DNA from: Brachyhypopomus gauderio
Taxonomy: Eukaryota; Chordata; Actinopteri; Gymnotiformes; Hypopomidae
Length of the DNA stretch: 64,000 nucleotides
Reading direction: 5' to 3'
Assembly: GCF_052324685.1 (NCBI RefSeq)
Contig: NW_027506900.1
Location: forward strand, 201,001 to 265,000
Shown: one piece after another, positions 1 through 64,000 of the stretch
Position numbering within the stretch: the first letter of the stretch is position 1
Layout of the letters: every line of letters starts with the position of its first letter
The notes under the pieces: model-generated
Seen by the model: only the letters and a program-made list of their open reading frames with translations
Databases searched by the model: none
What the model was told of the DNA's origin: nothing
Program-made: the position numbers and the translations under genes

Positions 1-112
1 ATTACTCTGGAAGTGGTCCAGCATCTGGACAGCTTGCTGCCCATTTCAGTACAGATGTGGTCCAAAGCCAGTGAAGTACTGTAGTGAGTAGTCAGTAAGG
101 TGAGGAAATGAC

Positions 113-3008
113 CTGAAACACAACTCTCGACTTCTCCAGAAGGTACGTCCTCATATGGGCCCCGATGATGCGATGCTTCCTGTCAAATCCAATCTCGATA
201 TATTTTCCAAAGCGACTGCTGTTGTCATTCCGTGTAGTCTTGGCATTTCCAATGGCCTGGCAATGAAATTATGGGATATGTACAGGGAACAAATGTATTT
301 ACTTCATTCATAATACAGTTGGCTGCTATGATTTTACCCAGTCACAATAACGAATTTACAGAAGTCTTTCAACAATTATTAAGGATTAGTACAGTCATTA
401 AATGAATAGATTCATGACAGAATGAATAAATACCTCCATTATGGGGCTGGAGGCCAACACTCTCTCCTCCACACTGGCCTCAGTGGAGGTGCCACTGACG
501 GTGACAAAATAACGCATGGCGTATTTGGCAGAGACAGTCTTCCCTGCTCCAGACTCCCCACTCACTATGATGGACTGGTTCCTCTCGTCTCTAATGGAGG
601 AGGATGAAGAGATCATTTCACTAGAGCGCCTCGGAACCACAGCATGGTAGCAGCAGCACTGTGGAGCTGGAGTGACGTGAATTTTCCAGAACACACGTTC
701 TCCAAGCGTAGGAGTGCTCGAGCAAAAAAGAGAGAAAAGGATTTTCAAATGTAAAGGTGATGTGATTATACTGCATTTTTGTAGACTTATTTTAAATGAT
801 TCTCGATCATTGCCTTATTTGTACTTACTGAACACATCATGAATTTACAAAGGAATTGGGTGTACAGATTCACCCTGGCAATACTAGTGGGCAGTGTTAA
901 AGAAGCCCAGAGAGTGGACATTAAGAAACATGAAACAGCAGCTTCTGACAACATGACAAATGGACCCGTAGAAGACACAGACATGGATGTTTTTACAGGG
1001 GAGATCATGAAGAACTGAGAAGTGCTCAGTGATGTCACGAACCTGGCCATCTGTTTATAGGCTTCCTCCGCCACGGAGAAGATATGAGGGTCCATGTCCC
1101 CCATGTTCTGCCCACTGTATGCATTGATGATGTCAGCTCCATAGATTGGCAGGGGCTCATAAGGATTGATAGCCACCAGGATGATTCCTAATTAGAAACT
1201 GCCATTTAACTCAAGAGGCTTCAGAGTGGGCTAGATCAGTAATCTGCAACAATTTTGCAAACACAGCTACCAAGAAGAGCTCTCCTCTTCTGTGGAACCC
1301 ATTAGTACTGAAATACTCAATGTTGACTGTACAACTGTCAGTAAGGATCTCTACACACACAGACACACACACACACAGACACACACACACACACACACAC
1401 ACACCATTATCTAAACGCAAATTCAAGTTTACAGCGCACAGGACAGTGCTGCAGGGCAATATCCACGGGACGGGTGCGTAATAACGCAACTCCAAAGTCT
1501 ACAGTCCACGCAGCGGTGGCCAGAGCCCAGCTGATGTCAGAGAGCCGTGTACTCACCGCAGTACGTGTAGATGAGCTTTGAGTCGATGAATCTCACGCGG
1601 AGGTTGTGCAGTACTGCTGGCTCGTGGAGGTAGCTCAGAGCAGTGAGGTCATTCTCCCCCACCAGGATATCTGGGTTACGGAGGGGAGGCAGAACGTTGC
1701 CTTTGGGCTCCAATTTATACTCCAACTCCTTTACCAATGTCAACGAACACCATAAATGAACAAGCACTGTAAATATAGCAGTTTATGTAAAACATCACTT
1801 TATTAGAAAGGCAGATGGCAAACAGATCAGCTACAGTCTGTAACTATACATCTATCCTATCCTACAAAGTGACTGTAGGTGCAGGTTAAGGGGTTTCTGA
1901 TATGGTTAGAGAGGAGTGTATATCAAACTTGAGTTTTTGCTGTGGTACATTGAAATTCAAAATTCTGAACTGCAGATTATGTGCTACATAGTCCACTGAA
2001 CAGGATCATGCAAACATGGGCCCTGAAATTAGATCAGCAATGTCATTTTTATAAGCTTAGTCAAGCTGAGCACCCTCCCTACTGCAGGTGCAGTTACATT
2101 TTGGGCAAAAAATGCAAAGCAGGCTACATGTAGATTTAAATTGACAGCTGACCCATAAATGACTCCTGATCCCAGTAGATATAACCATATATATTCACAA
2201 TTCAGTCTTTGCTTATCGACTGAATCACTGATTACACCAGGCTTCCTCCTCGTGATATCTGTACTTCCATCTTTCACTTCCCTTCAAACATGGATGGGAA
2301 GACACTTGGATAAACGCTTACATGCTGGCACCAGTTCACCCCTGCACTCATACTGCTGCACAAATTGAAGAAAGGGAGACTAAACTTACTAAACTTATGC
2401 TAATTTTGAAGCAGTTTGTAGTGTTTTGTTTTGTTTTTTTTTGCTCAGTACAAAGCACTTTCTATAGTCAGGGCTCAGGAGTAATTCATGTGACTTACAA
2501 TGAAAAATATTTGAGTAGCTAGTAATGTATAAATCTAACTTCTAGCTGGAGCGTCAGGTTTACTGACCGTGCCGTCCTCAATCAACAGCTGAAGAGCGGT
2601 GTCCCCAGGGCTGTAGTCTTTGGTCAGCTCTGCTGAGACCCACACCTCCACAGGGTCGGAGATCCAAACCCGAGCATACTACAGAAATAAAGTGTTGGAG
2701 TTTCATCTCAAGCATGGAACTAATAACAACAAATGCCATTAATACAATTTGGCTGTCCAAGTTCTTCACATATTCTTAACATAGTTTATACAGTCGACGT
2801 CTAAAGTCAGAATATCCTGACACGTAGACACATACGATAATCCTAACAGCGATTACAAACCAATCTCGTATTGTCGGGAGCGAAACTGTTTGCAGAGGAT
2901 TAGACAACGTTGGAGATCACCAGATCCTTCCTGTGAACTGACTCTAACAGCATGGAGTAGCGTGAATGTGGAGTGATTTACCTTTGAATATAGAGTCGGC
3001 GATGCCAT
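113..3008 (-). CDS. myo5a: Myosin Va heavy chain, N-terminal motor exons (partial)
   Basis: Unconventional myosin V is an actin-based motor that carries vesicles, melanosomes and ER. Six coding exons are visible: 2982-3008 (start, MASPTLYSK), 2568-2678, 1557-1728, 1043-1187, 434-590 and 113-256. Phases join cleanly into about 220 residues. Exon 2 holds the N-terminal SH3-like region (YARVWISDP). Exon 3 holds the stretch around [20 protein letters not shown]. Exon 5 holds the ATP-binding P-loop GESGAGKT. Exon 6 holds switch I ([10 protein letters not shown]). The residues around [14 protein letters not shown] fit Va better than Vb or Vc, and arpp19 next door supports Va. The rest of the motor, neck, coiled coil and tail lies beyond position 1. 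The exon 2 donor (GTCAGT) is weak but keeps frame. Confidence 0.85.
1356..1404. repeat. (CA)n microsatellite in a myo5a intron
   Basis: Imperfect CA repeat interrupted by AGA triplets, lying in the intron between the third and fourth coding exons of myo5a. Confidence 0.9.
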
Positions 3009-3727
3009 GACGCTTTCTAAAAAAATAATAATTTATTTTAAGGATAGGAACTAGATCTTCGTGTGGCGAAGAAGTGCGGACATGTGTAATCTCGTGGAGC
3101 TTCCCAAGCACTCTTAATGAGTTACACTACAGGAGAGTTTGAGATCAGCCCTTCCAAATCTCCAAGCACTCTGGGTATAAGGACACATTGATTCTGTGAT
3201 AAACTGCTGCTTGCTGAAGACACGCAACCCTCGCCACCCAGTGGTAAAGTAATCCGTTTCTTATCCAGGACATTTTAGCTGATTTGTGAGATCATCATAA
3301 TTCTGAAACGACTTAGTCCGTGTACATCTAGAAAAATTGTGAAAGGTTTACATTATTGTCATAAACGCACCTGTATAACCTGTAGTGTATGCAATATTTA
3401 GCAGGTACTGTGACAGTGAAATCAGGGTTTAACATTTTATTCGTTGTTTTATAACTAAAGTTGCAGTTCTTTTAGGAGTGGACCCTTTATTCTACCTCCA
3501 TGGTGCAGAATCCACTACTTTGAAAATGAACAAACATTTTATCTAAAATACCAACAAGCTGCACTTCCACTAGCTTTATTGATAAATATTACAGCACATA
3601 TTAATGAGGTACATTCATTTCATTTGGCCTTCTGAAAGTGATGGGAGTCTGAAATCATTTTCTGGTAGATTTATCCATCGCTATTACATTTTACAAGTTG
3701 CTGTGGGCTTACTACACATTTAAATGA

Positions 3728-4110
3728 CAGTATATACATTTACATTTAGCAGATGCTCTTATCCAGAATGCATCCTAGTAGCAGAAGATACCCTCGAGTC
3801 AGACTACTACTAAACTACAGGAATCAATGCCATTATCTCGTATTCCAAATGTATACCTAGAAGCACAAATAACCAGACAGATAAACATACAATTTAAGAA
3901 AAAGTACAGTCTGCGGTGTAAATGCTCATTTAAGTGCTCAACAAACAGGTGAGTCTTCAGGCTACGTTTGAAGACTGCAATAGACTGCAGTCTCAACAGC
4001 TACTGGAAGATCGTTCCACCATCTCGGAGTCAGGACAGAGAATAGTCTCAAGTATTGCCTTCCATGAGACTTTAAGCATGGCGTTTCAAGTCGAGCTATG
4101 CATCTATGAG
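3728..4110. repeat. Dispersed repeat, copy 1, with teleost SINE-like tail
   Basis: Begins with a segment containing ACATTTACATTTAGCAGATG and a CTCTTATCCAG motif. It continues with blocks such as CAACAAACAGGTGAGTCTTC, TTTGAAGACTGCAATAGACT and GGAAGATCGTTCCACCATCT. The same blocks in the same order recur at about 63222-63640. The two copies are clearly related but diverged. The opening segment also matches the reverse complement of the SINE tail near 44000. It is non-coding and lies between myo5a and arpp19. Confidence 0.75.
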
Positions 4111-4272
4111 GGAGAAAGAAAATTTCCCCATGCCACCATTATCCACATAAACAGACTTAAAAGTAATCATAACCTTCCAAACACAATACTCTGAACCATG
4201 ATGTTACCTACATAAACATGCAGATACAAGGATGACAGAAGAGAACACGTGTACATTTGTGTGCAAAACTAG

Positions 4273-4278
4273 TTTATT
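4273..4278 (-). terminator. arpp19 polyadenylation signal
   Basis: AATAAA on the minus strand, about 650 bases after the arpp19 stop codon. It would give a 3' UTR of normal size. Chosen by motif and position only. Confidence 0.5.
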
Positions 4279-4924
4279 TACAAAACAAATGGCACAGTTG
4301 TGACAGTAAGTGCTTGTGCACAGTCTGAATATTGTTTGATTATTTGCTACCCCAAGTAGAAGACCTAAAAGAGATGAAAACAATATAAGCACAAGCTCCT
4401 GACCAAAGCCACAAAAGACTCACCCCAGAGTGGGCAAATATTGCCCAGGAGAAACTGTGCCAGATACAATTAAGGCTGTTTACACAAGTCACAGGCAGGA
4501 GGCAAGCAGCACTAATCAGAAAACCTATGCTTCTCACACAATACGGTTTAGACAAATGAGATCTGTTCAAGCCTTTCAAACAAACAGCATAATACACATG
4601 AATCATTGCAGGAAAGTGAGTGCTTAAAAATCTAAAATCCTAAAAATGTATGTTTCAAGTCAAGATTACAGTGTGATTAAACCTGAGAGTAGACTTTATA
4701 ACTAAATCTACTTCTACAGCCAAAAACCTTGTTACCACAGATGAACAGAGTTAAGAAAGCACCCAGCAAACAAGTGTCCTATTTTATCAAACTAACTCCC
4801 AATCCAAACAGGCAATACAGAAGGGGCTGGGCAAGGAAAACAAAACAGACAAAGAGAGAAAGGAGTATTAACAAGATCAAGACACTAGGAATGGTACGAG
4901 GACTCAAAGTCCATAGAGTTCACA

Positions 4925-5779
4925 TCAGACAGCCAGTTTGCTGGCAACCAGTGAGGGCTTCCTTTGGGGTAGATCCTGAGGTGTTGGGATGTGGTCTCCA
5001 GTGATCTCAGCCTTCTCTGCTGTGGTTGATGGAAGCTGTTTATTCTTCATCTTGGCTTTGGCCATGTTATAATCGCCCGAATCAAAGTACTTTTGCTGCA
5101 GAGAAAGTAAGCAGTGTAGGTTTTACGGATGCAGCAACCCCCCCCCCAGCTTTTAACATGAATCTTTATGACACATCACCTTGTGAAACACAGACTGGTC
5201 AATTACTGTAGGATGAACCCCATACCCCTTTCTGTAGTCTTTTCCTCAGCAGGTCTGACCCACCAGGCTTGGTGCCGAGATGGGGGTACCGAGCCTTTAA
5301 TTTGACTTCCTCTGCTTTCTCAGGGCTCACGACCTTATCCTGCATCTCCTGTACAACACGATATCGTCAGTACAGAAGGTGAGCATTCACTAAACAAAAT
5401 AAAACACCCAAATACAGCTCACACACAATAGAGTGTAACATACACCATATATATTACGCCCTGGACAGTGCAAGGTATTAAGCACTGCTGGCTAGACAGC
5501 CAAATATAACCACGTAGCTCGAAAAATATGACAGTAGTGTGTTAGTGAGTTTGGAGAAGCGTAAACGTAGGTGTGGTGATACAGGTTTCCGCTAAGCTAA
5601 CGTTAGCCTCAGTGAGACACAAGAAAGCGTGTACGACAGTTAGCACGCGAGTTAGCTTCTCGGCTAGCCGTGTCATGTTGTAACGGTAACCGCGATGTGA
5701 GCTCTGCTCGGCAGACCTGCTGCTCCTCCGTAGACTCCTCCACCGTCGCCCGACTCGCCATCTCGGTTTCGTTGGACAT
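4925..5779 (-). CDS. arpp19: cAMP-regulated phosphoprotein 19 (ENSA/ARPP19 family)
   Basis: When phosphorylated by Greatwall kinase, ARPP19 inhibits PP2A-B55 and so permits mitotic entry; it is also a PKA substrate. Three coding exons, 5717-5779, 5226-5348 and 4925-5095, join in phase 0 to give 118 residues, close to the roughly 112 of mammals. The Greatwall site motif [16 protein letters not shown] spans the family hallmark FDSGDY at about residues 65-70. The PKA site RKPSLV is near the C-terminus, which reads ASKLAV. Exon 2 has the conserved [20 protein letters not shown]. The start is the first of two nearby ATGs ([10 protein letters not shown]). The N-terminal 21 residues are the least conserved part. 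It lies downstream of myo5a in the same orientation. Confidence 0.93.
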
Positions 5780-6000
5780 TGTGATAAAATCTAACTGTGA
5801 CGGATATACTATTGATAACACTCCTTCCTTTCTTTACCGCGACAACGTTAGCTGAATCTTCCGCCCGCGCTGCCCCGAGCCTCCGCTACAACGCTGATAG
5901 ACGGAGGTATTACTGCTAGTTAGCTTAGCTAAAAAAACTTTTATTGATGAAGTAGGCGCGCATGCGCCGCTGCGCGCTACACCGCCCTCTACCGGAGTGG
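5780..6000 (-). promoter_or_regulatory. Likely arpp19 promoter and 5' UTR
   Basis: The region just upstream of the arpp19 start codon is locally GC- and CpG-rich (CCGCCCGCGCTGCCCCGAGC, then GCGCGCATGCGCCGCTGCGC near 5955) in an otherwise AT-rich area. This is typical of a housekeeping promoter. The transcription start cannot be placed from sequence alone. Confidence 0.5.
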
Positions 6001-7380
6001 AGGTACTACTGGAAAATACCTAGTAGTCGTAGTTATGGCAGTGGTACTAGTGGGAAATGTCCAAATCGTGTCAAGCGGTGTGACGCATGGATAAATAAAA
6101 TCATCCCCATCTAGTCAGTTTTAAAAGCTTTAAAATACTTTTGGTACTAGAAAGAGTGGAAGTTTTATTTCCTCTAGCCATAGAGAGTACGTCTTTACAA
6201 TAACAATAAAATATTTTGTTTATATTGTACTTGACAGATACTCTTTACAATGTGTTCATAATTTAGAAGGAAAACCTTAACAACTGCCACAGCGGCAGTG
6301 ACAAAACAGACAATTCACGGGCTAAGGATAAGGTCAGGGTAGCTGAACTGGGTTTAAAACTCACAGTGGCTAATAGTGAGGGCAAGAGAAATCCATAGTT
6401 GTTGATGAACTCTAGATAAAGATCAGAAGTTCATAGAAGCATAGTAAAGAAGCCAGAGATGTAAGATCTGAGTGTTGCTATAAGGAAATCAGAGAGATAG
6501 GAGGGGCATGGCTGTGATGTACCAGAGAGAAGGAGAACATTGAGAATAATGTTTTGCTTTCTAGGGAGCCAGTAAAGATCATTATGAGGAAATGATCTTT
6601 GAAAATGAAAATGAGGATGTTAATAGCCCTTGAGTTGGCAGCTGCAAGTACATTGTAATCCCTTAGCCAAGGCAGACTTTCAATGGGCATACATGTTGAG
6701 TTGACAATATGAAAGAGCTTGGAATGATAACCTGATCCAGGGAATAAAGAGAAGCTACAGATGGGATGATAATTTCCTGTATCACCAGTTTTTTTAGAAT
6801 AGCATTCCTCTAATCAGTAGAAAATTCACTTTAAAAAGGCAAACACAAGAGACCACAAGTCTGTGCACGAAGGGTCAAGGGAACACCTAGTAGTGCTGAT
6901 GATTCCTTTTGACAACAAATGGCAACAACTACACTGTAGTCACCTTAGACAATAATTTTTAAATTGTTGATAAAAAAGACCTAGTAGAAAAATATACAAG
7001 ATAAAATTTTATTGGATAGAAGACAAAATAGTTTTAGGAATACCTGCAACATTAATAAACATATTTCCTTTGCCTATTCATAGATACATGCTTCAAATGT
7101 AATATAACCATGACCCATACATACAGGATTGTAGTTTTAATATCCACAATGACATGTTTTATTGACACAAATCATGAGGAAATGTTTAAAATAATGCTAA
7201 TTAGTTCATAGAGTACCCACAAGGCAATATGGTCCTTGTGTTTTCCCAAACATACAAAACTTTGGAAAATAATTGCATTTTGTTACATTATTGATTTTAC
7301 TGCAAATGAAGCACAGTCACTGTTAAGCTTAGCAAGCATCTCAGAACAGAACAGATTGGAATGTAATGAGTGAATTCTCC
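6001..7380. other. Intergenic, arpp19 to bet1l
   Basis: AT-rich sequence with no supported gene. Possible 3' UTR of bet1l occupies the right part: minus-strand AATAAA motifs occur at about 7383 and 7159. No transposon with recognisable ends was seen. Confidence 0.5.
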
Positions 7381-7538
7381 ATTTTATTCATCCCTTCCTT
7401 TCAAATGAACCAGGGTGATGCAAAGAAAGCCTACCAGTGAAAACATTTCATTCCTTGAGGATGAAAGTACTGTATTCACACAAAATACCCTTCTCATAAA
7501 ACTGAGAAAACATACAGCAGACCATTTTAGGGAGGAAC

Positions 7539-8620
7539 TCACTTCTGTATTCTCCTGACTAAGTAGTAAAGCACAAAGAACAGCAGGACCAGGCCTATTG
7601 ACACGTAACACAGAATCTTCCGGTTATCCCTGCCAGAGCGGACCATTGTGGAAAACCTCTTTACGCTCCCAGTCAACAGTCCAGTTGCACTGAGGAAGTT
7701 TGAGTCCTGAAAGAAATAAATTCAATTGTAAATGTTACAAAATATTATGAATAAATTCTAATAATAATTTTCCAAACACATGCATGTGTGTCTTGGACTA
7801 GTTTCTATCATTGTTTTAAGAATAGACATGCAAGATAATTAAGGTAATTGTTTGCCCACAATATCTTGAGGTCATTCACATAAAAATACACACCATGCCA
7901 TCCAAGTACGAATTCTGGTCTTCTGCATCTTTGTCAATATCATATGCCAGCTGTGGATGCAAAAGAGAAATGTTCTCATATTGCTGGTGTTATGAACTCC
8001 AAATGTACAGAATGTATATGTTCTTCATTGACTGTACTGAGCAATGCTGACATACAGACTTCAGCCTGGATACTTTGCTCGCAAGATTCTCAGCCAGGAG
8101 TTTGTTTTCTGCATCCAACATATCATCTACAGCACCATGTCCTACAAGGCAACGGTGATAGAAAGACGCAGTTCAGTTGATCATAAGTTTAAGAAGTATT
8201 AAAAGTCCCCAAATGTGATCGAATCCAATGTAGGGAACTGTGGGTTGATATCAGACAGCTAAAATGACAAACATTAAGTTTGCTCTTACAGCGTTAGAAG
8301 AATGCCAATTTAGGGGATAAAACAACTGGGACCAAAAATAATGTGTCAAATAATCTGTGGAAGATAAACCTATTCTGATTCTCACACTTATTTGGTTAGG
8401 TAGATATTAATTAGGCAAACGTATCCCCATTAAACTTTAACGATTATACAATTCGTCCTCTCTCTGTAAATATTATTGTCAAGCAACTACTGGTCATTAT
8501 TAGATTTAAAAGTAGAACCAGAGACATTTCTGTTGGACTAAAATGACAATACACAACTTTAATACACTGCCGTGGACAGCTGGCTACGTGTCACTCACCC
8601 CTGTTCCAGTTATCAGCCAT
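7539..8620 (-). CDS. bet1l: BET1-like Golgi SNARE (GS15)
   Basis: BET1L is a Qc-SNARE on Golgi membranes that acts with syntaxin 5, GS28 and Ykt6 in intra-Golgi and endosome-to-Golgi traffic. Four coding exons, 8599-8620, 8056-8141, 7894-7950 and 7539-7706, give 110 residues, matching the family length of about 111. It starts MADNWNRG. The SNARE coil runs from about residue 16 (DMLDAENKLLAENLASKVSR) through DIDKDAEDQNSYLDGMDS. The family signature LLTGSVKRFSTMVRSGRDNRK comes just before the C-terminal anchor ILCYVSIGLVLLFFVLYYLV. It ends RRIQK. It is divergent from the Kir6 gene on the plus strand. Confidence 0.95.
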
Positions 8621-8937
8621 CTTAATGCGTAAACATTCACTGTTCTGCTAATTCAGAAGCAGTAAAACACTGCGAAGAAGAAGTACACGTAAAAAAAACT
8701 GAATTAAAACGAAAAGAGTCATCAAAACCCTTCAGCCTCTGTAAAACACTTTCACTACAAACACCTAAACAAGTCAGTTACGGAATTCTTAAAATGGAAA
8801 TGTAGGCAGAGAGCATTGTGGGATATGTTGGTCCGCCCGCCTGCGCGCCCCTAGCCGCACGCGCAGGAGGGTTCGCTCGCGCACTGCGTGTCGTATGTCT
8901 GGCTGGAGAGCATCCTCAGAATAAAGCCAGCTAACAG
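8621..8937. promoter_or_regulatory. Shared head-to-head promoter, bet1l and Kir6 gene
   Basis: The bet1l start codon is at 8620 on the minus strand. A plausible non-coding first exon of the Kir6 gene ends at 8937 with a good donor (CTAACAG followed by GTAATG). Between them lies a CpG-rich block at about 8830-8890 (CGCCCGCCTGCGCGCCCCTA). The small gap suggests a bidirectional promoter; this is inferred. Confidence 0.5.
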
Positions 8938-9852
8938 GTAATGCAACCTTAAACGACATGGTCAACTCTTCCTTTATTCACGAATAAAGGGCATTTGTTT
9001 GTACATATTACGCTTTAGTTTAATGCATTTAACAGAAAGCAGATTATTTTAAACAGCTAATGAAAATGTCTAAGCATTGGTGCTGTTGATAAAGGGCAGC
9101 AGGATGAACGGTACCGAGCTACAAACCCTCTCCGCTTGCGAGCTGTGCGCTGGTCTAACTGGGCTTCTGCTATGCTTTAGCCATGATGCTGACTATTTAC
9201 TCTGTTCTATTTGGCTATTATATTCCGTCTCTTGATAAATGTGGTTTTTTAACCACTTAGTAAGCAATTGCAACATTAATTGTAGAATTTGTCAGTTGTC
9301 TAGCTATTTATTTTTTGTAGATTGTGTTTTATTCCGTCGCATAGCTGAGAAACGCGTTTAAAAACCCGGCTGAGTAGGTTGAATATATCCAGGTGAATAA
9401 CGTTCCTGCACTCAAGTTCATAATAGCCTATTTTTGGAGACATACTTTTGTAAATGTGCTCAGTGTCCATCGTTCGGTAAATGTATGGACATTTAAACAA
9501 GCGGAGAAGCCCTTGTGTTAGTTGTGAACGTTCAGGTTTGGTGTGAAATTCGCTGTGTAGTGAGTGGTCTGTACCAAGTAAGTGATCGTTTAAAAAAAAT
9601 CACCTTTTTTATCCAGTAATGTACAACCCCATCATAACACAGTATATGAAAAGACATACCAAGCAGGGATCAGCATTTTCTTTTAAATTTTGATCCTAAA
9701 ACATTCTAGCATGTTGAAGTTTTGCCTAACAATATTTAGCATTTTGTAATTCAGATATCTAGGCGATTACAATCCTACTCCACCAAATATAGAGTTATTT
9801 TGACTATAACATATCTATTCTCCTAGTCCAGAACAACCCTGAAAACCCAGCA

Positions 9853-12387
9853 ATGTTGGCCCGAAAAGGCCTCCTGCCTGAGGGATTTCTGCTGACCCGA
9901 CTGGCTGAAGATGCCACACAGCCCAACCGCTTCCGCACCAAATCACAGCGGGCTCGCTTCATTACCAAAAGTGGATCATGCAACGTCGCTCATAAGAACA
10001 TAAGGGAGCAGGTACAAACTCTGCTGGTTGATTTATGCATTTGTACTATAATGACTTCTCAGCCTTTGTAATGCAAATCTTAAAAAAAAAAATTTTACAC
10101 TGTAAACCAGGTTTACTTGAAGAGACATTGTTGCAGAAACTAGCTACTTTTTCATTTCTCTTTGTAGGGTCGATTTCTCCAGGATGTTTTCACCACCATG
10201 GTGGACCTCAAGTGGCAGCACTCATTCCTCATCTTCACGTCAGCGTTCCTCTGCTCCTGGATGCTCTTTGCCATGGTGTGGTGGCTCCTGGCCTTTGCCC
10301 ATGGTGACCTTGAACCACGTGACCCCAATGAGCCTGGACCTGTCCCCTGTGTCACTGCCATTCACTCGTTCACCTCAGCCTTCCTCTTCTCCATTGAGGT
10401 GCAGGTGAGGAAAGAGCGTAATGGAATGGAGACAAACTGCAGTTCATTCAGCTAATTTTGAATCATTCCTTGAAATAAAAATAAATGAATGGTGATGTCG
10501 TTACTAAAATATTTTACACCAGCCAGAAGTTCATTTTGAGATCTTTTGGCCTGTGTGAACACATCATGATATGTTCATGCCTTAAAACAGAATTTTAAAA
10601 CATTTAAAATGACAAAAATAATGAGTTTTGTTCAAATGTGTTTTCTATTTGTACTGCCTATACCACTGATGTATTTTCATAGATAATTTGGTAGACCTCT
10701 GCTCAAAAGATCCTACAGTGTCCCATTTTATCTCCTTTGTTAATAATATCAGGTGACCATTGGCTTTGGCGGCAGGATGGTGACGGAGGAATGTCCACTA
10801 GCCATCACGGTTCTGATCATCCAGAACATTCTGGGTCTGATCATCAACGCTGTCATGCTGGGCTGTGTCTTTATGAAGACAGCTCAGGCTAATCGTCGAG
10901 CAGAGACGCTCATCTTCTCCCGCAATGCTGTGATTGCCCCACGCAATGGAAAACCCACATTCATGTTCCGTGTTGGAGATCTGAGGAAGAGTATGATCAT
11001 CTCAGCTACCATCCAGCTACAGGTGAGCAGGAATTCACAGGGGAAACTGAAAGAATTTAGCTCCCCTTATTTCTGGCATGGTCTCACAGTATAAATGCAT
11101 GATTATGTTAGGCAGTATTGCACTAGAAGCTCTTGTTTTGTGAGAATATAAAACATGAAAAATATGCAAATGAAGGAAGATAACTGGCTGCTGATTGGTT
11201 GCTCTTTGCTGCTTTACAATCAGGTGATTCGTAGGACAGTAACTGCGGAAGGGGAGGTGGTTCCAGTCTGCCAGCTGGACATTCAGGTTGAAAACCCACT
11301 CAGGAGTAACGGCATCTTTCTTGTCTCACCCCTCATCATCAGTCACACTATCGAGAGAGGAAGCCCCCTCTATGAGATCTCCGCCCAGTCACTGGCAACT
11401 GAGGATTTGGAGATCATCGTTATACTGGAAGGTAGTATGGCTCCTTCTTTAACTTGCATTCATACCACTTCGTTAGGAGTGCTCTGTGTGCAAATGCATG
11501 CATGCATACAGAGCCGGAGTGACTAATCGGGAGATTCGGGAGGATTCCCGATGGGCCGGCTCATGTCAATCTCTAGTTTGGGCCGACTGGGAGGGAAAAA
11601 AAAATTTTGGGCCGGATTTGGGCATGAAACTCCCGGGCTAAAAAAGGGGCCCACTCCGGCTCTGCATGCATATGCATGTGAAACTTAATGATATCACTGT
11701 GTTGGAGAGTGAGTAGCTTCATAAATAAGTGGTCATTATTAATACTGCTAGGTTTACATTAAAAATGTCTTTTGACCAACTATGACATTTTAAAGCTCTT
11801 AATGGTAAATCACTATAGGAATAATGACTTAAGCCATTGTTTTCATGGATGTCATTGTTGCAGACACTGTTGACATCGTCACATTGACACTGTATTTGAC
11901 ACCTTGACACCGTATTTGACTGTATTTGTATTTGTGTGTGCCAGGCGTTGTGGAGACCACGGGCATCACCATGCAGGCGCGCACGTCCTACACACCGGAG
12001 GAGATCCTCTGGGGACGGCGGTTTGTCTCCATCATGACCGAGGAGGACGGACGCTACTCAGTGGACTACTCCAAATTCGGCAACACGGTGCCCGTCCGAA
12101 TGGCCGCCCTCAGCGCCAAGGAGCTGGACCAGACCCGTGGGGTGCAGGACAGCGGACCCCATGAGGGCAAGCCACAGGGCTGGGGGCTGGTGCGCGCGGG
12201 CCGCGGTGGCTACAGGAGGGGTGGGGGGCGTGCCTGCGAGGACACCACCGCTAGGCCCTGGTACGCCCCCGCAGAGAAAGATGAGGACGAAAGGGGCAAG
12301 GAGAGGAAAGGGCAAAAGAAGACGGTGAAACTAGAGGTGATTGGAAGAGAGATAGAAGAGGAGACCATGGAGGATATGAGTGATTAA
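9853..12387 (+). CDS. kcnj11l: Kir6-type ATP-sensitive inward-rectifier K+ channel (Kir6.3-like)
   Basis: Pore subunit of K-ATP channels, which pair with SUR subunits in the plasma membrane and link metabolism to excitability. Five coding exons, 9853-10011, 10168-10404, 10753-11022, 11224-11431 and 11945-12387, give 438 residues. TM1 lies in about residues 70-95 ([20 protein letters not shown]). The filter TIGFG is at 134-138. TM2 carries the rectification asparagine in [10 protein letters not shown] (about 164). The cytoplasmic domain has [15 protein letters not shown] and [16 protein letters not shown]. The N-terminus (MLARKG, LTRLAED) resembles Kir6.2. The site equivalent to Kir6.2 K185 is Arg (about 189), as in Kir6.1. 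The last 75 or so residues are a basic then acidic tail unlike Kir6.1 or Kir6.2, without the RKR ER-retention motif. The family is certain; the exact paralogue is less so. Confidence 0.85.
11509..11664. mobile_element. 156-bp hAT-type MITE in the Kir6 gene's fourth intron
   Basis: Terminal inverted repeats CAGAGCCGGAGTG are flanked by a perfect 8-bp direct repeat CATGCATA at 11501-11508 and 11665-11672. An 8-bp duplication with CAG ends is the hAT signature. It has no coding capacity. The interior is GC-rich with GGGCCGG blocks. Confidence 0.88.
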
Positions 12388-13358
12388 ACGATACATGATA
12401 GATACAAGTTATAGTCATGGAGATTTAATAGTGTGACCTCATTCCACAAATGCTTTTAATGGTGTTTCTTTTTAAAATGACCCATTATATTGTATCTAAT
12501 TTGGGATTGTTTTTAATAAGTAAATGGAAAAGTTATTTGTTTTTGAATTGTACTTTTCCTCCATCATTTGCACTTTTCTGAATTATTGGGCTGTTCTGCA
12601 TTTTCCTCAGGACCAAAGCAACTTATTATTGTAACACCAGAGAAACACCCACAAAGCACACATGCCATAGACAACAGAAACAAGGCAGCTGTATGTGGTG
12701 TTTTAATTCAACACCCCCGTTTAAAAAAAATCTATTTTTCATCCAGTTGTTTTGTGCTTTATTGGTGGTGCTGAATGTGCCAGTATTTCACTGCTCCCAT
12801 TTAATGAGTCATTGTTACTGTAACTGTTATTGATTTCTTTACTTGTATGTTGTGTCTTTGTAACCGTCTTGTTGTGGTCTTTTGCAAATATGTAAATGAA
12901 GCACAATGTGAGTATTTTTTACTTGTTTAAATTCCCTTTTTTATTGTGATACTACTGAAACTACTATATTGTGTTGACCTCCTTACATTATATACCAGTG
13001 TGATTGTAGGCTGAGATAGAAATTAATTCATTTGTGTATTTATAGTCTAAATCAAATATTTAATAAATTATTTTTATCTGAGGTTTTTATTGTTAGCATT
13101 AAACATTTTTACACCATAATAGTTGGTTGCATTCTGTATGCCATGGTTTTCACATTTGTTTCTTTTTGGAATTCAGAGTACTTTTTAATTTTTTTATGTC
13201 AGTTTATCTAAACATCCCTCAAACGCTGATGCTTAAACCAGAATTTGGTGATGTCAGTAGCATCAGTTTATTTACTGTGTACAACAGTCATACCACCAAT
13301 GCTACTATTTTACTATTTACTAAACTTTAATCAATTAATTTAAAAATAGAACAATAAA
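12388..13358 (+). other. Kir6 gene 3' UTR
   Basis: AT-rich, no open frame of note. AATAAA motifs on the plus strand at 13062 and 13353 are the likely polyadenylation signals, giving a 3' UTR of about 0.7-1 kb. Confidence 0.5.
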
Positions 13359-13947
13359 ATATGAGCTTTATTGTGCCATGATCTCATTAGGTCAGGTTAT
13401 TAAACAGAATCTGGGCTGAGGCACTTTGATTTCCCTAACCCTGTTGTCTACACATATTTCTTTAACAACTGACAATGAACAGAACAGATTGTGTGTAGGA
13501 TCCATGTGTCTTAGCACGACTGAATGTGCTCTGAGACGTGTGGCCAGATTGGACACAGTTCATGTGCTTAATTATTTGATTTGACTTCTCTCATTATTTG
13601 ATAGCATTAAACAACATATTTTAGTTAGGGAGCAAATTATCTTCTTCCACTACAGCAATGAAGTAATGAAGCTGGTGATTTAGCCTAGGTGAAACGTTTT
13701 TGCACATTTGAACATTTTGGGACGAGAATCACATGAAAAAAAGCTCCAGTCATCTTAAACAGTTGGACACAGCCAGTGTGTATTGCCGTACATGTGATGT
13801 ACAGTCAGCAAGACGTGTTCCTGCAGATTTGATCTTTTAAAGGAATTAATTCCTAACTCTTAATAACCCCTGTCAGTGAACTTGAACTTTCAAACTTTGT
13901 TAATTTTGGATATATGAGCTCTTTGGGTGAGTAGGACACAGCTTTTT

Positions 13948-13986
<39 letters not shown>

Positions 13987-14740
13987 GACACAAACTCCTT
14001 TAGCTTTTTTAAATGAATTGTTCTACAACTCACATCACATTATTCAATAATTAACACTAATTTTAAAAAGATTAAAACTTTTAGATTACATGTTGTCAGC
14101 TAAATGATATGGGAATATTGGACCTTTCTGACTTGAGGTCTATTGTATGTCAGTAACTGATACAATAGTTGTTACTCCTGTGGGCACAACGTTTCTTTAA
14201 CTCACCATGGAGCTATCCATGGTGCTGAAACGCCCTTTGTTTTTGTTTTGATAGGTAGGACACAGGTATTGCAGGTGGAACTGAGTAGAAGTGTGAGACC
14301 TAGTTGTAAATTCTGAAAGAAAAGAGAGTTAATGAATATTTTAAATGTTCTTTTTTCTTGAAACACTTTGTAGTTCTCAACTTTACACAGGTTTCATGAA
14401 GAATGTGAACACTACAACGTGGATTTGTCTTAGTGATTTTACTGATAAAACAAAAAGAAGATATCAAAGAGAAGCTTTAGTTGCATTTACATGATGATCA
14501 GCAGCAAGCAAACTGAATTAAAAACAAAAGAGGTTTTTATATTAAGGTTCTGATAATAATGTTTCATTTAATTAAACTCAAATGAGTTAATAGTTGTTAA
14601 AGAGCTGTGTGGTTGTTCGTTTAAAAGCATTAAAGTTTCCACATTATATAATTTCCCAGTATACCATACCTATAAAACGTTCGTATGAATTTGTGAGCCG
14701 ACCACGAAATCTTTATGACTTCTGCACAATAGTGTAATTC
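13359..14740. other. Intergenic and cd59 3' UTR
   Basis: Convergent space between the Kir6 gene and cd59. AT-rich, with a (TG)16 microsatellite at 13951-13982. The right part should be cd59 3' UTR on the minus strand; its end cannot be fixed. Confidence 0.45.
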
Positions 14741-15328
14741 TCACACAGCGCACCAGCACCACCACAGCCCGAACAGAGAGATCAACAGGGAGATGAATGG
14801 CAAACCCACAGTGTGACCACTGTTGCATAAGTTACTGTTGCAACACCTGTAGGTAAATCCGGACACCGCAGGAAACATCTGAGACAGGCGAGAGTTGTCG
14901 CAGTCCGTGTACCTGATGCACTGACGAATCGTTTTCCCTCCTAACACAGATAAGTCACACGCATAAATGTCGGGGTGGGGTTAGGTGATGATTCTGAACC
15001 AGTTATTCGGTTAAATTTATTTTTCAAATCAGATCCGCGCAGGCCTACCTTTCTCGTGCAAAGACAAGCAGGAATCCTCGTAAGAGCAGTCTTGCACGTT
15101 TTCACACCGTCCACCGTAATAATCCGCACATTTATAACATTGAAGAGACGAGCCTACAGAGGAGAAGCGCATTCCATAATGCTTATTGCCTGTTTCAAAT
15201 AAAAAACACCGCGGTCATACACAAAACAAGAGATAACGTTCAAAAGTTCAAGATATCTACTGAATAAACTCACCGAGGCCACTAGTTATCGAACATACTA
15301 GCACGAAAAGACCAACGCAGTATTTCAT
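14741..15328 (-). CDS. cd59: CD59-like GPI-anchored complement regulator
   Basis: CD59 is a Ly6/uPAR-domain protein on the cell surface that blocks assembly of the complement membrane attack complex. Three coding exons, 15274-15328, 15049-15153 and 14741-14940, give 119 residues. A signal peptide (MKYCVGLFVLVCSITSGL) is followed by one Ly6 domain with ten cysteines. It starts LQCYKC and has QDCSYEDSC, RQCIRYTDC and the closing CCNSNLCN. The hydrophobic C-terminus (VGLPFISLLISLFGLWW) is a GPI-attachment signal. The exon pattern (signal, first half, second half plus GPI) is that of CD59. A non-coding upstream exon may end near 15562, where a minus-strand donor GTAAGT occurs. Confidence 0.9.
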
Positions 15329-16880
15329 TGTGCTGGTGCTGGATACCTACACATATTAAGAGATACCAAACACAAAAAGTAACAAATAAACAACAAAAAA
15401 CACTTTACCAGCCTATTCACAATTTATATGAATAATAATCCTTTACATCCTATAAACAGTGAAACCAAATACAAAAGTAAAAAAAAAACACTTTACCAAG
15501 CTATACAGTTCAAATTAATAAGATAATCATTTAAAACAGTAGGCTATTAATCTACTTACCAAAGTAGTTAATATGCTTAATGATGTGTTGAGCTGAAAAG
15601 AGTCAACCCCATACAGAAGACACCCGTTCAGTACAAAGATCGTCAATCTTTGCTAATGCCGCCTCTTCTCTGCACGAGCTCTCGCCCAACCTCACCCTTG
15701 CCCTACTTGAATGATGTCATTGATTGCAGTCGTGGGCATCCTGGGTTTACCCATGCCATGCCGCACATGGCAAACAGTAGCCCAATCACTAAGATGCAAA
15801 CCACCATTAGTAGCTAAACAAAAATCACCAACACGCCCCCTTGTGGCGACCCTTACCATATCGTTCATTATCTAAAATCACTATACAGTGTATATTAATA
15901 TGTAACGTACATGTGCACTAGTTTGTTGTATATGTTGTTTCTAAACTATGTCAAACTCTGGTCATTACATTCTTCAACCTCTCAACAGATTTTTCTTAGA
16001 TTCTTTATTAGTGTCTGGCTTCCAGCAAACATATCTCACATGGTTTACAGTGTCTTTGTATGATTGCGTTTTAGTCTAAGCTATATAGAATGAATATCAA
16101 TGCAACATTGATATAGCTCAAAACAATGTTTGTATATGACTCTGGGAATAAAAAAAGTATTCAGCTATGTTTTCTTGTGCTGCAGCTGGGCTGACAATAA
16201 TATGTGCTGTGTCTGATTTTCCATAGACTTGCAGTCACAGACATTCAGGCGCTTAGCTGAACTGGATTTTTTCAATGGGTTGCTTATAACTGTTGGGACC
16301 AGCAAAACCACTGTACTCGCATGTCATCTGGGCTGTTGAAACATTGAACTGAAAGCCCGAGGTTCTGTGTGCCTTTGTTCGGGGCTCTGCTTTAGCGTCT
16401 TTAAATCACAGCACTGATCTGCCTCTGTGCTTCTCCTCCGTCCCAACATCATAGTAACAAATGTGCGCACACAAACATCTAGCCGGTCATCAGCATGCCG
16501 AGGGAGTTGTGACAATGACATGATATCTGTCCAACTGCCAGGAAGCAGCACGCAGCGAGAGGAACTAGGGACGGCCGAACAATGAGGTAGCGCTTGGACT
16601 TCAACAAAGAGGACTTGATCTGCGTTTCTGTGGCCTTCATCACTCAACTGCTAAAAGCTACAGAACGAGGCACTTCACGGTTTCAACATGATCAACTCTG
16701 GACTGTATGCTGTATCCTTCAGCATCCTTTGGCTGTGAATACATAATCTGAAGACAAATGCTTTATTTGAAATGTTACACTCATGGGATACACTCTTAAA
16801 ACCACGTCAAAGTGGATAACTGAAAAGATTTTTCAAACTCAGACAAATCAGAATAATGCAAACACAAAGAAATAAAATAC
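15329..16880. other. cd59 5' region and intergenic
   Basis: Holds cd59 5' UTR and promoter sequence up to about 15720 (GC-rich near 15660-15700). The rest is AT-rich. A minus-strand open frame at 16324-16647 has no splice context or family resemblance, so it is not called. Confidence 0.4.
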
Positions 16881-17455
16881 AAAATCTTTATTAACCATTA
16901 TATGCAGAGTATACATAATTAAGCTTACATTTTGGGGTGATTTATACATAACTACAATTTTCAGCTATTTAATTCCTTAAGTTCACATATAGTTTGTAAC
17001 TATGTATTTCCAGTGTTACAGTGTATTCATGCAAATACAAAGAGTGCGATGTATAGAACTGTGTAAATGTTTAATGACAAAACTTGTCTTCACAAAAATA
17101 ATAAAAACATTCAGTTGAATATAAACAAGAAATCAGAAATGTTTTTTTTTTGTTCCTATAAAGCTTAAAATGTTGCTCCCCCAAACTGGTTATTAAACAA
17201 AACACCATCAGCATATAGTGTGGTATCAATAAAAAATACACTACAGATTATTGTGAATACAATTACAAAAAGACATGAATCATGAAATACAAAAGTATGA
17301 ATTTTGACTTGGAATCTACATTTTGGTACACAATGTTTTTGAAGAAACAAAAAAAATTACCAAGCCATAACAAAATCCTAAGCTTGGTTTTGGCTCATGT
17401 TATAATAAAGAATGGGGCTGGCTGGCGAGTAAACAGAGAGAGCGAGAGCAAGAAC

Positions 17456-17459
<4 letters not shown>

Positions 17460-17534
<75 letters not shown>
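17460..17534. repeat. (GA)n microsatellite
   Basis: About 37 uninterrupted GA units following an imperfect GA-rich lead-in from 17436. Confidence 0.95.
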
Positions 17535-17540
<6 letters not shown>

Positions 17541-19515
17541 AGATCTTCAAAACTAGAGGGTTGATCTCCTTAAAATTCTCTGAGAGTGTTTTAAGGTGAC
17601 TTATCCTCTAGGTTTGAATATGACAGCAATTTTAACAGCCATTTGGTTATTTAAAACAGACAAAGCAAAGTCCAAAAAAAAATATGCAGAAATGCATCTT
17701 TACATGAAAAAGAAACCCCAACAATGAGTCTTTCGCACACCAGGAAGACCATAAGCAGCACTGGCTGGTCCATGCCATCCTAAAGAAAGAACCCCCACTC
17801 AACACACAACAAACTGGAGAGAGAAAAAGACCACCACAGCAGTTTGTAGAATGACAGAGTGCATTGCATGTACAAAAATGCAAAAGCTTTTCCATTTAAT
17901 GGCATACCTCATTATGAGATAACAGTCTGTACAACAATAACATACTACGAAACATAAAAACATCTAAACAGAACACAATGTACTACGATCCAGTACAACA
18001 CAGCCATTAACTTGGGCTTTAACTAGAATTAAAATCAAGGAATGCTATGCTATTAAATGCTACCAAAAGTAACAAAGTACACAAATATATATGTAGATAA
18101 CATGCATCATATGGAAGTATAAGAGTTTAACATAGAACAGTTGAATGAGGTTATTTTTGGAAAAAATTAGACGGTGCATTTTAAAGCTTTATCAATGTGA
18201 TTTTCTTAAATCACACTTAACTCAAACGCTACAAGAGTAAAAAGGCAAACGAATTTTTTAAAGCACATGCTTGACTTTAAAAGTCTGTAAAAGACCAAAA
18301 ACATTTCAAAATAAAGACCATCTTAAATTTATATAAATTCTTACAGGGGTTACAGCATAAAACATCTTTTTTGCAAATATAAAAGCTTTGAACTGTATTA
18401 TTTGTCTGGACTATATATAGTAGTTGTGCAGATAACATGCAAAAGTAATTACCGCATCAAATCTCTCACATAACGTTAAAATAAAGTGTTTAATTAATAC
18501 ATAGTGTACCACAAATACTGCATAGGGGCATATTCTCTGTTAAGTGCTTCTTTAAAATATGAGATATGTCACAAAATTTCAAAGTAATAACAAAAGTAAT
18601 AAGGATATATCCCACTTTATTTCTACGTCTTTTAATCACTTTCAGTAGAAACTTTGGCAAGAAGGGTTAAGACCTTTTAGCAGCATCATAATGATGAAAA
18701 AACTAATTTCACTTTGTCCACAGAAAGGGGTGAATGAGGCTTCCACTATCAGTAAAACAATGCCAGTATAGAGACTTCCTAGATGACATAAGCATTGCAA
18801 ATCCACAGTATTTCTCAGTGGAACATAATGTTTTAACTATGCGATATTTCAAAAGAAAGAAGTTTATAATAAATCATTGCACATGATGTCAATGGTATTT
18901 AGTGGCAAGCCAGAAAGGTTGTACACTCTAAATAATGTAGCAATAATAAAAACAAGTTGTACTTGAAAGTATCAAGGTAATCAAGCATAAGATCATGTCT
19001 TCAAAATATTTGTTCTTAAAATTTACTTAAGTTAATAAGAGAACTGTTCGGAAGTTTAAATGTCCAATGATGAAATGTCCAGCTTAATACTTATACAGCA
19101 CAAAGGGATATAATTTCACAAGAACAAGAAATTCTGTAAGTATAAGGCATTAGCATTTTGCATATTGCATTTCATACCATGTTGAAGACTGGACATAAAC
19201 TGCACCGTGCAGGGTTATGATTGCATAATGCATAATGGCACATCCATTATCTAATCAATCAGTAATCATAAGAATGCAAAAAACATGAGACATAAAAAGA
19301 TTACTGAAATCAAAAGTTTGGCTCTTAGTTCAAGGAACAAAATACTTGAATTTCACTTTTTAAAAGATTTTGTCTGAATGCTTATCAGCAATAAAGGTGG
19401 CAAACTAACATCTCCTTGCACCTAAATGAATGTCTGAAACATGCCACAATGATCAATAGCCTTATCCACGATATATAGCCTTAGAATTATATATAACTCA
19501 AAGTAAACCCATGTT

Positions 19516-19521
19516 TGTGTG

Positions 19522-19601
<80 letters not shown>

Positions 19602-19607
19602 CACACA
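19516..19607. repeat. (AT)n tract inside a 92-base perfect palindrome
   Basis: Arms TGTGTGTAATTATAT and its reverse complement flank a long AT alternation, so the whole 92 bases are self-complementary. Confidence 0.9.
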
Positions 19608-20044
19608 TGCACACACTTTTACCGGAATAGATCAGATAAACAAACAGGCTTAACAAAATAATTTTTTTAAAACTAGATGCTCAGAAGATATCTGAAAGAA
19701 AAAAAATCCATAAATTGGATATTTTTGTAATATCCAGTTTACATATTTCCATTATTTATTTTATACCGTCAAACAGTAAGTACTTTCCTTTCTCTTTGGA
19801 GCATCAAATCACATGAAATAACACATTCCAGGATAGTTGTAGGCGTGCAAGTGCCAATGTCCTGCAAAGGCATTCAGACTACTCTTATACAAGAAGAGCA
19901 TCAATAAGAACCGCTGACCAGGCCATTGTAGCAGCAGGGCCAATGTCATACATATTGGCCAATCACATAATAGCCCCTGATCAGCTCACATCTACCAAGA
20001 TGGCTTTTTGGAATATTTCTGGTCGGAGGACAAGCTCTACTCAG

Positions 20045-22206
20045 TCAAATATCAGGATAAAACTCTGAATTCACATCCATAGTGTGCAGCACAGGCTTTT
20101 GTTCGGTATTAGACATTTTGCTTAGCACTTCTGATGAAAGCGTGTAGCTGTTCCCAGATTTCTCCTCAAACCAGCTGTCCAGCGGCCTCTTTCCATCGAA
20201 GTTGGCAATGGGTGGGCCATTAACAGCCAGGGTGAGCAGGTCATTCATCTGTTCCAGGGTTAATCTGGAGCGGTTGTTCCTTCGCACTTTGTACAAGGAT
20301 CCTCGTCCTTTATCGCAGCAGACAGTTGATGTCGGCAGGACCCTGACAACCTGCAGAATTTGACTGAGCAAAGGAAAACGCTGTTTGTTTCTGCATATAT
20401 GATTCATCACATCCTTAAAGCCATTCATGCTATAATAGTCAGCTTTGAGATCCCTCCATTCTCCTATTAGGCTTCCTCGTACGTCCATTCTGTCTTGGGA
20501 CAGCTCATGACCTGATGAGGGAATCGTTTCCAGATGGTCATAAATGAGCAGGATCTCCTCTTCCCCATAGGTTCGGAGGTCATTCCTGTTGCATGGCCAG
20601 GAGGCCAAATCAAGCACACTACAAGCTTGCACAACAGAACGGCTGCACTGGTCAATGCGCTGAGCCAGAATGCCCTGGCTCCGATGGCAGATCTTCTCCC
20701 GGATGGACTGAAACTTGGATTCTGCCACCCGCAAGTTCTTGAGGTCAACACCATTGAAGCTCTCGCGGAAGTTCTCCTCAAACTCTTGTAGATACTCTCC
20801 TGGAGAATCAACTAACTGACCAATCTCATGAATGGCTTCCTCAATCTTTGCATCGACATGCGAGACTAGGAGATAGTCTCCTTGAAAGATGAAGGCAAGG
20901 CGTGACAGAACAGCAATGACATCCAAAAGGAAATAGATCAGCTTCACAGACTGGTAGTCCATGAGGAACTGCAGGAGAGACAGAGCAATGGCGGCCGCAT
21001 CTGCCCTCTGGGTCTGAGTGCTGATGCACTTAAGGTGCGTCACCACTTCCAGGTAGTCTTTGATGAGGGCGTTCAGAACATTAGGCTCCCCAATGATCCA
21101 CCGAACCGCTCGTATGTCCCCAAGGAACTCTGTTTCCTCTGACAGCGTCGGTGCTGTTGATCTCAACTCAGCCATCATACGAGGTGAGTATCTGTAGAAG
21201 CTCAACAACTGCTTTAAGTTGTTCTCCAAATCATCTAAGCATGACAATTCCTTCCCACATATGGCATCTAGTATCTCCAAATGGGGCCGATGGATCATAA
21301 TGGGCAGACACAACATGAACGGGATAGTCTTACGAATGGCTACATAGAGGTTTGCCCTTAGACTACAGGAAATGTTGGAACCATCAATTCCCAAACCTAC
21401 AACTAGCATGTCTTGTAGCTTCAGGCCCAATACACCAAAGGCCCGATCAACAGCCTGAAGGTAGCCATCTACATTGCTACTACACAGTCTCTGTAACGAG
21501 AGAAACTCTGTAGCAGGTGGGCCGTCTGTGGTGATGAACTGCACATAAACCGCAACAGTGTCTGCCAGCAAATCGTCATTCTGCCCATCCATGATCACTC
21601 CAAGGTACGGAGAGAGGCGGATCTTCTCTGCCAAGTCCTCTTTGAACGCACGAGAAATGTGGTGGATAAGTATCTGGCAATCACTTTCGTTCATGTACTG
21701 ATCAACTACTTTAAGTTCACACTTCTTCAGCAGCTCTGCCAAAGGTCGGAGGTCAGAAAATGGACGCCCTTCGACTGCTAGATGGTAAGCAGCGTTGAAA
21801 AGCGTCATCATGTTCCGACACATCTCCTCAGTCTTCTCAGGATGCATGCGTAGCTTGTACAATTGCAGACATTTCTTGTGCAGGTTGCTCTGGCTATGCA
21901 GCTTGATGGTGTGAATTTTGAACTGCTTGGAGCCAATGATGAAAGCGGACGTCCTTGAAGACTGCACGGTATACTGCCTGCACACGTGACACCACATTTC
22001 ATTCAGCGTGGGGGAGTAGCGCAAGAACCAGAATTTCTTAAGCCACTCCTGCTTAAAACGGCGAATCCGCCGACCTGGACCAACAGATAGTTTAGATGTA
22101 TCGTCGGTAGCTACCAGCATGTCGGCGGCAATGGATTCGTCTGCAGAGTCAACGTCCTGGTCATCTTCTTCCAACACTGCTGGGATGGGGGTCATGCCCT
22201 CCATTG
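20045..22206 (-). other. hAT-transposase-like final exon of prdm11
   Basis: One uninterrupted 2.16-kb exon, joined in frame to the PRDM11 body (acceptor TTGCAG before CAATGG; junction reads SDDLR-AMEGM). Seen: an acidic start, a basic patch ([13 protein letters not shown]), a CHVC plus H-4-H zinc-finger-like motif (protein residues about 495, 498, 521, 526), and then blocks in the order of the RNase-H fold of ZNF862/hAT-type proteins: VIMDGQNDD (about 629), [10 protein letters not shown] (about 697) and MIHRPHLEI (about 728). No C-terminal hAT dimerisation block is evident. The open frame without stops suggests a selected, domesticated domain rather than a dead insertion. The hAT call rests on motif order, not a search. 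Confidence 0.7.
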
Positions 22207-25200
22207 CTGCAAGAGGACAGAAATGTTCTGTTTACATAAACGTCCTTAAACAGTTAAGCTGCTTACGCTGCATCAAATTAAACTACCTGGTTGTTTCTGT
22301 TTTTGTCATATGCTGTTTTATGACAAATCCCTTACAAAGATCTCAAAGTGAAAAACAATATAGTTGAACTGTGCCCAACATCCACACCTGCTCATAAACC
22401 TGCTACAGCACTGCACTGCAATTTGGCATTGTAGTAGTTTTGTTGATTAAATACAGTCATCCAATTTACCAGCTATACTGCAACATACCATTAAAAGTTA
22501 ATAATCGGAGAGCAAAATGAGAAGACAATGGTTTTTTTTTCCAAATATTTAATAAGATTATTAAGTTTACAGTTAAGTAATTTTACAGTTCAATAGAAAT
22601 GACACCGACAAACGTGTTACACCACGTTACACCAGCTTTGACGGAAATATTATTACCAAAGGAACGCGAGAAATGTATCTACGCATATGAGGTCATGTGC
22701 AGGAAGAGATATATGGACCACTGATTATTTGAGTATGATGCCGGTAGTCATCTAAAACACAGCATGACACCATTCCACTGTAGAGTTCGCGCCCAGTAAC
22801 AAACCTACCTCTGAGGTCATCACTGGGCAGGGGCTCAGATGGGGGCAATGCCAAAGTCTCAGCCTGTTCCTGCTGTTTAAAACGGAGCAGCTCAGCCTCC
22901 AGTTCTCGTATACGTCTCTTCAGTCTTACACAGTTGGGGCAGAACGATGTAGATGGGCCTTCGCTAGTCATATTATGTGGCGTAAGCTCTTCCTCTGCCT
23001 CCATTTTGACACATCTTTCATTAAGACTACTCTCCAACTGCTCCACAGGGGCCAGTCCAGAGGCCAAAGGACCCACCTTACACTCAGTCTGACTGAGGAA
23101 CGTCTCCGCTACATGGTGGGGAAACGTCCCAGATTGGTTGAAGACATTGCTGATTTGTGCTCTTGCTCTTGGTAATGATAGAGTGCTGTTTAATGGATTG
23201 TCCTGACTTTGGCTTGCTTCCAGCGATGCTTCCAGAACATCTTTAAAGATAAGATCAATCTTTTTTTTTTTGGCTTGAGGTTGGTTATCGGCCTCATCGC
23301 TCCCGTGCTTGCTGAGGGTTCTCCTCCCATGCAGAGCTGAGCGCAGAACGGGGCCTTGAGCTTCTTCTTGGTATTGGGTGAGGCCTTCTGCATTTAACCC
23401 TAAAGAACCACAAGGCAGGATTAAAATACAGGTACCATAACTTAATAAAGCATCAAAAGGCTTGTTTACAGGAAAATGTAGGGGAAAATAATACGAGAAA
23501 AGACATTTGAAAACAACAACGAAATTGACCAAATAGAACAAAACCTACATCACTTACCTGTAAAACCATTGTAGGTAAACTGCCCGGAACATTTCCTCTG
23601 TGATAATTTTATTGTTGACAAAAGTTGTTAAAGCTCAGTTCACATCATAACAGTGAATTATATTTAGAAAAGTGTTTCTATACTTAATAAAACAATTACA
23701 CTTTGTAGTATTACGAGTTTACTAACGTTTTGGTAAATATATTATTTTGGTGTTTGTCCACTCAAGAAGTCTCTCTATATAATTTTCTTTGCAATGTATA
23801 ATTTCATTTGTGAAATTTGTGGTACAAGTGTTCACATGCACATTTCATTTTGCTTAATTTGATGTTGGTTGTTCATGGACCTATGACGATCATACAAGCT
23901 AATTCAAAACCAGCGCTTAGAAAAAAAAAAGGCAGACTAGTCTACACACTCAGACTTTCATTTTCAAATATGACTATTTGAAGTTTAGTTGTCAAATATC
24001 CACCAAATGTCTCAGAAGTTGATTACTGCGCACTCAGGACCCCAGTAACAGCTTATTACATCAGTAAGCATTCACCCAGTTCCACCTAATAAAACCTGGA
24101 AGTGTTTCTTTAATCAGAGACAGCAGGAGATAGCTCACCTGTGTCCTGGTGGCGGCCAATCCTGTCCTGGGAGATGCTCTGCAGTCGTTTCATGTAGTCA
24201 TCGCTGTACCACACGCAAAGTCTTTCTCCCACTGCCAGTCTGCGACACACACGGAAGTAAATATGCTCGCCATGCTGGAAAGCGCTCAGGTTCCTCTCAC
24301 TCTCCTCTGAAGACACCCGGACATATCTGATAAAACAACATGGAGCGTTTTAAAATGGAGACAGTTGTGTACAAAGGGAGCACCAACGTCGCGGCTGAAG
24401 CCAGACCTGTGGTCTTTACCTCATCCAGTTTGCTATGGTCTCATCGCGGCCATCGATGGACTTGTACGTGTTGTCCTCGTTAGCAAGCTAAAACAAAATC
24501 ACCAACATCTCAACGAGTGAACAGAAATGCTGGTCGATTCAGAAGTAACATTTAAAAACAGACGTACCATCCATGTGTAGATTCCTGACTGCTTGTCTTT
24601 GGTGATCAGCTGGCCTTGGTAAGGGCCAAACAGAGCCCCCTTGGGGATGTTCTCATCCATGCAGCAAACGTCCACCTCCTGGCCCTCCCCAATAATCTCA
24701 ATTCCAGAAGGCACAGTGAGAACTGCCCGATTAGGCAGACCCAGTGCAACAGGAGTGTCAGGCACGAAGACAGGGGGGCCATGGGTTGGACATTCCTCCA
24801 AAAAGAACTCCCTACAATCTTCACAGACTGCAAAAACAAAAAGCTATTAGAATCTTCATTCGTAAAGCGTACTTCAACACATGAATTACACGACCCTTCA
24901 TGATGAAAGTTATTTGAGGACCCAATACCCACACCAGAAGTCAACATTCTGTTGTCCCACAGTGGCGCAGTGCTCGTGGTTCACTTTTAGCTTTTTGTTC
25001 GGCTCCTCTGAATATTCATTGTTGACACTGAAATTTTACACATTTTACAGTTAATGAAGGCACTACATTCATTATTCAATCACTCGTATTGTCTAGGTAG
25101 ACTGGACAAAAAGAAAATGGAAGTTGCCTCCCAGTTCATCACCGTTCGTGACACACCACCCCAACTTGAGGGGAACCCTTGAGTGTATGTTTGCTAGGGT

Positions 25201-25277
25201 TGATCTTATTACCCTGTGCTGCAGTCTGGCTCAGTTTCCATACACGGCTCAGTGGGAAAGGTAGCAGGGTCTGCCAT
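20045..25277 (-). CDS. prdm11: PR/SET domain protein PRDM11 with a hAT-derived C-terminal half
   Basis: PRDM11 is a PR/SET-family nuclear regulator. Seven coding exons, 25213-25277, 24933-25027, 24568-24827, 24420-24487, 24139-24326, 22809-23399 and 20045-22206, give 1142 residues, against about 511 for the human form I know. All phases match. It starts [12 protein letters not shown] Cys cluster ([23 protein letters not shown]) leads the PR/SET domain (about residues 55-225), with AIPSG-like and FGPYQGQL elements and [16 protein letters not shown], and ends [12 protein letters not shown]. Exon 6 has the PRDM11 hallmark [18 protein letters not shown] (about 269) and a [18 protein letters not shown] zinc-coil segment (about 385-405). 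The final exon adds residues 423-1142, described separately. A stop soon after the exon 6 donor (reading on into the intron) would give a short form resembling the human protein. Confidence 0.9.
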
Positions 25278-25799
25278 GATCAGTACAGGGAGCACGACCA
25301 AACCCTGTGTGTGCTTCTTTCATGCAAACATTTTACCACCTGGGAGAGAAATTGAAAAAGTAAATGTACAACCTCACTGACATGTATGTAGGCTAAATGC
25401 GGTATGAACTCTGTGCTGCCAGTTTTATATTCTGAGAAACCTGCAAGTGTCTGCTTCTCAGATTTACAGCGTATATGTAAAATCATCAGCCAACGGAACA
25501 TCTAGTAAGAGGTAATAACATGACATTCTGAAATAATAATAAAAACACACAAAAAAGACGTGTAAAAAGACTTCGTAAAATTCCTGAAATATCACGAAAA
25601 CGACCAAGCAGGCACGTCTTTGATAGTTCACTCTGGGTAGGGGCGTAAAAAACATTAAATTCCTGTATGAATTTCAAATTAAAACATAGCAAAAGGTCAA
25701 AAGGACTGCTATGAAAGTCACACGATGGGTTTTCTAAAATCTAGATATTTTTAATGTCTCCGTTATCAAACTATCACTTCCGAAATATTTCGTTTAGAA

Positions 25800-26300
25800 A
25801 GCAGAGACGTGATTGGACGTCGGCACCGTCGCTCTTGGGCCACTCGCACTACGAACAGTACAACAAACAAGACAGAAATGCTCCTTAAAAAGAGTCAACT
25901 TCACTCCACCGGTTGGATTCTCCGACTCAATGGAGCATAGCAACGAAGGCCACTGTGCACCTATAATGTCCGTGACCCACGGGGCGACGGTTCCGACGCT
26001 AGCCTATATTCGCCGTTCACTTAATTGGCGATTTGCCTAACGCTTTCGGAAGCCATTTTCATTGGCCACACTGGCTAGTGAGAGAAACTCACCTCCTGCA
26101 GGACACGCAGCGCGCGCGGCGGGGTCGTCGCTGGGCTCTCTTGCGAGCGACCTGTGCGGCACGTGCAGCGGCGGGCGCGCGACGGGACAGGTTAAACCCC
26201 ACTAGTCCGGCCCGATGTGAAGTTCATCATCTCGGATACTAGTAACAAGTCAGGCTGCTTCGCTCAGCTTTGACCACCATCTTTTTTTTTTTTTTTTTTA
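25800..26300 (-). promoter_or_regulatory. Likely prdm11 promoter
   Basis: CpG-rich region upstream of the first prdm11 coding exon, densest at 26095-26215 (ACACGCAGCGCGCGCGGCGG and GCGGGCGCGCGACGGGACAG). A T18 run at 26281-26299 closes it. Transcription start not resolvable. Confidence 0.45.
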
Positions 26301-26934
26301 TTACAGGAAATGACATGGAAAAACGGAAGAAAGCCGCGTTTATAGAGAACCGGGCTAACGTGTAAAATCACAAAAAAGTTGCATTTCCACGAGACTCGCA
26401 CAAATGTTTAACCGCTCACACGTCTAAATGCATCATTTCTGTTTAGCGAAATATGTGTGTCACAGCTCGCCTGTATACACGTTCTGGTCGCGGTTTCTAA
26501 GTACTTATGCACATATGTAGAAATATAAAATGTTAGAAATATTCTATTAAAGTTACTTTTTGTGCAGAAATGGCCTTTGCATGTACAGGCTATTGCTTGG
26601 ACATGAGTATCTGTCAGCATACGAGCTCCCCGAACAAGATCAGTTTCCTTCCATTTGACTGAAGTGATTTTTTTCGCCTCAGCCCAGAGAACAAGATATT
26701 TGATCTCAAATATGGGCCATTAAACAAATTACTTTTAGCCATTAATAAAGGTTAATCGCATCAGAAATGATAAATCTGTCATTTATGTGTTGTCTCGGAC
26801 ATGCCTAAGGAAGGTTGCCCACTAAAACGCCACGATGAACACATTTTATATGCATTAGTAAAATTACCAGTACCAGTTTGAAACGGCAGCGTTTGGTCAC
26901 TCAGAATACGTAGGAGACGTATTTTCTTGGTCAA
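26301..26934. other. Intergenic, prdm11 to phf21a
   Basis: Short AT-rich spacer upstream of prdm11 and beyond the phf21a 3' end. No gene or element recognised. Confidence 0.4.
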
Positions 26935-29900
26935 TTTATTAACAAAAATGATAAAATAAATAAATACAAATTGATCAAATGCTCCTAATATTAATATCTT
27001 CTCACGGTCCCTACAGTATTTCTAAACACTGCATACAAACAACTCAGCACAGGCTCAAATACAGGAGAGACGTAAGAGAACCAACCGATTCACTTACAAT
27101 GTCAGGCGAACGAACAAAGCAATAGCCCTGTAACAGAAAGAAGTCAAAAAAATAAACACACTCCTTTTTAAAATCATTATTAAAAAATACAAACAATTTT
27201 ACAAATATTCATATTGTGTAATAAACAATTTACACATAGTTCAGCACACCAGGTGAATGTTTTGTAATCACTCAAATCGCTACAATGCATCATCCTCTTT
27301 TGTGTTTTATTAGTGGAAGATTTTTTATCTTTTTTTTTTTGCACGCGTAAACAAAAGTTCTCCAATTTAACAGCTGACTGCAGATGAGGTAAAAGACACA
27401 CACACGCACGCACAGACCGACAGACGCACAAAAAGATGTACATCAGGGAGGTTACAACTGTATAGATGAAATGTATGAACAATACTAGAAGGCCACAATC
27501 ATGACTGAGTATAAAAAAAAATGAACTAAAACTACAGTGAAACATCACTGAGGGAATATAATGCACATCAGAGAATATGGATCATCTAAACACTACAAGG
27601 ATAAAGGAACTAGATGTAAAACTGGAACGATCTGCCGAGGCTCCCGGTTATGCATAAACATGGTAATATGGTCCCTTTATTCTCACTTCTCAAACACTGT
27701 AAATCCCCAGTTTACACAGCATCGAAGAATGAAGGAGAAAGGTAAAAAGCAAAGAAAAGAGAGACGACACCAGGCCGGTTCCACTTCCCACATGACGCTG
27801 TAATCCGTTACAGCAGAAACAGACAGCCACTCTGGACTTTACCGATATGTCTTAAAAATAAAATTGTTTATAAAAGGCTTCCTAAAAGCAAAATGCACAT
27901 TTGCCATCTCTTTGGGTAAACAGACTCAAGAATGTGAATGAAGACCCTTTCATACATTCCTCTCACCCCCCCCCCCCCCCCCCCCCCATCCCAATAAGAC
28001 CTGTAAGACCACATTGGACCAGCCTCCTTTATCTCTTTCCCCAGTGGCCCAAGGGAGCGAAATGGTGCAGTTACAAAGGCAAAAGTGAATAGAAGGAAAT
28101 TGTCCATTAGTTTAAAGATGAAAAGAAATACTCCACCTCAGTACAAGTTTCCAAGTTTATGGCATACTGACAATTCCTGCATGTAGCTGTTAAAATGTGA
28201 CATATGCTAGACATACCAATTTGAAAGTGTATTTGTTCATCACTCCCCAAAAACAAACAAACAAAATAAAAACCCAGCATGAATGTATACCTTTATGTTT
28301 TGGCATCTTCCTGCCAAACATGTGAAAAGGAAAATGACAATTCTGCATACACATTTTACTAAATAAATTAAAACGTAATGCATATCAAAATAGATAAAAC
28401 ATTTATGTAAAAAACTTGCATAAGAAGGTATGTTTTAGGTTGAAGCAATTGGTGATGTGGTGTTTTGATGGTTTTCTGTAAGTCTAGTCAGCTTGCAGAT
28501 TCTTTGATCATTCCTAAGCTGCCCCATTCTAGGCTAAACTCCAAATACCTGATTAACTTTATTTGATTTTTCAGTGTGAAACAAATGGAAAAGGGGAGGT
28601 ATAAATCACTTATTATTTAAGACAAAGATATAATGAAATATCAGCTATCACATAAGACCTAGTTTGTGACCCAGTAGGGGAAAAAAATAAAGACTTCCAG
28701 TTACAAATGTGTTGAATATTGGAAAATAAAACAAAAACATACACCTTCCTACTTTCCAGTGAAATAAAGGAAAGTAAATCATTCATTTTTACATAGTGAT
28801 CAGTCTTTGCCACTAGTAAGAATCCCGACTATTGTGCCACTACTGGAGAAACTGTGATTCTACTGGAGATTTCACCGATTTCTAATATCATGACAAGCCA
28901 TGCGGTCAAAGGAGTTATTAATGTATGGTTCGTAAATTAACTGTGAAAGTATTACTTAGTATGCCTTTAAGTAATACCAAGGGTATCACTGCTGAAAGTG
29001 CATAAACAATTTATAAAATGACAAACATCTATTCACATGTATGTTTTATTCTGAACTGCGTTCACAAAAAAAAAGATAAAGAAAAAAGCGTTTCAACTTT
29101 CATACTCAAACGCGCCACAACAACCCGTGCTAAAAAGGACTCATCACAACAGAAGGAACATGTTTCCTTTACAGACTATTTTTAGCTTGTGCAATTATTG
29201 ATAAATATATTTTGTTCAGGATGTTCAAAAACAAAATCAAACAAAAAAAAAATTAAAATACCTCTTAAGGCAACTCCTTATAAGAATGTTTATTTTTCTT
29301 ATTTCCTTTTTATGTTCTGTTTTTTTATTTTAAAAAGGGAGCGTGTGGGGAAACATCTACGTCAACTACAGACAGCCAGAGAAAACCAGACAAGCACATC
29401 ATTAACACCACATTATTACACCCACTTTACTTTTACCCAGTAGAAAAAGTGATCACACACAACCTGCAGCTGTGCTAGTGATGTTCTGAAGATTGAGGAC
29501 TCAACAAAAGGGCTCTAGATAATAAATGTCCGATCAGCTCATCTGTGGTGATGAAACGGGAGCACAGGAGAGGGGCTGTGGAGATGGTACTGTATGAAAC
29601 AAGGCACTCTAGGGCACCTGTACAGGAAAGAGTGGAGGAGTCGTGTAGAACAACATAACCCTCTTGCACTCAAAAATGAGCTCGACAATGACGGATTTTA
29701 GAAGGCCAGAAAATGTCCTTTCAGAGTTCTCTGATATTATGAGAACAGCTTGCAATGGTATGAAGGATTTGGAGCCTGCTACCCAGCCCTAGTTCAGAGG
29801 GTAATGCAGGTTTAAAGGAATGCTTAAGGTTGCTCAATGGTTCACAGTAGAGTAGGAGGAACTGCAGCACACTTCCTATGCTCGTGGAAGCAATGACTTC

Positions 29901-32310
29901 GTCAGGACTTGACCATTTTTTACGAAAAACAAAAACACTTGGTCACGGTCCTCATAAAACAAACTCTAAATAGAATATTTATTATGTCTCGTTTGGTTAC
30001 ATCTTAGCAAAACAGTCCGATTTACCTGTCCTGCCCTGGAAACAATGAGAATTGTGCAAGCAAAAAAAAAAAACAAAAAACAAAAATGCCTGTTTTAAAT
30101 AAACATATTGTGTTTATGAACCCCCCCCCCCCCCATCCTACCCCCCAAAAGGAATTCGATATTTATCATTTAAAAAATAGCCCAATGATGTGTCAATATG
30201 GATAAAGTTCACATGATGACTTAGACAAGACTATGTAAAGATATGTAAATTTGGAAAGAATTCATGTAAACATACTGGAGGTGGCAACTGTGTGGCACCG
30301 TTAAGATGTGATGACTTAACCCAGATGACTTAGGAATGTATGCAAGAGAAAGAAACAGAAGGGGTCAATTCAGAGGAGCAAACAGGTCAAATCTGGGTTG
30401 GATCTTTTGGTCTTAAGGATGGCAAAAAGGAAAGGCTCAAGGTGACTAGGTACAAAGCCTTACAGAGGATCACTCCACTTGCAAGGTAAGTCAGCATCAC
30501 AGCTTCATTACACGCTCTTCGAGTAGAAGAGACGTTGGCAAGCACAATGAACAGGAACAGGTTTAAGGACAAGCGAACATGACTGAGCTTTGCCGTGACT
30601 AACAAAGTCTTTCAAGACCGTTTTAGTGCGTTTGCTTTAGTTATTTGCAATAAGCTTGTGCTTTAAATTCAGGGTTTTCTGTCTTATTACTAAATTTGGC
30701 TCAAACATCAAACCCTCAAGTTTAAGACAGCAAATCGTGAAAAATATTATTGTTGTCTATGTATGTTTAACATACAGAATGGTTTGGGGGTCAGGGGTAT
30801 AACGTTTTTGTTGTTTTCTAGACTATAGAAATATGCTAATGTATCTCTATTCTGGACTTAGAAAAAACCATTTGGCAGTTTAGAATAATAAAAAAATAAA
30901 CATTACACTCATTATGCAATGCTCCTCTCTTTGCAACAAAGAGAGCTAATTGCATAAATTATGCCATTTTAATACCTTCAATAACAAATTACTGTTTTAA
31001 GAAACAGAAAAGCACTTGTTTTTTTTTTGTGTAGACTAGGAAGACCTGAATACATTTTCCTATTAAAAAAAATACTCCTTAGACATGGAGACCTTTCGTT
31101 TTCTTCTTCTCCTCAGCATGGGGGTCTGCCCTGCTTCCTAAGAAAGGTGCAGAACACACCAACAACACAGGTGTACAAGTCCAATTTGAAAAGTACAAGT
31201 CCCATCACGGTTTTTTTTTCCTTTTTTTTTGTTTTTGTTTTTGAACGAATCAGCACATCCATGGGGTCTGAACAAACTCTTTCCGAACCTGAATTTTTCA
31301 CCTCTGCGCCGGACCAACATGATTTCCTGGCGTGAGGAGAAGCAACACTACCCCCCCCCCCCCCCCCCCCCCCTCCACCCCACCCCATCTGTCCTCTATA
31401 GAGTGCTTTGCCTCAGCCAGCCGTCTGTCTGTCTGAGTGGAGCGGCAGAAGAAACCTGCATCTCTCTCTCTCCTGGTGTTCGGCCTGTGGTGGAATCGAC
31501 ACTGAGCGTCCGTGGAACGCTCACGGCCCATCCTACGGCTCACGGCCCATCCTACGGCTCACTACGGCTCACGGTCCATCCTACAGCTCACGGCCCATCC
31601 TACGGCTCACTACTGAATGGAACCCGGGCGGGATGAAGGTGGATGGATGGAAGGGTTGTTACAGTCCTGACTGAGTCTGACGAATGACTTCAGAAGCCTA
31701 GATGCAGCCCACTACTGGCCAATACTGTCCTGCTAAGAGGAAGAGACTTCTGGTTTCCGACGTGTCTTTCCAGTCCTGGATATTGAGTCTCAGAGGACGG
31801 ACACGGCTCGCCATCTTTGGATGCAAGACCCGTCCCAGAGGGAGAAAACTAAGACAACCTAAGAAACAAACCCTATGTCTCAAGTGTAACTGTTGCAGGC
31901 ACACACTGGTGTGATGTGATATTTTAAGGAGCCTCTTCCTTATCCACTTAATTCTTTGTTATTTTTATTTGTTATCAATCCCCACCCCTAAACTAATTGG
32001 CATAAAACTATTACCCTCTGACTACACGCACTCCTTTGGGCATACTGGTTGACAAGAACCATGACTAGTTCACTTTGAATGAAGAAGCTGTTGACACAGT
32101 CTGACCTTACACACAAATAAAGTCCAAAACAAAAAAAAAAAATTTGCATGTGTATATGTATTTTGTGTGTGTGTGTGTGTGTGTTTGTATATATATGTAT
32201 GTATATATATATATATATAAATTGGCAACTTGGCACACCAGTGCTGGATGCAATAAAATGTGAAATGTTTGCGAGCAGGAGAGGTGTACTTGATGTGACA
32301 AGGCTGGGTG
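26935..32310 (-). other. Probable phf21a 3' UTR
   Basis: About 5.4 kb after the phf21a stop without a supported gene. A minus-strand AATAAA at 26935-26940 is the last candidate signal before prdm11. Contents include C-runs at about 27967-27987, 30121-30134 and 31353-31372, a minisatellite at 31517-31615 and GT/TA tracts at 32166-32218. The true 3' end may lie earlier. Confidence 0.4.
31517..31615. repeat. Minisatellite, about 19-bp unit
   Basis: Four to five copies of ACGGCTCACGGCCCATCCT with small changes, some separated by an extra ACT ACGGCTC segment. Lies in the phf21a 3' region. Confidence 0.85.
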
Positions 32311-35300
32311 TTATTTGGAGACGTCCACGTCATTGAGAAGCTGCTGGGAGGGTTCTGAGGTTTTGCTGTTGCCATGGTCCGTGTCCTCTGGCTGCCCGAC
32401 CTCCGTCTCGGCCGCCTCTTCGGTGCTGCTCGCGCTAGTGTTGGGAGTCGGGTTTTCAGCCTCAGCGGTACTCTGCCCCTCTTCCTGGCTCAGGCTGGGG
32501 CTCTGAGGATCCGTGCTGCCGTTTGCTTTGACCTCCGTCGCCTCCGTCTCTGTCCCCGCTGTTTCACTACTGTCTGCTGCCTGCAGGGGGTCCGTGGATT
32601 GTGTGTCCACCGGCTCAGACTCCGGACCGTCGGCGGAGGCAGGCGTGGCCACCCCCGGCATCACCGGCTGGGCCCGCGCCTCCCGCGTCCCACCTGCACC
32701 AGGCTGGGGGGGACTCTGCTTGCGCTCCAAGGGCTCGGCGTGCGTGTGGACGGGCTCCTGCGTGTCCTCACTCTTGTCCTCGGAGCCATTGTCCTGGGCT
32801 GCCTCCACCTCCATAGGCTGAGACAGATTAAAGCTGTGTATGAGGCGCACCAGGTGCTTGACTTTGTCCAGTGAGGCCTGCATATCCTTCTGCCGAGCTA
32901 GGATGCTGTTTTTGGTCTCCATGCATTTCTTTGACGGGGAAGGAAACCAAATGACTGGTTACGTATCTTGCACCAGAAAACCCACACTTTCAACTTCCAT
33001 AATGAGTCTATAATGTGTCTATAAACGTTCAAATAAATAGTAAATATTATTTGACATATGGTCTTCCTATTGTATCTCTGATGAGCTTTATAACTTTATA
33101 ACAAAACGATGCACAGTAAAACATAGACAGTCATCTAATCCTTGGACGCAGGGTTCCTGATGATTATGGTCCGTGAGCTCCAGGCCATATTTACCGTGAT
33201 GGAGTTGCTGAGCTGCTTGACTCGCTGTTCTAGCTGTTCTCGCTCCAGTTTGAGTTCCCCACTCCACTTCACCAGCTTCTGCTTCTCCTCCTCTTTCGCT
33301 GTAGAACAAAGTTAAACGTGAGGGTTTCACAGAAACGACTTCAAGCAAAGTTCTAAGACAACTGGGCTGTGAAGAGTCAGGCTCGAAGACTGAGGACATC
33401 ATATCGACCTGATACTAAGTGTGCGGGATGATATACACCCTGGTTTGGGGAGGATATAAAATAAAACGCTGTAACCCAATACGCTTAATGTCCATAAATC
33501 AAACAAGCTGTGACATTGAGGGGCAACAGTAATAAATGAACTTTTTACTGTTGCTTGCAGCAAAATAGTTGGTGGAGTTGGAATAACATAACTGCTCATA
33601 ACAATTGTGTTTCCAGCATCATTATGAATGAGCTGTTTAAAAAATGTGGTGCTTTGTGCGTGTATAAATTAGTATCAGTTAATTTTGTATTCTTGAGTAG
33701 TTGCATAATCAGTGTTATAAGTCCATCACTGGTATAGAAGTACAGACACACATGCAGAATTCATGCAGTCAAAACATTTCAGCACATTCACAGACAGACT
33801 GACACAGTTTTTCTCTGGGTCTTGTTTGGACTCTTTGGAGAGACGAGTTTCACAGTGTCAAGACTTTTGCCACTGTAAAGTGGTCTCTGTGTTAACTGTA
33901 AAGCAACCTTGGGTTCCTTGAAAGGTGCCATATAACTTCATTCATACCACATCCACACCCTGACCCGAGAAGGACCACAGAGCAACGACAAAAACCACCC
34001 TTTACCTTCCTTATATGCAATGTAGGAATGCACGATTGCCAGAGTTCCTGGCCATGGAATCGCCTCTTCTTTCTTCAGTATCTGAAAAAGAACACGCGGC
34101 GTTTTTAGTGCAGCTGCATCAGTTGGAGATGGAGGTCTGGACCAGAGGAACACAGCCCCCTTCCCAACCAGGTGATCAACCACTAATGGCGTAGTGATGA
34201 ACAAAGAAAAGGAGTTCAATGGGAGTGTCGGATGCCATCTTCCATTTACATGATGAGTGAAATAAAAGGACAGTCAATATCGGACCATATGGAAGCTTAC
34301 AAAGGAGGAAACAGTCTTATTTCAGTTATAAATCTGGCGGGGGGGGGGGGGGGGGGGGGGTGTATGGTTGCTGATCAGGCAGAGGTCAACAGATCTAATA
34401 CAGTAGTGTACCAATGTGCGAAGCCTGGGAACCTGAAGTTAGGTTAGTTGGGAGTCTCTGCGGGCTGCATCAGGGGGTCGGGGCTCTTTGTGGCGGAGTG
34501 AAGTGGTTTACCTGGTCTTGACATTTGGGACAGATCCACATGCCTTTGGGAATGTTTTTGAGGGGCGGGTCCAGGCAGTCGAGGTGGTAGACGCGCGAGC
34601 ACGTGTCACACATGAGCAACTGGCCACTGCGTCTGCACACAGTGCAGAAGTCCTCATGGATGTCTCCCTGTCAGGAAGAACGGCACGGGTCAGTTCCACC
34701 GCCCCTCTGTGCCGAACCAATAAGACGAGGAAGGGGGCGGGGCCGGGTAGGGAGGAGCTTGTTACTGACCAGCTGATTGGGCTAGAACTTCTTGACGGCC
34801 TGTTATTGACCTCTAAAAAGTCATCAGGGTAGATGAACGCTTATGCTGTGTGCAATACCTACATGGACCTACTTTATTGCTATAAAATCAGTTTCTTGTT
34901 TATCCAGTTAATGCAATGGTTGCCTTAAAAGGCCAATAATCAAAAGGGGCAGGAAAAGGTGCTGGAGAAAAGAACCTTTAAAATCACCTTCGAAGATCAT
35001 GACATTTTCATCAGTGGGGGGAAACAAGACTGCGAAGACTGTTTACTTTGTAAGGCTGCTGGCTCCATTTGATGACATAACAAAAAGACATGGATGATGG
35101 TGTGCATGAAGGTCAATCTACTTCTGTCCGTGGGGGGAGCGTTCGGAACAGGGTATGTGCAATAGAGGGGGGCAGGGGCACGCCGTGGCGTACAGCATAG
35201 CACTCTAGAGTCAAAAGTGGGGTAACCTCTCCGGCTACTTACATCCCCGGAGCTGGGGCTGGGCTGGGGGAGAGTGTGGGGGTGGACAGGGAGGGGGAAG

Positions 35301-35759
35301 CCCCCCGTCTCGGGCCGCTCGGCGGCTGGGGAGGCAGGGTGACTGCAGGACGGGGAGAGCAGTGGGTGGCAGCCTAGCTCCGGCCCCGCCGCACTGCTGC
35401 TGTATTTGGGAGGGCGACCTGGGTGAAATGAGACAGACGAGAAAAAGGGGGGAAAAAAAGAAAAGGGAAACAAAAAAGAACAGAACAGAAAAAAGATGGA
35501 AGGGGAGAAAAGGAAAACAAAACAAAAACAAAACAAAAAAAAACACAAAAAGGTGAAATAAAACACAGATGGCATATATTGGTCGCAACATACCTTTGAA
35601 AGGGGGTCCTCATTGGCTAGCATGAAAATGAAGGGATGATGGACAGCAGAGGATGAAGAGAGGAGGAAGAGGAGGAGGGGACAGAAAGCAATTAATGCAC
35701 CAAATGATGACTGCAAGCAGGGAGTTAGAGCAGAAATAGATTGAGGGGGATAGAGAGAG

Positions 35760-35834
<75 letters not shown>

Positions 35835-38800
35835 CACATGCACACAGAGACAGAGACAAAGGGAGACAGGGGGAGAGACAAGACACTAAAGCGAGATAGA
35901 TGTAATCCTCAGAAGACATTTTCCCGCCTTCCTGCAAGTTCTCCAAGCAGACTGCATCACAACATTGTGAATTACAGAGAACAACAGATCTCCAGTCTAA
36001 CTGTAAGAAGCATGTCAAAAAGGCTCGATAAGAATCAAATCATGCAGTTTTATCCAATCAATGGAGTGTATTGTCCGCTTGTATGGTGAGGTGCAGTGGA
36101 ATTTATGCCTGCCTCTCTTCCCACCTGAACTCGTGAATACACCATTATAAAGGACAACAAATTACAAACCTACACTGCTATCAACATGCTGCAATTATGT
36201 AAGGGGTTCATATTCAAGGAACAAGGGAACAGAATGCTGCTTCTTTTGTTTAGGATTAAGATGTGTAATAGACACATGATGTGCCTTGGTCAGGTGTGGG
36301 GGGGGGGATACACAGCACACTGCAGCAGACGGGGCTTTACGAGGGGGGGAGAGCAGTGGGAAAAGTCATAGTGGTTAGTAGAGTTACTGCTGTGAGTTTA
36401 AAAAACTCTGCCAGGCTAGTGCGTGTGAAGGCAGGCAGTAAGACAAACACAATGTAAGCTTGTCCAGAACAACCACACAGCTGTGCCCACCGAGTTAATC
36501 GGTGTTAAACATGAGGCGAGGGCAGTGTGCAGATACAGACCTCTCTTTCTCGTTCCTTGATGGAGGGGAGTGTTCAGATAGGTGACCGCACTCTTCTTTC
36601 TCTGTGGGGAGGTAAGAGAAGGTCTGCATTCAGGAAGCCAAAGCTGTCTGCATAGGGCTACTTAGAAGTAGGAGAAAAAACGTAACGTAGCCTTAATCAC
36701 CTTAGAACTGAAATGAATGTCATAGTCTGGGTTGTTTGCAGTGTGGGTGTTTGCACACCAGAACATTCCTTTAATAAAAAACCCAACTAACAACTGATGG
36801 TGATCTGTATGAAGGTGGGCGTTTTTCTTCTAATGCTCCAGAAACACCACCAATCGATCTTTCATACATAAAGATGAAGCTCAATGTGCTTCGTAGTTAA
36901 ACCCATGTATGTACAATAAGTAATATTATAACATTACATTAAAATAAATAAAATATGAAATAAAAATGTAAATAGAATACAAATGACAAATTAATACATA
37001 AATATTAAATAAATGTGAACTTATGAATAATTAACAATTATTTTCTTCTAGAAACTAGGCATTTGATAAATGAATCCCAAATTTTATGAACATAAAAACA
37101 AAGTTGTTTCACCCAATTTTCTGTGCATCAAACTGGCATTCCAAAATGTATTTAGGTGCTAATTAAAGCTCAGCAAAATAATTTTAAACTGAGACACACA
37201 CTAATGTGACAAAAGTCTTGGGACAGGAACTAGTATTGTATAGGACACCCTCTAGCCCGATACAGTGCGGCGACTCAACATGGCATTGATTCCACTAGTT
37301 TGGATCGAACTAGTCGAACCATTGATTCGAACTAGTCGTTCGCGAACGATCTGGCTCTAAGAGCCGGCTCTTTGAAGTGAACGATTGGAACCGGCTCCAC
37401 AATGGGAGCCGTTTTAGGATCCTATTTGGGAGCCGCTTTTTCCTTCAATATTGCGGTTGTGCTCTGCAAGTGCCACAGTTTTTTTCCAACATCGGTTTTT
37501 TTTTTTTGTCCTTCGGTGCCTCGCTGTCTTTCCCTCTCCTTGCGCGTATTGCACTGCTTCTGCCAGTGGTAGAGCATACTTGGCGCGTCGCGACCAGCGC
37601 GAGGGTCCGTGCGCTGAAAATGATGCAATCGCGGTGGCTCCGCCCCTGCGTGAGGACCCCCGTGCGAAGCGAGGTCGTGTACCTCTTCAGCGCAATGAAC
37701 AAAGTTATGTATGCCGGGTTCATACACCTTTACAAGGTGGAATTCAAGCACTTGTACGTCACTTTTCAATATTGAAAAAGGCCATTTTCAATATTTCCCA
37801 GCACCTTAAACTTAAATATTTATACATATACTCGAAATTATTTGAAATAATTCGCTTTTTTATCACATCGATTCAGTCAGACATCTATTTGTTGTGAAAC
37901 AAAATACAGTTACATTTTCAAGTACTACTTTAGCACTTTTCAAACCTGGAACACAATGCAACATTAATTTTCGTCAGGTAAATGTTCCTTCCCCTGTTTT
38001 TGAGGGGTGTTTCTTTATACTACCACACATATCGTTTCGGACAACACTGCAAAGAATGTCTCCACTGCCCGCATGTCAAGTGTGTGCTCCACACATCTGA
38101 CCAATCACACGCAGCTTTCAGTTAATAATGTGGTGGGAAAACACTGAAAAACAAAGTCTCCACTTTTTTTGTGGAAACGGCAGGCAATTGGCCAAGCTGT
38201 ATTGGGTTCTATTTTGTGATAATTTAATAATTGGTTATAATAAAAGTTTTATTTATAAAGCATTGTTATGCAGCATTTTTACTCATCACAAGTGCTTAAC
38301 AATGTCAATAATGAAACAAAATTTTATAAAATTAGGTTTAAGCTATTAATTAATTAATAATGTAAAAAATATATATGGGGAGCCGTTTGGGAGCCGAAAA
38401 GAGCCGGCTCTCCACTGTAAGAAGAGCCATTAGAGCCGCATCTCAAAATAGAGCCGAAAATCCCATCACTATAACTCATCATGAGAAATAAAATGTGATT
38501 TTAAATGTAAAGTTGAATCTTAAATTATTTTCTTTGGGTTGTGAAGCCAGTATTCCAAACCTTTTTTCAATTTTTGTTGCATAACCAATCATGAAAATTT
38601 TGTTTTTCCTTCATCCAATATAAAAACATTGATCAAATTAATAATGCTAAACAGACAGTCTGTTAGTTCATATAGCTCTACAGAAATAGCAGTGATATGA
38701 CTCCATGTTTTTTTTATAATGTGATCTACTGAAAGCATGTACAAAGAAAATAAAAGCAGGCCTAACACAGAACCCTGCGGAACACCATAAAGTACATCGG

Positions 38801-41800
38801 GTTCATAGGAGCGATGCTCAGCTAGACCAACAAAGTGCTTTATACCTTTAAGATGTTTCTAGTAACCACTTTAAGAAAGTTCCATAAAGACCAACAAGAA
38901 TATTATGATTTACCTTAAAAAATGCTTCACTTGCATATCAAAGTAGGAAGGACTGTTTTGCATAAGAACACATGTAAACAATCTAAAATGGGTGTTCAGA
39001 CTTAGATTAGAGCACACATTGAGGAGAAATGCAACATGAAAAGTTCACTCCTCCCGAAATCACAATCTGTTCCATTTGTTCTGCACAAACTTCTTTGTTG
39101 ATACTAGGTGCTTTTTGAATGGGTCAGAGTTACCTTGAACCTCTGAACCAGGTCTGCTTTGATTAGCTCGTATTGCATTTGGGCAGGAATCCATGTACCG
39201 TTTTGGTTGGGACTACATGGGTAAACCCATGAAGGCTGTTAAACCAATAAACCTCTGCCATCTTCAGACCTCATATGCACACCTGTGGATATTATGTAGA
39301 GGGAAAATGAAGGAAAAGGAGTTCTACCTCTGGCTCAAACACTGCTCCACTGTACACAGGGTTGGCCGTTGTTCTTCTTTTGCGTTCCTGCCTTCTGCTC
39401 TGAATCTCTGAAACATGACCGCAGAAGACATGAAGCTTGGTGTTTAACTTGCTACTGGTTAACTTGACATGTCTAAGGCTAGTAGCACTTACCTTCAAGA
39501 TGGTCATGTGTGACCAACCCTAGAGACACCATGAAGGCAAGTTTCTACCAAAGAAAATAAAAATATTTCACTTCATGCAGAGTTTAAATGTGTGTGTATG
39601 CTCGCGTAGTCACAATTATTAAAGCAAACAGTGTTTTAATGACTCCTGAGGTAAGCATGATACTGACATTGCTGAGATTTGCAAAAAAGTAAAAGAGTGT
39701 TCTTATAAGGTCAACATAGACATGTTTAAAGTCAGATTTGCTCAATCTAGTACAGTACTGTTATACCTGTGGGTTCTCCTCTCGTTTAATCTTAGGAACA
39801 GGAGGAAGAGGAGGAGGTGATGAAGGAGTGCTTGTAGGCACCTTCTCTGAACCCCCCTGAGATTTCACAGTCTGTCAGTTCAACAAAAAGAAAGGATGTT
39901 CAATGCATTTATTCAGATAACAAGACTTATTGCCCCACAATGCTATACCTGAGCACTTTAAAAAGTCTATTAAAACAATAACGAGAGGACTGTATTTTTA
40001 TTAAGCCCGATTGTTTAAAAGAATTCAAGATCAAATGAAAACCTTCCCGTCCCTCAAGATCCCACGAGCTACAATAAAACTCACCTTGGTGTCTGTATTT
40101 AGGCTGCTGATCTGCAGTGTCTGCACAGGGCTGCCGATCACGATGCCCGTCACCTGGGCCGTCACGCCTCCCGCCGGGCCCGTTTTGGGCACGGCCTTGC
40201 ACGACTGCCCGTTGACAATGCGCACTTGGTGGATGGGCCCGGCCGAGGGTGGCGTCAACTTGGTGGTGAGCATGACGGGCCGCTGGAGAAGCTGCGGGGC
40301 CGCCATCATGGGCGGGGGCGGGGCCGGCGCGATAGGCACGTTGTTGGGGGCGGTGGGTTTGGGACGCACCTGAAGGGCACAGAGGAGTGAAGTTGGAGTG
40401 CCAAGCGTGGTACATCGAAAAGCACAACCACCCCCCCCACGGCCAGCAATTGGGTTAGGGAGGAGTCCATGCCCTTTATCAAGCATCATGCTGGCATGAT
40501 GAGGCCTTGGGTAATGCTAATGAGGAGCTCTGGTTAACTCTTTATTGCCAGTGAGATGCTCCCATATTCTCCTTCTCTGCTGCTGGCGTGGTGGGAAAGC
40601 CCTAAAGTCCTAATGAGGGTGCATGCCCCAGAGTTACACTTAACTGGGAAAAGTATTCACTCACCCAAATTATCGGAATCAGGTGTTCCAATCACTTCCA
40701 TGGCTACAGGTGTATAAATTTAAGCACCTAGGCATTCAGACTGTTTTTACAAACATTAGTAAAAGAATGGGTTGCTCTCAGGCACTTAGTGAGTTCCAAC
40801 GTGGAACTGTGATAGGATGCCACCTGTGCAACAAATCCAGTCGTGAAATTTCCCCACTCCTAAATTTTTCACAGTCAACTGTCAGCTGTATTATGAGAAA
40901 TGGAAGTGGTTGGGAATGACAGCATCTCAGCTACGAAGTAGTAGGCCACATAAACTGACTGAGCGGGGTCGAAGGATGCTGAAGATGTCGCCAACTTTCT
41001 GCGGAGTCAATACAGACATCCAAACTTCATGTGGCCTTCAGATTATCTCAAGGACATTGCACAGAGAGCTTCATGGAATGGGTTTCCATGGTCGAGCAGC
41101 TGCATCCAAGCCATACATCACCAAGTGCAATGCAAAGTGTCAGAAGAAGTGGTGTAAAGCACGCTGCCACTGGACCCTAGAGCAGTGGAGGTATGTTCTT
41201 TGGAGTGACGAATTGCACTTCTCCATTTGGCTATCTGATGGACGAGTCTGGGTTTGGCTGTTGCCAGGAGAACGGTACTTGTCTGACTGCATTGCACCAA
41301 GTGTAAAGGTTGATGGAGGTTTTGGAGCTGGCCCCTTCCTCTTCCAACATGACTGTGCACCAGTGCACAAAGCAAGGTCCATAAAGACATAAATAGTAGA
41401 GTTCTGGATTCACTTGACTGGCCTGACTTCAACCCGATAGAACACCTTTGGGATGAATTAGAACGGAGACTGAGAGCCAGGCCTTCTCGTCCAACATCAG
41501 TACGTGACCTCACAAATGCGCTTCTAGAAGAATGGTTAAAAATTCCCATAAACTCCTAAACCTTATGGACAGCCTTCCCAGTAGAGTTGAAGCTGTTCTA
41601 GCTGCAAAGGGTCCAATGTCATACTGAACCCTATGTATTAGGAATGGGATGTCACTTAAGCTCATATGTGAGTCAAGGAAGGTGAGCGAATACTTTTGGC
41701 AATATAGTGTATTTTAAACGCATCCTTCAGGAGAAAAACACTGGGCTGAACAAGACAGAGGCCGACAGTTACTTCACTCAAGGCAAATGTGGCATCACAG

Positions 41801-44551
41801 GACTGTTACTTAAAAATAGGACATCGATCCTTTTAACCAGGGCAAATCCATAAGCTAGTCTTTACATTACAGTAAGGAAAACAAACTCTCCATCTATTCC
41901 CTAAGGTTAAATGGTTGGACTACAGAGCTCTCAGTAGCATTATATAGCTTTGGTTAAAGGTTTTTTTTTTGTGTGAGTGTGTTATATATATATATATATA
42001 TATAAACACTGAAGGTCAATGAAAGGGTCAGCCAAAGCACAAAATGAAAAGAATAAAAATGGTCAAACCAGCCTAAAGAGCAAAAGAACATGACAACAGC
42101 ACAGACATGTAAGTAAAGCACTGGAAACTCCAGCCTGTACACAACGTGATACTCGAGACACTCGCTATTCACAGAAAATAAGACAAATGGACACAGCAAA
42201 TTATAAACAACAACAAAACCACAGCCAGTGCCAGGCCAGAAACCAACAACAGGAACAGCAGAACGAGGAGGAGTACGGATAATGGGATCCTGCAGTATTT
42301 GGGCGAGTGCACTACATGGTCTACATGGGCGTGTGCACTACGTGGGCGAGTGCACTACGTGGGCTACGTGGGCGAGTGCACTACATGGTCTACATGGGTG
42401 AGTGCACTGTGTGCTCTACATGGGCGTGTGCACTATGTGGGCGAGTGCACTACGTGGGCGAGTGCACTACGTGATCTACGTGGGCGAGTGCACTACGTGG
42501 GCGAGTGCACTACGTGGTCTACGTGGGCGAGTGCAAGCTCCCTATGAAACCTACAGGTTTTAAATCAGCAGCTGTGCTTATGTATACAGCCCTGCACCTA
42601 CATGATGCCATTCTGATTTGTTTGTCATGAAACAATGAATTCCATATGTACATGTTGGCAACTACGCACTCAGTCCAAGTCTGAACTCATTTGGCTATTA
42701 GAGTCCCTCTAGTGGCATTTGTGTTGAACTGCACACACTGGGAGAGGGAAGGGAGTGGGCGGGTCTTACAGAGACGCACCTGTGGCAGAAAGGTGGGTCG
42801 AGGCGTCAGTCTAGGAGGAGGGACAAACTGGGGAACTTTGATAGGCTGAGCCGAGGTGGTGCTGGCCTGCACCTGTGACAAAACCAGTGCTTTATTGGCA
42901 ATCAAGCAGCACTGTTTGGAGAATTGATTATAATCTTTTGGAAAGATTATAAAGGTCAGTTCTCAGTCGTAAATAACGTTACTACATGGTGGGCCTTTCT
43001 AATACCAGAACATCCTCTCTGGCCTCTTGGTTTTAAATCACAGGTGAAGGCCAACACCCAACACAGCCTGGCGCATCATCACAGAGGAATCTTCATTCAC
43101 ACATACAGATCATTTTCCATCCACAAAATATCAAAGCACTTCAGAATTGAACACTGACCCTTTCTGCAGGCTACGACAATTTTTTAAATCCTTGAAATTA
43201 AACTGAATTTCATTTGATTTGGGATGCACGTGTGCCAGGTCCTGTCAGCAGCTTGCACAAGGAGAACGAGGCAGGTTAGCAGAGACGGCAGATTCCACTC
43301 ACTACGATGACGTTCTTAGACGTGACCCGTGCCGCCGTCTCCGAGTCCCGATTGGTTAATTTGTTGGCCACCTGAAGGTTGACCGGTGCACTGTGGGAGT
43401 CGGGGTTCGCGGTGGGCCGGGAGGGACTGCTGATGGCAGTAACCATGGCGACGGTGGGGCGTGACGTAGCCATGGAAGCCGGCAAGGGGGTGGTGGCAGC
43501 CTTCAGCACTAGAGGTAGAGTCTTCGTGTGGGGGAGCGGTGTGACGGGCAGAGTCTTCTGTTGAATGAAGGAAGACACGGAAGGAACAGCACAGTGAGTG
43601 AGACGAAGAGATAAGTAGCATCAACACAGTAGAACTATTAGTTAGCAGATTATAAAGTATTTCTCCTTACACAAGAGCACGTCAAATAATGCCACAGCCT
43701 AACGGTACAGTCGTTAAAACAAAATGGGGCTCACCAACAGATGAAAAGCCACCATCCTCATTGTATAGTAGCACTTCTGTGGGATAATGCTAAACTGGGC
43801 GGAGTGGCCATGCCTTGCTCTGTTCACCTTTCAACCTTCTTACAACTGCAGTCATGGCCTGGTGGTTAGGGAACTGGTCTTGTGACCGGAGGGTCGTGGG
43901 TTCGATTCCCAGACCTGAGGCCATGACTGAGGTGCCCCTGAGCAAGGCCCTTAACCCTCAACTGCTCACTTGTACAAAAAATGAGATAAAAATGTAAGTC
44001 GCTCTGGATAAGGGCGTCTGCCAAATGCCGTAAATGTGAATGTAAATGCTCTACGGTCAGACAGGGAGGAAGCTCATCCCCAGTCACATTCTTTTGGGAT
44101 ACTACACAAAAACAGGGATGCGCCACTGGGGAGACCCCTGAGGTCTCTGAGGGGTGGGGGTGTGGTGGCCCCTAGGGGCTATGAGAGTGAGGGTGACCCC
44201 TGGTTGACCCCAGCTTTACCTGTGGAGACGGCTGGTGGTGAGGAGGCCCTGCCGTCTGCAGCTGGCAGGGGGGCGTGAGCAGCACGGCTTTGCCCTCCGC
44301 CCCTCCCTTCACCTTCACCTCTGGCTCCTGCTTCACCAACAGCTCCTTCCTCAGCTGCTCCACCACCTTTTTCTGAGACACAGGGGAGCAGAGAGAGGCG
44401 TTTAAACTCAAAAGATGGTGGGGTGTGTAAACCCCTCAAAAGGTTTTGCATTAGAATGTATAGTCAGATGTTGAGAAAGCTTAATAGAATTTCCTGTTAC
44501 ACGCCACCACTCCATTACTGTTTTCCAAACGTGTAATTTGCCCAAGTAGAT

Positions 44552-44642
<91 letters not shown>

Positions 44643-47600
44643 AATTCATCTCACACATTTCATTGCCTCCAAGTCTGCTGAAGCAAAGCATCCCTCTAGA
44701 ACACACACACACACACACACACGCGCACGCACGCACTCACACACACACACCAAACACACTAATGCCCTCAGTCCAGATTCCTTTCACAGTTAAAATTAAG
44801 TGTAGGAAGGGGTAACCAATTCCACTTTATCAAGATTAATAATCTAGTTTTGCATACAAACTCCTTGAAAGCACAGAGCTTCAAAATGAAGAGTCTTCAG
44901 AGGGTGGGAATGAGACACATGCCAAGGGCATACAGTGACCTTGAAGCCATGTGGGCCACAGTATAACCACCAGGCTTTCATCATTCATTAATCATCATTC
45001 ATTTCATCATTCATTTTTGACAAATTTGAAATGATTTAGATTTTTTTTTTTATTTTAGACAATTACATGTTCTGACTATGCATATAAAAACACTGTAAAT
45101 GCCTTTCAAATAAGCAGACAATATTTTGCTATTGCATGCTGTAGCATCGACACCGTTATGAAAAATCATAATACACAGATTGTACAAAGGATGGAATGGG
45201 CCGCTTAATATTAAAAAATATATATATACTACAGTGAAATGTTCATGTTTATGTCACCTAGCACTGGGAATTGAAAAACCACGTTTTACACAAACAAACA
45301 GGAAAAAGGGCTGATAGCATTCTTTCATTTTGAACTCACAGCTTGCTGGATGCAGGAGAATCTCATGGGGACACAGACAAACGCACTTTCATCCAGCACC
45401 TCTTTATTAACATGAGCAGACAGGCCAGAATAAGCAAACCCAGCACTTGAACTAAACCCCACCTGCCATGACTGAAGTTGCATATTCTCAATCTCTCTCA
45501 CAGACCCCACATCTCTGCCTCCCACACGCACGTCCAGCCACACTCCCGTCCAGCCACACCCACGCCCAGACGGCCTGCCACACCCACGCCCAGCCACACG
45601 CCCGTCCAGCCACACGCCCGTCCAGCCACACAGCAATTATGTTTTACAGCAGAAATGGCCTCTACTCTCAATTAAGAAATCACACAGAACTAGGAGCTCC
45701 CTGCAAACAAAAGCAGCTCCTTTAATATACATACACATATTTAACAAGTAATTCATTCTTTATCTTTATGTAACCAGGTTAGCAAACCTAATGAGAACGC
45801 CCACAAAAGTCGTCTGTCCAAGAGTGAGGAGGCGATGGAGAATGGGAGAGGATGCAGAAGGAGGCTGAGAGGCAAGAAGGGGGGTGTGTCTCTCTACACA
45901 CATGGGGGGTGGAGCGGGGGGCACTCTGCACTGTGGGGGCCGAGTCCAGCTGAGTCAGCTCGCCACCAGCTGGCCCGAGCGGGCAGCGCGCCTGCTTCCC
46001 AGCTGCCCCCCCCCCACCGCTCAAAGGAGGAGGGAGAGGTGAGACCTGGTCGCCACGGGCCAGCTGCAACTTTGCAATCAGGTAAACAAGCGCTACAGTG
46101 AGGAACAGGGGGCGGTCGTAAAACAAACAGGGTCGTAAACAAACAGGAATAAACAAAAAGAACTGCAATCCTTTACTAAACTAACCACCACCACAGGCGA
46201 GAGCCACGAGGCCGCCTGCCTTCACATCCTGGCAGTGCGGCTTGGCCTTAAGATACATTCTCAAAGTAGCGCCGTTAGCTGCTGGGTTACTGCCACGCCT
46301 GCAGTCCACGGTGCCCTGGCTTTGTGCCGCCCATAGATCAGAATGCACAAAAAGTGCTTTTAGTCTGCCACCAAAGCCTTAACGCAAATGAATGAAGGCG
46401 TGTGGAGTGGGTGAAACATGCAAGACACGGATGTTGGAAGCGTGTACAGCTGGGGGGGGGGGGGGGGGGGGGGCGGCACACACACACACACACACGGATG
46501 CAGGAAGTAAGACTTAAGAAAGCATGCATAATCAAATATATATTATATTATTAATAATCATAACCACAATGTTGAAGGTTTGATGTAGTGTACTTACGCT
46601 TTTGTGTGTATGTGATATATATACATACTTATCCATTACTGAGTAGGCATTTGCCATTCAGAGTTTTTTGATTTTGGAAATGAGACAGCCCAAAAAAAAT
46701 TTATCTCCTTTACACTTTCACATGGTGTAAGAATAGAATGTATTATATCCTCATTAACTCCAAGTTCAGTTGAACAACTGACAATGCTACATAAAGAAAA
46801 AGTGTTTCAGTGAAAGAAATCAGGTGCAACTGGCCCAGAATGAAAAAGGGCATATATTTGGTTGTTCTTGGCAATTTTCTTAATTTTAAGAGTAATCCGT
46901 CCCAACTAGGACTGAGAACTGTGAAAGCTGCGCTAAGCCAGAAAGTTGATGTTCACATGCATACGAATGAGGACACATGGGGTAAGACAAATGCCAGGAC
47001 TACTTGACATCAACAAGCTCATTAAAAAATACTGTCTGGACAAAAACTGGAACGCATTTCTGCGATTGACCTTGCATGGGACAGAATGATGCGATCCATA
47101 TAAAGAAGCCATGCGGTTGCCACACAACCCAAAGCTCGTGAAACTTTGCTCTTGGCACCAAGCAACATGGAACTCTGGGACAGTGGAGACGTGCGTCCGA
47201 CATGGACGGCCACCTCGAGAGTCACCAGCCACCTGGCATGACTCTCCCAGGGCCACAGATCAGATGAGGATTCAACAACTTCCTACGCCACTGAACGTCA
47301 CGTTGGGTGAAACCCTCACGCAAGCAGGGTTGCCTGGAGGTGTCTGTCACCCACACACACAGAATGAAACGGCATCACTACACAAGTCTAATATGGAAAA
47401 ACCATAAATATGGATAACACAAACAAATTATTTCCGTATCAATTTTGGTAATAGATGCATTGGTCTATAGCAAAGTCCATTTACTATATACAATACTATA
47501 TACTATACTATACTCAGAGTTGTATAGTAACGAAGTAGAACTACTTCACTACTGTACTTAAGTACTAAAATGCTGTATCTGTACTTTACTGGAGTATTAT

Positions 47601-50600
47601 TTTTTTCTCCTACTTCCACTTTTACTTCACTACATATTTTCCATTAGTTTAATACTTTTACTCCGATACATTTTTTACGTGCTGTATAGTTACTCGTTAC
47701 AATTATAAACTAGCTGGCGCTGTCACCGGGTTAAGCGATCAGGCTGTCTTGTGAGAAAACTGCGCATGCTCCGGTCGCGTCTCGTTTACTCTGCTGCTGC
47801 CTTCACTCAACACTTGATCTTCGTAATCTAAGTTCACTTGACACGTCGTGACTGCCGCAAGGGTCCGCGCGGCAAAAATGACGCAATCGCGGTGGCTCCA
47901 CCCATGCGCATTGGCCACGTGCGCAGTTGCGTCGCGAGGTCGTGCACCTCTCGATTTTTGTGCGTGCGAAGTTACAAGGTGGAATTCACGCACTCCTACG
48001 GCACTTTGAAGGTCCATTTTCAGTATTTTCCAGCACCTTCAGTTTAATTTACATATTTATACAAATACACATATACTCTAAATTATTCCAAATAATTCAC
48101 TTATCTCATTAAAAGAGATGGTACCGTGTTTGGTAACAGCAGAAGAGCAGCATAAGTGCTGCATAACAAGCTTGTTGGCGTTTTAATGTACATATATTGG
48201 CACCTTCCACACCTTTAACATGGAGTGATCGTGGCGGTGAGGGTGAGGATGGAGACCACCCTGGCCCTACCTAGAGACAGTGTTTGAGGAAGGAGACCAC
48301 CCCACATCAATGTAAGTTATAAATATAACGCACAGAAGACACAGTTAGGTTTGATATCTTAGCTAACTAACCTAATTATGTTCATGACTGCTGCAGTATT
48401 AACATTAGCTGGCAATCATAAAGGCGATGTCATGCCGAGTTGTGTTTTTAGCAACAGTAAGCCGTGTCTCTTTTCATGCTGATTAATCATGTGCCCATTT
48501 TTGTAGTGTAGTGTTTTTATAGGGTAAGAGCATTTATTGAGGGTAAACGCAGGGCAATAGGCTCACCCTTAAAATCCGACGGATGGATTTTACGTCCAAA
48601 ATACACCTCGTTTTCTCAGCTAAATTAAGTTGAACTTGTACTTCTGCGTCAAACCTACGAGGTAGAGGGACATGGGTTATCTGTTTTTTGTGTACGAAGT
48701 GTTAACCCCAGTTTTTTAAGTTGCTACTTGTTTATACATACAGACCACTTGTATTTGTCTTTGACATCTTTGATTTGTAAGTGATATAGAAAAATAATTG
48801 ATAATCAAACTTTGACGGCTTTCTTTAATTAATTATAAACATAGTACTTGTACTTTTTACTTTCAATACTTGAGTAATAAGTTTTAGAATAAACTACTTG
48901 CAATACTTAAGTACAAAAAATGCTGAATACTTCTGTACTTCCACTTAAGTAAAGTTTTTAGAGAACACTTCAACTTCTACTCAAGTAAATTTTTTTATAG
49001 AGTACTTGTACTTTTACTCAAGTATGGGTCTCTAATACTTTATACAACACTGACTATACTATATACTTTACTATATACAAGTAGTGCTAATGTTTGTTTC
49101 ATCAGATTTTTATCCCCAAGCTATAACAAAAAATTAAAAAATCTAAAAAGAACGTTTTCAACTGGACTGCAGCGCATTTATTTCCAGAAAAATGATCTAT
49201 TCAAATGTGGTGAATCTACGGCACAACAGTAAGAAGGTCTAGTCTAGGACAGTAAGAAGGTCTAGCCTAGAACAGTAAGAATGTCTAGTCTACTAAAGAG
49301 CTGTACAAAACTTTAGAACTGCTGGATTCTAGTCAAACTCCCAGTGCTACCCAAGTGATGCATTCAAGTCTCGACATTTTTACTCCTCAATAATTCATAG
49401 TATATAAAAGTTGACCTATAGGAGATATTCCTGCACACAAGGTTGCCGCGGTAGTGAAGTGTCAACACAAACACACAGCGCTGTACCTGTTTCTCACTCA
49501 GAGCCGTGATCTTGGCCTGAAGTTCATGAAGCTGTTTCTTCAGATCTGCATTCTGGAGGAAGAGAGAAGCAGCAAAGTTCTTGCTCATTATGTTAAACAC
49601 AAGCAGTGCGCACAGGTCCCTTAACTCTGAAAAACAGACGTGAACAGAACACAAATCACTTTTGTTCACAAGTACTTGTCCTTCACGTGCAGTCTAGTGG
49701 AGGCCACCAAAACACATCAGCGCAGATTCACTTACAGAAGCTAAACTAGACCAAGGCTATGCAATCACAAGGTAGAGTCGTTTGTGCTAAATACGCCACA
49801 ACAGACACAGAGTCGTGATGGAGCTCTCAGGCACTGTGACTCCTGCTACACTTTTCTTTTGCAGAGATGCTGGTTCTGTTGCAGATGAGTGGTTCATGGG
49901 TGATGGCGGTGATGAATCTCAAGGACCCAACTGCACCTTTCATTCTGCTGCTGTTTGTAGATGTCTATTAGCAGCCGGGGCACAGCACTTGTATGATTCA
50001 CGGAGAGAAGAGCAGGGGAGAGCGGGGCATTGTGGGTAACAACACAAGAACCTTAAGCCTCAGAGCACACACGGCAATCTGTCATTGGCTACTTTTGAAG
50101 CACACCAGGCTCCAGCACTCCAATAAAGGACCTCATCGCTATTCTTATTTTTTTTAATCCGATGTACTTTCTGTAAATGATAGAAGAACAGCTTAAATGG
50201 GTCTATCAGACAGCGCTTTTCAATCCCAGAGATCATGAAAGAATCCACATACTATTATGCTTCACTATAATCAGCTCCCTGAAGACTCCCACTCGGCTCT
50301 CTGCCCCACACAGGGGCAGCACTGCACAATGTGCTCCTGCAGGATGTACAAAAGACAGCAGCATCCTCCGTGTCTCTGAGCACTGGCAAACCGGGACGCT
50401 ACGGCTCGGAGTTTTTCTCTTGTCGTCTCAATATGACAACACCGGGAGCCGAGCGGTGAGAGGAAGCCCAGCTGAGAAAGTGGATACGCAGATACGCTTG
50501 TATCTGCTGCTTAGCCACTAATGCGTTGTCCTTGTCACAAGGGCACTGAACTTCCAAGTTTAATATCAGCGAAATCGTTCTTAGGTGGAAGTGACCTACT

Positions 50601-51508
50601 TTCAGAGGACTCGTCATTCGTTTAAAGTTTAAATGAATAAGTGTGGAGTTAGTAGGTTCTTATGTAGCAGATCTCATATGGAACAATGAACTTTGTTTAC
50701 CTGTGGGTCCTGCTTCATTTGCGCAACCAGTTTCTGTGTGAGGGGGAGAAAAAACAAAAAAAAAAACAGAACACAGATTAACAAAACACAGAAATGCAGA
50801 ATTTCATTATTGGTGCAATGTAATAGTCAACGGAGTATCAGTGACACTTAGAGGCCAAACTTTGAACTGCAGCATGAACCACCTGCCCGGCTCTTGTTCA
50901 CGATCTACACCAGTACTGCGCAGCCAAGCAACAGCATTCCACGACCTTGTGGGTGTGATCCAGTCTCACTCCCTCTCTACATTATTACGTGGGGATCAAT
51001 GGATGCATATTTGTTAACAGCATGACTCGTGTCTTGTACAAAAATTCTTGGGATGTGCTCCGACCCTGAAAGCTTACATAAAAAATTTACACCGACTTTG
51101 GCCGCCACAAATAATGTCATTTAACTGACGGGATGCATGTTCAACCCTTGTTCGCGAACCCTTTAGGTCTAATGTGATTTTTAAATATTTTCCCCACCAG
51201 ATGGCAGCACCGAGTCAATTCTTGGAAATCACTAGCAAGCCACAAGAAACGGAATTGGGCAAGATGGGGATGTTGGGGTATGAGAGGGGGAACCCTGTTC
51301 TCCCTTAAACATCACTGAGGCTCTGCACACGCACACCTGTGTAAGGACCAGCAGCATCGCATTAGTACGAAACACCTGTTGACTCCCGTGCAAAAGATCA
51401 GCTGCTTTTCACCATGTGCCTCTGCTAGCTGGTATTCTCCCGCATATAAGCGCAGAGGCTGTAACGTGTCTAAAACTCACACAGTGCTGCTGTCATCCTG
51501 CCTGGAAC

Positions 51509-51597
<89 letters not shown>

Positions 51598-52022
51598 GCA
51601 TCTCCACTCATTCCCTACCTGCTGGGACACGCAGCTCCCAGCTCCACTACAAAAACAGGCAGAAAGTGTTTTCCTCTTTGCAGTTCACTAGTGCACTTTC
51701 AAAACAAGACAACATGGGGAACGTGAGTATGGAACTGGACGCCTTGGACGCAAACAGAAAAATACACAATGGCCTGCTGAAGTAGTCAGAACTCAAGAGA
51801 AACAGAGTTCGCTGACTTTGATTCAACAACACAGTCATCTGCAAAGATGCTCCCTCTACCCCAGTTAATCTCAAACCCCATGAACACACATCTAATACAT
51901 TTAAAGCTTTACATCAAAATGAAATGGATTAAAAGCATTGGTGAGCAGTGCCAGAAGTCTCCAACCTGATGGACTTGTATTTCCACTTTCAGGGCCTCCT
52001 GTAATTTTTGTAATTCCATCAT
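32311..52022 (-). CDS. phf21a: PHD finger protein 21A (BHC80)
   Basis: BHC80 is a reader in the LSD1-CoREST-HDAC complex; its PHD finger binds histone H3 unmethylated at K4. Sixteen coding exons: 51966-52022, 50701-50733, 49487-49552, 44220-44372, 43303-43557, 42780-42872, 40085-40369, 39767-39871, 39493-39544, 39328-39407, 36541-36601, 35243-35418, 34512-34667, 34006-34081, 33195-33298, 32311-32928. They give 789 residues. N-terminal coil [37 protein letters not shown]; proline-rich middle ([14 protein letters not shown]); AT-hook RKRGRPPKY (411-419); PHD finger C4HC3 at C480, C483, C492, C495, H500, C503, C518, C521; then [19 protein letters not shown] and a leucine-rich coil. The last exon adds an acidic, Ser/Thr/Glu-rich tail, making it longer than human (680). 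Start may be one codon later. Confidence 0.95.
34338..34360. repeat. Poly-G run
   Basis: More than 20 consecutive G in the phf21a intron upstream of the LKKEEAIPW exon. Similar G-runs occur at 46452-46473 and 53871-53896, and a shorter one at 56041-56054. Confidence 0.9.
35765..35828. repeat. (GA)n microsatellite in a phf21a intron
   Basis: About 32 GA units, just upstream (in gene sense) of the exon that continues the AT-hook. Seen on the minus strand it is a long CT tract. Confidence 0.95.
37295..38471. mobile_element. Non-autonomous hAT-like element 1
   Basis: Left part has GAACTAGTCGTTCGCGAACG and repeated GAGCCGGCTC blocks. The right end has GGGAGCCGAAAAGAGCCGGC and finishes TCCCATCACT. 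Repeated GAGCCG blocks near both ends and the ATGGGA terminus fit a widespread fish hAT type. The left boundary and target duplication are unclear, so the start is approximate. The interior at about 37570-37860 resembles hAT-like element 2. Lies in a phf21a intron. Confidence 0.6.
40637..41709 (+). mobile_element. Decayed Tc1-like transposon
   Basis: Flanked by TA dinucleotides at 40635-40636 and 41710-41711. Right end finishes GAATACTTTTGGCAATATAG; the left end carries the matching AAAAGTATTCACTCACCC with a damaged outermost part. The interior shows Tc1 transposase pieces on the plus strand: a helix-turn-helix start ([20 protein letters not shown]), WSDELHFS near the first catalytic Asp, [16 protein letters not shown] around the second, and [10 protein letters not shown] after a frame change. 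A segment is missing between the VKVDGG and [10 protein letters not shown] pieces. It is inactive, and sits in a phf21a intron opposite to the gene. Confidence 0.9.
41983..42003. repeat. (TA)n microsatellite
   Basis: Short TA repeat in a phf21a intron following the Tc1 copy. Confidence 0.85.
42301..42534. repeat. Compound minisatellite with 17- and 26-bp units
   Basis: About eleven units beginning GGGCGAGTGCACTACGT. The short form is 17 bp and the long form adds a 9-bp GGTCTACGT-type extension. Units differ by few substitutions, so the array is young. Confidence 0.88.
43851..44047 (+). mobile_element. tRNA-derived SINE
   Basis: The head resembles a tRNA gene with A-box-like TGGCCTGGTGGTTAGGGAAC and B-box GGTTCGATTCCC. 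The body follows (CTGAGCAAGGCCCTTAACCC), then a tail with GTCGCTCTGGATAAGGGCGT and CTGCCAAATGCCGTAAATGT, ending in short GTAAATG repeats. Lies in a phf21a intron. The tail recurs in reverse complement at 63222 and in part at 3728. Confidence 0.85.
44561..44637. repeat. (CA)n microsatellite
   Basis: About 38 CA units; a second, impure CA tract follows at 44702-44752. Confidence 0.95.
45525..45630. repeat. Minisatellite, CACACGCCCGTCCAGC type
   Basis: Several imperfect copies of a 16-17-bp unit (CACGCCCGTCCAGCCACA) with CACCCACGCCCAG variants, in a phf21a intron. Confidence 0.8.
46452..46494. repeat. Poly-G run joined to (CA)n
   Basis: A 22-base G run followed closely by nine CA units, in a phf21a intron. 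Confidence 0.9.
47515..49052. mobile_element. Non-autonomous hAT element 2 with intact ends
   Basis: The ends CAGAGTTGTATAGTAACGAA and CAGTGTTGTATAAAGTATTA (second read from the right) are inverted repeats with CAG termini. The element is flanked by a perfect 8-bp duplication ACTATACT at 47507-47514 and 49053-49060. Subterminal zones hold many TACTT/AAGTA motifs (ACTTAAGTACTAAAATGCTG). No transposase frame. Interior at about 47838-48110 resembles the interior of hAT-like element 1. Lies in a phf21a intron. Confidence 0.9.
49216..49291. repeat. Short tandem repeat, about 26-bp unit
   Basis: Three copies of ACAGTAAGAAGGTCTAGTCT plus a few bases, diverging slightly, just downstream of hAT element 2. 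Confidence 0.8.
51511..51594. repeat. (CA)42 microsatellite
   Basis: Uninterrupted CA run in the phf21a intron between its first two coding exons. A further CA-rich tract lies at 52695-52745. Confidence 0.95.
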
Positions 52023-52697
52023 TAATCCAGTTCGCCAGCAAGTCAGTCCCAGAAATCTTACAGCCTATTCAAAAAGGGAAAAGAATGTTTTTAACAGTTC
52101 CTCTGAAATGGCTATTTTCAACAATTCATCAGGGTCTATTTAATCACATAGGCCTCCCAGTAACTAAAATAAAACTATGGATTCCTATTTGTGCTGTGCT
52201 GTGATGAACCCTAGATTAGGAGATTTTTAAAAATCTCAACCAGCCCATAATGCACTTTGTTCAGAAATCTGTAACAACCATTTATTCCATGAGCTTCAGT
52301 GGGTGCCTTACTCTAGTTTCTGAAGTATTCTAAAGACACAAGTATGACACACATCCTCATCTTTAGCTGAAATAAAAATAATGTAAAACTGGGCAAGAGA
52401 TGGAAGGGAGGAGTAGGAGAAAACCTGGGGGGGCTAAGAGTGGTTGGATATAGATAGACTTTTAACAGCAATATCCATTTGGCTCTGCACAGAGCATCAC
52501 AATTACTCCACAGCAATGACTTCTGTGAAAGTGAGTCGGAGGCAGCCTTACAGACATTCGGTCCCATTGATTTTGGTGTGTGAGGCACTGGGCCAGGAGA
52601 ACAATTATAACTGAAGCTATTACAGGACTCACCAGCTGGCAATGAGACTGGTGTCCACTCGCTCTCCAACTCCCTGCACAAGAGGAAACACACGCAA

Positions 52698-52745
<48 letters not shown>

Positions 52746-55700
52746 CCAGCTTATTAGGTTGAGGAAGAGATGCTCTCACAGCCTGCAGGACGGTGCGCCA
52801 TTCGACTGGCAGCTCATTACTGCTCCCACCTGTGAGCTCGAAGTTTTACTACAGAATAAGGAGACAGAATATATTACTGTGCCTCGCCGCTGTAGTCCTG
52901 AGTACTACAGTACTGAGTACTAAAGGCTCCATCAGCTATTGCTGCAACTGCCAACCCCAGTTATTGATATTGCAACAAAACAAGCTTGCCTTCTGTTGTT
53001 TTTGTTGTTGTCGTTTTTTTAAGGGAAACCAGAAAAGGCTACATGAAAACATGCATATAAATATTTTTAAACCTTTGTCAATAAAAAAAATATACATTTC
53101 ACCATGTAGGCTATGCATTTTCTTGGAAATAGCTTTAAAGAGTTTATTTAATGATACCCATATGACGCAATAACTTTGCTTTGTTTTTCCACTAAACAAT
53201 GCGAATATTTAAATGATGACACTAAGTACTCATTAGAAGTGCTGTTGCTGGTAGGACTGCTCTTCTCTCAAAGTCCTTCAAGTAATCCCCCAGCTATTAA
53301 TTTACCTGTGTGATTGTTGGGAAAGGAGTTTGTTTGAAGACAAGCTGACTTCAGCACATAGTCCTCTATGAAATGTATAGTTATGCTGAGGTAAGGCTCA
53401 CGGATTCTGCTCAACCAGCTGTAAAATGAGTCACGTCGGAGACTCTCTCACAAAGTTGGTGTTGAAGCAGAACACACAGCTAGGGGAGAGAGCTTCCTCC
53501 ACCACGAATTCAGTGCTTTGGGGTACAACGTACAATAAGCTCAACAGTCTTGAGCAGCCGTTTGAAGCGTTTCCACTGTAGTATTGACAAGAACCATATC
53601 TTTGGCTCAGTGGCTATTTCTTTCCACTGTTTTACTACACTGCACTGCTCAGGAGAAAGAACATGTGGTTTCTGCAGCACGAAGACGGGGCAGCATTCAC
53701 AGCAGGGAGACCGCGGTTAGGCCCAGCAGAGGTTGAGGCATGTGCTCAGGGTTCTGCTCGAGGTGTTGAAAGGTGCTTCTAGATTTAGAAGCAATCTCCA
53801 AGGCCAATTTGCAAATGACCATGCCTTGTTCTACATCAGTCCACTTAATGCCAAATCATATAAACAAACTTGGGGGGGGGGGGGGGGGGGGGGGGGACAA
53901 ACAAAAAATAAAACGGTTACACCTCCGCCCACCTCTGTTTGATTAAACCCCAGCTTACCCTGGAGTAGCCCCTCCCCCGACACAGCAGCTCCTCACCTGG
54001 GCCTGTATCATGGGCGGGAGGGGGTGGTCATAGCGCAGGCCGCAAGTCTAGCAGTCCAGTCAAAGTATGAGCTGGTTCTGATGCATGCTGCAGCCATTAC
54101 TATGACCACAGATGTGCAGACATACACACCAGGAAACTAGCTAGCATTAAAAGCTTTTTCATGCAGTTATACAACGATCTACTGATCTTTAACCTTATAA
54201 CCTAGAACTACTGGACTTGAATAAAAGTTTGGCTTTTTGTTTTTTAGATTCAACTATTTCTGACTTATTTTTATGATGGGTTAATAAAATGATGGATTTA
54301 CATAGGTACATTGATATTTGTGACTCAATTTGTGAAAATCTGTATAGACATGAAATGTACATTAGCCTTCTCAAACAGGCCCATTTTATATTTCAACCTT
54401 ATGATGTGCAATATGACATTAGAGTGACTTTTATACAATAACGCAGAACATCTTGGCAATAACACAAGTATAAAATGTTAACATGACTAAAATATATTTT
54501 TCTCAAAATATAGGCCAAGATGTATTTTCCTCTCTAAACTATTTTACTTTAATTTGCACAGAACTACATGGGATACCACACATCAACAAAGCTCCAACAA
54601 TGATTTGCAAATGATATGATAATGTATGAAAGCTGTTTCATACATTTATCCATATTAACTTTTTGCAAAGTGATGAATGAGTAACCTGAAGATCTGCAAA
54701 ATCTCTAACAATAATTCTCTGATTAATGAACAATAAAACTCAAGTTAGTATCATACTCTATTTCAACAACACAGAGTTTAATAACATGCTCTGATTACTT
54801 CTAACAACTGTTTTCACATTAACTGTATTCCATTTATAGACTACAGTAAAGGGTAAAGTGTGTGGACTATATATATGCACTTTTATGTATTGATTGATGT
54901 ATGTATTTATGTGTGATTTCAGCATGTATAACCAATTTTCTATTATTTACGTTGTTTTCTGTGATGGCAGGTGTTGCTAGATTCATCCACCTGTCAAGTG
55001 CTAACCTTCATCTTTCAATGCAGTCCTGATCCAAAGGAATATTTAAACAAATTAGTTATTGTCTACTTTTATTGTGATGTATTCACAATGTGTATGTGTA
55101 CATCCTGATCAGCATAGCACAACATTAAGTCAAGTACCTTAAGCCAAGAATTATATGGGTGAACAGCCTATATACACAGAGTCTGTGTGAATTTGGAAAG
55201 TACTGACACACACTGGCATACTCAATGCAAAAAGCTGAATCAAAGCATACAAACATAACATATATTAATTCCACAGCTGGTATTGGAAACATGGTGTATT
55301 AATGTACTAATCTTCACCTTCAGACCGCTTCATTAAAATAGAGCATACTGTAGCTAGGTTCCCTGAAGATTCTTGATTAAAGCAGTAAAAAAACAAAAAA
55401 AAAACAAAAAAGGGCTTTCAGTACATGTACACTGGTGTACAACACAACTAATGAAATCATCTTTAAAAACATTAGTCTAAAAAAGACATAACAATGAGCT
55501 ATAAACACTGTATTTTCACGAATATTTGCGATAAAGACAGAGGCAAGTTTAAAAAGTGGGTTAAATACAACCATGCCAATGTAGGTTTTTTTAACCTGAT
55601 TGTCGTAAATAACTGAAAGGTAAGAAACGACCTCTAAACACGACCGACCACACTTTAATGTTGTGGTCAACTATATTGTTGAACATAAGTAGCTGATTTT

Positions 55701-56951
55701 GTGACAGTCCCAGCCTGGCCCCAGACACGGGCAGACTGCCCACATGTGCCCACCTGGCGCCGTTTGGCTGTGAATGGTGACTGCGTGATGAACACCTGCA
55801 AACTAGCAGATAGTCTGAAACTCTCGGAGAGGGACGGACGTGTGAAGCCGTGGTGCACACAAAACAACACACACGTCTTCCGCCCCACGTTTATAATAGG
55901 TAAACGACTTGTTCCGTGGACCAAAAACTTCGCAGTTTAGTCTCACCGTGCCTGGCCTGCAAGGTGCAAACAAACAACAACAACAAAAAAAAGTCGTTTC
56001 TCTTGATTCGGCCTACTATAAAACACCCCAGCGCCGAAGAAGGGGGGGGGGGGGAAGTGCCGTTTATTCTAAGATGGGCCTACGTTCAGATTCAGATGTT
56101 CACATGGCCAAACTCTTTCACGACTACGAGTGAGAGAGGGGGGGGGAGAGAATAAAAACAAACTAATTCGTATTTTTACAAAGTTGTTTAAGGAAATATT
56201 TGCCCTTGTGTCGGTCCCACACGTCCACCTGTGCTGGTGTAGCTGAGCGGCTAACTGTCTCTCCACAAGAATCCGCTTGTGGACTTGGTGCAAGCTAGCT
56301 GGGTACGCTAGCAAAAGCCCGACAACTTAGCGGGGCGACCAACAAAAGCATTTCTAACACACATTAAAACTGTTTTTTGGGGGGGTTTCTTTATTAAAGA
56401 GCGGTTGTCGACCGAACAATCCGCGGTGAGTTTGAGAAATAACTCAAGCGAGCTTGAGAAATAACTTGAATGAGGCAGCGGGCTAACTAACGTCTTCCAG
56501 ATGAGAAGCTAACGCGGCTAACAGGCTAGCGGCGAGCCCAACGACAAATAACTGTTACCGCACGCGACCTGCGACGGGCACGTCTCGAGCCGGGTGGCCG
56601 TTTACAAACGCCGCAACAACAACAAAAAATTTTTTTTGCTTGCATAAACAACATTTATTTATTTCTTTTTTTCTTGGCCCATGTTGCTTTGCTGTGTTGC
56701 AAACGAGTGTGGTGGCTGTAAGTTAAACGCTCGGCCCCTGTGCTCCAGTACGCGCTGCACTTAGGAATACCACTGAACTCCTAGAATAAGGAGAAATGAA
56801 CGCAAATGCACACACCCGGACCTCCTCAGCCACCACAACACAACGAGGTCTTGAGTGCATGAAAGCAAAAAGCGGGTCAATGAACGATCAAAGTCCAAAA
56901 ACGACGAGAATAAAAGTTCTAATAATAAAAAAGATCCCAAGGTGCACTTAC
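52023..56951 (-). other. phf21a 5' intron sequence
   Basis: About 5 kb between the first coding exon and the likely 5' UTR exon. AT-rich, with a CA tract near 52700 and a G-run at 53871-53896. No other gene is supported. More non-coding exons could be present. Confidence 0.4.
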
Positions 56952-57560
56952 CCTGCACTACTCACTTGAGCAGTAGTCCTTCTCTCCACAAATTATTTAA
57001 ATAAATATTTACAAACACCCCAATATCTCGGCAAAGAATCCCCGATACAATGCCTTACATAACTGTAATAATACACTAGGTTGAATTTAGTCAGATTATC
57101 CAGTCTTATTTTTTGTTTGTTTAAATTTAATTTGTGTGTAAAAAAGAGAGAAACTGAGATACAAAACAAGAACTCTTCTTCAATCTCATTCACCACAGCC
57201 TCAGCACAAAAACGATCAATGCGCGCAGGAAGAGGGAGACGAAGGGGGTATGAAAACTCTGATGTGAAAAGCACAATTTTGCTTACTCGTGCATAAGACC
57301 GGTCCTGGAACAACGGTGCGACGTAAAAGTGGGCACGGTTACTCTTATCCTTCTCATAAAGTGAAAACGAAACGGGTTTTAAAACAGAACTACTTTTTGT
57401 GACGGTGCGGCGAATTTATTTCACTTTGCCTAGGGAACAGTGGTAGTACGACTTCCATTGCCTAGGGAAAAACCCGGATGTAAACTCGGCGAAACTCATC
57501 TGGAGAGAAGTGGCAGTCTAACTCAGTTCAACTCACACTGAGCGGAGAAGTAGGCGAGAG
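56952..57560 (-). promoter_or_regulatory. phf21a 5' UTR exon and promoter region
   Basis: A minus-strand donor (CAGG followed by GTAAGTGCAC) at 56951-56952 would end a non-coding exon. CpG-rich sequence on either side (about 56220-56610 and 57200-57560) fits a promoter. Alternative first exons within 56.2-56.7 kb are possible. Confidence 0.4.
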
Positions 57561-59038
57561 AGGCGTCTCATTATTCCAGACAACCATTTTTTACCTAACG
57601 CCAGCCTCTCGTATTCGCATTTTCCATTTCGCATGAACAGGAATCCCTTTGCTTTACTGTAATATATCACATTTTGTGACGGTTCTTGTTCATCAAATCA
57701 AACACAGGCTGGATTGCAGAGTCTCTGGGCAGGCGAACGCGACCATGTTATGAAAGAGGAGGCTGCTCCGTTAACCAATGGAAATGTCTCAAGCCAACAG
57801 TTTCTGCTGGGCCGCCATGACATATTTGAAACTGACCGAAATAGTGGATTTTGTTCACGTTTTAACTTATACCGAATGCTACAAGCATTTTAATAATGAA
57901 ATGTACATCAATGAAATTAAAACACGGCAAAGCGTTAAATTCGTATTTGTAAACAGTCATACGACATCATTACTACACTATGTGGTTAGAGATTCAATTG
58001 CTGGTTCTTTAGCAGCCTTTCTAGTAAACTGGTTACTGTTGGACCGCGCCTAAATTCTTTTAAAACTGAAAGGTGGATCCGAAGAGAGTAAAACGCTATG
58101 AAAATCTGCACAAGGTTGTTTTAATGCCTGTAACAGAAAACAGAAACTTAAGCTGGATGGCCCACATTGGTATAGCCTGAGACTGTTTCTAGACTATTAA
58201 GACCATTAAGTCATGAGTATCAAGTCATCTTAATATGTCTTAGTCAGTTTCTTAAATCGACCCTGCACTTTGGTCGTAAGTCAATGATTTATTGTGTATT
58301 TTTTTAAATGTCGTTTTACATATCGTTTCTCACAAATCTCTGCAACAAAGACTAAAATTTGAACATTTGGCCTTTAATTTTGAGTATTATTTACTGCCTT
58401 TTTTCTGCCTAGGAAAACATGGCTTTTAATAAAAATATAACACAAATCATGGAATAACAAACAAGCTTAGCATACTTGACCCATAAGGATGTGTGAGTCT
58501 TCCAGTCTAGTCTGTTCAAATGCCTTACATTTGTGTGTCTGGCTGTGGGTGTACAGAATATGTACAGTATTTTTTAATAGGTAAGTTGTGAGTATGCTAC
58601 TAAAGAACCGAAAGTGGTAAATGTTTTGTCTAATATACAGTGTTCATTTTTGTCAGTAGAGGGAGACATTGTACTGATTATTCTCTTACTGGCAAAGGAC
58701 CAATGAACTTTTTCACGTTTATTAGTAAAGTCCCTTTAGCCATCTATCGGTGTTATATATCTGTAAAACTCAGCTTCACTCAGATAAATACTACCAATTG
58801 CCCATCCTAACTGTACAATTCAAGCAGGCCATTTGTGGTAGAACTGATCATGTCACAGTATCCAGTTTGAGCTGTTTATCTTGAGAGCAACTAGAGAGAG
58901 CTAAGTGGAGTTTGTCAAGGCAAAATCTGTAAAATAATGTCTGCAATAATTTTTTGTTTATGAAAAACTACAAGATGTGAATAAGTAACAAGATCTTGAT
59001 TTGAATCACATGGTCATGTCATACAATTACATTTTTTT
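57561..59038. other. Intergenic, left part
   Basis: AT-rich sequence upstream of phf21a. A 91-codon open frame at 57778-58053 shows no recognisable domain and no supporting signals, so it is not called as a gene. Confidence 0.4.
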
Positions 59039-59763
59039 AAGCCCTATCCGGACGGGATTAGTTTCTCAGGGGGTCCTGGGGTAATTTTCACTTTTACGGG
59101 GGGTCCTCTGTGATTTTAATCCCGTCCGGAACGAGCATGTCCGTGTTTTTCTCAGACGTCCTCAGAGAAAATTACAGGCGGAATTACCTACTGTTTTTCG
59201 CTGTACTCCGTGGTCGTCTGGTAATTTTAGTCCCGTCCGGATCCACATGTCTGAGTTTATACATGCAGACATCACCTCGCGTTTAATAAAACAGCTATAT
59301 GTCCACTGCCACGCACCGTAGTTACACGTTGGGCGCGCGTTTCACGGAGATCCACGTAAAGACAGCGGCGAGCGAAAATGGATTTACTGGATTTTTAAAT
59401 GGATTTATTTTATTTTATTTAACGGATTTATTTAGCTATTTACATTCATTAGCGATTTTTTTATAATGTGTTTTCTGTATTGGTTTAACATAATAGCTTA
59501 ACTTAAACGGAGATCTTAAATGCTGAACTGAACAGTAGTAAAGTTAAAAGTTAAAAAGGAATCATCAGAGTTGGCAGTGTGACATTATTAAACATGCTAT
59601 CACGTGACAAGGCGATGTCATGTGACCGAGAAAGCCAAAAACTCACGGGTCCTCCTGTTTTTTCAATTGCTGTCCGGATGCAAGAGTTTTATCACTAAGT
59701 ACAAGGGTGAAATATTTTTCACAGACGTCCCCCTGAAAAACTAATCCCGTCCGGATAGGGCTT
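59039..59763. mobile_element. 725-bp MITE with 35-bp inverted ends
   Basis: Left end AAGCCCTATCCGGACGGGAT continuing through TAGTTTCTCAGGGGG is matched at the right end in reverse complement with one mismatch in 35 bases. Flanks read TTAA on the left and TTAT on the right. This suggests a TTAA- or TWA-target superfamily such as piggyBac, Kolobok or Harbinger. Inner copies of the TCCCGTCCGGA motif occur near 59122 and 59231. No transposase frame. Confidence 0.85.
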
Positions 59764-60289
59764 ATTGTTTTTTCAAAATAGTAGTTAAAAGCAATTTTAC
59801 AACTAGTTTGGCCCAGAATTAAAAAGAAAATTGTGAGGCAGCATTCATTTACTGTACTACCCAGAACATTATTTATTTTAGACATTGTGATATTGTGAAA
59901 TGCCAGAAATATATTGTGAAATGCCTTTTGCCAGAAGTCATAGATGAGTCACATTTATTTTAGACATATTTTAAAATGTAGAATGAAATACATGTTGGAA
60001 GCTAAGCTCTCAATTACTTTATTAGGTCTTCAGAAATGTAACATATGATAAAGAGGACTGAGTTGATCTTTAGATTCTCGAATGAATTAAGTTATATTTG
60101 TATAACAACTTTCAAGGAACCCAAGGTCACTTCACAATTAACATACACAACTTTTACATCCAGTCACATGCTGGTGAGAAGCAGTAGCCAATCACACACA
60201 GTGTACTCACAACCGAAAGCCTCAGCCCCCTGGGAAGGACAGAGCACCATCCAGCACTGGGCATGCAGACACAATCATCTACACACACT

Positions 60290-60515
60290 AACACAATGAC
60301 AACTTTATTAAGGAAGGCTTCACTGGGTATCGAGACACACACAATCATTCACACTCCATAGGACAATCTTAGGGGGATAGCCAATTAACATTACCTCTTT
60401 TTTTTGTACTGTGGGAGGAAACCAGAGACCCCAGAGGAAACTCACACAGACAATGGGGAGAACATGGAAACTCCACCCAGATAGATAGTTGAACCAAAGA
60501 CCTGAAGAACCCAAG
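60290..60515. repeat. Old dispersed repeat
   Basis: Contains GTGGGAGGAAACCAGAGACC, GAGGAAACTCACACAGACAA and GGGGAGAACATGGAAACTCC, the wording of a repeat I know as common in fish and amphibian genomes. Degraded, boundaries approximate. Confidence 0.65.
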
Positions 60516-63221
60516 TATCTTCAGATCAGAATTTTCTTAACCAGATATCTTGCAGTTAGTATATAATCTTTCTTCTAACAACACAGTGAAAGTTTGAACT
60601 TAGGCAGATCATTGAGTGAACAGAGGTGGGATAAAAAAGTGAAGATTAATTAAATGTACAGCACACTGTGTCAGGAAGCATTTTCACCTCTGACCTTGGT
60701 GTGTTCTGTCACAAACACCCAGTAGGCCTAGGCATAACCCTAACATGAGAAATAAGGTGTCTGTCATATATGACTTATTTTTAATTCTATTGAGTCAGAA
60801 ATTAACTATAGCAAATGGCCAGATATGTATTTCCAACCAGAAAAAGAATGTTAAAGGGGACTTGTAGAAATTCAACTCCAAAGACATAATGATCTGGTTT
60901 ACCAGACTTGGATTAAAACCCTGTATTTTATTCAATTGCAGAATCAATGGTTAATTACCATTGGAAATGTCTTTTAGTCCAGGCCTAATAAATAATCTAG
61001 ATCTTTGACACCAGACCAGTAATTCTAAGGCATCAAGACAGGAATAAGTATGCACGATACAACTTTGTCTAAAGATCTAAGCTGAAGTGTTCAAGTATTC
61101 TAAAATCAAGGTACTGTAATTTTAGTTTTATTTTATTTGTCAACAGAGGGCGATGTTGTACACATAATAATTAATTAAGCGTTTACAGTACATCTCGGCA
61201 GTCTTAGTTTCTGTTGATGGGGAATAAATGATCGAGTTATTTACACTCGATTTTAAAATTCAGCGTTTTAATGCGACTCAGCTTAGTAGCCTTGATACGT
61301 TACCTTGATAAATCCTTTCAGTTTATATCTCGTTGGAATCATTGATCCTCGTTTAATTAGTGGGTGTACGAAGAGAGCGTCGCAGACTTTTAGAAACAAA
61401 TTTGGTTGATGAGGCTGCAGTTATTTACGGTGTAGTAGTTAATTAACTGTTAGATATGGTTGTGCAAATGACACGAAAATTGGCCTAAGGATAAGCGGTA
61501 TTGAGAGAACAGTTCTTAACCGGTCTAAAGACAGAAAACCGGTTTAAACGTTACGTAACACACAGCCATACACAGGGTACTTGGCGCTGTGTGTAAGCTG
61601 AACTAAAGCAGGCGCATCCTCCTCACATGCTAAGGGCGCCTTAACCCAACGTTCAAAGACGCGAAGAATTAGACGATCATTTCAACTTTCGGAAAGGAAC
61701 GATCCTTATGTCAGGTCTTTTAACAGGCAAGACATCAAAAGCTCTTTCCTCGCTAATGCTTTGCGCTTCTTATAAATTAGCCGCCACCCGCGACATATCA
61801 AAGGCCCAAAGTATATTACCTGTATCTATTTAGAGGCTTTCTGTCACTGTATCATGTTAGATTATAAAAAACAAAGGTTGATGGCGTCCACAACCTTTTT
61901 GTGCAGCTTTTACAAAATGTAACTAATGTAATAATGGTGTCAGATAATTTAATCTGACCCTGTCCACATAACACAACCCTTTTTGTACTATAGCTACTAT
62001 AAAATTTTGTTGTTGTTGTTATTGTTGTGTTTGCAGTTTACTAGCTTTTTCCTTTTAGTTTTATTAATAAAGGAAGAAAAATGTTTTTCATTTCTGTGTC
62101 CACTTAAAATTCATTTGTAACAAAATTAATCACAGGCCATTGATTTAGTCTGTGTCTGTGCCGATGTCATAATCAAGCTGATAGACTGTACATTATTTTT
62201 GTAGAGACATGACCTCATGGGCTACCTGGGTTTTGCAGAGTGGGTTTGTTAGAACAAAAGAAGTCCAGTCACACCTGGCCCATCACATCAAACAACAATG
62301 TCCCCAAATAACTTTAAATTCATCAGCTCACAGCTGGCTTTGTGTAGGCAGACGTGGAGCTCAAAGCATACTCTGATGCAGACATTAAAGGGCTTGCACA
62401 GAAGATAATGGGTTCTGGCTCGTGCACTGTTCTTTGGTCTCTGGATGCTCTGGTGTTGCTCAATTCACCAGCATGCACCAGGTTTGCTTTTTCAAGCAAA
62501 GGTATCATATATGTGTGGGCCTAGCTTTCTTAAGTTATGTAAAAAGAAGAGATTTACAAAAAAAAACACAGAGACATACAGAGAGAGAGAGAGAGACTGA
62601 TGCAGAAAGAAAGAGAGAAAAATAGTACTCACAAAAGAGTATCAAGGTTGAGCTGACCCATCTCAAACATCTCATGTGTGTCTCATGCCTGCCCATCCAT
62701 CTGTGCCTGGGAGACGGGGCCACTCTGCATCACAGCCTCTTGTGTCTCTGCTACTGCGACCCACAGAATCATTACCTTAAGAGGGAAAGTCAGTGTGCTT
62801 TTCAAAATTACTGAAATGTTAAAGCTCTCAACACCAAGGATCTTTAACATGTTTTTTTTTGCTTGTTTGTTGTCAGAGGAAAAATATTCCTGCAGTGTGC
62901 AATGTCTGGATGGTTTACTCTTTCAAAGAACTCCATGATTACAGAAGTTAAATCCACTGTATAGAAATTTGAAAATGCTAACCAATGGAATATACACCAA
63001 CCTGCTCATGCCTATAAAGGTACAGAAGACAGTGTTGAGGACCAGAACCCACATATGATGAGGGATTTGTTGTGCATTTGATAGTCAACATATAGACACA
63101 TACTTCAAATAGACATTATTACCTCTATTTCTGTCCCAGGTTGGAAACTTGTATCATAGGTTTCTGTGTCGGTTTTTAATGCAATTCCGTGCATTACCAG
63201 TTTTGAGCAACATTTGTGATA
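60516..63221. other. Intergenic, middle part
   Basis: AT-rich. A short GA tract lies at 62580-62596. No coding exon, RNA gene or transposon end was recognised on either strand. Confidence 0.4.
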
Positions 63222-63640
63222 TTTACATTTACACTTATGGCAGTTAGCAGACGCTCTTATTCAGTGCGACTTACAAAGTGCTTTGCCATCTGCTTACAGA
63301 ATGCATCCTAGATAGTACAGTATATAGGTCAACATTCAAGATACCTTGAACCAGAATATTGCTAAATGCCAGTCAATCAATTCCAGTGCTTAATATTCCA
63401 AATAAACATAGGCTCAGTATCTCAAAAACTACAGGAATTGAAACCGTATTGGAAGAAGTGCAAATAAACATAGGTTCTGTACCATACAATGTAAAGTACA
63501 AGGACAAGTGCTGTCTGCAGTATTCGTGATAATTTAAGAACTCAACAAACAGGAGAGTTTTCAGTTTGAAGATGGCAATAGACTCAGGTCGAACAGCTAG
63601 TGGAAGATCGTTCCATCATCTCGGTGCCAGCACACAGAAT
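63222..63640. repeat. Dispersed repeat, copy 2
   Basis: Starts with a SINE-type tail in reverse (GCAGTTAGCAGACGCTCTTA, GTGCGACTTACAAAG). It shares ordered blocks with 3728-4110, including CTCAACAAACAGGAGAGTTT and GGAAGATCGTTCCATCATCT. Confidence 0.75.
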
Positions 63641-64000
63641 GATGCATTTTTCTCAAATTGACTTTAGGAACAGAATATCAGTTAGCTGACTCACAGGACC
63701 TACAGTCTCTATTATAAAGCCCCTCTCTGGTCCTTGGTTTTTGTAGTTTGTTATTGTATTAGCTTTTGGCTGTATGGATGGGGCTTGTCATGGCCAGACC
63801 ACAGACTCATCCCTCACCATCAGGATGGCTTCCACAACCCTGGGTTGTATGCATCTGAAGTACGGGGGTGCGTCCCCAGTCGAGCAGTGATGGAGCAAGC
63901 AGGTGAGAGTGCAGTCCCATACGTTAATCCCACGCTGCGGAAATGGCTCCAATCACATCGCCTGACATTCACTTACCAAATGAAAGCTTGGATTAATCAT

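Follow-up and report, generated by a model that had tools for sequence, protein, structure and literature searches.

A fish prdm11 gene whose last coding exon is probably a captured hAT transposase gene

Introduction

The joining of a SET-type domain to a transposase is known from SETMAR, presented in the relevant passages of PMC12062965 as a SET domain fused to a mariner transposase in primates, and a zebrafish gene is listed under the same name in part of PMC2200798. Exons recruited from transposases are said, in the section of PMC3257199 that deals with them, to remain mostly intronless. PRDM11 itself figures, in the passages that mention it, as the PRDM protein that lacks zinc fingers (PMC2082429, PMC6214140, PMC13113268); other passages place it at transcription start sites and make it a repressor of FOS and JUN (PMC13203297, PMC7177584), and it has been reported to derive from a duplication of PRDM9 (PMC5519329). 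No paper linking PRDM11 to hAT was found in the main texts of the open-licence literature (judged in part from titles and the beginnings of abstracts). Where a transposase appears in passages of four PRDM11-mentioning papers, it is Tn5, SETMAR or HARBI1 (PMC5519329, PMC2200798, PMC3529403, PMC4199189), and the portion of PMC11600626 that mentions both PRDM11 and words in transpos- is unrelated to such a link.

Here we analyse a prdm11 locus of Brachyhypopomus gauderio (GCF_052324685.1, contig NW_027506900.1, 201,001 to 265,000). The window is this whole stretch of 64,000 nt, and coordinates count from its first letter.

Results

The prdm11 coding model lies on the minus strand, as do all features located below, and runs from 25277 to 20045 in seven coding exons that stay in frame throughout, with all six junctions agreeing in frame and phase. 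The first coding exon, called exon 2 (25213..25277, ATG at 25277), is placed by frame and splice sites, and exon 3 (24933..25027) by frame and a PRDM11 match, its acceptor being weak (59.7th percentile). The PR/SET domain occupies exons 4 (24568..24827), 5 (24420..24487) and 6 (24139..24326), where it ends; each is backed by frame and by a match to the PDB entry 3ray. Frame and splice score define exon 7 (22809..23399; donor at 22808), the PRDM11 linker, while the terminal exon 8 (20045..22206; residues 423-1142), the putative hAT-transposase-derived module, rests on frame, acceptor, Pfam and profile evidence. An AATAAA polyadenylation signal at 19755..19760 is the only AATAAA or ATTAAA between 18800 and 20045, the sole interval scanned. 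An earlier note on this DNA had held that the phase of the exon 7 donor fits an open exon of about 2.16 kb and that the combined coding sequence closes at 1142 codons; recomputation bore out both, giving phase 1 on either side of the junction, coordinates that hold and a coding sequence of 3429 nt (1142 codons and a stop) free of internal stops.

At this junction exon 7 ends in CTCAGAG, followed by the donor gtaggt, and exon 8 begins after the acceptor acatttctgtcctcttgcag, with a 602-nt intron 7 between them. Scored with a Shapiro-Senapathy-type matrix, the donor stands at the 99.4th percentile among all GTs of the window and the acceptor (score 12.1) at the 99.8th percentile among all AGs, outscoring every other acceptor between 22790 and 20050. 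The open frame at exon 8 has 728 codons and reaches nine codons upstream of the exon. This length exceeds what chance would give: single-strand open frames attained at most 221 codons in 200 order-2 Markov replicas of exon 8 and at most 225 codons in 20 replicas of the window. The G+C content of exon 8 by codon position (0.535, 0.356 and 0.567) is like that of the PR/SET exons (0.560, 0.404 and 0.609) and unlike that of the 3' flank (0.290, 0.324 and 0.316).

The N-terminal half belongs to PRDM11, judged by its closest match among solved PRDM structures: 3ray (PRDM11) matches model residues 31-222 at E 2.7e-77 and 262.4 bits, the runner-up being PRDM9 at 152 bits. By eye, the exon 7 linker holds a 16-residue stretch, CPNC and a charged helix with spaced leucines; the sole match to exon 7 in a search of its own genome was exon 7 itself. 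In the corresponding PR/SET search this locus ranked first, ahead of other PR/SET loci that share 32-44% identity, and no further prdm11 copy such as the teleost duplication might have left was found. Neighbouring genes in the window with matches over the Pfam cut-off include those for a myosin head, an endosulfine and an inward-rectifier potassium channel, and a CD59-like piece scores 21.7 bits, under its cut-off of 33.9. A PHF21A-like stretch was also seen in the window by eye.

By the Pfam curated cut-off, the zinc finger of exon 8 (21854..22027) belongs to the zf-C17orf113 family (PF25431, 35.4 bits against 29.5). Its candidate zinc ligands C495, C498, H526 and H532 (C72, C75, H103 and H109 in exon numbering) are invariant in all four rows of an alignment, here called A1, of exon 8 with three relatives. 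The hAT C-terminal dimerisation region (20234..20413) is matched weakly, at 17.1 bits and below the cut-off of 21.4 (PF05699). A profile built from three hAT-type proteins that this genome encodes, each with Dimer_Tnp_hAT over its cut-off, matches exon 8 at 150.6 bits across exon residues 46-683, the best of 1000 shuffles reaching 4.9; on this profile evidence exon 8 is a near full-length homologue of hAT-type proteins. The A1 profile, which includes exon 8, reaches the Hermes transposase in the PDB (E 1.6e-05) in a match that takes in the dimerisation region; exon 8 alone gave no match to PDB sequences at E up to 10. AlphaFold run without an alignment returned mean pLDDT values of 37.4 for exon 8 and 51.4 for the zinc-finger stretch, models too poor for a fold to be read. 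The hAT motif order noticed earlier is borne out by Pfam, by the A1 columns and by the profile search. Of the earlier note's label hAT/ZNF862-like the first element stands; the measured matches are to a C17orf113-type zinc finger and to the three genomic hAT-type proteins, and none is specific to ZNF862.

Within the genome, hAT-type protein matches number at least 45 at E up to 0.01, exon 8 included (62 of the 129 candidates were scored), and the long ones share 19-26% identity with exon 8. At the DNA level, a search of 796.5 Mb in which simple repeats and highly frequent words were passed over found one match, exon 8 itself, and no stray relatives were found in viral and genome contig collections. 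Inverted pairs numbered 54, and those among the 25 longest all lie in the AT repeat.

The A1 columns place two aspartates, D629 (D206 in exon numbering; 21587..21589) and D697 (D274; 21383..21385), at positions that we assign, from hAT motifs, to the first and second catalytic acids, both kept. Where the CERGFS motif has the catalytic glutamate, exon 8 has an aspartate, D1054 (D631; 20312..20314), within CCDKGRGS, and at the cysteine position of CxxH it has an isoleucine, I725 (I302; 21299..21301), with a cysteine three residues earlier; both assignments rest on A1 and a genomic pattern search. Glutamate was found at 12 of 12 distinct genomic places detected by pattern, and the CxxH cysteine at 10 of 10 such places and at two more in A1, counts that lean towards conservation because a pattern detects well-kept motifs only. 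Exon 8 departs from the active-hAT signature, with D, D, D for D, D, E and I for C in CxxH. Because the third acid is now aspartate and the CxxH cysteine isoleucine, the core of the transposase has probably lost the ability to cut DNA and the hAT part is probably catalytically dead; aspartate replaces glutamate conservatively, which leaves this loss short of proof.

Discussion

In sequence, a PR/SET domain, the PRDM11 linker and an almost complete hAT-type protein share a single open frame that runs through a splice junction; the hAT-type part comprises a zinc finger, a core with two of the three catalytic acids and a weakly recognised C-terminal dimerisation region. At the sequence level, the continuous frame, the splice signals, the homology seen with the profile and the single genomic copy support the PR/SET-hAT fusion gene proposed in the earlier note, and we consider it likely that the locus is fish prdm11 with a captured hAT transposase gene as its last coding exon, that is, a host-transposase fusion.

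In a rival arrangement, exon 8 would lie downstream of prdm11 as a domesticated hAT gene in its own right, or as an old element, translated from its own ATG at 22204 and unjoined to PRDM11. This ATG is in frame and only 2 nt past the acceptor, in a start context that we judged fair, and could allow translation of the exon by itself; in addition, the frame is open for nine codons upstream of the exon, the genome has many hAT-type matches (the 45 or more counted above, itself included), and a chance match of phase would be expected one time in three. We nevertheless hold this arrangement to be unlikely, as the best acceptor between 22790 and 20050 is that of exon 8 and the facing donor ranks in the top 0.6% of GTs, exon 7 contains no stop and, left unspliced, would be read 38 residues into an intron of only 602 nt, and the AATAAA follows exon 8 (in a scan that covered 18800-20045).

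Somewhat more doubtful still is a recent fish-lineage event, in which the fusion was caught by splicing and has no selected function. One hAT family of this genome does have copies that are near-identical by eye (L010, L013 and L033), but exon 8 has no DNA relative in the genome, and its long protein matches are only 19-26% identical, yet 719 codons remain open. No exact inverted 11-mer is common to the flanks 24000-22207 and 20044-18800, a search that short imperfect ends would escape. A recent insertion is rated low because of the low protein identity, the single DNA copy and the flank result. It appears very improbable that the PR/SET domain tethers to chromatin an enzyme that remains active as a transposase or in cutting DNA: two catalytic aspartates are kept and the third position is still acidic, but we rate this reading low because exon 8 is changed both at the catalytic glutamate, constant at the genomic places found by pattern, and at the CxxH cysteine, constant at such places and at the two more in A1.

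Under the favoured host-transposase fusion, a hAT element, or the coding part of one, would have come to lie downstream of prdm11, where a strong acceptor just ahead of the hAT start codon could have permitted in-frame splicing; the transposon ends of the captured copy would have been lost. The hAT zinc finger may bind DNA and the C-terminal region may dimerise the protein, the PR/SET domain and linker acting as the chromatin effector, so that the product would be a sequence-targeted, dimeric chromatin regulator of SETMAR-like design. The fusion may be ancestral or fish-specific; the earlier note named both readings, an ancestral long form lost or overlooked in mammals and a fish-lineage capture, and gave human PRDM11 a length of about 511 residues with an end near this junction. 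A wider proposal, on which we are evenly divided, is that PRDM11 began as a PR/SET-hAT fusion. Following its split from PRDM9 in early jawed vertebrates, a captured hAT transposase would have replaced the zinc-finger array and supplied a dimerisation arm together with a different kind of DNA-binding zinc finger; the mammalian PRDM11 known as free of zinc fingers would be a short form or a later loss. Annotation databases may already contain long PRDM11 models from other vertebrates.

If true, the fusion could lend a grip on DNA to the one PRDM protein that is usually described as lacking it, and the way in which PRDM11 finds DNA would be explained by a zinc finger and a dimerisation arm of hAT origin. 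It would also make prdm11 a further SET-transposase fusion beside SETMAR, and open it to direct test through the sequences bound by the hAT module and its retention in mammals.

As in SETMAR, a SET-type domain is joined to a transposase whose DNA-binding part would target the chromatin domain; the two differ in that SETMAR combines its own SET domain with mariner, whereas prdm11 combines the PRDM11 PR/SET domain with hAT. ZNF862, GTF2IRD2, ZMYM6 and other hAT-derived genes are not known to have a PR/SET domain. These are, like the proposed prdm11 fusion, host genes that use a hAT transposase, as treated in part of PMC3257199, and exon 8, being without introns, matches the statement made there on recruited exons; the absence of PRDM11 from Table 1 of that paper says little because the table covers genes with newly gained introns. 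The zinc finger joins the C17orf113 family (PF25431) by likeness to the family profile; our literature search returned no paper in which C17orf113 is named. Proteins of the CGGBP type, according to the relevant part of PMC8097297, show that hAT DNA-binding parts have been reused many times as DNA-binding proteins; they derive from the DNA-binding domains, whereas the prdm11 fusion keeps nearly the whole transposase. The nearest PR/SET domain in the PDB after PRDM11 itself is that of PRDM9, and in two PRDM9-like loci examined in this genome C2H2 arrays come after the SET exons (with 5 and 12 pattern matches, and Pfam zf-C2H2 over the cut-off in both), in the place where prdm11 has its hAT exon.

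Results

The rebuilt model of prdm11, on the minus strand, comprises seven coding exons (25277-25213, 25027-24933, 24827-24568, 24487-24420, 24326-24139, 23399-22809 and 22206-20045; the first is numbered exon 2, the last exon 8), and all six introns are GT-AG with consistent phases. The earlier note had a phase-matching donor at 22808 lead into a 2.16-kb open exon at 22206-20045, with 1142 codons in all; both claims stood, the rebuilt coding sequence running in frame over 3429 nt with its sole stop terminal. Scored with a Shapiro-Senapathy-type matrix, the exon 7 donor lay at the 99.4th percentile among the GTs of the window and the exon 8 acceptor at the 99.8th among its AGs, the latter being the top-scoring acceptor of 22790-20050. 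The exon 3 acceptor is weak (59.7th percentile), which leaves the 5' part of the gene on less firm ground than the 3' part. From stop to stop, the final open frame spans 728 codons; the longest one-strand frame reached by chance was 221 codons when the exon was replicated 200 times with a Markov model, and 225 codons in 20 replicas of the window. AATAAA at 19760 is the likely poly-A signal.

The upstream half was compared with known structures, and residues 31-222 matched human PRDM11 (3ray; 262.4 bits) ahead of PRDM9 (152 bits) in the PDB search. Within the genome of the same fish (796.5 Mb, 840 contigs), the PR/SET query returned its own locus, followed by further PR/SET loci with identities of 32-44%; exon 7 matched only itself. 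Neighbouring matches in the window included, above their Pfam cut-offs, a myosin head, an endosulfine-type exon and an inward-rectifier potassium channel exon and, below its cut-off, a CD59-like piece. The stretch at about 40000-43600 resembles PHF21A by eye (Pfam match absent in the tested pieces 40031-40516 and 43279-43620), and a Tc1-like transposase remnant lies at 40847-41392 (+; HTH_Tnp_Tc3_2 27.7 bits, below the cut-off of 31.5).

Exon 8 itself carries a Pfam zf-C17orf113 match (35.4 bits; cut-off 29.5), while its hAT dimerisation match (17.1 bits) falls below the cut-off of 21.4 and was therefore not accepted on its own; alone against the PDB, the exon gave zero matches at E up to 10. 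Its protein matches in the fish genome numbered at least 45 at E up to 0.01, self included (a lower bound, with 62 of 129 candidates scored), comprising long matches at 19-26% identity and short zinc-finger stretches at up to 36%; the best E was 8.9e-15. A profile built from three fish hAT-type proteins (L013, L011 and L017, each scoring above the cut-off of the Pfam hAT dimerisation domain) and excluding exon 8 matched its residues 46-683 with 150.6 bits, whereas 1000 shuffles reached 4.9 bits at most, which bears out the hAT-like motifs previously noted there. Adding exon 8 to this profile reached Hermes transposase in the PDB (1.6e-05), a match that speaks for the family and not the exon alone because the relatives are included.

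The four-row alignment of exon 8 with these proteins shows no variation at candidate zinc ligands C72, C75, H103 and H109 or at aspartates D206 and D274 (exon numbering; adding 423 gives whole-protein numbering). With the catalytic columns assigned from hAT motifs, exon 8 has D631, in CCDKGRGS, for the glutamate of CERGFS and I302 for the cysteine of CxxH. A pattern scan of open pieces of the fetched loci, permitting either E or D in the glutamate motif and either C or I in CxxH and detecting only well-kept motifs, found E in 12 of 12 distinct places of the former besides exon 8, and C in 10 of 10 of the latter; the CxxH count leaves out rows whose first pattern match fell elsewhere in the protein (exon 8, L010, L013, L015, L017, the zinc-finger piece of L027/L033 and one L030 piece that recurs in L051). 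The cysteine is present in L013 and L017 in the alignment and, by eye, in L010, L015 and L016. Judged from these residues, the transposase core of exon 8 is probably dead.

The exon 8 DNA has a single match in the genome, itself; its flanks share no exact inverted 11-mer, in what is a limited test, and no stray copies were found in the bacterial-archaeal and viral collections. The single-copy DNA and these flanks point to an old event. A run of AT dinucleotides whose 46-base arms are perfectly palindromic (19516-19607), some 150 bases downstream of the likely polyadenylation signal of prdm11, was rejected as a transposon end, as it forms its own palindrome. An L011-type hAT copy split over two frames (L051:3523-5719, minus strand; contig C56, ~194.5 kb) lies close to an IQ-motif exon, ~26 kb past the end of prdm11; it was rejected as the source, its matched part being 20% identical to exon 8.

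Two further arrangements were observed in the genome. At L017:1417-4188 (-), an open hAT frame of 671 aa (1417-3429) directly follows a Tc1-type transposase frame of 252 aa on the same strand (3433-4188; HTH_Tnp_Tc3_2 90.8 bits), an apparent nested or abutting element. Seven C17orf113-type zinc-finger matches on contig C5 (32172132-32183678) are spaced by 1897 bases, and this stretch is therefore a hAT-derived tandem array.

Discussion

The single frame, the one strong junction and a hAT-derived module with its zinc ligand candidates kept are seen directly, and the reading of prdm11 as a PR/SET-hAT fusion is well supported at the sequence level. The hAT module would bind DNA and dimerise, and the PR/SET domain and linker would act on chromatin. 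In mammalian work, PRDM11 is reported to occupy start sites and to repress FOS and JUN (PMC13203297, PMC7177584), which would fit a DNA-guided repressor.

Two PR/SET loci were examined with their surroundings: L049, PRDM9-like in that it scored 100.2 bits against PRDM9 in the PDB and 71.8 against PRDM11, and L050, so called from the PR/SET genome search and its look only. They carry 5 and 12 C2H2 patterns after SET, respectively, with Pfam zf-C2H2 above cut-off in both. PRDM11 has been described as the PRDM protein that lacks zinc fingers (PMC2082429, PMC6214140, PMC13113268), a gap that the hAT zinc finger would fill; contrary to those descriptions, a table in PMC13203297 gives it as 'PR domain + zinc fingers'. 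On contig C20, numerous PR/SET matches (32-44% identity to PRDM11) cluster in ~0.4 Mb (3630914-4021838), as if PRDM9-like genes had expanded there in tandem.

Long PRDM11 models may already be in sequence databases. Transposase capture is the subject of a 2021 paper by Cosby and colleagues, as cited in PMC12062965. In the open-licence literature, covered in main texts and mostly as titles and abstract starts, we found no description linking PRDM11 to a transposase, hAT or a fusion. Fusions of host genes with transposases have precedents, among them SETMAR (PMC12062965) and the hAT-derived ZNF862, GTF2IRD2 and ZMYM6 (PMC3257199). The latter paper gives recruited transposase exons as mostly intronless; its Table 1, which is confined to genes with gained introns, lacks PRDM11. 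Among such fusions, the domain pairing in prdm11 would be new.
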